Assembly: GCF_008831285.2 (NCBI RefSeq)
Contig: NC_045151.1
Location: forward strand, 679,544-743,543
Direction of reading: 5' to 3'
DNA length: 64,000 nucleotides
From: Nymphaea colorata
Lineage: Eukaryota > Streptophyta > Magnoliopsida > Nymphaeales > Nymphaeaceae
The notes under the pieces were generated by a model that saw only the letters and a list, made by a program, of their open reading frames with translations, did not search any database and was not told the DNA's origin. A program made the translations under genes and the position numbers. Shown piece by piece: positions 1-64,000 of this stretch (position 1 is its first letter; each line of letters opens with the position of its first letter).

Positions 1-378
1 CTTTTGTTGCGTTCTTCATGACAAATTAGCACCTTATGTGTTTATGCTGTGAGAATAATGTGCCCTTTATTATTTTTGAAATTTGCTTGTTTAAGGGCTC
101 TCCTTAGTTGAATTTTATTTTGCCATATGGTCATTGGGATGAACATAAAAAAGAAAAAAAAATCCTAAAATATATATTTTTCAAGGAATTAAGCACCATC
201 ATTAAAGACAGACTTGCTTAGATGAATAAATATATTTGAATTAGTTGTCAAGGTAACAATGAGAGACTATAGACATTCTACCTTATGGGCATTAGTTGCT
301 TTCATTTTCTTTTTTTCTTTTTTTTTAAATTAGGCAGAAGGCATCTTAAAGAAATGGATGCCATCCAACTCTTAATTT
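1..378. other. AT-rich non-coding DNA
   Basis: No reading frame with protein-like composition is visible. The stretch is AT-rich, with poly-A and poly-T runs near 148-160 and 309-325. I see no RNA gene or transposon end. Confidence 0.6.
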
Positions 379-448
379 TTTTTTTTTTTTTTTTTGCTAC
401 TTGGTTTGCAATCACTTTTTTTTTTTTTGCTACTTGGTTTGCAATCAC
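375..448. repeat. Tandem duplication of poly-T plus TGCTACTTGGTTTGCAATCAC
   Basis: A unit made of a T run followed by GCTACTTGGTTTGCAATCAC occurs twice in a row, the second copy ending near 448. It lies just left of a long AT microsatellite and probably arose by slippage. Confidence 0.8.
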
Positions 449-505
449 TATTCACCCTCGTCCCAAAGCAACGTTGGACTCTGGGGGCGGGCACAAGGAG
501 GAGGG

Positions 506-2392
<1,887 letters not shown>

Positions 2393-2523
2393 GGTTCGAT
2401 ACAGATTCAAGGTGGTTCAACACCTTAATTGCCTTACTGGGCATAAGGTTTCTGCCTGGGCTCGGTACAAATTCATGGCGTTCCAACACCTTAATTGTCT
2501 TACCGGCATAAGGTTTCCTGTTG
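2393..2523. repeat. Two-copy tandem repeat, unit about 66 bp
   Basis: Unit 1 (2393-2458) and unit 2 (2459-2523) share, with a few substitutions, a block beginning GGYTCGRTACARATTCA and ending GGCATAAGGTTTC. The frames crossing it do not resemble a known protein. Confidence 0.8.
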
Positions 2524-3231
2524 GCTGTAGCGTATATCATAGTTCGATTCTCTTGAGTGCTATTCACCTAGACCTTATAAGATGAGGGGATACACCAACT
2601 TGAATATGCAATGTCCCCGTTCTTAGGCGCCAAAGAAGCCTTCAGGTTCTCAGGGGTGAGTGAGGAAAACTCATCACCCCGATAAGAGGTCGACAATTCC
2701 CCTTGCTTTCTTGGGGTTCATAGTTGGTTTTGGACACTGATGGATCTATGACCCGATGCAACCGTCAACTTGGTGTTCAATACACTTTTCACCTTTTGCA
2801 CTTCAAAACTAAAAGCGCACTGTTTGCATGTCCGACCAGCTACACCAAGCCCTTGGGGGCTCCCTTTAGAATGCGAACCTGCTGGAAGAAAGGGTCCCTT
2901 CCCATACTATTAACAAAAAAATGAAACTGTTAAAACCCAAAGAGTAGTTGGTCCTATATCTAAATACCATTTTTTGGTAGAACTAGTTGAACATCCAATT
3001 ACTACCTTTTACATTTTCAATTTTAAAACCTATTTAATCTACTTAAAAAATACTTTTAAAAGTAAGAAAAGGGAAAAATGTGCCAACACAGGTCAATACC
3101 GACATTGACAACATTGATTGCATCTCTTAAAGGCATGTGAGCAAGAAAAGAAAAGGTATAAACTATTACTATATGGCAAAAATGTTAATAGCTTTTTTTT
3201 TCTCTTTGTTTCCTTTTATCCATCATGATGA

Positions 3232-3235
<4 letters not shown>
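2524..3235. other. Intergenic, no gene seen
   Basis: Slightly more GC-balanced than its surroundings between 2600 and 2920, but no protein family is recognisable in any frame. The longest frame, 66 residues from 2724, lacks a convincing motif. Confidence 0.5.
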
Positions 3236-3267
<32 letters not shown>

Positions 3268-3538
3268 TTGTGACTCTAGTTATTAAGAGCCATCCAACCA
3301 TCTAATTAGGGCCGTCTATCTGATGCAGATTGATGATTGAGTGAAAACATGAAAAAAAAAGTGGGAATTGATACTAGATGATAAAGATGTCTATTATCTT
3401 TTTCTCATTGTTTTTTTCTCAACCGTCCATCATGATAGATCAAACAACTCTGATTAGATAGGTTAGATAGTCCATCATGATAGATCAAACAATGCTGATT
3501 AAATAGCTGGATGACTCTAAAAAGTTAAGTCACCATTC
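3236..3538. mobile_element. MITE with about 30-bp TIRs, next to a TA microsatellite (copy 1)
   Basis: The left end at 3265-3296 (GAATTGTGACTCTAG..) is matched in inverted orientation by the right end at 3508-3538 (..AAGTTAAGTCACCATTC), giving imperfect terminal inverted repeats of about 30 bp around a 274-bp element. A (TA)n run (3236-3264) abuts the left end and TATATG lies just beyond the right. Inside, a unit containing GTCCATCATGATAGATCAAAC is tandemly duplicated (about 3425-3505). A related copy is at 20.7 kb. No transposase is encoded, so it would be non-autonomous. Confidence 0.65.
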
Positions 3539-5587
3539 ACTTTTCATACATGTATATGAGATACCAGTATAGGATATGTAAGAGACCAATACCAATAGAT
3601 TCAACTGAACTGCAATTCAAGTAGTATGATTCGATAACATAATTCGCAATCAATTTTGAAATTCAGCTAATTCATATTTGTTATAGGAACTTGAGACAAC
3701 TAAAGAAGATTGTACACACAAAAATTCCGATATGATATAATTTTTTTTCATGGTCGAATTCAAATTCCACTCCAAGATTGAAAAAGCAATAATCCTTCAG
3801 GGGGGATACATTAATAGCTAGTTGAAAATAATTCTGTTTAAGAGAGAGCTGAACAAAAACTTATATCGGCATGTTCAAGCGTGAGCACTCAATTTGACAG
3901 GAGAAATTAAGCTCAAAAGTGGGCTCAATGAACCGAGTTTTAACTGGTTTCTTATCATGTAAGTAGATTGCCCAGAAAAAACACTGTCGGTGGCATTATT
4001 TCTTCCCAAGATAAAATGTGTTAGGTCACATATGAGACTGTCGGTGGAGAATATATAAAGGCGCAAGGATAAAGTATTGATGGCTCACTTGAACGAAAAG
4101 GAATACCTGATTTCCTTTTCTTTTAACTTATCTTTCCACTGCAGATCGATTGATCATATAACTACAATCTCGAAAAACTGCTCGACTCCAATATGCGCTA
4201 CAAAGAAGAGTAGCGGCCACGAGAATCGAACAATAGACACACCTTATTTTGTGTCTCTGATCAATCAGCTACAGTATGCTACTTGAAGCAGGAAGAAAGA
4301 GAGAGAGAGAGAGACCAAAGAGAAAATATGAACCCACTTACAGATCATTATGATTTTACAGATGCATGCATGCAATTTAATACTTGGGGGCCAGTTCATC
4401 GTGGCTTGTTTCAATCTACAAATACTAATCCATAGTTTAAAATCCAGATATTGCTTAGATCTCTCTCTCTCTTTCTCACACACACATACACACACTGGTG
4501 ATAATATATTTTTCATTTGCAGCTCTTTCTCAAATTGGTGACATCTTGTCACACATTTTGATAATATATTTCCATTTTATCGACTCTCTCTCTCTCTGAG
4601 GTGCACACACACACACACACAGAGATTGTTCAAGTTGTTTTGACCTGATATATATGGTGGTGCAAATGTATTGTTCAATATAATCAATAACCATAAATTA
4701 ACTAATTTTTGGTGCTTCTTGACCAAAAAAATTATCGTATTTTCTTAGCCTATACGATTTGCTACCTAGGTCATCGTGATTCCAGAAATTCACAATCACA
4801 TCTCTATTAAGGCAAAATTAAATTCAAACAAGAAGAATGATAAAAGCTGAAAAAATGAGTCAGTTGCACATGCAATAGACTGTACCTCAATGTTGAACTT
4901 CTATAATGGCTGCAGAGAAGATCCACCAAATATGTAGGGGAAACCAAATCAATATCTCAACCCCCACTTTGTTCCAAAGTGCAACGCCCCATAAATGAAG
5001 TGTGCATATTGGCACTACCCACTTGGGCCTGCTCCCTCTCTCCATTATTCTGTTCTCTGCCACAGCCATTAATCAACACTGAAGGACAGTTTGATCTGTG
5101 CTTCATTGTGAAATTCCTTTTCATTTCCTGTGATCCATCCTGATGGCTGGTAGATCGATCTTGCCACCTTTTCCGGCGTACTATATATCAATGAACGCAT
5201 TAATTCGGGGCTCGGCGACATCTCCGGCCGGTTGGCCGGCATCTCTAGCAATCATGCACTACAGATTAGGGGGTGTAATCAGCTCAGTTTATAGTCTTGG
5301 GAGTTTTGAACTCGATATGGATTAGATTTCCTACCAGGCAGACTTTTTAGAATGAAAACTCAAAATTTTTAGAAAGTAAATTTTTTTGGCCTGTTTCGTT
5401 CATTAGTCATTTAGTATATACTTTTTCACAAAACTTGGCTACTTTTCATCCAAACATTAACAAAAAATTTACATAAGCACAATTGACCACGTTGTTGAGC
5501 TTTCTGAAAGCCTACTTTTAGGGGTATACCATCCAAATGGATCATAAGATGACCTTTGGCAGCAAGGAAACTCATGGGGTATCTAAG
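3539..5587. other. Intergenic with GA and CA microsatellites
   Basis: Contains short GA/CT runs (about 4297-4314, 4460-4475, 4585-4598) and CA runs (about 4477-4495, 4601-4620). No frame has recognisable protein motifs. Confidence 0.5.
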
Positions 5588-5980
5588 AGACCATTTGGCA
5601 GCAGTAACATATATTGTTACTGTCTCACGAATCTGCCTCAAAATGTAGAATAGATTCATGAAACAATTGTTATGGAGTTTTACGAATTTGCCTCATTTTT
5701 TCGTTTAGGTTCATATGATAGTAATATATTGTTCATTGTTGCCAAACAACTTCTAATGGATCATGAATCTGCCCCAAAATATAGAACAGATTCATGGAAC
5801 AATTGTTATGGATTTTTACGAATTTTCTTTATTTTTTGGTTTAGGTTCATAGGACAGTATTACTGTTGCCAAACGACCTTTAATGGATCTGCTCTAAACA
5901 CTAAAACAGATTCATTGAATACAATAACTATTGCAGATTCACTGAATATTCACCGAGTGTTTTTCCTACCAAACAACCTG
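5588..5980. repeat. Degenerate MITE-like element with internal tandem units of about 130 bp
   Basis: The left edge GACCATTTGGCAGCAGTAACA and the inverted right edge GGTTGTTTGGTAGGAAAAACA are similar, suggesting old terminal inverted repeats. Inside, a unit containing AACAATTGTTATGG and TTGCCAAACRACYTYTAATGG is repeated at about 5660 and 5795. It shares end sequence with elements at 22.5 and 35.6 kb. No coding capacity. Confidence 0.5.
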
Positions 5981-6514
5981 AGTTGGATGGAGTGAGTGGA
6001 AGACAAGGAACTATATTATTCTCTTTCTTATATTTTACTTTCATTATAAGGTTTCATCAGTTCATTCTTTGAAAGCAAACAGGAACAATTTAAGTTCCCA
6101 TATTGAGACTAGAGGTGAGTTAATTTGAGTCGCACCACTAGCAGGATACATAGTTCTATTTTGAAGACAAAACTTTACTTTCCATTGTGTCTCTGGCTCC
6201 GCCATTTCACGAGCAACTATGAGTCGACTTCCTTGAATAATTCAAATTAAGGACTCCCCGTCGTTGGAACGTTATGTAGTGAAGACTGTTTTTGAGAAGA
6301 TAGAATCAACTTCAAAGTTCTAAATGCAAAAAGAATTAAGCTTTATCATAATGCAACAATCGGGCCGTGAGACAATTTGGAGTTATTATGTTAATTTTGT
6401 TGTTGGTGATTCTTTCAATTTTCGTGAATATTTATTACTAACAGTTCAAATCTAATGTGTTCATTGTTTCATAAGGTTTTCATGGGATGGTCAAACAATA
6501 TAAATGCCTCCTAA
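5981..6514. other. Intergenic, no gene seen
   Basis: AT-rich, with no protein-like frame and no repeat shared with the rest of the window that I could detect. Confidence 0.5.
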
Positions 6515-6980
6515 ATAGAGATGTTAATAGAGCATATTAAAATCCACTATATTCTTAACCGTATCTGATTTTTTGGATATTCACATCTTCATATTCAAAT
6601 TCAGATGCAAAAGTGAATGAAAAAACTTATATCTAAACCCAAATCTGAAATCCGATTGTTCATCCGAATCTGATTTTTACATTCACATATATACAAATTC
6701 AAATCCAATTTTTGAATTGAATCAAGCTAATTTTCAAAAACATGAGAGCATTGAATATAGAATATTTATTTAAAACTAATATCGATCTGAATCCGAATCC
6801 AAATCCAAACCCAACTGGATAATTTTATATCTTCTAATTCGAATCAGAAACCGGTCGGATGAAATCTGAATCTGATCTGATTTCTTAATTGGATATTAGC
6901 AATTCTTTCCACATCCAATTTTGTAGGAGCGGTTCAGTCGAATATCTAATCCAAATGAGATATATTGGCATTTCTGGTCC
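6515..6980. repeat. AATCCGAATC-rich dispersed repeat, copy 1
   Basis: Consists of many short permutations of AATCCGAATC and AATCTGAT, beginning near GAGATGTTAATAG and ending near GATATATTGGCATTTCT. The same order of blocks occurs at 8515-9140 in the same orientation, and weaker matches at about 34690-34800 and 37070-37340. The two ends resemble inverted copies of GATGTCAAT, so it may be a non-autonomous DNA transposon. Confidence 0.5.
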
Positions 6981-7640
6981 CAAAGTTGTAGGGAGGTATG
7001 AATTGATTCATATTCACCTATTTGAGATTGAACATCACGTCACCTATCCCCATACCACCAACAAAGTTTCAAGGTTGAGCAGAGTTATCTTGTTGAAACT
7101 AGTCTTACTTTGCTTGCTAGTGCTCACATATTATTCAGTTTCTTGGGATTATGTTTTCCTCATTGTAACTTACCGTATCAATAGTCTCCCAACTCCTATT
7201 CTTGGAATAAAATATCTTATTATATTTTTCATAGCTAGCGTCATCCGCCACACCTTTCTACGCACCTTTGCGGTTGTGCAAGCTATCCTTACCTGTGTCC
7301 TTATCAACCAAACGCGAGAATCTTCATCACATTGACAAAATTTTGGTGGATGAGCAAACTTGTTCCTACAAGCTTCTTCTTTGAGATATGGACTTTGATC
7401 AACCAAACACTATCCATGGGACAACAGTTAAGCATTTTTTAATTTGTTATATAGTAATACTATTTGTTAAGGCCTTCTTCCCATGCCTTTAACTCAGTAA
7501 ACATTGTTGTATATTTTAATGCTGATTTTGTAAGAAATCCTAGTAACCAATGCAAGTCGACAAGCAGCTTTGTTTGTATTCCTTAGAAATAGCATATATA
7601 TATATATATTGCCAATTTTAAAATAAAGAAATTTTAAGAG
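6981..7640. other. Intergenic, no gene seen
   Basis: A 148-residue open frame runs 6889-7335, but it starts inside the AATCCGAATC repeat and has no family motif, so I treat it as chance. A TA run lies near 7594-7610. Confidence 0.45.
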
Positions 7641-7689
7641 ACTGGTGTGGGCAACTGCCTACACCAATCACCATGTGGTTCCGCCACTG
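7641..7689. repeat. Palindromic GTGTGGGCAACTGCC / CCGCCACTG repeat end
   Basis: Contains the near-palindrome around GGGCAACTGCC followed by CATGTGGTTCCGCCACTG. It matches the right end of the element at 24697-24857, where target duplications are clear. The left end of this copy could not be located with confidence. Confidence 0.5.
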
Positions 7690-8514
7690 GTCAAGAAGCA
7701 ACCTATGACCGTACATTGAAGAACTCGGTGAATTTTGGACACTTTCTGCTACCATTATGAAAGTTATTTTTCTTATTGGGTGAATAGAAAGAGTATTTCA
7801 TCCTACCGCCATCAAGAAAGCCGAAACCTCCACCCTTCCCCCCATCCCCAAGGTACCATGAAAGTCATCTCTCTTGTCCATTTTCTTTAGGAACTCCTTG
7901 TTCTCGTTCAAGGCCCCCATCACCTATTTCGTGACAAACTTGGAGCTACACGTCCACATACATACAAAGCACATCAAAGTTGGCGTTATTTTTTTGGGGA
8001 TCATGTAAAAAAAACCATCTACTGTACGTTCATTGTATTTGAAACTAAAGATTAAGTTACAAATATTCTCACTAAGCCACTTTCACATCAATGTCCTGTA
8101 GGTGTTCATGACAAGTTAACACCTTGTCTGGCAACTGTGTTGAGGGGGATCACATGCAAAGCAAGTCCACATTGGTTGCCCCGTTTCTGCCTCATTAGAT
8201 CTATGTGAGTTGTATTGATAAACATGCTCCTCATGATATGACTGATCATGCCCTTCTCAGAAACTCCAAAATATGGAATGACATATGCTGCTCATATCTA
8301 TCACAGACATCTTAAACCAAAGCCAATGTAATGCTTCAATTAAGGAGCCAAATCATGTATTTCTGTCAGTCTATAATCTAATGAAATCCCTTTGTTTTAT
8401 ACATTGAAGAGAGAGAGAGAGAGAGAGAGAGAGGTGTAGACTCTTATCAAATGAGCATTAGCACTAGAATTCAGCCACCACTGTCTAACTACCTTCAACA
8501 GGAATGCCAATGAA
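7690..8514. other. Intergenic with (GA)n microsatellite
   Basis: No gene is visible. A GA run of about 26 bp lies near 8407-8433. Confidence 0.5.
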
Positions 8515-9140
8515 TTGGATATAATCTTAATTTTTTCGAATATTCACATAGTTGGCTTGAAATTTAGGTTTGAATATGAATAAAGAAAAGTCATATGCGA
8601 ATTTGAATCCAAAATCTGATTTCACAATTCGAATCTGACTTTTTACATTGATATCTGAATCACATTATTGAGTCGCCGATGGTTCCCTTAAGAAACTTTT
8701 GTGTGTCTCGAATGGTTCATCTAGAAACTCTTTGTGTGTTGCTAATAGCTCTATTATAAACTCTTGATACATCATCAAGTTTTTCTGAGATATTAAAATA
8801 TGAAACTTTTAAGGGTAACGAGGTATTCAATGGGTATGAAATTAATGGTCGGGTCCAACCCAATAGTTAAGCAGGTCAGGCTTGGGCTGCCAGTAAGAGC
8901 TTCAAGCCAGCGGGAGCCCTGAGTTGTCCCGATGCCCAGCTTTACTATATGATATTTATTTAAAACTAAATCCGATCCAAATCTGATCAAACATTTATAT
9001 ATCTCCGAATTCGAATATGATCGGATTTTGTTTATTAAATCTGAATATGGTCTAATTTTTTAAGAGGATATTAATTTTTTTTAATATCTATTTTTGTTAA
9101 ATAGTTCAGTCTAATATTTGATCCAAATCAGATATATTTA
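8515..9140. repeat. AATCCGAATC-rich dispersed repeat, copy 2, with an insertion
   Basis: Flanks 8515-8660 and 8940-9140 match the left and right halves of the copy at 6515-6980, ending near GATATATTTACACTC. Between them (about 8661-8939) lies unrelated sequence containing a GC-richer block (8855-8940, around GGTCGGGTCCAACCC), which looks like a later insertion. Confidence 0.5.
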
Positions 9141-9350
9141 CACTCATAAAGTCCAAACATACAAGAACTCTGGTGGGATAAGATTTCCGTATGCCATTGA
9201 ATTGTCCTCATGCCCTCACGATTTCTACTGCTGCAGAGTTGCATTTTTACAGGACATTTACCAAAGTCTATCTCCTCGGATTGATAGCATTTTTAGAGGG
9301 ACCTTCAAATCTTCCCAGGCAGATTCCAATTTGCAACGATTCTATTTCAA

Positions 9351-9370
9351 AATCCGATACGTATCGGATT
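9351..9370. promoter_or_regulatory. 20-bp perfect palindrome AATCCGATACGTATCGGATT
   Basis: The 20 bases equal their own reverse complement. It lies about 730 bp upstream of the start codon of the gene at 10097. It could be a binding site for a dimeric factor or the remnant of a repeat; the sequence does not decide this. Confidence 0.5.
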
Positions 9371-9443
9371 GCGCCGCGATAACCGAGTCGCTTAAAATGG
9401 GAAAGGGCAAGTGAGAGACGTGGGAGGAGGTGAACCCACGCCT

Positions 9444-9449
9444 CACGTG
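9444..9449. promoter_or_regulatory. G-box CACGTG
   Basis: A canonical CACGTG core, the binding site of plant bZIP and bHLH factors, in the upstream region of the gene at 10097. Function is inferred from motif and position only. Confidence 0.4.
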
Positions 9450-9707
9450 CACTGGTTTTGAAATAGAAAAAGACGGACCCTCTTTTTGAAATTTGAATTT
9501 CTGCTTCCCCCAAAGAAAAAAAAAGAAAGAAAATAATAATAATAATAAAAAACGAATAGAGTTGGAAACGGGGGGGTTGGGGCCCGGAGAGAGCGCGAGA
9601 CGTTGCCAATTGACCGTTATTCCTTTGATCTCAATTTGAAAAATGGAAGAACCTGAGCCCACCGCCTCGCACTCCATTTTTCGAACGAAAAGCCCTGCCG
9701 TCAAAAT

Positions 9708-9713
9708 CACGTG
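9708..9713. promoter_or_regulatory. G-box CACGTG (second)
   Basis: A second CACGTG core (context AAAATCACGTGATT, itself palindromic) about 390 bp upstream of the start codon of the gene at 10097. Two G-boxes upstream of one gene would fit light, ABA or clock control, but this is inference. Confidence 0.4.
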
Positions 9714-9959
9714 ATTCTAAGATCAAGTTCCAATGTTTTTTAAATGAAAATTACACGAAACGCTGGAAATCCATTTTAAGTTTGGGTTGGTGGCAGCATT
9801 TTGTTCAGGGCTTGTTATTAGAAAGGTTTAAAGTTTCACGGCACAGTTCTCCAGTCATCCCTCAAGCGGAATTTGAATCGCCCCAACTACAGTCTGGAGG
9901 AGGATCTCCCGCTCAAACGCATTCAATGTGGGGTCTGCCCAAAAAAAAAAAAAAAAAAA

Positions 9960-10096
9960 GCTCCACCTTCTCCCATCCTCCTCCTTTTTATTCTGTTCGA
10001 ATTCCTCCTCTCTTCATTGCACCCATATCTCTTTCTCTCTCTCCGTCTTCGCTCTCTTTCTGTCTTCTATCTCTCCCTCCCTCTCCGTGATTTTCC
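9960..10096 (+). promoter_or_regulatory. CT-rich 5' leader of the gene at 10097
   Basis: Strongly pyrimidine-rich (CTCTCT, TCTCCCTCCCTC) and free of ATG up to the start codon. Such leaders and Y-patches are common at plant transcription starts. The exact start site is not determined. Confidence 0.45.
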
Positions 10097-13091
10097 ATGG
10101 AGCCACCTAAGGAGAAGTCTCCTAAATCAGGTAAAGATTAATTTGGCTAATGAAAGTAGGAAAAGAGGCTGATTTGAATGTCTGATTTGTTATAATTTGT
10201 TTTTTTTTTTAAATTGGGATCCAGTCGTCTCCTCGCGGTCGAAACTGAGATACCCTTTGCGATCAGCGAGCAAGCCAAAGGATGAGAAATCAGCAACTGC
10301 AGAGACGAAGATTCCTTTTTCTGCTTCGAAGAGGTCCCTTCCTTTCTTCTCCAGAATGATTCCTATTTTGCGGCTTTGTTCTTTCTGTTCCTGCTTCGGG
10401 TGTTTTGAATGATCTCGACCTTGCTCCTGTTGTCAATTTCACTAAGAATACTTGGGCTGTGTCTCATGGGATGGATCGTGCCCAACATTGTAGAGGACGA
10501 TCACGAAATGAAATTTAAATTGGTTAAACGGATCATAGGGTAACAAGTTATCTTGCTAATTTTATGGGAGCACGTATGATCTTTGAGGGCTTTTACTTTT
10601 CGTTCAGATGGATTGCTGTTGGTATTATTGGAAAAAAAAAAAATTGAAGCCTAGATGTTTGTTAAGTTGATGCGTAAACTACTTTACCCTCCTCTTCAAG
10701 GTCGCTAGATTTCCGAGAGAATTTGATCAAGCCTTGCTGAGTTGCTTTCATTTTGTTGGCGTTAATCCTGCTCCAGGTATATTTGCTTTAGTTGCAATAG
10801 ATCAATCAGCCTTCCTTCTGGCATGGGTCGTTCTTGAAGCTAGACATTCCTCTCCCTTTTGTTTAGACAGACAGTCCTGCCATGATCTGGCTAGGCTTGA
10901 ACTGTTTCAATAATATTTGGCATTTTTGTGCCTACTCAGGTCGCTTAGCATACTTGGATTGTGTAATCAGTTTGGTTCAATTTTGAAGTACTTGAATTTG
11001 AGTTTTCTCAAGCTAAAGTAAGTCTTAGTATATCAAAATTACTTTGGTGGCCGACTAATCCATCCTTGCCTTTTTCTAATTATAATGCTCAATTTTATTT
11101 CTGGCCTCAATCCTGCTGTCCCATTTGTAAACTGCGAAGATTCTCTTCACGTTTTGGGCAGAATTTTATTGCACTTGTGTCTCACTCTTTCAACAGTGAT
11201 CTCAGACTTGTTACTCTGTTTCAGGGATAAAAATGTGTCTAGTGTCAGCAAGAGTGTGAGCGTGTTGGATTTTTCAGGCAAAGAAAAAAGCCTCAAGCTA
11301 CCAAGACGGCTGTCTGTCCCTTCTAAATCTCCTGCTGGCGCAGCCCTTCGATCCACAGTTGGCAATATCACACCAATACCAGAAAACAAGGGAAGAAGAT
11401 TGGCTATGTCCAATGAGAAAGGTGATACACCAGCATCTGATGCATCTAGGTCCATCATAAGACGGAAATTCAGTGTTCTGTCGTCTACATCATACTGGTT
11501 ATCACAGATCAAGCTGTCTGAATCAGCTTCGAAACACTCGATTTCATTGGGCTTCTTCAAATTAGCCTTAGAAGCAGGATGCGAGGTATTGGCCTGAACA
11601 AAATTATTTTGACTTGCTTCTTGTTTATAACGATTCAGGCATGGAAATGTTTGTTTGAATTTGCATAACAGAGGCTTGTTTTGCTTCACCCTTACAAACA
11701 GGTCTGAGATGCTCCTTTTAAGTTCATTAGTTTTTTTTTTTTCTTTTTTGAGTAGTTTTTAATACAATTGGTGATGGTCCAGGTTACGGTCATCTCTTCA
11801 TAGTGTGTTGTCCCTTTTGCCTTTTCCTAAACCTTTTTCGGCCATTCTTTTCGGTTCTTCATTTGCAACATGTTTGTGCACTTGTACTCACGAGGCACGG
11901 ACCGGGACATCCATGTTCACCGCGGTACTATTTGGCATTCGTTTGTGCAGGTTACGTCTTGGTTATTTGCATTAGTACGAAGTAGTACATTGACATCTTT
12001 GTCTTTGTAGGTGGTACACTTTACTCTGTCAGTGCTGCATGTGGGCTAGATATGCACGCATGAATTCTGTTACTGGTATATAATATATGAAAGCAATATT
12101 GCCCTTGAAGCATAGGAACCCAGTTAAATGCATAATTTCAACTTACGTTGTTAACAATCAGTACATGTTGGCTGTTTCTTTGCGTTGCATTTAAAGTGGC
12201 ATTCTTGTTACTGGCTATTATCTCTACTTTCTGGCATTTACGTAGACCCCCAGTTTTGTGCATTTTAGATTAATGCAAATCACTCAAGTTTTTCTGTGGC
12301 AAATCATATCCGATTACGATCGTCTAATTTTTTGTATCTTTTCCCGAATTTATGATAGCCCCTTAACAAGTTAAAGGATGAACTGAAAAGATATGCTCGT
12401 CGTCATCATATTCTTGATCTTGGTGAACCGGCAAAAGAAGTTCTGAGGAGTTACAACATCCTAGAAGAGGTTGAGCAATCACAAATGTCAGAAACTTCCT
12501 CTTTGGTTCATGAGGACGATGACAGCTCATCGGAAGTTACCATAGGAAGGCATGGAAGTATGAAGCCCATGGCAGTTAATTCAGAAAATTCTGCATCTTC
12601 TGTCACTCAAGGAGTCGAAGTGAGAAAGCCTGGAATACAGAGAAGAAATAATGCTTCGCTAAGCAGGGCTTCTGTTACCAGAAGCTCAGTGAATTTGGCT
12701 TCTGTTAATAATTCTGTGAAGAATTCAAAAAGGCCGGAGAAACCTGAAGTCACTGGAGACAAGGCCAAAGCCAAAAATTTACAGAAAGAGGCGAATGAAA
12801 AGGGTAATTTGACTTAGTTTAATCGGGTACATTTGAATTCGTTGTTTGCTTTGTATCCTGACAAGGTCGGTTTATGCCTTTCACTTTTTGAAGGTCCAGC
12901 TGATCCACCGGGGAGTGAAGAGGTGCACGAGGACAAGGAAAATGTGGTAAATTTCTAGCCTCTTTAGTGAATTGTTCAAATGAAGCTCTTGTTAGTTCAT
13001 GCCATCATATGTTGACACCAATTCTCTACTGTTTTGTGAATCATAGGTTGTTGAAAGTCATAGCTTGGAAGAAGCACAAGCAGTAGCATAG
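10097..13091 (+). CDS. Conserved plant protein of unknown function (six exons, 348 residues)
   Basis: CDS exons: 10097-10130, 10225-10333, 11225-11585, 12359-12803, 12894-12946, 13047-13091. Every junction has GT..AG borders and phases add up, giving 349 codons ending in TAG. The protein is basic and Ser/Lys-rich at the N-terminus (SRSKLRYPLRSASK, residues about 14-27). The middle part from exon 3 contains SVLDFSGKEKS, LPRRLSVPSKS, VGNITPIPE and a well-packed block around FSVLSSTSYWLSQIKLSES and GFFKLALEAGCEPL, which crosses the exon 3/4 junction. An acidic/serine-rich tail ends with HEDKENV. As far as I recall, this block order occurs in a plant-wide family carrying uninformative names (for example unc-89-like or lisH-like); no enzyme motif is visible. 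The donor of exon 2 (AG|GTCCCT) is weak. Predicted mostly disordered, possibly nuclear or cytoskeletal; that is inference. Confidence 0.8.
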
Positions 13092-15776
13092 ATTATTACT
13101 GAAGTACATAGTTGAAGGATTTTGAGGCCAACTTTCTTATTTCTAGGGTTTCTCTTGGTTTTTTTTAGAGTGCTCTTGTTGTGTAGAAATTGCATGTCCA
13201 ATACATTCGGGGTGCAATGTGTGTGAGAGTTGGTTTTTCTATTGTGGACATTCTTTTACGTGTGGTATGATGGTATGTAATTCCTCAATTACAGATGTGA
13301 GAAGACATATTTGTAAGGTTTACAGAATTATAAGGACAGTGCTATTTGGTTTTCATGGACAAAATGCATGTCAAGGTGCAACTTCTTGCAAAAGTCTTAC
13401 TGAAAGTATTAGAAAAAGGTTGCTCAAGAGCACTCAACAACTGCTTTTTAATGTAATGTTGGCAGTTGAACTAAAAATGGTTGTACCGATGAATTGAACA
13501 GGTACCTTTTATCGTTTTAAGCTTCAAGAAAGACAGTATTTGGAGCTTTAGACTACAACCATTCAAACTCAATGAGTTTAATGATCCAGGCAAATCTGAA
13601 TATTCTGTCTCAAAATAAAGGTGTCAATGGATTGAACATGGTTCATATGTGGTATCATTGAAGAATTGATGTACTCGGTTGTTATCTAGTAGAAGTATGT
13701 TATACTTACTATATACTCGATACTTAACCTTTTCTTTTATACGGATCCGGTAGGATCAAGCTCTGCTTGTTTTCCAATTTCAATTGCTACCAATGAAACT
13801 TGCTTCTCAAATAAATTAATTGAGCAAAAGCCACACCAGTCCAAGGTGGCCGAATCAGCGTAAGTTCAAAAAGATTGCTTCATCTCGGAATCAGGCTGCA
13901 TTTTGGCAAAAAAGACGGCAAGAAAGTTCGAAATTTGGTGTGGATTTGGATAATGAGCCGAGGAACAAAGGCAAAATTTTTTCCCTCTTTCGTAACTAAC
14001 GGTCGCTTCCTCTAAGGCCTGCTCCTTGTTTAATATGACATGAAAAAAATTTTCCATTTTTCTTCCTCTGTCAATCAAACACATAAAAAGTTTTATCTTT
14101 TCTCAGGTTCTCTAGTGCAGGGGCATCCTTTTTTATTTTAATGTTTGGTCTCATACTGAGGCCATTTAAATTTTGAGTATGTTCATGACCTATTGATGGT
14201 CAGATTTATTTAAGTTGTTTAAAAGAATACATGGAGTTTCCATGTTGGTGACCATTTTGAGGAAGTATAAAAAAACTGTCGACACTAATAACAAACAGTA
14301 TTGGGAGATCAAAGTTTCAAATTAATGGTCTCAAGAGGCATAGTGTAGCTGGTGGAACTGTTAGGCAGGTAAGAATCTGGTATGAACAGAATTCTGATCG
14401 TCACCTACTTAGAGAATTGTAGTCAGATGGATTCAAGTATTGCCAGATGGTTAAAAAATTTAAACCCACCATAAATTATGTTCAAAAGAAAAACAAAGCA
14501 TAGCTAATTCTCTGTAAATGAAGACTTTTAGCGACTTTTTTTTTTCTTTAGCGATCACCAATATAGATTGAAGTTGTTGCAAATGAAACCCTAAGAACAT
14601 ACAACAGCACGCAATGTATATATTCATGAAATATAGAGATTGATAAATGTGAACACAATGTGAATTCATTATCAATCGTTCGATCAACTTAACTAAAGGG
14701 TGATTTATACAACGCCACAAAATTAGTTTTTGAAGTCAAATATCATTTGTATAATGTGGTACCTCATAAATTACGAAGTTGATCAAATAATTCATCACTA
14801 ATTCACATAGTGCTTACATTTTACATAATTTATGTAAAAAAATTGAAGATAACTTTGCAATTAATATATAGACTTGACCTTCCCCGACCGGCTTGCTAAC
14901 AATTCAATGGCCATAAATGGTAGGTATGCACACAAGGTCCCCCCATATACAGTAAAATAAAGAAGCAATTTATGCCACTAGTCCTTTAAAATCCTTATCT
15001 ATATACAATAAAATAAGAAGTAATTTATGCCACTAGTTCTTATCTGTAGAAGGTGCAATCACGTATAAAATTTTACGCTATCATTTTTCTTAGTCGACTA
15101 TTTCTGCCCCATGCTTCAAGAGGCAATAATGTGGCTGGTTGGGTTAAGGGTCCGTAAAGAGGTAGGTCTTTAGTTTGATTCTTATAGGTATTATGCCTTT
15201 GCTTCGTAAGTGGTCGGCTACAATGCCCAAATTGAAGGATGTACCGTTGCCACCGTTGACACCAACATAATTTCAAAACCCCAAAAGAAGGAGGAACTTT
15301 GGGACTTCAAGTGGTGTTTTGTTAACATTTCGTTCACGCAAACTATTTGTAACTTGCCTATAAACACTATGTATATGTTTTAGGGAAACCCTGATTTTGC
15401 TTCTAAAACAAGGTTTTTAAAGTGTTTGGGAGCTAACAAAAATGAGTTTAGGGAAAAACCAGATTTGATAAAACACCTCCTTCAGGTTATTATTGACAAA
15501 AAAACTAGGTTTTGGGTGTTCCACCTGAACAAATAAATCTGAGTTTTCAAAACTCAATAAAAAACTAGACTTTCGTGAAACCTAATTTTCTCAAAACTGG
15601 GTCAGATGAGGGTGTCATCCAAATGCCTTTGCCTTTTAGTTTTTACTCGGGAGCATTAATACATAGTACCATAAATTCAAGCCCTTGGAAAAGTACTCTT
15701 TAAATACCATTGAAGTACATAGTAAATATATCATGGGACATCATTAATGTATAACAGTCTAGTTTATGTTTGGTTC
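13092..15776. other. 3' flank and intergenic, no gene seen
   Basis: Follows the stop codon of the six-exon gene. The first few hundred bases are probably its 3' UTR. The rest is AT-rich, with no recognisable protein frame or RNA gene on either strand. A direct repeat containing TTATGCCACTAGT occurs near 14970 and 15028. Confidence 0.5.
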
Positions 15777-15820
15777 GGGTGGCCAACTGCCCACACAAAC
15801 AGACTTGTGGCTCTCTGGCT
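15777..15820. repeat. GGCCAACTGCCCACAC repeat fragment
   Basis: Matches the palindromic core and following CTTGTGGCTC block of the hAT-like elements at 16.98 and 24.8 kb. Only this end is visible. Confidence 0.4.
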
Positions 15821-15876
15821 ACAGGAAGGCACTAATCAAGAAACTCTTAAACCTCTCTGTCCTAGTGCTGCTTAGC

Positions 15877-15878
<2 letters not shown>

Positions 15879-15930
<52 letters not shown>
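15879..15930. repeat. Compound (GT)n(GA)n microsatellite
   Basis: A GT run of about 31 bp is followed directly by a GA run of about 20 bp. A separate CT run lies at about 16103-16129. The reading frames across them are artefacts of the simple repeat. Confidence 0.9.
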
Positions 15931-16101
15931 CTGCAGTTGCAGACTGTGGTAATGTTAATGTTGGGAATGGACGTGTGTTTTGTTCTCCCTGCTTCGTTCA
16001 GTGAATGGAATTGCAAGAATCAACCCACTGAGAAAAGGACAAGACTAAAGGCAGAAAGAAAAGCACGCTACTGCAAATTCACTACCTGCCCTCCACTTAC
16101 A

Positions 16102-16132
<31 letters not shown>

Positions 16133-16863
16133 TGGCTGATCAGATTCAGATTCAAAAAGGAAAAGCTCATCTCTTCATCATTCTACACACATCTATCCCA
16201 TCTGACCACGTTTAACTGTGATTGGGAGATCCTAACCAGATACAGTCACACTTTTGTCCCTTGTTTTTTCTAACATCAATTGACGCATGATAAAAATCTG
16301 TTACTAACAAACAACATTACATGAGCATTAGCGACAGTTTATGATGTAGTAATGGTTCATAGTCCTTTGATCAACGAGTTGAATCATGATACTTGTAGCG
16401 ATAGATTTTTAATTTTTAGCCATCGAGCAACATACCACACACGATAACATATAGTTTTCAAGAGAAACTAACTCAACCAATGTTCACTTTTTTTGTTTTT
16501 TCTACCTTTCGCTCTCTCTTCATTTTGATTCCGCAAACTGGGTGCAATGCATCGCTCATGGTTGTACAACTTCAATAAAGTAGAAGTTGATTGATGATGC
16601 TGCACTCCAAAACGAAATAAAATAAGGTATTAAGAGGATAAGGGGTTGGTTGGGAGCATCGGCTTTCTGCTGGACAGTGGATCTCTCTTGCTTACCCAAA
16701 ATAAAAGAAAGCATTGTGCAAATAAAAAAAAAGCTGTGAAAGGCTGGCATCTGAGCTGAGGCAAGAAAAAGAGCAGTGCTGTTGATTAAATAAATGAAAA
16801 GGGGCTACCTAAGTGAGCCCCCCACTATAAAGTTAATGACAGAAAAAAGCTGGTACCATTTAC
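15931..16863. other. Intergenic, no gene seen
   Basis: Apart from a CT microsatellite near 16103-16129 there is no recognisable feature. Frames on both strands are short and lack motifs. Confidence 0.5.
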
Positions 16864-17034
16864 TGAAAACTACGGCCCTTTAGGACGGGAAATTTTTTTT
16901 GTGGGGACTCTTATTCAACCACTTATATATATAATAATCAAATATATCAAAACGTTAACATATATATTAAACTAATTTTGTGAGGCTGGTGTGGGCAACT
17001 GCCCACACTGGCCACTATGTGGCTCCCCCACTGC
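16864..17034. mobile_element. Possible hAT-like MITE ending in CCCCCACTG
   Basis: The right part (16984-17034) has the shared GTGTGGGCAACTGCCCACAC palindrome and the end GGCTCCCCCACTG. The bases after it, CCATTTGC, match CCATTTAC at 16856-16863 in 7 of 8 positions, a possible target duplication. The left end resembles the right end poorly, so the left border is uncertain. Confidence 0.4.
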
Positions 17035-17093
17035 CATTTGCAAATTATGTTCTGTTGTTGGCTGGCCTACTTTTCTATAATATGTTATGGACT

Positions 17094-17371
17094 TGGGTGG
17101 TAGTGGCCGGCTAGGGGTTTGAGATTCTCTGGATTTGAGAACCATGAATTTATGATCAACACCCCACTTTCAATCTTATGTTCAATTTTTTTTCAATGCA
17201 AAGAAATAAAATAAGGATCTAAAGTGTATATCATGGTTCTGATCTTTTTAGTTTGGTGAACCATAAACTTACTTTAGATCTTTTGCCGCATCAATAAAAG
17301 CATGTCATGTCAGATCTACATGAATTGTGGGATTTTAAATCTGAAGCTATCAAACACCCCTAAAAGTTCCA
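17094..17371. mobile_element. MITE family with GTTTGATAGCTTCAGATTT ends (copy 1)
   Basis: The right end reads, inverted, AGGGGTGTTTGATAGCTTCAG. The left end carries the related GGGGTTTGAGATTCTCTGGATTTGAGAACC. Internal blocks (TCAATGCAAAGAAATAAAAT, GCATGTCATGTCAGATC) recur in the same order at 18.8 and 36.0 kb. No coding capacity. Confidence 0.5.
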
Positions 17372-18439
17372 CGCTTCAAACTTTTGAATAATAAGGTTGC
17401 CCTTGTGAAAAAGTTTTCAGAAATTGTATTTAATGAGACGTAAAATTGTTCGAAATCGGCCTGGTTCCGCCCTGCTTGTGAGGAAAAAATAGGAAAGAAA
17501 AAAATTTCTCTTTTTTTTTTTAAAGATAACTAAATGAGCATCTCTTTGCTACAATGCCAAAAAATATTCTTAATCGCATTTTTGGTTTTGTATTTTCGAA
17601 ATAAAATTATTAATTATTATTTTTCAGCCTTCAAATGTTTCGATGTGTTTTTGCTTTTATTTTTGGTTCTATTGTTTTTTCTTGTCGTATAACATATTTT
17701 TATGATGTGTTTCAAAATTTGTTCTTTTCATTCCAAAAAATGTAAAATTATATCCAATCAAATTTGGGGGGAAAATAGATTAACTACCCATCTCATTTGA
17801 ATTCGTTAGTTAGATTGGAATTCAATTTAAACGATCTAAGGTTCGAAAGCGAGTTCAGAATCCAATTACATAAAATCCGATTAAATAAAATTCACAAACC
17901 CTAGGTTCAACCCAAATTCGAGCCATTTATATCCCTAATCAAATTGCTTTGCTATCTGCCTATCCATCGATCTATTTATGGATCCATAATTTTGCCATGC
18001 ATTTTGTTTATCAGCATTTGACGTGTTTGCACCACCTGGTTAATAGAGTTTCTTCGGTAAATAATAGTGGGACAAAAAATCCAAGGTCCACACCGACAAT
18101 ATTATATTGCATGTAGATGCTTGACAAGGATGAATGTCAGCTCCCACTTGTGGACGTCGACGGCTCCAACTTTTTGGATTTGCAGTTATTGAAAAAGCAA
18201 ACAGATTTTGTTTGTTCTAGATTTTGTTCTTCCTTTTGGACTACTTCGAGGCTGTTTCCTCCAAAAGGCTACGTCCTGGTCCCAACAGAATCTGGAACTT
18301 GTAAGTTCTTATCTTTTCAGGTCCTGTTTTTCATTCGCTTAAAATGGTGAAAAAAAAAAACTGGTTGTGGTTACTTTCAATGGTCCGGTTGTGTGCTTCG
18401 CTATAAGAGGGACAGATGTGAAAGCCTGTCCTCCTTTAA
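17372..18439. other. Intergenic, no gene seen
   Basis: AT-rich. A 77-residue frame at 18117-18350 lacks family motifs and is not supported by splice context, so I leave it unassigned. Confidence 0.45.
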
Positions 18440-18683
18440 GTCCCGTTTGATGCACATGAAGTTTTTTACATGGTAAAATTATTAATGTACGAAAGAAAGA
18501 ATTTTTCGTGAAAAAAAGTCGGACGTAGAGAGGTCCGATTTTTTTGGCGTGAGAAGTTTTTTCGAATTCAATAAAAAACGCATGGTAAAATTCCTTGTGT
18601 TTGATGCTGCAGGAGAAAACCGTACAAACTTGAAAAAAAATCCACGTTACATTGTATATTTCTTGTGCATCAAACAGGACCCT
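18440..18683. mobile_element. MITE with GTTTGATGCACA terminal inverted repeats
   Basis: The left end GTCCCGTTTGATGCACATGAA is matched by the inverted right end GGTCCTGTTTGATGCACAAGAA, about 20 bp of terminal inverted repeat around a 244-bp non-coding element. The same end sequence recurs at about 23.8, 45.6-45.8 and 47.4 kb. Confidence 0.65.
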
Positions 18684-18791
18684 ATTGACACGAGGTTTAT
18701 GGGCCCTACGGATCTCATGTCAATACATAGCGGACTTTCATGCCCATCCCTACTTAACATTATCATGTGCATAAATTAGGTTTGTGCCATT

Positions 18792-19048
18792 TAGGAAGCG
18801 TTTGATGGCTTTAGATATATGGTCCTTAGAGTTTGAGAACCAGTACATTTAAAACTCTCCCATTTCGATCTTAAATCCTACATTTTCTCAATTCAAAGAA
18901 ACAAAATAGGGAACTTAAGTGTGGATCTTAGGTCTGAATCCCTTATAGATTTTACCATAGTTCTTTTATCATATGAGCAAAAACATGTCATGTCAGATCC
19001 ACATCAAATGCATGGATTTCAAATCTAGAGTAATTAAATGCCGCTTTC
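18792..19048. mobile_element. MITE family with GTTTGATAGCTTCAGATTT ends (copy 2)
   Basis: Begins GGAAGCGTTTGATGGCTTTAGA and ends, inverted, with AGCGGCATTTAATTACTCTAGA. The interior matches copy 1 at 17.1 kb (GAGAACC, CAAAGAAACAAAAT, CATGTCATGTCAGATC). Confidence 0.5.
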
Positions 19049-20071
19049 AAAAATATCACATTCTATTAACTCATTCCTTCTTTGAAGGGCACTTCCATTA
19101 TTTCATTGAAACAAAAGTAAGTTTAATCCACAAACTTAACCTCAAGAAATAGTTTAGAATACTTAAAGGCAGAAATTGTTAATCGCTTTTAACTAACGAG
19201 CAAAACTGATTTTTATTTTCTTATATTTTGAAGAAAATCATTGATTTTCTATTACTAGAAGGCACAAACTAATTTTTTTTTTTGAAATCAGGTTTTATTA
19301 GAATTGATAATCACTTGCTAAAAGGTCGTGTAAAGTTGAACAACAATGCCAACATTTTCTACAATGAAGACGAACCTCTTAAGAGGGAAAAAGTCTGGGT
19401 AAGATTCTAAAAATGGTATATGTCGATGAAAATTCAATTGAATTCATAAATGAGCAAGTTTTTATGAAACAATATTACCCTTAAGTTTTGTTTTGTTTTT
19501 TTTATTCAATCACCTAAATTACATAAAAAAAACTATTAAACGGAAAAATCCAAACTTAAACATGCCTTTATATCACCAAAGCTTGTGCATGTTTTGGTGC
19601 AAAAGGTTCAATTCTGAACAAGTTTTATTGTTTCAATAAACCTTCTTTACTTGGGATGCTTAGAGAGAGAGAGAGAAAAAAAAAAAGAAATTTATGCTAA
19701 AAAAATCCTCACTTTCTCAAGTTTGAGAATCTCTACCATGTACAAGACCTTGAGGATCTAATTTGCAAAATAATTCATGTATGATAATGGTACAAAAATT
19801 GTTGAGAAGCATTGGTGGATTAGTTAAATAAATCATCATAACTCCTACTAATTATCAATGCCTTGAGGGGTTTGGCACACCTGGTTGAGCCACCTGCTGG
19901 TTTGAAACTCAGTGGTGCCATTTTCTTGCCAAAGTCGACTTAGGGGCTATGACCTTGGAAGTTTTACGTCCTAAATGCGCATGAAGTCTCTTTGTTAGGA
20001 TAGTTTTTCCAAGTAAAATGAATAATAAGACATGAATTTCTCGGGTTATTTGAATGCACTTGCCTCTCACA
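19049..20071. other. Intergenic, no gene seen
   Basis: AT-rich, with a short GA/A run near 19663-19687. No supported gene. Confidence 0.5.
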
Positions 20072-20251
20072 CAGGGGCGGAACCAGGATTTTCTTCAGGA
20101 GCGGGCCGACAGTTTAACCTCTGAATCCGAGTAAGGCCAAATTGAATTTAAATAAAAAAATACATGGCACAATTTAAAATTTTTAATGTAATTTTTTTTT
20201 CATTGGCCAAGATGGAGCCATGGCCTAGGCGCCCCCCTCCCTCCGCCCCTG
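20072..20251. mobile_element. hAT-like MITE, TIR CAGGGGCGGA, perfect 8-bp target duplication
   Basis: The 180-bp element begins CAGGGGCGGAACCAGG and ends CCCTCCGCCCCTG, so the first ten bases are inverted at the end. It is flanked by CTCTCACA on the left (20064-20071) and right (20252-20259). An 8-bp duplication with a CAGGG-type end is the hallmark of the hAT superfamily. It has no transposase and is non-autonomous. Confidence 0.88.
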
Positions 20252-20669
20252 CTCTCACATACGCAGCTCGATATTGCAGCAGGCTGCACATTTGAGAGTT
20301 AAATTGATAAAAACCAGACATTTAGGTTGGAGATAAAAATAGGGTCGTTTAATTTTTTGCTAAAAAGGTATTTTAAATAAAATATAGATATCCTATTATA
20401 TTTATAAAAACTATTGTGATATAAAACATGCTTTGAATCAAGTTGTTTTTACGAAAAATGTAGATTTTTCTCTTATCAAAATATTGATGTTATGAGAATA
20501 TGTATTAAAACCCAAAAATGATCAACCTAGTTCATATTTTGCATCAATTTATCCTTAACATCATATTGGTAATGTTAGATAAAAAAAACACTTTAAATAT
20601 CATATTCAAAAAGGTTTGGCTTTTGTCCCTAATATATTGGTTTAATTTTTATCATTATTCAATATATAT

Positions 20670-20872
20670 ATATAATAATGACTCTAGCTTTTTAAAGTCA
20701 GACAACCATCTAAACTGTCTTGTTTTATTCAACATAATGAACGGGTAAAAAAAAAATAAAGAGAAAAAAGTGACGAATATTTCTATATCTAAAATCAATT
20801 TTTTTTTCTTAACCATTGATTTGCCTTAAATTGATGGTCGTATTAGATGAGTGGTGACTTTATTATTGAAAA
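20670..20872. mobile_element. TA-flanked MITE (copy 2 of the 3.3-kb family)
   Basis: The left end AATGACTCTAGCTTTTTAAAGTCA and right end GAGTGGTGACTTTATTATTG correspond in inverted orientation to each other and to the ends at 3265 and 3538. TA runs flank both sides (about 20661-20673 and 20878-20899). Confidence 0.6.
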
Positions 20873-21359
20873 CTTTACATATATATATATATATATATAA
20901 CAAGAACAATAAAAAGGATAAGGCAGACATTATTGAGCCAATAATGGCGTACGAAATGATGCTGTTTTGTACGTTTTTTTGGACGAAATCAAGTCATTGA
21001 TATCTGGCGACTCAAATAATGTGGCCACCAACAAGTTCAGGGCCACCGTGAAAATCACCCAATGCATCCAAGACGATACGGCTCAGATATATCCGCCGCA
21101 CCACGAGGAGCACATTCACTCAAATCCACACAAACGCTGTAAGGGAAGGACGCGCTTGGATTCACGCGCTCCAACCAAACAATTTTCCACCGTTGAACAC
21201 TAATCAACTTGAATGTGGTCATATGACTTAAAATTGCAAATTTATTGCAAAAAACATCATCAATCATTTTTTAAGAACCCTTTCTGCATCATAAACTGTC
21301 ATTAATGTTCATGTAAAGGTTATTTTTAATGAGATTTTTTTATTTTTAATTAGCTAATC
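20873..21359. other. Intergenic, no assigned gene
   Basis: A GC-balanced block at about 20960-21200 has a 78-residue plus-strand frame and a 70-residue minus-strand frame, but neither shows a known motif or splice support. Confidence 0.4.
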
Positions 21360-21561
21360 AAAACGGAGCCATGATTTTTTTTTTAGGGGCGGGCCAAACT
21401 GAACCATCGAACTTATTCGGGTAGAGTCAAACTAAATCTGAATCTAAAAAATACATTACCCAACCAAAAGTTTTTATTTTTTCAAATGTATTTTTTTTTT
21501 CAATTAAGTGGGGTGGGGCCATGGCCTAGGCGCCCCTCCCCCCTTCCCTCTACCCCTACAG
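21360..21561. mobile_element. hAT-like MITE related to the 20.07-kb element
   Basis: Has the internal blocks GGGGCGGGCCAAACTGAACC and GGGGCCATGGCCTAGGCGCC in the same order as the element at 20072, with degraded ends (ACGGAGCCATGATT on the left, CTCTACCCCTACAG on the right). No clear target duplication survives. Confidence 0.6.
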
Positions 21562-22304
21562 ACAACAATGTCGAGCGCACACGACAACATATAACTCACT
21601 CAAATGTTCTTACTTAATATAATTAATCAAATTTTGAATTTGACCTAGATATGCCATTGACATTTATCAATATCTCCACTAACTCGTTCTATACCACAGC
21701 ATGTTAGTGGCAGGTTCCGGGGGCAGAGCAAGGAGGGGCCAATAAGGGTATAACCATCCATCAAAATTTCATATATATATATTTTTAAAAAGCTTTCATT
21801 TGGTCTATACAAAAGTTTTAAAAAATTATGTTTTGGCAAACTGTAGCTTTATAGTTTGACCTTTCTACTGAAAATTTCCAATGCAAAGCTCTTGCATGAA
21901 TATTTTTTTTTTTTAATTATTGTATAAAACCCTCAAGCTAGTACTCCCCAATAATGTTAATATTGATATTGACATCTGTCACGCTGACGTACACCAAATT
22001 GGTAAGAAATGATAGGAAGATGAACACTACCCCATGTAAAATATCAGCTGATGTAGGACTAGTTTCATAATATGACTTGGTATGTTATAAAGTTAAATTA
22101 AAAGTTCAGTATTAATTTTTATGGTTGGATTCATATGTTCACTTGAGTCATTTGACTGGGAGATGGAGTCAGCTACTCATAATATTGCTCTTGACCTTGG
22201 CACCTATGTTTGCTGAATTCAGCATTATGCAGCAATAGTTCTTGATCAGATTAGTTTGCATCAAGCCAATCTCTTTTTTTTTTTTTGGTAAAACTTGAAG
22301 TGGA
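21562..22304. other. Intergenic, with a partial hAT-like fragment
   Basis: A fragment beginning GGGGGCAGAGCAAGGAGGGGCC (about 21719) resembles the left end of the nearby MITEs. No gene is visible. Confidence 0.4.
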
Positions 22305-22505
22305 CGCGGGCAGAGCTAAAAATTTTTTATGAGGAGGGCCAAATTAAAGTTTTTAAATTTTGACTAGGACCGAACTATCATTTTTTCAAAATTTTTATAT
22401 AGAACAAGTGAAATTTTTTAAAATTTACGTATAATTAATTTTTTTCTTTGTTTTTTTGAGGTGGAGTCAAGGGCCAAACCAGCCCTATCTTGGCTCCACC
22501 CATGG
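22305..22505. mobile_element. Degraded hAT-like MITE
   Basis: Begins GCGGGCAGAGCTAAAAATTTT and ends TTGGCTCCACCCATG, a diverged form of the GGGGCGGAGCC ends seen at 20.07 kb, with a related interior (GGGCCAAATTAAAG). No target duplication was found. Confidence 0.45.
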
Positions 22506-22511
22506 GACTTT

Positions 22512-22631
22512 GGGAGTCGTTTGGTAGCAAGGACACTCAGTAAATATTTATCCTATAAATCTGTCATTATCTTAAGGGCACATCTATAGCTACAGAATAT
22601 TCATTCAGTGTTCTTGCTACCAAAGGACTCC
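22512..22631. mobile_element. 120-bp MITE with about 35-bp TIRs
   Basis: The left end GGGAGTCGTTTGGTAGCAAG and inverted right end GGAGTCCTTTGGTAGCAAG continue to match through ACACTCAGTAAATAT / ACACTGAATGAATAT. The element is almost entirely terminal repeat and could fold into a hairpin. Related ends occur at 5.6 and 35.6 kb. Confidence 0.75.
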
Positions 22632-23363
22632 TATACTCAAAAAAGTCGAGTTGGTGCCCCTGCTTTTAGCCACTTGGTTTGGATCTTGGATTTGAACTTC
22701 CTAGATTCGTGTTTAACTTGCAATACGACTTGGAGCCTAATTGGCATGCCAACTTGATTTGATTTGGATCTCAATTTTGATTATTTGGATTTAATAAGAA
22801 AACCTGAATCTGACTGGTTCTTGACTCTGAATTTGGCCAACGATCTCTTGTTCGATGGTCGATACTTGAAACCGTTTGCACGTAAAACTTTGGGCGGGCA
22901 TATGGTAACGGTTGGATCCGGTTAGTATATCGGATCCGTCTGCATCGGCAACCCTCGTTAACAAATTACCATTTGCCGACAACTCCCATTTGGCGTGATG
23001 GGTCCCACACCCCCAATCAGAGGACCAACAGTATATTTTATCTTGCCTTAGGGGTATTTTAGTCAATAGGATGTCAAAGGACCGAAGTAGCCTCTGACTT
23101 TTGCCAAAATTTCAGCACGATCAACGGTGCAATACATTTATTTATTTTTTGTCATTTTTAATATTTGTTACTATATTTATTTACCTTGAGAATGGCTTGA
23201 CCGTAAAAACTCTTCTTTACTTTTTTTTTTTTTTTTTTTTTTTTTAACCATAATCAATAGATGATCTGTTTGTTTCTTGCTTCGTACATTCATACATGGG
23301 GAGGAGGACCTGGCTGTGGGTGGTGCTTAAGAAAGCTGCTCTAACGTGGAGGTTCCTTGCCGC
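22632..23363. other. Intergenic, no gene seen
   Basis: Contains a poly-T run (about 23221-23245). The 91-residue minus-strand frame at 22791-23066 has no recognised motif. Confidence 0.45.
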
Positions 23364-23515
23364 CAGGAGCGGAGTCAGGATTTTTTTCATGGGCAGGCCA
23401 AGAGGAGCGATGGGTCGGGCCAAACTAAAAAAAATTGATTTTTTACATATACAAAAAAAAAATTTCTGTGCTCACCCGGGCCATGGCTCGGGCGCCCCCC
23501 CTCCCTCCGCCCCTG
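23364..23515. mobile_element. hAT-like MITE with 7/8 target duplication
   Basis: Begins CAGGAGCGGAGTCAGG and ends CTCCCTCCGCCCCTG. Flanking octamers CTTGCCGC (23356-23363) and CTTGCCAC (23516-23523) differ at one base. The interior carries GGGCCATGGCTCGGGCGCC as in the other family members. Length 152 bp, non-coding. Confidence 0.82.
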
Positions 23516-23604
23516 CTTGCCACGTGAAAACCAACAAAGCGAGCGTGATGCAGCGAGAGAGAAGAGGAATCCTGTTGCCAGAGAGGTGAGACAGTGAGAG
23601 AGGA

Positions 23605-23812
23605 GAGGGGTAAGGGCGTCGACAGGGAAATGAAGGGAAAATTTGAGAGCCCTACAGGGCCGACTTTTTTTTGCATGAAATTTCACCCGAAGGATGTTTC
23701 GGGTGAAATTTCACGACGTTTGATTCATCGTCGGGTGAAATAGTAAAATTTCACGCACCCGTACACATTTCAACCGATTCACAGGATTTTTCCTGTGCAT
23801 CAAATAGCCCTT
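23605..23812. repeat. Inverted-repeat element with GGGTGAAATTTCACC palindromes
   Basis: A perfect 15-bp inverted repeat, GAAATTTCACCCGAA (23677-23691) and TTCGGGTGAAATTTC (23698-23712), with a 6-bp loop. The right border ends TGTGCATCAAATAGCCC, matching the GTTTGATGCACA family. The left border is uncertain. Confidence 0.55.
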
Positions 23813-24696
23813 GACAGCAAAGCCTCCAATATTCTGATTTGTTTGGGATTCAGGTGAAATATAGTTCAACTATATTTATTTATTTATATATTTAATTTGT
23901 TTTGCTTATTCTTTCCATTGTTTTTTTTTCAACCAAGGAAAATCGATTGACACACCAGGATAGCACTCTAAAGATAGTAATTGGGCCGATAGCATACGGC
24001 CACATTAAATTTTCTTATTATACTTTAAGTTTAGGAATGAAAAAAAAGGAAGGGAAAGAGGGATGTCTAAGTTTAGTAGCAATTAGTGTTGTCACTATCA
24101 TGTCGAATCGAAACAGGACAGAGCTACATGTGGACATGTGTGGGCAATTGCCCATACAGTCTTAATAAGAATCTTTTATTTACATAAGAGTAAATCACAT
24201 TTTTTTTTCTATATTTACATATAAAATGCCCTTCAAATATCAATAATAAGAGTAAAGCACATTATTACTCATACAGTCTTAATAAGAATCCTTTATTTAC
24301 CCACACATTTCTTTGTAAGCATGTGTAGGCAGTTACCACGCAGTCCCAAAAAACCACTTACTCACATACTTAGTTGACCTTACCTATTTGCATATTTGCA
24401 TATTCTATGTGCTAGTGCCCCTTAGTCATTACTTATATATATATAGCCAACACTTTCTACTCCACCTCTTGACAGTAGACTTTATGAAGTTGAAAGCTGC
24501 AATTCTTAGTCTAGAGTCTTGCCTAGGTCTAAGTGTGGCTGGAGTTCAAACTATGGGTCTACAACTCGAACCCAGCACTTGGTTTCACCTCCTGCCTAGT
24601 CTTGGAAGTGGGTCAGGAAATTTTAATATTTATTAGTTATTTAATTTCGTGACGACCTTCATAATGGATAAACTGGCATCTCTCAACCATTATGGG
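23813..24696. other. Intergenic with a short tandem duplication
   Basis: CATACAGTCTTAATAAGAAT followed by YTTTATTTAC occurs at about 24153 and 24269, a duplication with period near 115 bp. TGGGCAATTGCCCA at about 24141 is another copy of the palindromic core. No gene. Confidence 0.5.
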
Positions 24697-24857
24697 TTGT
24701 GTTAGAGCCAAAAAAAAAAAATTTGTTTGAGGAGCATTGATTCAGAGGCTCTCATACTTGAATGAGCACTTACTTGATTTTAATGTAAAAATGAAAGAAA
24801 ACTGAAAAATTGAGGTGGGCAACTGCTCACACAAGCATATATGTAGCTCCGCCACTG
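24697..24857. mobile_element. hAT-like MITE ending CTCCGCCACTG, perfect 8-bp target duplication
   Basis: A 161-bp element flanked by identical octamers ATTATGGG (24689-24696 and 24858-24865). The right end carries GGTGGGCAACTGCTCACAC and GTAGCTCCGCCACTG; the left end TTGTGTTAGAGCCA matches its reverse complement at about 9 of 14 positions. This copy defines the border of the palindrome-bearing family seen at 7.6, 16.98, 50.4, 51.0 and 52.8 kb. Confidence 0.8.
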
Positions 24858-24865
24858 ATTATGGG

Positions 24866-25470
24866 TATAGCTTATGGTTATATTCTAACATCTCCCGCTC
24901 GGCTATGAAACTGCTCTCATAGTGTAGACTTCTTTCTAACACTTTTGATTTGCCATTCATTGGTTCTCCAATGTAACTCAATTTGTTCATTCGGATCAAG
25001 ATCTACGAGGCTTTTCATATTTAGGATTTGCATTGTCAAATATTTATTAATACTTTAGTCCCATATGAGCTATCAGTGAACAATTCTTCATAAATTTCTT
25101 TTGTTAAAGCATTAGCCATCATATCGATAATCGACATGTACATAGTCTACTCTCATATCAATTTTTTTTCCCAAGTGCTTCATGCATATAATGACACTTG
25201 ATCATTATATTATATGTTCGCTCTTTAAACTTACAAATACTCATTTTTTCATAAGTTATATCACTATCTAGCTACAACAGTATAATAAGATTGGCTCTTT
25301 ATTAATTTGTAAGTTGGAGTAATTGAAGAAGCAGTTTATTCGTTAACATTTTAAATAAAAATTTACAAAAATAAGAATTTAGTTTATAAAACTCAAGTCG
25401 AGTTGTTTTTAACGACTCAATCCGAGTTATTCGATCTTACATGGTACAGTCAATTCGCAAATGTTGAGGG
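24866..25470. other. Intergenic, upstream of the receptor-kinase gene
   Basis: AT-rich, no gene visible. Composition becomes GC-richer after about 25480, where the probable leader of the downstream gene begins. Confidence 0.45.
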
Positions 25471-25479
25471 CTGTTTTGG

Positions 25480-25735
25480 TAATTGTACCTGGAGGGACAA
25501 CCGATCCCATTCATCCAGTCATCTGCTCCTGGGAGTGCTCTCTACGGCTTTAAAGCTGCGTCATCACTCTCCCAGGCGATTAATTGGACGCGCCAAGCTC
25601 AAGAGGAGAGAGTCTCTTGCTTCTGTCTTTAATGGCGGGAGAGGAAGCAGCAGCTGCTTTTTCCTGAAGATCGCGCTCGTTCTCTGCTGTACGGCATTGA
25701 GCCTCTTCGTCTCCGAGGACCGACTCTAGTTCGGG
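25480..25735 (+). promoter_or_regulatory. Probable 5' leader region of the receptor-kinase gene, with short uORF and hairpin
   Basis: GC-richer than its surroundings. Contains a near-perfect inverted repeat (CCTGGGAGTG .. CACTCTCCCAGG, 25528-25575) and a 12-codon open frame starting ATG at 25632 and ending TGA at 25667. Assignment to the downstream gene rests on position and strand; at least one 5'-UTR intron would be needed. Low certainty. Confidence 0.3.
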
Positions 25736-28043
25736 TGCTTTTTCCTTCTCCATTTCTTTCCTCTGGAATCTGTTGTCTTTTCTTTTCGCTTGGAAGAAGC
25801 ATTCTCGCCTGCATTTCGTGATGTTCCTGTGCTGTTTGGAAAGACGTCCTTGTTTTGTGATTGCAAGCTGAATGCGTTCCTTGCAGCAAAAAAAAAAAAA
25901 AAAACACTTTCGGGAACACGTTTTTTCTTCTTCAAAGTTTGCTTCATGATGGATGTCCTTCGCATCCAAATTTTACATTTTACTTTTTTTTTTAATATTT
26001 TTCAGGGAGATCCTAACGAAGTTTCTGGATTTTGTGAGCTTCTCTTAGCTCGACTAATTTCTGTTTCAAAGCTCAGTGTCGCGAAATGTCGTTTGTTCGT
26101 CTCAAAAGAAAAATTGCGTTTCATTTTTTTTTAATCTTGCGCGCGTCTAGATTTTTCTATCTATTTTTTTTGTTTCTTTGGATTATTTCGTGAGCCTTAA
26201 TTTTCGTTTTCGAGATTCTAGTGTTGCAATTTCATTTTTCCTTTTATTTGTGGTTCATGGTTCAGCCGACATTTTTCTTCTTCTCCTTGCGTTTTTTTCC
26301 TCTCCAAGGATATCTGTTAAAGGAACTCAGAAGCTTTCTTGAGTAATGCGTTTTTAAGATCAGCGTCCTGCCTTTTCCCTTTTTTAACAGCGTTCACTGG
26401 CGTCTAAAAAATATTTATATATATTTTATTTGGCATTTTCTTTTGAAAATAGTTGCATTTTTAATTACTTTAGCTTCTCAAAATTTCTGTCTTCCTGTCT
26501 ATTTTTTATACTTTATTTGCTCATATGTTCCCCCACATTTCTTTCAAATTTAAGTTTGCCGTTTTAGTTCTTCTGTTCTCGGCCATAGTCCATCGAATCG
26601 CCTTCGCGAGCCTAATCTCGGCTTGTTAATGCCTGAGCTTCCTTTCGATCCCCGAAAGATGATGAATTTCAGGGACCCTGTGTTTTGAGAGATTCCAACC
26701 TGTAACATTCTCGGTCTGCTGATTTCTAATTTCTAAGCCTTGAGGTTTCATGTATTCTACTATCTCGAAAATAGTTAAGAATTTTATTTTCAATTGCAGG
26801 GATCTCTTTTGTGCAGAGTTCTACTCCTGCGTCACACACAGGATATCTATATATATATATATATATGCTCTCCTTGGATTTTCCTTAGTTAACAGCATTT
26901 GATTATTGAGTTTTTGATGCATTATATTTTTTACGGAATACTGTTCGTTCCGTTCTCTGATTATCTTCGTCTCTGTTCAATTTTCTGCAGCAATTTGCAA
27001 TTTTTAGTTAACGTTTTCATAATTAATATTAATTTCGCGTTCCTCCAAAAGGTCGTTTTTGCATAAGCATGCCCCCACGTATCCTGATTATCGGGATAAG
27101 CTGAATTCCTGCTTCAATAGTGGATAGAAACCTATATTAAGTAAGTGGGATAAGAAAGATTAAAAAGGCACTTTTGACTCCAACTTGCGGCTTCACTTGA
27201 AATGCAGCAATTGCTTTTTCTTTTTCATAGTCAGCGTAAGTCATTTATTTCCCGCAGATCGTGTAGTTGGCAAGGTTCCAGAAATAAGAGGCCGTCCAGT
27301 GTGGACCTGTGTTGTTCCCGTCCGCTTTACCTCTAAAAGCAAACAACGATGGTGACTTTTCCTTCAGCATTTATTTATGTCCGAAACGTTACCTTCTCCT
27401 TTTGGTTTCCGATTTTGAGACTTCGCAAAATGAAATTCCTTCAATGCTTACGCGATGTTTGTAAGTTCTCCCTTTTTCGGTACGTAAATTTCTACGGTGG
27501 AAGATTTTGTAATTACGGTGTCATCAATCCATCAGGAAAGTTGAGAACTGTAATATTTTGAACACGAATGATGCCTGGGGCTGTTGATATTTCGCCAATT
27601 TAATTACGATCTTCATTTTCGGCTACCATGATGGCCATTGGTCAAGAGTCTTTTTTTTTTCTTTTCCTTTTTTTTTTAATCTTAATGAAGTGGTCCCTTC
27701 GTCTTCTCCAGCTTTTAATAGGAACCATGTGAGACCTGATGCCAGGATTCCTTCCTTTCATCTTCCATTCAGCAATCAAGTCCAGCTGGGCAGGTCATCA
27801 ACTTATGGAGATGCTTTGACTGGGATTTTCTTGTTAAGGCTGTGGAATCTCGATTATCGTCAGCTCTAGTCGTCCTGGAGTGGAATCAGGCATTCTGGTC
27901 TTGTAATGTTAAATCGAACTTACCGAGAAAAATGCTGAGTCTGAAGATTTGGTAGAGTTGGTTGTAGCCTCGGTTGCGTGGTGATTAAACGACTGCATTT
28001 TAGAGAACAAAGGTTTCACCAACAGTGGCTTCGCAGGGCAGAA
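25736..28043 (+). other. Probable 5'-UTR intron sequence and leader
   Basis: AT-rich sequence with many T runs and a TA run near 26845-26867. A plausible acceptor (CATTTTAG) lies about 40 bp upstream of the start codon at 28044. No protein-like frame is present, so this is best explained as long UTR intron(s) plus promoter of the gene that follows. Confidence 0.35.
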
Positions 28044-31000
28044 ATGGGAAGAAACATCACCTGCTTTTCTTTTTCAGAATTTGCTTTGGTCTTTGCTGTT
28101 CTTGCCGTGCTTCTGTTTCCATCTTCCAATGGGCAATTACAGTACTCTGAGGTGCAAACCCTCTTCACTGTTCAGAGGATTTTGGAGTACCCATCAGCGT
28201 TGAGTGGTTGGAGCAATCGGTCAAACTTTTGTAGTGATTTTCAAAGTTCATCTTTGACTATTGTCTGCTCCGGAGCTTCAGTAACTGAATTGAGCATTGT
28301 GGGAAACAAAGGAGCTTCTTCTGGCTCAAAGTTACTGCAAAACTTCTCAGTTTCTTATCAAACATTGTCTTCTGAGTTCTCAATTGATTCTCTTTTTGCT
28401 ACACTTTCTCAGCTTCCAAGTTTGAAGTCACTGTCACTTGTTTCACTTGGTTTATGGGGCACCTTACCCACAAGGATCAGCCTTTTGTTATCACTTCAAG
28501 TGCTGAATGTGAGCTCAAACTTCCTTTATGGATACATCCCAATGCGAGTTTCTTTGCTGAGAAGTCTACAAACTCTTGCTTTAGACAACAATATGTTCTA
28601 TGGGCATATTCCAAGATGGGTTAACTCCCTCAATTCACTTTCTGTTTTGAATTTGGGCAATAACGCGTTGAATGGTTCACTTCCATCAACGTTGGGGACT
28701 TCAAAGAACCTGAAAGTGTTGATTCTTTCAAGGAATCGTCTCTCTGGAGGTGTGCCAAATCTAAGTGGCCTAGTTAATCTCGAAGTTCTGGATTTGGGTG
28801 ATAATCTTCTTGGTCCTAAATTCCCTGCTTTAGGAAACAATTTGGTCAAACTTTCATTGCAGAGGAACCTGTTTACATACAACATTCCCTCTCAACTTGC
28901 ATCATTTGATCGATTGGAGTCATTTGATATTTCACTCAATAGATTTGTTGGGCCAATTTTGCTGCCATTGTTTTCTTTACCGTCAATTCAATATCTGAAC
29001 TTGAGCGGAAATAAGCTTACTGGTCTACTTCCTGTGCACATGAAATGCAATGCCAAACTTCAATTTGTTGATATATCTAACAATCTTTTGACCGGAGTAT
29101 TACCCACCTGTCTCCGGAACAGTTCATCCACGACAGTCTCATACTCAGGGAATTGTCTAAATAACACCTCTAAATATCAGCATCAGTATTCTTTCTGCAG
29201 CAATCCGGCTTTGGCTGCAATTCCACCTCCGCTCAAAAAGAAAACATCAAGCAACAAATTGATACTTCTACTGGGTGTTGCTGGAGGCATTGTGGCAGGT
29301 GCAGTCATAATAGGTTTCCTGATGCTTGTGCTGTTTAGAAAATGTAAGGCCCCTAACAGTAGGCGACAGAAAACTAAAGTTATTACTGCTTCAGCAGGAT
29401 TCCCTCCAAGATTATTGTCAAATTCTAGTAAGATTCATGTCTCTCTTATTTTCTAATCATAATAAACTATGAAATTAATATTCATTAATTCTGCATTTAC
29501 TTGGACCTGCACTTCCTGTTTCCTTCTTTGTCTTTTGCTTGAGCAACTGACGTTAATTATTGTTTTGTAGAATACATATCCCACACTATGAGGTTGGGTC
29601 CTCTTGGTCTGCCACCTTATCGGACTTTCACCCTTGAGGAGATTGAAGAAGCAACAGACAACTTTGATAAGTCAAATCTTATGGGCGAAGGATCTCAGGG
29701 TCAGGTATACCTTCTCATATTGCTTTTGATCTCTGCTGCGTGTTTCTTGTCATGGGGATCAAATATCTATCTTATGAAAGATTTCATCTGGTTGAAAAAC
29801 CCAATGGTTCAGGGATAAGTTAAAAATTTTGCTTTAAACTGTACAAACACACACCCACATATAGTTTGTTTTCATTTGTGGATACCACGGTGGTTTTCAT
29901 TTTGTTTCTGTTTGAGGCCACCTTTTAATGCAAATGACTCTAAGTGACAGTAAATGTGAGGCACTTTTAAAACAACGATAAACTAGCAACATGTGTTACA
30001 TGTATCTTCCTGAAGATCATCTCTCTCTTTCTTTGTCATTTTCACTAAATCCTCAAGAATTTCCCTAAACAAATTCTTCGAAGGAAAACTTTTCTTGATT
30101 CTGTAATAGAGTACCATTGGTACCTAATCTGCATTTCTGTGTGCATGTATTCATGTGCTTGCCCATATCTGCGCTGCTCTTAAGCCTCCAAGTCTGCTAT
30201 TGAGTGCTATTATATAGTTTGTCTGAGTTCCTTTATTCTACCCTTTGCATGTGGTTTCTTCAAATTAATATTTCCCTAGGAAAATTTGCATTTTACTACA
30301 ATTCAACATTGATATTTAGATTTAAAAAATTTCTCTGACTGAAGATGTACCAAATGCTACTCTAGATTTACAGAGGCAGACTTGGCAATGGCTCGTTGGT
30401 AGCTGTGAGAAGCTTTAGATTAAAGGAGAAGCACACACTAGAAAGCTTAATGCAATACATAGAACCTCTCACCAAACTAAGGCATCGTCACTTGGTCAGC
30501 ATCCTTGGTCATTGCATCGTCTGTTATATGGATAGCCAGAATGTGGAGATGGTGTATCTCATCTTTGAGTTTATATCAAATGGATCACTAAGTAGCCTTA
30601 TCTATGGTAGGGAAAAAAATTAATGAATTTTTTCAGATTCATTTTATTAAGCTTTTCAATATTTAAAATGTTCTTTCCTGATTTGACCATGTCGCAGATG
30701 GGAGACAAGGAGACATGCTGAGATGGCCAGAAAGAGTAGGAATCGCAATGGGTATTGCAAGGGGTGTCAAGTTCTTGCACACAGGAGTCGTACCTGGAGT
30801 TTTTGGTAACGATTTGAAGGCTGAAAACATTCTTTTAGACCATAATCTCACGCCGAAAATTAGTAAATATAACTTGCCCATGCCATCAAAGAGTATGGCT
30901 GTTAAGGTAATGCATAATGCTATTTACCATGTTCGGTTTATATTGCTTTCTCTTATTCTATTTCCTGGACGATACTTCCTTATGCTGGATTTTGTCTATC

Positions 31001-34000
31001 ATTGTTCTTTTGGTACGACAGTATTCAGAAACTGCTACTGACTTCAGTTTGGCAACAGGTAGGTTCAGGTCCTCTGAATGTATCAGAAGCGGCTCTTCAA
31101 CCAGCCAGGTATTTAACCTCATGAATGAATGTCTTTCTAAAACATATTACACAAGTTTGAGCTTCCATCGATTAAAGACTGGGAAACAAATGTGTGGGAA
31201 AGGATCCATCCTTTGCTGTACAGAGATAGGCATCAAGTTTCATGGGACACCAGTAACAAGGGGTGTGATTTTCCCTGTACTTCCACTACACGATGGAGTG
31301 GTTGCAGTTCTGATGTCAAGACTCAAAATCTAAACCTGGAAGATAGTCCTATTAAAAGAGTAACAGGAAGTTTTTAGGGTTTCTGATGGAAACCACACTT
31401 GGATCTCCCTGATAATCCTGATAAACAGCATGATGTTTGGGTCATGCAAAAGTTCATAACTTCATGTCTCTAAATTGGCACAACCTGATGGTTAAAACAG
31501 TGCCAATCTCAGAAGCATTTCTGATGCAACTTATGGTAACCAAACCAATATGATCAACTTATGGTAACCAAACCAATATGATTCACATCTGCAATTTAAT
31601 GAGATTTTCCTCAAATGTGTTATGCACATCCTTGTCTACTTCAACTGTCTAAGGTGTGGACTCCTTTTCTCTGTATTGCTGTGAAACCACTATTTCACAT
31701 CCGGAAACTTTTGAAGAGTAATATAAACAATGATCATGACTGGGGAATGCAGAGCGGGACAAACACAGAGAAAAATGCTTGGGAATCAGTTTCATGCACA
31801 AGATAGACAAATGATTTTATTAACATAGAATCTATCTTAAATAAAAAAAAAATTAACTAAAAATGAAAGGAATTGGATCCATGCCTGCAATTTAGTGAGC
31901 TTATCTCCTCATCCATGTCGGCTGAGTTGTGCATTTGTTTGTCAACTACTTAAACTTCTTGGGTATGTTTTTCTTTTATCCATATTGTTGTGAAGCCAAT
32001 AATGCACTAAAAAACTGTTGAGGAGTCTAATATAAACAATGCTCATGGTTGGGGAATGCAGAATAAACACAGAGGACAGAGCACCAACAAATACAAATAG
32101 AAATGTACTCAGGATTTTTGTTATCTGGAATCGTTTACATACACAAGAAAGATCAAGATGATATTAGCAAATGATACAGAAAAACAGCGCACCTAAATTG
32201 CAAGTTTCGAGGATGAAACATCTTAAGTTTGGGGATGGAGACAAGAATAGTCCGATTCCAAGGGAGTGAATACGTTGCTAGGCATATATTCTGGTTTCCT
32301 ATTGCAAATCAAAGCTGGCTTGAGATCCGCCATACCAAGTTCTTGGATAGATCATTACACATGATAGTGTGCCTTCCAAATACACCATCTGCATGTGTGT
32401 GTCCCAATGTTTTAAAGCCATTTTTGGTAAATTTAATTATATAAATAAATGTAAAATATATGGAAATATATGAATGAAAGATCTGTAAAATTTGATATTT
32501 AAATTGGATTTTTATGATCTAAGAAAGCTAAGACTGTTATCTTTTGTCTTATAAATTTTAGATTTTACATCCATCTATTTGGTTGGATTTGTAAAAATCA
32601 GCACTCGGTACTTGGGAGCCAGTAGATACAGAGGTAAGATAAAATAGAAAGCATGATTGACTGGTCCCTACATATATATATGTACATGCATGTATGTATA
32701 TGTATATGCATGTACTTTTCTGTGATTCCTTTACCTTAATTTTACAATAAAACTTCTCAACTAAATGGAAAGATAAAAAGGAAAAGGAAACTGTCATCTG
32801 TGAAGGCAACCCTATTTTGCTAAGACTACACTTATGTCTACTTTTATTTTTGTGTAACACTTGCCATGGGCCACTTGCTAATTTGCTTTATTGATGCCAA
32901 TTGCAGCATTGAACAAGGAGAGAAATCAGATATCTACGGGTTGGGCATTGTTATGTTGGAGCTTATTATTGGCAGGCATATTAGTACACAAAGTGAACTG
33001 GATGCATTGAAAAATCAGGTAATATTTACAAATCTGTGCTTTAATATTTGTCGTCTACTTGATTCCTATATATTGCTATTATTTTCTGGTTCCCAAATCT
33101 TCATTGATCAAGTGATTCTAATTTTTTTTTCTCTTATTATTTTTGTTCAAGATAGTCAAAATTTTGTAGTGCCATGATTGCATTTGTGCTCTCCTGGATT
33201 TTGATCAAGGCACTTAAAATGCAAAGAACACATACAGCCATTATGTATGGCAGCATTGTCATGGACTAATTTTCGATTGATTCTTATCAATATGCTCTGC
33301 CTGTGTAAATTTCATGTCCATCTGATAGTTTTCTGTCAACTGCATATGTCTTAAAGACTTTTATGTTCTTGATTCAGTGGAATCAGAAAACACAAAATAG
33401 CCCCATGGAAGCATAATGTGTGCGCATGAGTTTGCCCATGAGAGAGAGGCGGTTTGAATCTTGATACGGTGCGGTGGCTTGCAGTCTTTTTTCGTGTGAA
33501 CCTGCTCACCAAATCTCACATCAACTGGAGGGTTATTCACAATTTCCGTGCGAAAAATATTTAAGCACTTCCAAAAAACATAGGATTTACTCCTGAGATG
33601 ATGAAATCCAATTCACAAGGCAAACGGGTGGAGTTCACTGAAAATGGTGTAAATATCATGTTTGACTCAAGTTTAGCACATGAAATAATTGAAAGTGTTC
33701 AAATGATCCAAGGACTAGCTTCATCTTCTGCAGCTTGGATTGACGTATTGAACCATAAGTTGTGGTGGTAGACAGCAGAAAAACCAACCTATTTAATGAC
33801 TTATAACTTCGGAATACTAAGTTAACTTGACATTTTGAACTTGTGATTGATGTTGTTTCCATGGGTACAGATAAGCTCAACTACAGATGCGGAAACATTG
33901 AGGGAAGCAATTGACCCATCAATTCATCATTCCTGTTCCCATGCATCATTAAGAACGATGATTGACATTGCCGTAAAATGCCTATCGAAGGAGATGAGCG

Positions 34001-34110
34001 AACGCCCCTCAGTAGAAGATGTTATATGGCATTTACAGTATTCAGCTCAGGTACAGGACGGGTTGACTACCAATTCAAATGTTGAAGACTACCTGGATTT
34101 GCACATCTAA
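28044..34110 (+). CDS. Probable inactive LRR receptor-like protein kinase (At3g03770 type), 789 residues
   Basis: CDS exons: 28044-29427, 29571-29704, 30366-30606, 30698-30906, 31059-31108, 32907-33018, 33871-34110; all introns are GT..AG and phases fit. Start chosen at ATG 28044 because it opens directly into a signal peptide (hydrophobic to about residue 30). Residues about 90-370 are leucine-rich repeats (LxxLxLxxNxLxGxxP), 406-431 a transmembrane helix followed by RKCK, and about 485-780 a kinase-like domain. The nucleotide loop is GEGSQGQ (500-506), the VAVK lysine is Arg521, HRD is G-N-D (623-625) and DFG is K-Y-N (643-645); the activation segment is very short. Loss of the lysine and DFG predicts no kinase activity, as in the At3g03770 family. 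Likely a plasma-membrane receptor or scaffold acting through partners; ligand unknown. Confidence 0.92.
31528..32080. repeat. Intronic duplications inside the receptor-kinase gene
   Basis: Within intron 5, CAACTTATGGTAACCAAACC is tandemly repeated (about 31528-31580). A larger block containing TAATATAAACAATG and CATG(A/G)(C/T)TGGGGAATGCAGA occurs at about 31585-31770 and 31880-32075. These explain part of the 1.8-kb intron and are non-coding. Confidence 0.6.
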
Positions 34111-34937
34111 GGTATAGCGATCCAATCTGGTGGATGAATATCAAGAGCAACTTACGGTTTTTTCTTGCTTTCCCATGTATGTTCAGTAACTTAAGTGTTT
34201 CTTCGTGGGTTTGTACAATGTAACTTAGCCTCCATATATGCACTCTGGAGGAAGTCGGAAATTAATTCTTTGAAAATTCAAAGTGCAGCCTTCCAAGTTT
34301 ATATTCTTTTGACGGCGACGATGCATTTTACTTCCAGTCCCAGTCCGGAGCGTTCAGCTGGACTTCTGGTTGTTTGCAAGTTGAGGGGATTTTTTGTTTG
34401 TATTGTCAGATGGAATTTGTTGGGCATTACATTGCATGTTTAAAGCTAGCGATGTATGTGTGTGCGTGTGTGGGAGAGGGAGTTGCCTTTGTTCGGTTGC
34501 CGAAAATCAGATCTCAGTTCCGAACTTGCATCTGACTTCATTTAGGAAATTAGATTGGTAAAGACCCCATGTGACATGAACCCAACCCGTTGCTGAACTT
34601 TGAGCAGACTAAACTTTATCGTCAATGAAATTCGAAAATCCGTTGCCAGTAGTTACCTGAAAGAAGAGTCAACCATCAGTTTTGGGGATGTCAATTATTT
34701 GGATATTTTAGTTTAGAGTTCGGGTTTGGATCTGACTATAGTTAGATTTGATAAAAAAACTTTGCATTCAATTAGTAATTGAATTTGAATGTGGTAATGA
34801 TTGTCACATGCATCCATGTCCATTTTCATGTAAAAAAAAAAGTTGGCTTTGTATTAATCTTTATAGTCTTTACCTTTTTGCGTATCTGCCTTCCTGTAGA
34901 GATAACTAGGCCTGGCGGGGAAGCGTTTGATGGCGAG
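34111..34937. other. 3' flank of receptor-kinase gene and intergenic
   Basis: The first 300 bases are probably 3' UTR. A weak copy of the AATCCGAATC repeat lies near 34690-34800. No second gene is visible. Confidence 0.45.
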
Positions 34938-35034
34938 CAGAGGTGAAGGCAGCTGTTGGCAATTGCACACACACCTATAAAATGCTTGTTTTTTTTTTTC
35001 CTTTATTAGAGATTCTTCAGGGTAATTTTTTTTT

Positions 35035-35085
<51 letters not shown>

Positions 35086-35146
35086 TGCCCTTTAAAAATT
35101 ATTTTATAACGAGCGTCCCTAACTAGAATTTCTAGACTCGCCCCTG
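34938..35146. mobile_element. hAT-like MITE, reverse orientation, containing a TA microsatellite
   Basis: Read inverted, it begins CAGGGGCGAGTCTAGAAATT and carries the GTGTGTGTGCAATTGCC core near its other end, matching the element at 52716. Flanking octamers ATGGCGAG (34930-34937) and ATGGCAGG (35147-35154) agree at 6 of 8 positions. A (TA)n tract at about 35036-35082 has expanded inside; another TA run follows at 35155-35180. Confidence 0.6.
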
Positions 35147-35154
35147 ATGGCAGG

Positions 35155-35573
35155 TATATATATATATATATATATATATAAAGAGTGCCATTTAAATAAC
35201 TCGCTCCTTTTCTAGGAGAAAGTAGTCTCGTTTGTCCGTAACGGAAGATTAACATGCGCCTCTGATTGGTCACCGTAAATTCTCAAAAGAACTGGAGTGA
35301 TTTCCCTGTGGTTTTTCCTAAATTGTGGTCGGGTCACCCCTTTTATTGATCACCGTAAAGTCTGAGACTCTGAATATGTTTTCTTTTCTTAAACGTGTAC
35401 TGAATTTGGTTCCCATTTGATTGTTTATACCTTTAAACTTTCCGAATTTGAGCCACAAACGTTTTTATTTGTAGACAACGTAAGGACCCATTGAAAATGA
35501 CAATTAATAAAAATAGGAGATCAGTAGCATCAGGTTGGTTGCAACGAGCTGTGAAGCTTTTAAGAGGTCATTT
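35155..35573. other. Intergenic, no gene seen
   Basis: Starts with a TA microsatellite (about 35155-35180). No protein motif is visible in any frame. Confidence 0.5.
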
Positions 35574-35706
35574 GGTTGTAGGAATCCGTGAGTTAATGAA
35601 TATGCTCAAAAAATTGGAATAGATTGGTGAAACACTTTATTCTGGTGTTCTGCGCACTATGAAGGTGTGCAGTCTTTTTAAGTGTTTTTGCTGCCGAACG
35701 ACCCCT
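35574..35706. mobile_element. Short MITE with GGTCRTTYGGYWGYA ends
   Basis: The left end GGTCATTTGGTTGTAGGAA and inverted right end GGTCGTTCGGCAGCAAAAA are similar across about 19 bp. The element is 133 bp and non-coding, related to those at 5.6 and 22.5 kb. Confidence 0.5.
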
Positions 35707-35988
35707 GAGTGTGTGTTACTCCCTGCATAATCCAAAGTTGTCCTCTGATTCAACATTGCAAAGACTGGGAGGGTTAAATGGGTGAAAAAACATACTCCAT
35801 CTGTATCAAAGTAATGAGTTTTTTTCTTTGGCATCCGTTGAAGCTCTCAAAACCAAAATAGGTAATGGTATTATGGGATTTGTTAGCTTATGAAGGTCGA
35901 TTCATGAAGAAGGGGAACCTGTGCAATTTACACAATGAATGGCCAAATGGTCTTTAAAGTCTCATCTCCTCATGGGCCTAAGTCACTT

Positions 35989-36168
35989 AGGTGTGTTTTG
36001 ATAGCCTCGGGTTTGAGATCCTCAAGATTTGAGAACTGTGGACTTTAACATTAGACGCTCCTCCTTCTGATCTTAAATCAGACCTTTTTCAATGCAAAGA
36101 TGTAAAATGAGGATCTTAAATCTGGATGTCAGGTCTGATCTAAGATCTTTAGTTTGATAGACAAGGCT
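35989..36168. mobile_element. MITE family with GTTTGATAGCTTCAGATTT ends (copy 3, shortened)
   Basis: Begins AGGTGTGTTTTGATAGCCTC and continues GGGTTTGAGATCCTCAAGATTTGAGAAC, in the order seen at 17.1 kb. The right side is shorter and ends near AGTTTGATAG. Confidence 0.45.
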
Positions 36169-38548
36169 CTGAATCACTTTGAACAACGAGAGAGCAACCA
36201 ACTGAATCGTCTTCACCAATGATGAATGCTTAACTACAGAACCCTTTTCAAGTAGGGGATACTTTTTTATGTGAACCGGAAAGATGCAACTACTTTATCT
36301 TACATTTAATTTAATATTATTATATAATTGTACTTCTCACTAAAGAGAAACGCATCAGCATGTTATCCACAAATTGTTATTTAACTTGAATATATTTGCA
36401 ACCTTGAGCTACTTGCCCTTGAATGTATAACAGATTTATGTCAAAATAAACTAACCTAGATTTCAGGAATATTCTCTTCCGGATATGATAAAAAAATGAT
36501 TTGTCCATACACACCAAAAATGTAACCATGTTACAATCTATGTATTAAACTTCTTCAGTACGTTGTGCTACACAAATTTGGTTTTTGCCTGTCCTTGATA
36601 TAGTGCCTCTTCCCAGTACAAATACTTTTGCTTCATACTTATCTGTGACAAAATTTGCATCTCAATATCCCACATGCATAATGTAAGCTTGATAACATAA
36701 TTTTTAGCTCTTTCATCCTTTTCAAATGCCTTGTCCTTTTCAAACACCAGAATTGCAGCCAAGCTTATATAAGATTTAGTACATAAAGTTGCACACACAA
36801 GACCACTTATAACATGTGGATAAAGGACATTTAATTTTTTTTTTAATTATAATTTGGATAGTCATGTTCACATAATTGGACTTACAATTTCATTCTAAAT
36901 TTTCTTCGAATGTAGTTAAGAAATTTTTCTTGACTCAAATATGACTCTAAGTTCAGTTCCAGGGATATATGAAGATTTACCCGTATCTTTCATTTTGAAT
37001 CAAGATTTAACCAAACTTTAGTTTTATTTATTATTAATTTCCATACAGTTTCCTGTCTAGAAGAGATGGCATAGTATATTAAAATCCGGTAATTGGATTT
37101 TAAATTAGAACCCATATTTGGAACCTATTTTAAACCTGAACTACTTGGACCCTGCAAACATAGGATCGGACCTTTATAAATATGATCAGGTTGTCAAGGT
37201 CAAACGTCAGATTTACATTTGGTCATAAATTGTATACCCAAATCCAAATCCAAACCATAATCAGACTCGAATTTCTTTACCAGATCTGACCCAAACAAAT
37301 CTAAAATTGGGTTAGATATCAAATATATTATTTGGATTTACGACTCTATTTTAAAGTTTCTTTTGAAGGATTTAACTACACAAAGAGACGCGTCATCCAA
37401 GGGACAAAAAAATTTGTAAGATGATGAAACCTAAAACTATTTTGATTTAAGTTTATTTTATAAAATTCAATATAAACATTGTTTCCCTCCCCTTTTTTTT
37501 GTTTTGAACTTGTGGTTTGGACATTTCAGGTTACATATGCAGGCATATTCATATCTAGTTCCACTTTTAAATTTTAATTTTACATTCATTTTGAAATGTG
37601 CAATCGGATTCAGAAGTATCAATCGACGAGGACAAGATTCTATCCTCTCAACGACTAAGCTTACCATTCAGAGGTCATGTTGAATGCGGGACAATGAATT
37701 TTTTTCTTCAAGCATCCATGAGGGATGGGAAAACCAAGGTACTAAGAAGGAGAGCTTTGGTTCTTGCCACTATTCCTTTGATCTTCTGAAGGCAGCCGCT
37801 AGGGAATTTTGAAGGCCAGAAAATGAGTAATTTTCGTTACTTTAAAGCCCGATTCATTATAAAAGCATCGCGCTTAAGAAAATTTTTAACAGATTTAGCT
37901 CCATCTTGCAGGAAGAAAAGAACATCCTCCGGACTGCAACTCACTGGATGACTGTCGAAGGAAGCAACGCTTTTATTATGCCAAAAATTATGACGTGATG
38001 TGTAGACTGCTGAATTTTATGCACTCGATTTTATTGTTATTGAAATGATACGATAGAAACTTGAAAGCTTACTTTACTCAAGAAAAACATGTGGCCGGGG
38101 CCTGACTTCTATAAAACGTGAAAACCCTGACCTCCTGACTCCACAATATATGCTAACGAAGAAAAATTTGATCAAGGGAGAAATGTACAGTCGTGAGAGC
38201 AATAGAAGTCAAAATTTAGCCTCCCCTAGCAACTATTTAAATGTCGGTCAAATTTTTTGACAATCTGATTACAAGATGGCTGGGTTGGGCACACAAGTAC
38301 AATTTCTCTGTCTCACACACACACACTATCTAGCTGCTTTTGTTAGTAGATACAACCATGAGGATGTGATCAACAGGTTTTAGAAGTCCAACAGCCAAAG
38401 AGGTGAGTGAAAAGATGTTGAGCCCATGGGGGCAGTCTAGGTGAGCAGGAGCACAACAACTACCGTCCAGAAAAGACTCGAATAGCCCTCCGCTCTCCCG
38501 CCCCCAAGATCCTCGGCTGTGTCAGAACTTGAGTGGAGTCAACTTACA
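36169..38548. other. Intergenic, no supported gene
   Basis: AT-rich. A weak AATCCAAATCC repeat spans about 37070-37340. Frames at 36568-36798 (minus) and 37598-37789 (plus) are short and unrecognised. A CA run lies near 38315-38327. Confidence 0.45.
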
Positions 38549-38780
38549 CTCTAGAGCATAGCTAGCAAACTTATGGCTTGGACTTGGATCGGCCAATGAC
38601 TGGGTCATCGGGTCAATGAGTTGACACGTCGACTCGGTTGAGTCAAGTCAGGGCCGAGTCAAGCCAGGTTGGGACGGGTTAGGGACAAATTGGGCCGAGA
38701 GTCAAGGACAAGCCGCGCCAACCTTGACTCTCGGCCAGGTTCTGGTGATCTGAGATTCCCCAGCCAACTATGCTCTAGAG
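38549..38780. mobile_element. MITE with perfect 13-bp TIR CTCTAGAGCATAG
   Basis: CTCTAGAGCATAG at 38549-38561 is exactly inverted at 38768-38780. The interior is full of GACTCGG / GAGTCAA permutations, with an inverted pair around GGCCGAGAGTCAAGG (38691) and CCTTGACTCTCGGCC (38722), able to form a long hairpin. Related GAGTC-rich sequence occurs at 39.5-40.0 and 45.0-45.25 kb. Confidence 0.75.
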
Positions 38781-39478
38781 AACAGCTTAAATTGAATAAG
38801 TTTTAGTAACGTACTTCTCTGGTTGTGTGCATTGACATGAGTAGCAAAGTGAAACAATAGCTATAACCAGGGTGGACTTCTGAAATTGATTTCTCTAATA
38901 AGCAACTGTGGCAGCCAGGGCCATTACTTCGCTTATACTAACAGAAATGTACATAAAATGCACCATAAATGTTTGCCACCCTTTAGGGGAATAATACTGA
39001 TTGCCTATAAATAGTTTAACAAGCTGAAATCTACCGATTCATTACCGCTAAACTCAAACAGCCAGAATCACTAAACTCAAACATCTAGAATGGCAGCCAA
39101 AATGATTTAGACACCCATAAACATTACATAGACGCTGCAAGCTTACGAGAAAATCTCTTTACAAAGTTCTGCTTCAACCATGGTAACTGAAATCCTATGT
39201 GGCCAAAGAGTCGGTATCCCTAATTTTGAAAAGCAACCAAAAAGCATGGAATAGACAGTTCCTTGGGAAAATGCAAGATCATTCACAAGCCACGGCATTA
39301 TGAAAATGTCCACCATCAAATAACACAACTGCATAATTAGCAACATAAGAATCAAACATATCATGAAAGCTCGTCGACAATTAAACAACTAATGAATACA
39401 ATCTCTTTATGAACTTGATTGCTGGGTTTTTACCCCATATAAATTCATTTTCTTTTAATCTTTTGAAACAATTTCAAG
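38781..39478. other. Intergenic, no gene seen
   Basis: No protein-like frame is recognised; the 81-residue minus-strand frame at 39143-39388 lacks motifs. Confidence 0.45.
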
Positions 39479-39992
39479 GTTTTAAAACCTAGTGACTCAG
39501 GATTCGACTAGGAGTGAATAACTCGGTATTTGTTGGGTCAACTCAGTCACTCGGAACAACTTTATTTTTTGAATGAAGTACATCTTCATATGTATAAATA
39601 CTGCTTGCGATACTTACAAAGCTGATATATTACAAACAATATGTATAATAATGTGTATCCATATATAGAATATAAACCTTATTAATATATTTACTACAAT
39701 CATGTAACGAGTGTCTGTCTGTACATGCACGCCAAGACACATCTATATAATTATTTATATTGCTGCAGAGATTTGATATAACGTGGTTTTGGTATTATTC
39801 ATAAGTACATTTATATAATGTGCACACTTCCATAGAAGACTCGGTCAAACTCACCTTTGACGATAACTAAGTCTAGACATCCCATGGCTCGGCCTAGTCA
39901 TATCAAATCCTGGTTTTTTTATTCCTTTGACCAGGTTGAGGACCGAGTCATTTAGTCAACCAAGTCAACGTGACTCGGCTGGGTTTTTAAAC
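39479..39992. repeat. GAGTC-rich inverted-repeat element
   Basis: The left end GGTTTTAAAACCTAGTGACTC is roughly inverted at the right end GTGACTCGGCTGGGTTTTTAAAC. GACTCGG-type repeats occupy both ends, and an AT-rich middle (39570-39840) may be an insertion. Same repeat vocabulary as 38.6 and 45.1 kb. Confidence 0.5.
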
Positions 39993-40581
39993 ATTGATCA
40001 ATTTTATCAATTACTATGAAAAGTTTTGTCTATTACTATGAAAAGCAAATAAAGTTTTAGTTACAGGATACTTAAATTACTAATTTCATTGATGCTGTTT
40101 GTTATACCGATATAAAATTTTCTTCAACAATTTGTACTTCCAATGATACTTTTGGTGTTCCATTTGTATATTAAGATTTTTGCTCACGCATACACACACA
40201 TGCAGACGAATAAGAAAAGAAGCAAGGCAGTCCCGTTGTATCCATTTTAACAGAAATATTGCAGCCCCCTTGTGTTCATTTTAATAGAAATTTTGCAGCA
40301 AGCATCTCAGACTCATATCCATGCCTGTGATTGCCATGGATGGCAACTTTAAATGAGGGATAACATACAGGGAAGAGAGCATGATGTGGAAGTGATTTTT
40401 CCCAAGAAGGCAGTTGATGGAGTTGATGGAACTGCTCTTGATTCATGAAAATTGAATAATAACAGGCAGTATACACTAAAGTTATCAAAGATATTTCTTG
40501 CTTCTACTGGTTCCCTAGTGTTTTGGCATAAAAAGTATGAAGCCTCTAAATTCACCCAACAACTGAGAAAAAAGGCAGAAT
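39993..40581 (-). other. 3' flank of the L14 gene, no other gene
   Basis: Lies downstream of the minus-strand ribosomal protein gene. Part of it is presumably its 3' UTR. No further coding signal is visible. Confidence 0.45.
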
Positions 40582-43373
40582 TCATGCAATATGTTCTGCT
40601 AGGGTCAAAATTTTGACATGTTTCATTTTCCTAAGCTCGTGTGGCACGGGACCAAAAACTCGAGTTCCAATAGGCTCACCTTGTTTATTGATAAGGACAA
40701 CTGCATTATCGTCAAACTTTATTTCACTCCCGTCACATCGTCCACGTTGCATGGCAGCACGAACAACAACACAATAGACAACATCTCCTTTCTTGACTTT
40801 GCCACGAGGCTGGGCTTCTTTGACAGAGGCAATTATGGTGTCACCTAGTTTTGCCCCTCTTTTTCTTTTCAGTGCCTGTATGCACATGACACGTTTTGCC
40901 CCCGAGTTATCCACAACCTTAAGGTTTGTTCTCATTTGTATGAATGTCCTTTGCTGCTGAAAAAGGCCACACGATAATCAATCAAGTGAGCAACATTCTG
41001 CCGACTTTATCAGCATTCACAGGCAGAATAAAGGAACGTAATGGTGCTTAAACAACAAAAGCAACACAAATAGTTCATTTGGAATTGCTCAGAATACTTA
41101 TGCAGCCCAAGCAAATGTGCTCTCTCTTTTAACGGGTAGATTACTAGTTCAAAATATAAGAAAAGGAAGTGGAAGCAATGTACAAACCTGTGACCAAAAT
41201 GGGCATCTTGCTATGGGATTGGATGATGCACTCATTGTTCCATTGCAATTACTAGTAATACCACTCAACAATGAGCGACCAACTGCAATAACATAAAAAA
41301 GCATATTTACCATGTAGAGTGCTTCCTAATCATGTCACAATAAAAAAAAAAGACAAATAAATACTGGTTCATAATTTTTCGGGCATTAATAAGATATCTG
41401 CCACAAAAGTTCCCTGCCTGTTTCAAGCTTCAACTTGCATCCAATTAGAGAACAAATAGCGCAAAATATATAACAGATAACCAGGTGACAAACTTTAATA
41501 ACCAGGAAAGCCATACTACAGAAGAAAACAGCCCTGCTGGAGGATGGCCCCCCATCTTTATTACACAAAAACTGAATCACAAAAAATACAGCAACAAACC
41601 AAAGAAAACCATACTACAGAAAAGAAACAATCTCCGAAGAACAATGAAGAAGAAAATCAAAATACCATATTGAACAGAAAGTGCATTCTCAATCATAATC
41701 ATCTTTTTTCTCTCTTAAAGCCCAAAGCATGTGCAAGAGCAACATAAATTCTTTAAATAAATTGAGCAACAATAATTCCCCAAAATCGCACTAATATCCC
41801 AGCAATAACTTCAATTCATGATCCTGACAGCATACAGCAGCGCATACAGCTTTACTGTGGCCGAGGACGAATGACCTAAGATACTGCATTCCTTTTGCAA
41901 TGCAACACTTTTCCAACCGCAATACATTGTAAAACAAATTGAATTCTCAAAACATTAATGAAGGACATTTTTACAAAATAAAAATATATCCAATTAAACA
42001 ATTTGGACAAACAACTTTTCCACTTTTCTCTTTTTTCACATAATGTTTCACATACAGAAAGAAATTTCAGATTCAACCTACAATACTTTGAGTACCTACC
42101 CTTACTTCATTGATGTATCCATCTATTTAGCTACAATGATGGGCATAAAGAAGGGGAAAATTCCTTTCCAACTTCAAGGTGAAAATATGCTTAAGATATG
42201 CCAGAATAAAATCATTCACATGGTTGTTATTCCTAAAATAGGATCCCTTTTCAGACCAAACAAACAGATCATATAGACAAAGGGGTAAAAAGCCAGGGAG
42301 AATAATCTGAAGATAAAAAATATTTGATCCAGATCACAAGAAACATTCCTGGACTCTACCATCACTCCATCAATCAGAATGACTATTTAACAACTTCTGA
42401 GTACTACTGTGAGGAGGATGGAAACAATTTAAAGGCATTTCTGGAAAACATAGGTGCAGCACTAGTAACAATAAAGAGATCATACTACTAGAGGGTCCCT
42501 AATAATGACAAGCTGGTATACCTACTTAGAACCATAACATCAAGAAGTTTAAATGCTAAATTCTTTAGAAAATAATAAACCTTAATCACATAGCTAATCT
42601 AAATAAACAAGTTAGCACCCCTTGTAATAAGCTTGGATGTCATATATGCCATGTGAAGAAAATGATGTCGAACTGAAAAAGATAACATCAACAATGGCTT
42701 TCCACAAGACGTATGAAGACAAGATAACTGATAAAGTAATAATGGGTCCATGATTTGAGGAGATACCCCAGACAACATATCAGAATATACCTACTCTACA
42801 AAATAGGATAATCGAGGCAACAAAAGTAATACCAAGATTAGTGATTTCTTTTCCAGAGGGAACCATACCCATCCAACAAAGTAGAATACTCATCTTCATG
42901 AGACTTTAGAATAAAATTGCCGCTACCAATGACCAAGGGTGGACATTATCAAGAAAGTAAAATATTAAAAACTTCGGCCATGACTGGCTTGAACAATTAT
43001 ATACTAACAAATTAAAAAATACAGGATGAATTTACTACACAAAATTGAGTTCAGTGATGATATAAAACAAATTATTCCTTCAAGATATAAGTCATTCTTA
43101 ACATGACAGCATTAAAAAATAGAGGGCAATGAACAAATCAACATTAGTGATGTTTCATATTTTTCAGTTTCCAGAAGCAATATTTGGAACTTCACCTACA
43201 TAGAACACTGCATAGGATAGATAACGTCATAGGAAACTGAACGAAATTACTACTGAAGAACTTCAAAAAATGTGAAAACTGCACTGATATAATGCGTTTG
43301 AATCTCTAGACGTTAAAAACAGATAAAAGAATCATATACCAGTGGAACAAGCACGTGAAAAAGAGGAACTCAT
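40582..43373 (-). CDS. HLL: Mitochondrial ribosomal protein L14 (HUELLENLOS type), 167 residues
   Basis: CDS exons in reading order: 43373-43340, 41282-41188, 40956-40582, with GT..AG introns and fitting phases (11 codons plus 1 base, then 32, then 125 codons). The last exon encodes a complete uL14 domain: [18 protein letters not shown], the Lys/Gly-rich KVKKGD segment, [16 protein letters not shown] and the signature [13 protein letters not shown] near the C-terminus. The upstream part ([10 protein letters not shown] .. GRSLL .. QQRTFIQ) is Ser/Arg-rich, like a mitochondrial presequence, and matches the N-terminal pattern of Arabidopsis HUELLENLOS, whose loss disturbs ovule growth. It would bind 23S-type rRNA in the large mitoribosomal subunit. 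HLL and its paralogue HLP cannot be separated with certainty here. Confidence 0.93.
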
Positions 43374-43412
43374 GTCTGTGCAGAGGACCTTGAATAATAG
43401 TTCGAGTTTCTT
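43374..43412 (-). promoter_or_regulatory. HLL: 5' UTR part of L14 exon carrying the start codon
   Basis: A strong acceptor (TTTTCTTGGCAG) ends just above 43412, leaving 39 leader bases without ATG before the start at 43373. This supports an upstream non-coding exon. Confidence 0.6.
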
Positions 43413-43486
43413 CTGCCAAGAAAACGACAATCAGAACTTCAGATGAAAGTTGAAGCAATTTCAGTTGATATTATGTATTTGTGTGC

Positions 43487-43504
43487 ATGTGTGTGTGTGT
43501 GTGT

Positions 43505-43539
<35 letters not shown>
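43487..43539. repeat. Compound GT / GA microsatellite
   Basis: A GT run (about 43487-43504) followed by a GA run (43508-43539), inside the 5'-UTR intron of the L14 gene. Confidence 0.9.
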
Positions 43540-43540
<1 letters not shown>

Positions 43541-44609
43541 ATCTGTTTAAGATATGATCTTCATTTAACCAATTTTTTAGGTTTACACCCATGCATCATA
43601 ACAATGAAAGATGAAAGACAAAGTGCATTAGTGAAGCTAATCACAGGTTGAGAAACTATTCATCTCGTTAAAACTGAGGTGTACGTTACTAAACCTTGTC
43701 TAACAAGAAAATGGAAGTTGGAAGCAAGTTCATGGGACTGTTATGACTTATGACTTCGCCAAGTTGATGGGAGACTATACAAACCATTTGATTTCATCCA
43801 ATATTCAAATATTCTATATACTTTCATTGCACCTGCCTATCCCTATGCTGATGTGCTCCTTACTTGACAACACATGCCTACCTATAATTAAGGTTGCAAA
43901 TAGCTCAGAATTAGGAAGGCTAAATACAGGGACGATCATTTATACAGGCTATGCAGGAAATAGCAGAAAACTAGTGAAACCACCAAACCATGTCTGAACC
44001 ACCCGCATCACAGGATTGTTTGGTATAGGATTTCCCAGTTGATCTTTTCTTCTGGCTTATGAAGTTTAATGGCAAATGGAAAATGACAACATGTCCACAA
44101 ACTAGCAGGGTCATCATAGGTTTGGTTATGCAGTTCTTATCCAAATTCAAAAATTAAATTCCTAATTGAGATAACTTAGCTCATGTCAGTTTTGCTTCCG
44201 ATTTTCAGGTATCAGACTGAAATTAAGTCAGGTGCAAACATATTAGACTCATTTTAGTTTACTGAATCCGATCGATCTGAATATACCAACGAACAAAGAA
44301 GCTAAAAAGTTCACCAAGATCATCAGAAAAATGCATTTTGCTAGCACGAGAGCTACCTTCACGACAAAAGCGAAAGCAAGTTCCGTCAAACGCAAAAAAA
44401 AAGACAAAGATCTAATATGCTAGAGAAAAAAAGGAAAACTAAAGGCAGCCCTTGTTGCAGCAGAGAGACAGAGAAGGAAGGACTGTCTGCTAGCGGGCCT
44501 CATTTGAAACACTGAGAGAGGAAATGGCTGCCGGTCGGTATGACATTGCTGGCCGGCAGCCTTCAACCTAGAGAGAGAGAGGGAGAGAGAAAGATTCAGT
44601 CAAACTCAC

Positions 44610-44755
44610 CTGAACGCACCTGCTCGGGTTTAAAGGAACCAGTAATCGTCGGAGAGATAGAGAGACTGGGGCGCCGGTGTTCGTCGGAGAGTGGAGAGGG
44701 GCGCCGGCGTTCGTTGGGTGGAAGGAGGGGTTACTAAGGGAACACCGCACCTGAG
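44610..44755 (-). promoter_or_regulatory. HLL: Probable non-coding first exon of the L14 gene
   Basis: On the minus strand this GC-rich, CT-rich block has no ATG and ends in a consensus donor (CAG|GTGAGT, donor starting at 44609). Together with the acceptor before 43412 it forms a 5'-UTR intron of about 1.2 kb. The 5' border near 44755 is an estimate. Confidence 0.55.
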
Positions 44756-45035
44756 CTGATCGAAAATCCCTTTTTACTTGACGAGATAAAAGCATTAAAA
44801 TTAAAAAAATGTTCTAATGTGCATTTATAAACGAAACCAAATGCGCCAGAAGCGCGCCTCAACCCTTGGCATTGAAGCGTTCGAGGGCCTGATGGCGTAC
44901 GTTTCCCCATCGGAGCGCACGCACTTGACAAGCTGAATCGAGCCACGCCGTCCCACGACAAGTCGACGCCTGTTTCTAGAACGTAGGCATGCATCCCGTG
45001 TTTGCATCAGCGGAAGAGATCCAGTTGACAAACAC

Positions 45036-45252
45036 GTGACTCGGACTCGGATCAGCAGGTGAAGGGGTCACTGGGTTAATGAGTTGGCTGGTCAACTCTA
45101 TCGAGTTTTAAAATAACTTGAATTGAGCAGGTTGGGGCGAGTAGAGATGAGGTGAGTCAAGGGCAAGTTGGTTCATCTTTGACTTGTGGCCAGGTTTTTT
45201 TAACGATGCTCGAGCCAACTTGGCAAGTCAGCTAACTATGATCTAAAGAACA
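45036..45252. repeat. GAGTC-rich repeat related to the 38.6-kb MITE
   Basis: Contains GACTCGGACTCGGATCAGCAG, TGGCCAGG and an end resembling CTAACTATGATCTAAAGAACA, a diverged form of the 38.78-kb end (CAACTATGCTCTAGAGAACA). Confidence 0.5.
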
Positions 45253-45474
45253 CACTCGTTCTGCTATGGGTGGCCACCAAACCAATGCTATTAATTCATC
45301 CAGAAGTGAAGGGTTTTGAAGGATTATGAAAACTATTTTGTGCAGCAATATCTTCTCTTAGGTGCCTCTCTCTCTATCGCTCTTTCTTTTTTTTTTAGTG
45401 GCCTTGATTTCAAAAACATGTCTTGCATTTTCCGCGTAACTTTGGTCGGCAACCATAAAATAGAGGCTGGAAAG

Positions 45475-45580
45475 TTAACGTCGGTAAGTTTGAAACATGT
45501 AACTTTTTTTTCTTGCATTTTTCTAGAACGTCTTTAGCAGCATATTTATCGTCATTATTTCAGTCTAACCATGTTCTTAA
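45475..45580. repeat. Fragment of the loop (B) segment of the DUF761-associated repeat
   Basis: GTTTGAAACATGTAAC .. TTTCTAGAACGTCTTTAGCAGCATATTTATC .. CTAACCATGTTCT matches the loop segments at 48.1, 49.05, 62.45 and 63.6 kb. No arm is attached. Confidence 0.6.
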
Positions 45581-45790
45581 GGGTGCGTTTGATACACAAG
45601 GAAGAATTTAACGTGGTAAATTTACCACGGTAAATTTTTTTGGAAAAAAAATACAGGATAAAATTTAACCCTCTTCCGATTTGAGGTCATGTTTGATGCA
45701 CAAGAAGAATTTAACCCGGTAAATTTAACCCTGTTTGATGCACAAGGAAGAATTTAACCTGATAAATTTAACCCTGTTTGATGCACATGA
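45581..45790. repeat. Tandem copies of the GTTTGATGCACA end sequence
   Basis: GTTTGATRCACAAGGAAGAATTTAAC or close variants occur at about 45587, 45690 and 45730, with a further GTTTGATGCACATGA at about 45776, separated by GGTAAATTTAACCCT units. These look like stacked ends of the MITE family at 18.44 kb. Confidence 0.6.
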
Positions 45791-46247
45791 TAGAAAAATT
45801 AGGGGACTTTTTTCAGAACTGCAATAAGTTGTTCTTTTTTCTTCTCATCCCCAATTTGACGTGGGAAGAAATTAGAAGATGATCTTCCAAAACAAGAAAA
45901 TGTCTACACCTACGCCCTTTGGCTGAAAACAACAGACCATCCACCATGTTATTGACCCAACTGAACAATAAATAAAAAAGCAGCCAACAATGAAAAATAA
46001 CTTCCGCAATTGGACTTGATTCACAAAGAACAGACATTTCATTCATGTGATAAATAACAATTGCTAATGATTAACTACAAAATAGAACTAATATGCATCC
46101 AACATGGAATTTGCAGCTTATAAATTAGATATAAGGTTAAATTTGAAAGTCATGGAAAAGCAAATATAGAGTCTCAACAGAGTCCAAGGAGCATAAGTGA
46201 AGAATCAAGCTGTTATAGTTCCTGATAAATTCTAGTTCATTCTGGAT

Positions 46248-46950
46248 TTATACAAATGGAAATGCTTTATCATTTATAGCAATATCATTTTGATTTATCA
46301 AGTACAACGGATGGTGGTATGTGGAGCCAAGTTGCAGACACGCTAAAAACAGGTGACTTCTGTCAAGATTGCCACATGCACTGCAAGATCCTAAGAATTC
46401 AGTAAGGCGCCGAAGATAGACAAGTGCCTCGCATGGTACTGGATCATAGTCATAATCATCATATACAAACATCAAAAGTAGATTACACTTGCAAAGAAAT
46501 ACCGTAAAGGAACCTTAACCCTCAAAATTCAGTGGGATTCTTAAACACCAGCCTCAGTAAGGACTCGTTGGCCATAAGTGGCCACAATCCAATATAGAGG
46601 GAATTGCGCGTAGACCTTGTCACAACTTAGAAAGCAAATCCGCTTCAGTAAAAGCATAATGCGAGACTTCTGAAATTGAACTTGACATGTTCCATTAAAT
46701 GCCAAGAGCATGCTCCACATTAGGAGATCGATAATGAGAAAGGTTATCCCCAAAAGAAGTTGGAAGGAAAAGAATTTTAGGAAAAACAGCTGAAAAATGT
46801 CCCTTTTCAAGAAGCAAGGTGCCGGTGGAGATGATGAACTCCACAAGGGAAGCAGACCTAAACAAATTGTCGATGATATAAGGCAGTTATCATGCCACCA
46901 AATACTGCACAAGCACATATACACAGATAGTGAGAGAGAAAGGAGCGACC

Positions 46951-47003
<53 letters not shown>

Positions 47004-47330
47004 GTGTAGGCGACTTAGCGAACACATTTGCTCACTGAAGCATAGCGATGGCTCTCTGAAAGGCCTGGTTTCCATTGTTGGTCCTCCTCGATCACGAAGG
47101 ATAGAGAGGAACAATCTGGAACCGATTGCAAGAGAGAGACAGAGGGCGTTTTTGAAAAAGGGACACATCGAGAGCAAGAGAAACCCTTACATGAGCGGCG
47201 ACTGTGGCGTTGGAGAACCGGCGGAGGAGCGGAGCAGCAACGGCGGAGCGGCGACGGTGAGAGCGGCGACGGTCTCGAATGCGAGGGAGGGAGGAGGAGA
47301 CTGGTGAAATGAGGGGAAAGCGTCAGAGGT
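46248..47330 (-). pseudogene. Unresolved minus-strand gene or gene relic
   Basis: Three pieces look exon-like on the minus strand. Around 47330-47200 a GC-rich block reads R/S/A-rich (containing SAVAAPLLRRFSNATVAAH, presequence-like) up to a GTAAGG donor, without an in-frame ATG. Around 46890-46700 a 63-codon frame contains LEKGHFSAVFPKILFLP and is then interrupted by TAA. Around 46475-46330 a frame contains DPVPCEALVYLRRL. I recognise no family. The interruptions suggest a broken gene, but an unmodelled gene with short exons is also possible. Confidence 0.25.
46953..47003. repeat. (GA)n microsatellite
   Basis: A nearly pure GA run of about 50 bp inside the unresolved region. Confidence 0.9.
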
Positions 47331-47333
47331 CGA

Positions 47334-47396
47334 GCGGGTGAAATTTCACCCGCCCGTACAGTTTTTTCTGGAAAAATTGGTTATCAAACGGGTCCT
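47334..47396. repeat. GCGGGTGAAATTTCACCCGC palindrome and MITE end
   Basis: A perfect 20-bp palindrome (47334-47353) followed by CCGTACAG and the inverted end GGACCCGTTTGATAACC. The same core and order occur at 23.68-23.81 kb. Confidence 0.6.
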
Positions 47397-47717
47397 AAGC
47401 ATAGACAAGGGGCAAAATAGTGGTGGATCTCTTTCGGGCGGGCCGTATCAACAACAACTTTATAACTAGGAGGCACCTTTTTGAAATCATAGCTAAATTA
47501 TAGTCCTTTCATGAAAATATTCCATGTATGACCTTAAAACTAATTCGAAAAAGCTCATGTACACAGTTTTTAATTGTTTGACATGCATTCCAAGTTACCT
47601 AAGCAGAAGTGAATTCTCCAAACACATTTATACACAAAATGTAAGTGGGATAAAAACCGTGAGATGAGATTCTCTCTCTTTTAAATCAAAACGAAGCTAC
47701 TTGAAATTCATCGAAGC

Positions 47718-47796
<79 letters not shown>

Positions 47797-48074
47797 GACG
47801 GACGAACAAAATTTGGTGCGAATTAGATATTAACACGGCCATGCATAATGATGAGAAATATTGAGCATCTTGAACGAAACTGAGTTGTCAGGCAGTTCAC
47901 ACAAGACGGAAGAAGCTATGGCTCCGCGCTTTTCATATTCTCTTTTGAGATTCCAGCAATAAACGACCATGCTTGGTCTGCACTTCTTGAAGTTCCATTT
48001 CAGGCCGTTGGAGTAAGCGAAGGAAGCAGCTAAGTTGGAAGGAAGAGAGGAAAGAAAGAAATATGAACTGTATT
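47397..48074. other. Intergenic with loop-segment fragment and TA microsatellite
   Basis: 47397-47480 resembles part of the B segment (GGTGGATCTCTTT .. CAACTTTATAACTA). A (TA)n tract of about 72 bp lies at 47721-47793. No gene. Confidence 0.5.
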
Positions 48075-48710
48075 ATTATTAGTTTGAAACACGTGATTTT
48101 TTTTTTTTTCATTTTTCTGATAAGTATTTAGCAGACACAAAGTACCTGATCAGTTGGCATATTTATCATTGTTCAGTTAGTCTAACCATGTTATCAATTA
48201 TACATAAGGGGAAAAGATAAAGGTGGATCTCTTTGGGCCCATAGCAAAAACTTTATAATTATGAGGCAGTGAGAGCACGACTCGGGGGTTCATATATGGG
48301 AACTGGTAATTATGGAGTAGTTTGTTCTTCTTGACTTTGTAAAGGCACTTTGATATTCATATGCACATGACATTGTCCAGACACTTCCCCAGCCTCTTCA
48401 TCATTCTTGCCGTTTTCTGTATGTGGGATGATAACATGTACTTTTGTAGGAGAGATGAAAGGAAACCATAGCTACACATTGGTGGAGAAGTAAAAACCAA
48501 CAGTGTGGTTGCCCTACCACCAGAAAAATTAAAAAAGAAGCGACTTATAACATCTTCCTGTACCATATATATAAGATTACGTCTACTTAAATTTATAAGC
48601 TTTTGATGGTTTTGGAAACCACCTGTTTTTCCTCATTCATTTAATGAAGTTTACCAACTCGTTTTCTATAAATGATCTTAAAGGGACATGAAAAACCTCA
48701 AAAGTAAAGA
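48075..48710. repeat. DUF761-associated repeat: B segment then inverted arm A'
   Basis: The B segment (48075-48290; TTTGAAACACGTGATT .. CTAACCATGTT .. GGTGGATCTCTTTGGGCCC) is followed by A' (48290-48710), which is the reverse complement of the 5' half of the DUF761-like gene at 51.1-51.5 kb, including the complement of AAAGCCATGAAGAACAAACT. Confidence 0.7.
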
Positions 48711-49580
48711 ATTGAAAGTTAGAAGAATATGCATAGTCATTTGTTACCTTAGACCTGCACAGACTTGTAGCTTTCACTTTTTATTTTCAGTGTTTTTCAT
48801 GTTTCTTTAAGATCATTTATAGAAAATCAGTTTGTAATACAGATGAAGAGACATACATCTGCAGTGCGTGCCACCATCCTATGTGCAGAAAGCAGCAATA
48901 CAGATGAAGAGGCCAGCACAGCACCTTAACAATGCCATGTGCATTGAATAACACCTTTATAAATCCATGAAGAACAAACTATTCCATAATTATCAGCTCT
49001 CTTCCTTGCCTTGCAACACCCACTGTTCTAGCTCTCATGCAACTGCACTAATGCCTATTATACTTTTTTTACATTTTCCAAGAACGTCTTTAGCAAACCC
49101 AAAGAACTTGTTTAGCAGCATATTATCATCTTTCAGTGAGTCTAACCATGTTCTCCCGCATACACCATTGGCAAAGATAAAGGTGGATCTCTTTGGGTCC
49201 GTATCAACAATTTTATGACTGGTGGGTTGATGAGGGGGAACTGGTAACTATGGAGTAGTTTGTTCTTCATGGCTTTCTAAAGGCACTTTGATACGTGCAC
49301 GACATTGTCATGGCGCTTCCCCAACATCTTCATCATTCTTGTCTCGTTTTCTGGACGGGATGACAACATATATTTGTAGGAAAGGTGAGAGGAAACCATA
49401 GCGCACATTGGTGGAGGAGTAAAAACTGATAGTTTGGTCAGTCTACCACCAGAAAAAATTGAAAAAGAAGTGATTTATAATATCTTCCTCACCATATATA
49501 TGTAAAGTTATGTCTACCTAAGTTCACAAGCTTTTGATCGTTTTGGAAACCATGCGTGTACCTAAGTTCACAAGCTTTTG
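48711..49580. repeat. DUF761-associated fold-back unit A-B-A' (internal deletion in A)
   Basis: A (48760-49040, lacking the middle of the arm) keeps ATGAAGAACAAACTATTCCA and CTTGCCTTGCAACACC. B (49040-49240) and A' (49240-49580) follow as in the neighbouring unit. The junction 48660-48840 between consecutive A' and A is itself palindromic around AATGATCTTAAAG. Confidence 0.7.
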
Positions 49581-49599
49581 TGACTTTAAGCATGGTACT

Positions 49600-50575
49600 C
49601 GGACAAATTTTCCTGATACAATCTTAATTCTTTTTGGGAAAATTGATCAAGTTCTCTGATAGCCAAATAGTTGAAAATTCCACTTTACCAATATGTGGCC
49701 TACCTACACCCTAAAAAAGTTGCACCATGGTTGAAATTTTCTTATGGTAATTGAACCAAGAGCACTGGCAGCGTTTTCTCCTTGCATGTAAATCTAAATC
49801 AAATGGGTGATTTATAACTGCAGGTAATCAAGTAGGTGATTTTTTTTTTTATTACCGTCTGTTATATATATTAGAGATACTTTTAGATGGTCTGCAAAAC
49901 CATTTAAGTTTCTTGGAAAGTTGCAATAGTTCAAAAAATTAAATATGTTTGTAAAATATCTTTGAAAAGGTAAAAGAATGAATTTTTGCTAATATGTTTG
50001 TAAAATATCTTTATAAAGGTGTTTAGCAATGCGCATAGCTTTGCTAAGGTGTTTCCCTGGCTTCTTCATCAGTATTGTTGTTTTCTGTGCATGGGATGGT
50101 AGCGCGTACTTGCAGGAGATACCAAAGGAAACCAAAACACACATATTGGTGAAGAAGTAAAAACAAACACTTTGGCCCACCTAATACTTGAAAAATAGAA
50201 ATTGAAATGACTTGTAGCTTCTTTATCACCATACATAAATATGGAATATGATGTCCACTTAAGTTCAAATGCCTTTGATCCTTTTGGAGACCATGCACTT
50301 TTCCTCATTTTTACAATGAAGTTCACCAACTCATTTTCTATAAATGATCTTAAAAGAACATGAAAACCATTGAAAATAAAGAAGAGAATGCTAGAAAACT
50401 ATGGGCATCGGTAGCTTTCAGTGGCGGAGCCACATATGGGTTTGTGTGGGCAGTTGCCTACACAAACTATGTGGGCATCCGAAGGTTCGATTCTCATGAA
50501 TGCTCGCCTCTTGCATATGCTAATGCAGGTCTTTATCTTGAAAATGAAAGACAATGATCATGTAATTTTGCGACC
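49600..50575 (-). repeat. Left arm of a large inverted repeat (partial copy of the DUF761-like gene)
   Basis: Reverse-complement match to 50901-52330, interrupted in the match at about 51470-51940. In this arm the minus-strand gene copy reads MKKPGKHLSKAMRIAKHLYK and then jumps to unrelated sequence, so the C-terminal half of the coding region is deleted. It also includes a hAT-like end with the GTGTGGGCAGTTGCC core at 50420-50468. Confidence 0.75.
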
Positions 50576-50654
50576 TGGGGAGTTGAGTATGTATGTTCTT
50601 ATATTGAAGAAAGTGAAGGACTTTAAAATTGAAGAAAGTGAAGGAGGTTCCTGC

Positions 50655-50833
50655 CAAGGGCAGAGCCAGAATTTTTTTTAAGGACGGGCCAAACCATCTG
50701 CAGGTCGGGCCAAGAGGAGCAACGGTAAGGCCAAGAGGAGCGACGGGTCGGGCCAAACTAAAAAAAATTGATTTTTTACATATAATTTTTCTTTTCTGGG
50801 CTCACCCGGGCCATGGCCCGGGCGGCCCCCCTG
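50655..50833. mobile_element. hAT-like MITE at the centre of the large inverted repeat
   Basis: Begins CAAGGGCAGAGCCAG and ends CCCCCCTG, with flanking octamers GTTCCTGC (50647-50654) and GTTCCTAC (50834-50841), 7 of 8 identical. The interior (GGGCCATGGCCCGGGCGGCC) matches the elements at 20.07 and 23.36 kb. It lies in the unpaired spacer of the inverted repeat. Confidence 0.8.
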
Positions 50834-50900
50834 GTTCCTACTTATGTGGCCAATGCAGGTAGCAACGCTGTATCGTACATACTGAACATACATACTGAAC

Positions 50901-52330
50901 GGTCGCAAAATTACATGATCATTGTCTTTCATTTTCAAGATAAAGACCTGCTTTAGCTTATGCAAGAGGCGAGCATTCATGAGAATAGAACCCTCGGATG
51001 CCCACATAGTTTGTGTAGGCAACTGCTCACGCAAACCCATATGTGGCTCAGCCACTGAAAGCTACCGATGCCCATAGTTTTCTAGCATTCGCTTCTTTAT
51101 TTTCAATGGTTTTCATGTTCTTTTAAGATCATTTATAGAAAATGAGTTGGTGAACTTCGTTGTAAAAATGAGGAAAAGTGCATGGTTTTCAAAAGGATCA
51201 AAGGCATTTGAACTTAAGTGGACATCATATTCCATATTTATGTATGGTGATAAAGAAGATACAAGTCATTTCAATTTCTATTTTTCTAGTATTGGGTGGG
51301 CGAAAGTGTTTGTTTTTACTTCTTCACCAATGTGTGTGTTTTGGTTTCCTTTGGTATCTCCTGCAAGTACGGGCTCGGCGCTACCATCCCATGCACAGAA
51401 AACAACAATACAGATATGAAGAAGCCGGGGAAACACCTTAGCAAAGCTATGCGCATTGCTAAATATCTTTACAAAGCCATGAAGAACAAACTATTCCATA
51501 GTTACCAGCTCCCCTCCTTGCCTTGTATCAACCCACGAGTCGAGCTTTCGTGCAACTGCACTAATATTGTGGATGCCATCGACGGGAAGGAGGCCGTTGT
51601 CTCGAGTAACTATCCATCGGCGGATGACGAGGACGATGATGTGCAGGATGTGGACGAGAGGGCGGAGCAATTCATTGCCCAGGTTTACAAGGAAAATGTG
51701 AATGTTATAGACTTTGACTATAGGCAGTATGCAAAGCAACGGTTCAGGCAGTATTGGCTGACCAAACCAGCCGTTTTAGTTTGTTCTTCTCATTGATCTG
51801 CCTACAAATCTGCTTTGTCAATATGGTGTATTTGTAATAATGGTTTTGATCTTTGTCATTGAAATAAGAACTCTTGTGGGCTTCTCTTTCTACTCTCTTC
51901 CTCTCGATTTGTTCCGTCAACTCTTCCATTAGCAAAAATTCATTCTTTTACCTTTTCAAAGGTATTTTACAAACGTATTTAATTTTTTGAACTATTGCAA
52001 CTTTCCAAGAGACTTAAATGGTTTTGTAGACCATCTAAAAGTATCTCTAATATATATAACAGATAGTAAAAAAAAAAAAAAAACCTACTTGATTACCTGC
52101 AGTTATAAATCACCCATTTGATTCAGATTTACATGCAAGGAGAAAACACTGCCAGTACTCTTGGTTCAATTACCATAAGAAAATTTCAACCATGGTGCAA
52201 CATTTTTAGGGTATAGGTAGGCCACATATTGGTAAAATGGAATTTTCAACTATTTGGCTATCCGAGAACTTGATCAATTTTCCCAAAAAGAATTAAGATC
52301 GTATCAGCAAAATTTGTCCGAGTACCATAA
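50901..52330 (+). repeat. Right arm of the large inverted repeat, with complete gene copy
   Basis: Mirrors 49600-50575 over 50901-51470 and 51940-52330. The extra 51470-51940 block, absent on the left, contains the C-terminal coding half and 3' flank of the DUF761-like gene. Landmarks present in both arms include ATGATCATTGTCTTTCATTT and GGTTTTGTAGACCATCTAA. Confidence 0.75.
51416..51796 (+). CDS. DUF761-like small plant protein, 126 residues
   Basis: Single-exon frame with ATG at 51416; the frame is open further upstream, but this Met starts the conserved-looking part. Residues 1-30 are basic (MKKPGKHLSKAMRIAKYLYK, then MKNKL). Next comes a Cys-containing ELSCNCTN stretch, similar to the FSCSNTP region of DUF761 proteins. 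An acidic run (DDEDDDVQD) precedes VDERAEQFIAQVYKEN (about 84-99), which matches the VDxxAEEFIxRFYEQ core of DUF761. A Tyr/Arg/Gln-rich tail of about 27 residues follows, longer than I would expect. DUF761 members include cotton-fibre and elicitor-induced small proteins of unknown biochemical role. The 5' half is repeated many times nearby. Expression is unproven. Confidence 0.55.
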   Translation: MKKPGKHLSKAMRIAKYLYKAMKNKLFHSYQLPSLPCINPRVELSCNCTNIVDAIDGKEAVVSSNYPSADDEDDDVQDVDERAEQFIAQVYKENVNVIDFDYRQYAKQRFRQYWLTKPAVLVCSSH

Positions 52331-52522
52331 TCACAGAAAAATAGTCAAAACAAAAAAATGACTACACCTTCAAACTTCAAAGTCATCCATCTCCGTGCAA
52401 GAAAAGATATCATATTCCACACTAATCATTAACTCATACACCCATTACATTTTTTATCGAAACAGCAAAATTGAAATGCAAATTAAAATTTTCTGAGAGA
52501 AGATAAACCAGGGTATCAATGT

Positions 52523-52580
52523 GAGTGTGTGTGTGTGTGTATATATATGTGTGTGTGTGTGAGAGAGAGAGAGAATCAAC
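52523..52580. repeat. (GT)n / TA / (GA)n microsatellite
   Basis: Interrupted GT run followed by GA run, with ATATAT in the middle. Confidence 0.85.
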
Positions 52581-52715
52581 ACTGTCCAGAACATGAGAAG
52601 TCGTACCTGAAGCAGGAAGTTGGTGATGGAAAATGCATCAAACCTCTTGCTATAGTGCTATCATGGTCGTGCTACAGTACAGAATGTTCAAGTTGAAGTG
52701 ATGGTGCAGAAAGAG

Positions 52716-52893
52716 CAAAGGCAGAGCTAGAAAATTTTAGCAAAGGGGCACGCGTTATGTAATTTTAAATTTTCAAAGAGTACCAATATATAAATGAAAA
52801 AACTAACATAAAATATCAATATAAAAATAAATACTTTTCGTGGGTTTGTATGGGCAATTGCCTGCACGTGCCTACACCTGCCTCCGCCCTTAG
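52716..52893. mobile_element. hAT-like MITE, GGCAATTGCC-bearing type
   Basis: Begins CAAAGGCAGAGCTAGAAAATTTTAG and ends CCTGCCTCCGCCCTTAG, with TGGGCAATTGCC near the right end. Same order of blocks, inverted, as 34938-35146. The flanks do not give a clear 8-bp duplication. Confidence 0.6.
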
Positions 52894-53629
52894 GGAAGAG
52901 GAGAAAACCCTAATGGACAAATTTTTATGCTTGGAAACCTATCACACCCACTCGGGTAGGACGTGGTTTCTGGATCCTCATCCCCGATCCAGGTTCAAAT
53001 GGCTATAAAAAGCATCAAAATGTTTGCTGCAAATCATGATGCTTCTAAAATTTAATTTCTCATCCCAATGCAACAACATTTCCAGCCTAAAACACACGGC
53101 CTAGACAAACTTTTAGCTACAAAAACAAGACAATCTAATTTTATTAAGATCATACCTATTTACCATTAGTCATACATAAAAAAATTGTGAGAACCACGAA
53201 AGAGATGCATAACCATTCACGAAGAAAAAAATACATAGCAAATGAAAGCCATAAACCATATGGCATATAACAGACTAAAACCTCAAAGTGAAAGACATAT
53301 GGCATATAACAACTTAAAGCCTCAAAATGAACAGCAAAATTTAAACTCAAATTTAATATCAATAGAATATAGTACTAGAAATGAAAAAAAAAAAGAACAC
53401 ATATCAGTTACAACTAAAACCACAAAAAAAAGGCACATATCAAGAAGAAGCCATGAACCATATATCATATAACATATAATTTTTATAAAAACATGTGAAA
53501 GAAATGCTTTCAGCATCTACCATATGCTTGCAAGCCTGTGATTGACTCACCTTGAGATCAGTGTTTGCAAGCTCGGTAGAAAATTCATCCTTCAACAATC
53601 AAATTTAAAGAAAAAAATATTTGTACATT
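52894..53629. repeat. Intergenic with short repeats of ACCATATGGCATATAACA
   Basis: Around 53240-53475 a unit containing CATATGGCATATAACA and CCTCAAARTGA occurs twice, with a weaker third copy. No gene. Confidence 0.5.
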
Positions 53630-54850
53630 TCATGCAACCCAATACGTATAAGTAAAAGAGCTCATGTCTCGATGTATCAATAACAAAATGACAATTTTAG
53701 GTTTTAATATTATTGTGAAAAGGGTTTGGCTAAATATGCCACACTTTCCTTCAATGGTGAGTGCTGCATGGCTATCAAGGCATAGGGCCGACATAATTGT
53801 GGAGGTTTTAATATTACTGTTGAGATTGGATGCCACATAACTGTAGGTTATAAAGCTTGAGAATTCGTATAATATAAGTTTTCATAACTTAAGAATGTGC
53901 TTAATTCGTTTGAGAGGATAGAGTTGGTAGAAAGACTCCTCCTATCCGCCATTTGGATATCATAGACACAAAATGAGGTATAGTGCAAAAATGACTCAAA
54001 TTTGGAAGCTATACATATAAGTAAAAAGGCGCGGGTCTTGATATATTCCATAGACAGAAGTTTTAGATTTCAATATTAATGTGGGTATTGAATGCCTTTT
54101 AAGTTTAGCACTAACAACTGTACATTCCTAAGTTGAGTCTACGTATTCAAGTCTTCACTTGTGCTTTCTTTGGGAGAGGAGAGATGATAGAAAGAACCCT
54201 CATATGATTATTGTTAAAAAATTTGCATTAAAATGAGAGATGTAATGCTAAAAATAGTCACAAATAACATTTTATGGTTTTAAATGGTGAGGTTTTTCAC
54301 GGGTAAAATACGATGAGCTTCAAAAAAAACAGAAAAATATGGTAAATTTTAAATTTTTTTTAAAAACTAAAAATGAGGAAAAAATAAAATAAATGAGAAA
54401 CTAATAACACAAACATCAAAAGATAAGTAGAAAATATAAAATGAAAAAAATGTTTGGCATTAAAAAACTGAAAAAAATTTAAAAAGTGAAAAACACGAAA
54501 AAACAGATTAAAAACACATTTTTTTCGTTTTTAACATTTTTTTCAAAATAATGTTTTTTTAAAAGTTTTAAGCGGCCATTTAATTTATCATTTTTTTTTA
54601 AAAAAACATGTTTTATGTGACTATGGCTAAAACTAGGCACAATTAATTCAAATTTCAAATGTGACTATGGCTAAAACTAGCCAGATTCAAATTTTAAATC
54701 TATACATATAAGTAACGAAAAAAAACCCGTCTCCCGATTTATTCGATAGCAAGGATCAAAAGTTTTAAGTTTTAATATTGTGGTTGACATCAAATGCCGC
54801 CAAACTATAATGCTAGCAGTTGTACATCCAAGTTTTCAACTACAATATTT
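53630..54850. repeat. Degenerate tandem repeat, three units
   Basis: A unit starting TACATATAAGTAA, passing through TTTTAGRTTTYAATATTA and ending with a GTACATYC motif occurs at about 53637, 54008 and 54700. A smaller direct repeat (ATGTGACTATGGCTAAAACT) lies at about 54616 and 54658. Non-coding. Confidence 0.5.
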
Positions 54851-54940
54851 TTAACCTCTTGCGATGGTCTTGGCCATCGACAAAAAGCAACCAGAACCAT
54901 CGGTAAATGAATTGCCAACGGTATACGGGCCGTCGACTAT
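54851..54940. repeat. Possible left remnant of a CACTA-type element
   Basis: Contains several inverted short motifs of the kind GCGATGGTCTTGGCCATCG and CGGTATACGGGCCGTCGA. With the similar block at 58205-58365 right of the LINE, it resembles the sub-terminal repeats of plant CACTA transposons. Tentative. Confidence 0.3.
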
Positions 54941-57900
54941 ACTTCCATAGGGAAACGGTATTAGCTAGGCTTGGTGGTGTTCAACAAGCTTTGAAAACTA
55001 GGCCTCATTCTTTTCTATATAACTTAGAAAAACAATTATCTGCAGAATATAATACTACTTTGCCACAAGAGGAGATGGTGTGGTTTCAAAAGTCTCGTTC
55101 GAATTGGGTGCAATTTGGTGATCGAAATGCAAAATTTTTTAACACTACCACAATTATTCGGAGAAATAGAAATAAAATTTTATCCTTGAAAGATGAACAT
55201 GGTGATTGGATTTTGGATCCTAACCTTATCAAGCAATTGGTTATTTCTTACTTTCATCAGGTATATTCTGCAGAACTTGTTGATAATAGTTTGGAATCGA
55301 GTTGTCCAAAAACTAGTGTACCACTGGAGGATCAACAAGTGCTCAATCTGTCCCATGTTCCATAAGAAGATGAGATTTTTAAGACTTTTAAAATTTATGG
55401 CCCCTTTCAAGGCACCTGGGTTTTCATGCTGGATTTTACATTGCTAATTGGGAAGTAGTTAAATCCTCTATTTGCAAATTTGTTCAAGATGCTTTCGTAA
55501 CTGGCAAATTTGATGTTATTTTATGTCAAGTTTTGATTGTTCTTATTCCTAAAGTTGAAATCCCGAAATCAGTTTCTCAATTTCGGCATATATCTCTATG
55601 TAATGTTACTGTTAAGCTACTTTTTAAATTGATTGTTATTAGGCTTCGACCTTTCTTAGGGAATTTAATTTCCCCAACTCAGAGTAGTTTTATTCCAAGA
55701 AGAGGAACTTCTGATAATATTATTGTGGTTCAAGAGGCTCTTCATTCTCTTCGACATAAGAAAAGCAAATCCAGTGGTATGATACTGAAAATTGATTTGG
55801 AAAAGGCTTATGATCGAGTGGATTGAGACTTTCTCCGTTGGGTTCTTATGGATATTGGTTTGCCATCTGTGTTGGTATCTTTGATCATGTTTTGTGGTAC
55901 TTCAACTGAGATGAATGTTCTTTGGAATGAGGATTTGACAAATTATTTTAAACCTTCTAGAGGATTAAGACAGGGTGACCCTCTTTCACCTTATCTTTTT
56001 GTGTTATGTTTACAAAAACTTTTTGATATTATTGATACTTCGATTTGTGATGGTGCTTAGAAACCTATTTCTCTGTCTCGAGGTGGTCCTTGTTTGTCAC
56101 ATATTTTCTTTGTTGATGATTTGATTCTTATGGGTGAGGCTACAGTGGAGCAGTGTAAGACTATGATGGACTGTCTTAATAAATTTTACTCATTTTCTAG
56201 ACAGAAGGTGAATTTATCTAAATCTCTATTTTATACTTCCCCTAATGTTCATGAAGATGTTGTTCGAAGTATTCAATAGAGTTCCAGTATGCATCACTGC
56301 ACTGATCTTGGCCGTTATCTAGGGGTGCCACTACGCACCGATCGTGTCAATAGAAATACTTATTATCAACTTTTTGACAAGGTTCGCAAACGATTGTCTT
56401 CTTGGAAGGCTTCCCGACTCTTTTTAGCTGGCCATGCCACCTTAGTACAATCTGTGACTAGTTTCATTGCAGTTTATATCATGCAAACTACTAAATTGCT
56501 AGTTTCTGCTACTAACAAAATTGATAGTTTGAATAGAGATTTTCTTTGGGGATCAACGGCAGAGAAAAAGAGAGTTCGTTTGCTTAATTGGGACACTGTG
56601 TGTCGTGCAAAAGATAAAGGAGGGCTTGGTATTCATAAGTCTGCTAATATGAACAAAGCTTTGCTTGCCAAGTTATGGTGGAAATTGGAAGATGTGGATG
56701 AAGGTCTATGGGCTCGAGTTTTACGATCCAAGTATTTGAAACAATGTTCTTTTCTTCAAGCTCGTATACCCCATAATGCTTCTCACACTTGGCGGAGTAT
56801 AATCTCAACCAAATCTCTTGTTCATCAAGGTTGTGCTCGAATTGTAGGTGATGGATCAACAACTTTGTTTTGGAAGGATAAATGGATTGGGGATAAGTCC
56901 TTGCTTGAGCGCTGTAATGTTAATTTGTCTGAGGAGGAACATTCTAAACATGTTAAGGACTATGTTTATAACAACAATTGGAGTGAGCAGTTGTTAACAC
57001 TTTTGCTGGCTGATATTAGGGAACAACTTTCATTTGTGCAACTTCAACAGGATGAGCAAGATAGAAATTTTTGGCAAGCTTCAACTGATGGCAACTTCTC
57101 TATTTCTTCAGCTTATAAATTGCTTACTGTTGGTGTTCACACACATGACATCTAGTCTAAACTGTGGAAACTAGATATTCCTCCTCGGGTTAAGTTCTTT
57201 ATTTAGTAATTATTTCATAATCGTCTTCTTACTAGATCTGCTTGTGTACATCAAAATATTTTGACTACTCCAGTTTGTCCTCGGTGTGGTGCTTTTGAGG
57301 AAAATACTTTGCATGTCCTCCGAGATTGTAGTTCTTCTCAAGTTATATGGGTTGACTATCTTCATAGGGCTAAATTGTTGGAGTTTAATACAGTTACTTT
57401 AAAGGTTTGGCTGATGAATAATATTTCTATTCATCGCTTTTTGGTTAACAATATGATTCCTTGGTCTATTTTCTTTTGCTTCATTTGTTGACATATTTGG
57501 CAGTGGCGAAATCAAGTTGTATTTGAAGAAGGTTTTTCTTGGCTTGATGATGTTTTATTTTGCATAACTACTTCTATTGAGGAGTTCAGAAACCATATGG
57601 CCCAACTTCGATTATTCCAACGAAAAGTTCAAACCTTCATTGCATGGATGTCACCTCCCTTGGGTTTTGTTAAGTTAAATGTTGACGTGGCTGCTAGAAC
57701 AAATCCAGGAGACTTAGCGGCTGGTAGTTTATTTCGCAATGATAATGGAGAATGGTTATTTGGCTTCACTTGTCGTGTGAGTTATGGTCATATAACTAAG
57801 GCTGAACTTATTGCTATTCTTCATGGTTTGAAATTGGTTTGGGAGCGTGGCTTTCTTTCGTAAAGTTATTGTTGAATCAGTTTCCTTGTTAGCTGTGAAC

Positions 57901-58200
57901 AAAGTTTTAAAGGACCTGCAGCCTCGTGATCCTTTATTCCAGATAATAAAACAGTGTTAAGAATTGCTCAGACGTAATTGGAAGTGTGTCTTATGTCACA
58001 CGTACAGAGAAGCTAATATGTGTGCGGATTTTCTTGCCTCATGGACTTTTCAAGAATCTTTTGGAGTGACCATTTTTACCAATCTACCTGGTCATTTGTA
58101 TCGATTGATTGAGGAGGATCTGATTGGTGTAACTCGACCTCGTGCTATAGTTAGTTAATGCGGTTCTAAACCGCTCCTTTGCACCAAAAAGAAAAAAAAA
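54941..58200 (+). mobile_element. L1-type LINE, 5'-truncated and inactivated
   Basis: The endonuclease region is missing. Retained in order: the linker before RT (LEKQLSAEY, WFQKSRSNWVQFGDRNAKFF), reverse transcriptase (LIPKVEIPKSVSQFRHISLCN, KIDLEKAYDRVD, GLRQGDPLSPYLF, catalytic FVDDL near 56110), the C-terminal thumb and zf-RVT cysteines (CPRCGAFEENTLHVLRDC), and a plant-type RNase H (KLNVDVAAR, KAELIAILHGL; from about 57660). It ends in an A-rich tail at 58187-58200. Stops interrupt it at 55363, 55824, 56058, 56277, 57153, 57204, 57489 and 57958, and frameshifts lie near 55365-55430 and 57861. Confidence 0.93.
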
Positions 58201-58204
58201 TGTA

Positions 58205-58365
58205 TTCCCGACATTTAGGCTGTCAGGAAAAGTAGTATTGTTTACGACAGTTTTAACCATCGGGAAGTAAGAATCCATTTTCCAACAGTTGCAACGGCCA
58301 GGAAATATGTTGATTTACAGTTGGAATAGATGTTGTCTGGACAGTCTTATACATCGGGAATTTTA
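58205..58365. repeat. Possible right remnant of a CACTA-type element
   Basis: Contains CGACAGTTTTAACCATCGGGA and CAACAGTTGCAACGGCC, short motifs similar to those left of the LINE. If both belong together, the LINE landed inside an older element. Confidence 0.3.
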
Positions 58366-58535
58366 TTTAATTTGGGAATTACACCATTAAATATATATAT
58401 ATATATATATATATGTGGACAGATAGAAGGGGGGGGGGGAGAGAAAGAGAAAGAGACCATGCATCAACAAAGAAAAATAAAAAATTGTAAACATTTAAAA
58501 AGTTACAAATCATGCTTTGAGTGTTTTACAAATAT

Positions 58536-58609
58536 CAATCCTGACCAACAGATGAACTTGCAGCTTGCACGATTTGTTCAAGTGCATAACTTCGCAGATA
58601 AAGATGAAG
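58536..58609 (-). pseudogene. Possible single-exon fragment of SWC4 / DMAP1
   Basis: On the minus strand, after a TTGCAG acceptor, the frame reads YLRSYALEQIVQAASSSVG and then stops at TGA. This closely resembles a conserved segment I remember from plant SWC4 (DMAP1-like subunit of SWR1 and NuA4). No other exon of that gene is seen nearby, so it would be a captured or relic exon. The match is short and from memory. Confidence 0.35.
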
Positions 58610-59570
58610 CTGCAATTTTTGAATTAAAAAAAACCAATGAAAACCAGTAATGCGAAAAAAATATGAGGATGCCTAGAAGTGAGAAAAGTAAAGAGGTACA
58701 AAAATATTTAAAGGAAATTGAGAATGGCAAAGAGAGGAATAAAAACCAACCAATGACAAAAAATTGAATTGGCTTAGAACCACTCCGCTCCTCAAAAATG
58801 TAGTAACAATATTTTCTACATTTGCAGCTTCAGTCCTCTTCAAATGGGATGACCATTTGCACTGCTTTCTTCTGTGCCATGTAACAAAAGCACAATCTGC
58901 CAATGAAGCGCAGTCATCAAGACAAAAAAAAACACTAAATTGCTTCGCATTGATACCTGAACACAGGGAAACATTGGATGGTTTGGAACAGAGTACTGAA
59001 AAGTTGAAGGAGACAAGGCATCTACATGCTTCTCATTAATAGTCAACCAGTTTTTTAGGGTATCTTCATATATAAGTGTTTGATTAGAGGAATTATGATA
59101 TTGATGGGTGTATATGATATTGAAACTACAAAGAGTTTCAACATAAAACGCCAAGCAGATATAAGTGTTAGACATAAGACATCATTTCACTTGCCACCTC
59201 TTCACCAAATAATAACAAATGTAAATTGACATGGAAAAATAGCATGCATGAGGTATAGCATCTGACGCGATCAACATGAATGAGGTTGTACATGTCATTC
59301 ACATATTTTTTTTCTCTTTTTCTCAAATGGCCGAAAGTGGTTTAGATTGTACATTGTATAAGAACACGGATACATTAATTGGAATTAGATGACCACAAAA
59401 CCTCCCAACAAATAGTAGCAAAACAAAACATTAGAGCCTCAGAAATTTAACTTTTTTGCTTGATTCACATAAAAATAACGAGAACCAGAAAGATCTTTCA
59501 ATTTCTCAACCGAACCAACATCAAACAAGTTCAGAATCGAATGTCAGTGCCCCCAATCTTCCTTCTTGAG
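58610..59570. other. Intergenic or gene-fragment region, unresolved
   Basis: Minus-strand frames around 58960-59040 (ending VPNHPMFPCVQ before a GTATCA donor-like site) look exon-like but could not be assigned. A poly-GA region lies near 58436-58456 upstream. No complete gene. Confidence 0.35.
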
Positions 59571-59838
59571 TAGTGAATGCTCTGATACCATGAAAGGAGA
59601 AGCACCATCGAGTCATGAGTCCAATTAAAAGTATTGATGAATCTGAAGGATCCCATTCTTTGCCAATGCCAACTGGGATGTCATAAGAAGCTTGTGGTTA
59701 GAATGAATTACAAAAGAAGGAGGTGATCCTACACATGGTCATGGTTAGAATGAATTACAAAAGAAGGAAATGATCCTACACATGGTCACAATTGTGACCG
59801 ATGTTTTCCATATTTCCTATGCAATTGAGACTAAGTGC
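59571..59838 (-). mobile_element. Copia-type LTR remnant, minus strand, with primer-binding site
   Basis: GCTCTGATACCA at 59579-59590 is the complement of TGGTATCAGAGC, the initiator-Met-tRNA primer-binding site of many plant copia elements, placed just inside an LTR end (CA on the minus strand). The internal region would lie to the left. A 48-bp tandem duplication (GGTTAGAATGAATTACAAAA) is at about 59696-59790. Confidence 0.55.
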
Positions 59839-60810
59839 GTGTTGAAGTAGGCCGGGGATACTAACGTTCGAAGCCCCTACTCTTTTCCTCTTGCTCCTGG
59901 GGTTCAGAGCGACCTAGGTGGGACGCGAGACACCCACATTTGCATGAGTCGAATCACAATAGGCCTTTCACCACTCCGCCAATCCGATCAGCTACATTAC
60001 ACCCCTCCAGGCAAGTGAGGATGGATGTATTTATTCAATCATGGCGGCAGGGTACACGTTCCATTCAGTTAACAAAGATAATGACTCATGAAAGATATTT
60101 CTCGATAGCAATTCTGTTTCTGATTCATGCAACAAATTCTGATTTTTCTCTCGTCTGCCCAAAATAATCATCAGTGCAACAATCACGCCTCTCTGTGTTC
60201 TTTGCCCTGCATTTGTGCTCTCCCTTGCTGCGTTCTATTTTCTTTTTCATGGTATCGGAGAGCAATTGGTGTCTTGAGCCTGTTCGTCGATTATGGCATA
60301 CTCCATCGCTTTCAGCAAGAAAAACACCTCCTATCGGTGCGTGCAGGTTCAAAGGACGTCGAGTGAAATCAGCCATGGTTTCATCAATTTGTATTTCCTT
60401 CATCACAGCAACAACCTAGGTATTGTACTTGTCATTAATCCTTTAACAGAAGACAACTATGTTACCTAGAGTCGATCCATGACAATGGCGTCAGAGGCCC
60501 ACAATAAATTTGTTTCTGTAGATAGTTCTTTGCTCCGCTCGAACCAAACAAGGCTGAATACATTCTTTGGCCGAGATGCAACATTGTAGTTCTGTCTTGG
60601 ATTATAAATTCATTGTCCAAAGAGATAGCCAGTAGTGTCATCTATGCTGCAATATCTGTTAAGGCTTCTCTTGTAGGAGAAGCTGTTCTTTCATCCACGG
60701 TAACCTTGCAACATGTCTGCTATGTTCCTAATTTCAGAAACAATCTCATCTCCATTAATCAATTGATAAAACAAAACTAAATTATTCTGTTTTTTGTTGC
60801 CAGCCCAGAA
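59839..60810 (+). mobile_element. Copia-type LTR retrotransposon remnant, plus strand
   Basis: A probable LTR from TGTTGAAGTAGG (59839) to TTTTTCA (60248) is followed by TGGTATCGGAGAGC, a slightly mutated primer-binding site. Near 60700-60780 a frame reads LQHVCYVPNFRNNLISINQL, the conserved protease-downstream segment of copia polyproteins. Gag and most of pol are deleted or unreadable. Confidence 0.6.
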
Positions 60811-61249
60811 CTCCAAGTAATTTGTCCCATTTAATGGTGCGATAGCAACTTTACTTATATAATCACCTTCTGGGATGTCGTTCCTTGTGCCTCATGTGAC
60901 GTTCTACAAAATTGTTATCTCCCCAATTTTTCTCTCTCCTTAACCCTTGTAATTTATATAAAATAAGTAAATGTTTTTTAAAATTTATTGTTAATTTTTT
61001 TTTTATGTGAAGCTAGGGCCCATGCGAGCTGATTACCGTGGAAGCTAGATTTCATTCTCGAAGAACGGAGGAGGTCTTGATCCATCAAACTGCTTATGAG
61101 AAAATGAAAGCCCTCTTAACGTTTGCGCCGGAGGTTTATATGGCGGTGGAGTTTGACAGGGCATGGACTATCGATAGATTTGATGGTGCAAGTTAGCAGT
61201 CCCCCAATCCCCCGATGTTCAGATATTATAGAGTTACTTTCAGGGAATC
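60811..61249. other. Intergenic, no gene seen
   Basis: Short frames only; no motif recognised. Confidence 0.5.
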
Positions 61250-61405
61250 ATATGTATAAAAATGATGTTCACCTAAGTTCAAAAGCTTTTAATCGTTCTG
61301 GAAACTACGGGTTTTCATCATTTATATAAAAAAAGTTTATCAACTCATTTTCTATCAATGACATTAAAGAAATATGAAAAACACCAAAAATAAATAATCG
61401 GAAGT
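61250..61405. repeat. Isolated inverted-arm (A') fragment of the DUF761-associated repeat
   Basis: CACCTAAGTTCAAAAGCTTTT .. CTCATTTTCTAT .. ATGAAAAACACC matches the outer part of A' arms at 48.6 and 62.95 kb. Confidence 0.6.
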
Positions 61406-62084
61406 TACTTTATTAAAATGAGTGTATTAAACAATTATAGAAACTAAAGTGAAAAACAAGCCCTCGTTTATAATCCAGATAAAAAGAATTTGGTTTTTCT
61501 TTTCTAAAAGTTCAATTACATTGTTGTTCAATTCCCATAGGTATTACTCAGTGCTTCGGGTCTCAGTTGGGTGGTGAATGGTTAACCGTTTGCTCACCCA
61601 CCCAAACAAGACCAAGTTTCTATATAATTGGATAATTAAAGCATAATTGGTTCTAGAGTATGCCATTTGAAGGGTCTTCATGTCAATGAGGGAATAGTTT
61701 CATTTCTTCTTGACACACTTTAATGTGTTTTATAAACAAGAAAATTCTAGTTATTATCATACAAATAATGACTTTATTTTCACAATTGAAAAGCATAGGT
61801 TTTAATGTGACGATTGTTGGTTAGGCCAGTGACTGGTACCGAGTAGTCCTTGGTTCTATTTCTGTGGGCATCAACCTTCTGTACTGGTCAAAGCTGTCAT
61901 AAGTCTAGAATACAGTACAAGGGTAATATCCTAATAACATCTTGGTACAAATGAAAGATCTTAGCAAACAACCTAACACTACATTGTAATCTGTGATTCG
62001 TACGTGTGTATTTTGTTTTCCTCTCAAGACTAATACATTTTAATACATTCATTTTCTATACTCACCTGCATAGACTTTTAGCTT
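61406..62084. other. Intergenic, no gene seen
   Basis: AT-rich sequence between the isolated arm fragment and the first complete fold-back unit; no protein motif. Confidence 0.5.
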
Positions 62085-63062
62085 TGAGTTCTTTATTCTA
62101 GGTGCTTTTCATGTTACTTTAAGATCACCCATAGAAAACGAGTTGGTAAACTTTTTTATGAAAATGAAGCAAAACACATGGTTTCAAGAAGGCCAAAGTG
62201 TTGGGTTTTACTTCTTCACCAATGTGAGCGCTTTGATTTCCTCTTGCCTCTCTTGCAAACATGTGCTGCCCACCTGTACTCAGAAACTAGCAAAACTGAC
62301 GAAGAGGTCAGGGGGAGCACAATCAACAATGTCATGCATGCAGTGAAATGCCTTCACAAAGCCATGAAGAATAGATTACTCCACGATTACCAGCTGCTCC
62401 CTCCTTGCTCTGTATCAACCCACGAGTTGAGCTCTTGTGCAATTGCACTAACACCTATTATTGGTTTGAACATGTGATCTTTTTTCATTATTCTAGTACG
62501 TCTTTAGCATACTCAAAGTACATAATTAATGGCATATTTATCATCATTCAATTAGTTTTACGATGTTCTCAATTATACATAAAGTGCAAAGAAAAAGTTG
62601 GATCTCTTTGGCCCATATCAACAACTTTATAACCATGAGGTAGTGAGAGCACGACTCGTGGGTTGATATAGGAGAACTGGTAACCATGGAGTACTTTGTT
62701 CTTCATGACTTTCGAAAGCCACTGCACTTTCATAGACAGATGACATTGTCAAGACACTTTCTGTCATTCTCAGCACGTTATTTTGTAGGAGAGATCAGAG
62801 GAAACCATAGGCCACACATTGGTGGAGAAGTAAAAATCGACAGTTTGGTCAGCCTGGCCACCAGAAAAATTGAAAAAGAAGTGACTTATAACTTATTCAT
62901 TACCATATATATATATTAGGTTATGTCTACCTAAGTTCATAAGCTTTTGATAATTTTGGAAACCACATGTTTTTCCTCATTTATAAAAAGAAGTTTACCA
63001 ACTCATTTTCTATAAATGATCTTAAAAGAACATCAAAAGCTCCAAAAGCGAAGAATCGAAAG
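62085..63062. repeat. DUF761-associated fold-back unit 1 (A-B-A')
   Basis: Arm A (62085-62445) runs in the gene orientation from the leader into the coding part (ATGAAGAATAGATTACTCCA .. CTTGTGCAATTGCACTAA). The loop B is 62446-62670. A' (62671-63062) is the reverse complement of A (complement of CATGAAGAACAAAGTACTCC onward). Total about 980 bp; the reading frame in A is interrupted. Confidence 0.78.
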
Positions 63063-64000
63063 TTCGAAGAACATGCATAGTCATCGGTTACCTTTAAACC
63101 TGCGCAGTCTTCTAGCTTTTACTTCTTTATTTTCAGTGTTTTTCGTGTCCCTTTAGGATCATTTATAGAAAACGAATTGGTAAACTTATTCGTAAAAAAT
63201 AAAGGAAAGTGCATGGTTCCAAAAGGATCAAAAGCACTTGAATTTAAGTGGACATCAAATTCCGTCCATTTATATGATGATCATAAAGAAGATATGAGTC
63301 ATTTCATTTTCTATTTTTCTGGTATTAGGTAGGCAGAAATATTAGACGTGTGTGTTTTGGTTTCCTCTCGCAACTCCTGCAAGTACGTGCCGCCATCCCT
63401 CGTGCAAGAAACAGCAATAAAGATGAAGATTGGAGAGGTCGGGAAAACACCTTAACAACGCCATGCGCATTGTGAAACACCTTTGAAAAGTCATGAAGAA
63501 CAAACTATTCCATCGTAACCAGCTCTCCTCCTTGCCCTGCAACGACCCACAGATCGAGCTCTTGTGCAACTGCACTGATACCTATTATTAGTTTGAAACA
63601 AGTGAATTCTTTACATTTTTCTAAATCTTTAGCAAACCCTAAATACTTGTTTAGCAGCATATTTATCATCATTCAGTTAGTCTAACCATGTTCTCAAGCT
63701 TACAAAGTGGCAAAGATAAATGCGGATCTCTTTGGGTCCGTCTCAACAACTTTATGACTATGAGGTAGTGAAATCACGACTGGAGGGTTGATATGGGAGA
63801 ACTGGCAACTACGGAGTAGTTTGCTCTTCATGGCTTTGCATGACATTGTCACGGCGTCTCCCCAGCCTCTTCATCTTTCTTACAGTTTTATGCATGTGGG
63901 GTGGCAACATGTATTAATTTGTAAGAAGCATGAGAGGAAACCATAGCGCACACATTGGTGCAACTGACAGTTCAGACAATCTACCAGCAAAAAAAAATAA
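63063..64000. repeat. DUF761-associated fold-back unit 2 (A-B-A', cut by window end)
   Basis: Arm A at 63109-63580, loop B 63581-63800, A' from 63801 to the window end. It follows unit 1 directly, making a tandem array of fold-back units with a period near 1 kb. The A arm again covers leader and N-terminal coding sequence (GCCATGCGCATTGTGAAACA, TCATGAAGAACAAACTATTC), with in-frame breaks. Confidence 0.78.

Follow-up and report, generated by a model that had tools for sequence, protein, structure and literature searches.

Introduction

Young plant MIRNA loci and inverted-duplication siRNA loci possess foldback arms that derive from a protein-coding gene, and in one case the promoter was copied along with the gene. 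According to the accessible portions of these papers, further drift and death is perhaps the commonest fate of such loci (PMC1790633, PMC3237417). At the soybean I locus, the accessible part of the report describes whole CHS genes arranged as two perfect inverted clusters of 10.91 kb, whose siRNAs act on CHS7/8, the gene groups being only 82% alike (PMC3804491); a source-target identity of 82% can therefore be sufficient. In the portions of the literature compared here, plant hairpin loci derived from inverted gene duplications consist of single foldbacks or of one large inverted cluster. None of the listed titles and opening lines of abstracts, a collection covering few subscription journals, referred to a DUF761 hairpin; those combining DUF761 with small RNA or siRNA dealt with miR319d overexpression and with VirE2.

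Results

A tandem array of inverted DUF761-like gene copies

The window analysed here is a 64,000-nt stretch of Nymphaea colorata contig C14, and coordinates without a contig name refer to it. It contains truncated copies of a DUF761-like gene that alternate in direction and build A-B-A′ units of ~1.0-1.1 kb. The array spans 45.5-49.6 and 61.2-64.0 kb, includes TE insertions and extends 0.2 kb beyond the window. In BLAST comparisons of the array with the region of the gene, the longest matches had E values down to 3e-106, which excludes chance similarity. From left to right, the order is a split B remnant, B48-A′48, A49-B49-A′49, the inverted gene copy and the gene itself (gene′|gene), A′61|A62-B62-A′62, A63-B63-A′63 and, outside the window, a pseudogene copy.

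In the first part, the loop-B profile revealed remnants at 45.49 and 47.39 kb. These are the two pieces of one loop (45487..45580, +; nhmmer match 45487-45601, E 1.4e-13; and 47396..47475, +; nhmmer match 47393-47475, E 6.3e-11), interrupted by a 1.8-kb insertion (45581..47395) with inverted ends GGGTGCGTTTGATA / TATCAAACGGGTCC and TAA on both sides, which we take to be PIF/Harbinger-like. A profile of all arms located additional array elements at 48.07-49.58 kb and, at 61.22 kb, an isolated A′ fragment. Unit 48 has lost its A arm and retains loop B (48074..48270, +) and A′ (48271..48731, −), the latter 70% identical to the gene and 83% to A′62. Unit 49 comprises an A arm with a ~200-bp internal deletion corresponding to about 51151-51350 of the gene (48753..49052, +), loop B (49064..49234, +) and an A′ arm (49235..49576, −) that contains a 21-mer fully complementary to gene positions 51473-51493.

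The second part begins with the A′61 fragment (61220..61415, −; nhmmer E 3.7e-43), which includes only the leader and lies head-to-head with A62; their junction carries a 641-bp insertion (61415..62055) with 17-nt terminal inverted repeats that are 94% identical. Unit 62 is formed by an A arm with a ~100-bp leader deletion, equivalent to about 51197-51298 of the gene (62067..62451, +), loop B (62456..62644, +; nhmmer) and A′ (62645..63077, −). In unit 63, the A arm (63098..63580, +) is the closest to the gene of the array arms inside the window (81.5%), and it is followed by loop B (63583..63795, +; nhmmer) and by A′ (63796..64000, −), which runs on to C14:743741, beyond the window end. Another 27 nt on, from C14:743769, follows a head-to-head pseudogene copy that is interrupted but almost complete and whose frame contains a stop. 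Wherever the junction between A′ and the next A is undisturbed, the two are head-to-head and separated by 20-27 nt.

The A-B-A′ units that the preliminary description had reported were thus found as A62/B62/A′62 and A63/B63/A′63 at 62067-64000. Its A element, described as the leader and first half of the gene, corresponds to gene positions 51076-51566, that is, the leader and the first 151 of the 381 nt of the ORF, and both arms resemble this one gene over up to ~490 nt. Loop B, given as roughly 230 bp, measures about 190-215 bp. A′ had been regarded as the reverse complement of A; the inverted orientation held, whereas the close match did not, since the identity between arms within a unit amounts to no more than 51-75%, varying with unit and region. 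The array is indeed present in the last 2 kb of the window, where it had been placed, but it is larger, also occupying 45.49-49.58 kb, and a stronger fold-back lies at 49592-52328. The proposed search for further units in the genome yielded more of them in the window and, among the best-scoring candidates, placed the array at the C14 locus only.

The intact gene forms a young palindrome

The gene carries a 381-nt ORF encoding 126 aa (51416..51796, +) that matched Pfam PF05553 with E 0.002 and 18.1 bits, under the 22-bit cut-off. A relative of this ORF at C1:32372238, 55% alike over aa 16-93, belongs to a locus scoring above the cut-off, and for these two reasons we refer to the gene as DUF761-like. 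The derivation of the array from such a gene, as originally suggested, is supported by the 18.1-bit match and the C1 relative, the domain score itself being below the cut-off. The last 34-36 residues of the ORF also gave short matches at C14:367896-367997 (L063, 74%) and C1:31040203-31040310 (L067, 61%), which are probably further 3′-end fragments or relatives.

The gene, its leader and its 3′ flank constitute the right arm of a palindrome (50884..52328, +). On the left, gene′ consists of an inverted copy of the 3′ flank (51928-52328) at 49592..49993 (−; 95.5% identity, K2P 0.044) and of the inverted leader plus the first 61 nt of the CDS (50884-51476) at 50009..50598 (−; 93.8% gapped and 96.2% ungapped identity), and it has no counterpart of 51477-51927, the stretch with the remainder of the CDS and the sequence that follows it. 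Together, the intact gene and its inverted copy (49592-52328, ~96% ungapped identity) represent the strongest hairpin of the window, whose inner palindrome (50009-51476, 1,468 nt) folds at −1094.7 kcal/mol; the palindrome shows 561-572 long-range pairs. Judging from K2P distances of 0.035-0.046 versus ~0.25 for the array, the palindrome is young relative to the array. With a plant substitution rate of 7e-9, their ages would be roughly ~3 and ~18 million years, respectively. Since the palindrome is head-to-head, the gene promoter would not be expected to transcribe both of its arms; the tail-to-tail units of the array would be suitably oriented to yield a hairpin transcript.

A TE-like stretch at 50419-51057, starting with CAGTGGCGGAGCCACATATGGG and with the terminus CAGTGGCGGAGCC at 50419, is mirrored within the palindrome, and matches of the palindrome elsewhere (C2, C5, C9 and C10) fell only in this stretch or at its edge. 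The interval that separates the first part of the array from the second harbours LINE-type frames (reverse-transcriptase and RNase H-like) together with a Copia-type Pol_BBD fragment (54907-57863 and 60526-60780). The window also contains a ribosomal protein L14 gene (40582-40977, −; PF00238) and an LRR-rich frame, perhaps a receptor-like kinase exon (27945-29456, +).

Array units fold into hairpins and are complementary to the gene

The stretch 62085-63062, which the preliminary description proposed to fold, reached −342.1 kcal/mol compared to an average of −217.2 for 20 dinucleotide shuffles (z −18.8). Unit 63, which is truncated at the end of the window, and unit 49 gave z values of −7.8 and −4.1 (20 shuffles each), in agreement with the anticipated hairpin geometry. 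As genomic controls we folded 40 random 1,001-nt stretches from window positions 1-45000, which presented a maximum of 123 long-range pairs and a best energy of −0.292 kcal/mol per nt. Units 62, 63 and 49 showed 138-251 long-range pairs, with energies per nt of −0.352 to −0.368, −0.305 to −0.311 and −0.266 to −0.283, respectively. The arms therefore fold on each other, units 62 and 63 exceeding all controls in energy while unit 49 did so in long-range pairs and fell short of them in energy per nt.

Complementarity was evaluated by comparing array 21-mers with gene positions 51100-51900, counting as a hit any window site with a plant-style penalty ≤4 and summing ten unit-strand rows. This produced 608 hits, of which 351 lay in the presumed transcript, from 51280 onwards, while none of 8000 control windows scored at this level; 28 out of 6984 array 21-mers were fully complementary to the gene. 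The arms are hence not too diverged to pair with the gene, an objection raised beforehand, and it is expression, not complementarity, that limits the small-RNA hypothesis.

Partner arms show no sign of being kept matched

Arms that functioned as hairpins might be expected to remain matched within each unit. AU tests rejected a grouping of A with the A′ of its own unit in all three cases (2e-4 for unit 62, 1e-11 for unit 49 and 4e-6 for unit 63). In a tree of ten arms or gene copies, in which A′61 was only 44% filled, the gene, gene′, A63 and A49 formed one starred group (98/94), with the A′ arms across a weak branch (76/68). A62, with 70-74% identity to the other A arms, found no clear place among them, so that the A/A′ split is weakly supported as a whole. 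Because A and A′ within a unit are not each other's sisters, the inverted pair originated first and was amplified afterwards.

Mean K2P distances were 0.245 for loop B, 0.255 for A′ and 0.306 for A with the gene; by this measure the arms diverge about like their loop and are not conserved as a hairpin. Similarly, the paired fractions of units 62, 63 and 49 with their own partner were 0.70, 0.73 and 0.53, versus 0.65-0.76 across units. A62 paired with A′62 at −281 (0.70) and with A′48 at −323 (0.75), A63 reached 0.73 with its own partner and 0.73-0.76 with the others, and A49 reached 0.53 and 0.65-0.75, respectively. A′62 and A′49 paired with the gene at −392 and −316, compared to −281 with A62 and −150 with A49, these A arms being shorter. 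The sole result that favoured partners was the A62 leader, 75% identical to its own A′62 and 63-73% to the other A′ arms. Overall, identity, energy and paired fraction revealed no consistent excess of within-unit over cross-unit pairing, and by this standard we found no indication that selection or conversion had kept arm-to-arm pairing in the C14 array.

Differences at the three codon positions of seven arms were nearly even (0.299/0.301/0.286), showing no coding constraint on the arms, and in each of the seven array arms extending into the CDS the frame is broken by a stop, shifted or devoid of a start. The best conserved 21-nt block (51314-51334; p 0.016, column shuffles) was rejected as a miRNA-like block, being absent from A63 and A49, two of the three A arms, and only partial in A′63. 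The CDS block 51473-51493 was not conserved beyond column shuffles (p 0.22). A 21-nt block shared by every unit and conserved beyond shuffles, of the kind that a MIRNA duplex would leave, was not found, and no Rfam family matched the window at gathering thresholds.

Transitions and transversions numbered 86:26 in A, 60:34 in A′ and 24:28 in loop B (p 0.00016 for A and 0.054 for A′, each versus the loop), and the arms lacked the wobble-direction bias expected from G-U pairing. Compensatory pairing was discarded, as neither the comparison across units nor the counts of wobble direction showed a consistent pattern. A methylation footprint was discarded as well: T>C and A>G rose together with C>T and G>A, so the transition excess is not a deamination signature, and CpG counts were too small. 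Finally, the leader presented long open frames but neither a Pfam match nor a third-position excess, and a coding leader was also rejected; its consideration as a promoter is based on TATA-like stretches in the A′ arms. Taken together, the geometry, the DUF761-like origin and a possible pairing agree with the interpretation first given to this locus, while signs of hairpin maintenance, and of present selection for siRNA production, did not appear in these comparisons.

A second array with the same plan on C5

A PF05553 search of the N. colorata genome (407.8 Mb) gave 33 matches. Six of them, on C5, followed a strict +-+-+- order, 430-509 bp apart, with no stop inside the domain. They belong to a second array (C5:1936251-1939264; L047:6252-9265) of six DUF761 3′-end fragments, whose arms of 390-630 bp overlap at palindromic centres and make up three hairpin units (−662, −708 and −724 kcal/mol); L047:6252-7209, a part of the array that includes AT repeats, gave a z of −64.8. 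These arms are 86-93% alike and show no codon-position bias. AU tests rejected none of seven groupings (lowest p 0.064), and the tree of arms and parent lacked clear branching.

The parent corresponds to the 3′ end of a 590-aa DUF761 ORF on C12 (C12:15044877-15045313, 90% identity). Counting both strands, 517 of 5988 array 21-mers were fully complementary to this stretch, none of them composed of two letters only, and 1985 had a penalty ≤4, so that the C5 array, like that of C14, is complementary to a gene lying outside its hairpins. Some 21-mers were also common to the C5 array and the loci L044 (34) and L042 (3); these were rejected as AT and AC repeats, and hence none of the ten other DUF761 loci has real sequence in common with the array. 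No DNA similarity between the C5 array and the array of the window was detected at E 1e-4. AT repeats also occur where the 5′ ends of neighbouring C5 arms meet, and the outer flanks of the array (L047 4319-4514 and 9263-9462) are likewise inverted copies.

The same alternating plan has thus arisen twice within one gene family, and, from the sequences compared, the two arrays are made of different pieces of different family members. The C5 array is the better candidate for a hairpin-siRNA locus: with near-perfect hairpins matching the C12 DUF761 gene, it is more likely to be the living version of this architecture. As a baseline, alternating runs of at least 3 matches at ≤700 bp were sought by eye in PF02519 (113 matches), PF00280 (11) and PF00847 (94), and none were seen. 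Alternation alone is not special, however, since it also occurs among SAUR genes on C2, with spacings of 1.1-1.8 kb and mostly open frames. The nearest alternating SAUR neighbours that were seen are ~960 bp apart. The recurrence in DUF761 genes is drawn from two cases, one of them the window given at the outset, and from a weak control of three families.

DUF761-like ORFs located between inverted repeats were also observed at C7:15054-41864 and C7:18242099-18255451 (L072-L075 and L079). The repeats, of about 670-800 bp and 78-81% identity, were present in five of six such C7 loci and missing in L078; the ORF is 218 aa long, as seen in L072, and three copies are ~13.3 kb apart.

Discussion

We consider that the C14 locus is probably an old array of inverted, truncated DUF761-like gene copies, a decaying hairpin locus that would be capable of producing siRNAs if transcribed; we assign this reading a probability of about 0.6. 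The sequence supports a history that began, prior to any multiplication of units, with the copying of the leader and 5′ CDS to form a tail-to-tail pair flanking loop B. The inverted pair was then tandemly amplified, its copies losing their frames, gaining deletions and TE insertions and diverging about as fast as the loop, and the intact gene later acquired an inverted neighbour without most of the CDS. A transcript starting from the leader of either arm and crossing B into the other arm might then form a long imperfect hairpin, which Dicer-like cutting could turn into siRNAs able to pair with the DUF761-like mRNA.

What speaks against this decaying hairpin locus is that alternating local duplication followed by neutral decay would give an identical sequence, siRNAs never being needed; the energy of unit 49 within the controls, the weak A/A′ split and the transition excess in the arms also count against it. 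It is quite possible, at somewhat less than even odds, that the array is just a relic of such duplications of gene fragments, which never made functional small RNAs and whose hairpins are a by-product. The neutral-looking divergence, deletions, insertions and lost frames suit a plain relic, while the emergence of the same plan twice from one family, with no such runs in three others (a weak control), argues against it. The odds of these two readings overlap, since they have all sequence-supported steps in common and differ only in the inferred one. That the units are transcribed now and regulate DUF761 transcripts, as an active hairpin-siRNA or proto-MIRNA locus, is more doubtful. Geometry, folding, complementarity and the A62 leader, nearest to its own A′62 (75% vs 63-73%), are in line with activity; diverged arms would be tolerable, judging from the 82% described in the accessible part of the soybean CHS report (PMC3804491), and young MIRNA loci have gene-derived arms, as far as that source extends (PMC1790633). 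However, neither energy nor paired fraction favoured partners, conservation in the arms does not exceed that in the loop, block 51314-51334 is absent from A63 and A49 and block 51473-51493 reached only p 0.22, and neither a wobble-direction bias in the arms nor an Rfam match in the window was found.

Two further explanations carry little weight. Inverted arms around a unique middle, together with TE-like termini nearby (CAGTGGCGGAGCC at 50419), recall a foldback or Pack-type TE carrying a DUF761 fragment; this is very improbable, as the units are tandem with junctions in common and, among the best candidates in the genome, no dispersed copies were found except for the TE-like part of the palindrome. 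An even smaller chance is left for a collapsed or mis-joined repeat: inverted repeats are hard to assemble, but the array copies differ by ~15-49% depending on the pair and bear private deletions and TE insertions, and even the youngest element, the palindrome, is ~4% different. We classify the C14 array as a gene-derived inverted-duplication hairpin locus that is probably decaying, rather than as a MIRNA or a proven siRNA source.

A single genome contains a pair of tandem hairpin arrays that differ in age and stem from different members of one family, with the presumed parents in place: the old array encloses an intact gene, and the young one has its counterpart in the C12 gene. This allows a direct comparison of the birth, amplification and decay of hairpin loci. 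A bolder and rather unlikely proposal is that DUF761 genes are here a recurrent target of self-derived RNAi, hairpin arrays having arisen from family members at least twice, independently, and producing siRNAs against their parents, as with the tandem hpRNA clusters of Drosophila; C14, from the 5′ half, would then be a dying generation and C5, from the 3′ end with the DUF761 domain, the current one. Should the arrays prove to silence the genes they came from, the DUF761 family would represent, in plants, an equivalent of the hpRNA conflicts described for flies.

Compared to known systems, and within the portions of those reports accessible here, the C14 array is similar to young plant MIRNA and inverted-duplication loci in its gene-derived foldback arms, and the fate of drift and death fits it. 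It differs from young MIRNA loci in its tandem units, in its arms of ~300-480 nt, in lacking a conserved miRNA/miRNA* block and in being known from sequence alone. It shares with the soybean I locus an inverted cluster from a gene family, made there of whole genes and here of short, alternating tandem fragments. The closest to the tandem form are the hp-tHMG and hp-CG4068 clusters of Drosophila with their interspersed paralogues (PMC10317233). According to the accessible part of that report, siRNAs and Dcr-2 dependence were demonstrated for the fly clusters, whereas the plant arrays are described from DNA; within this comparison, the arms of C14 are old and those of C5 are 86-93% alike.
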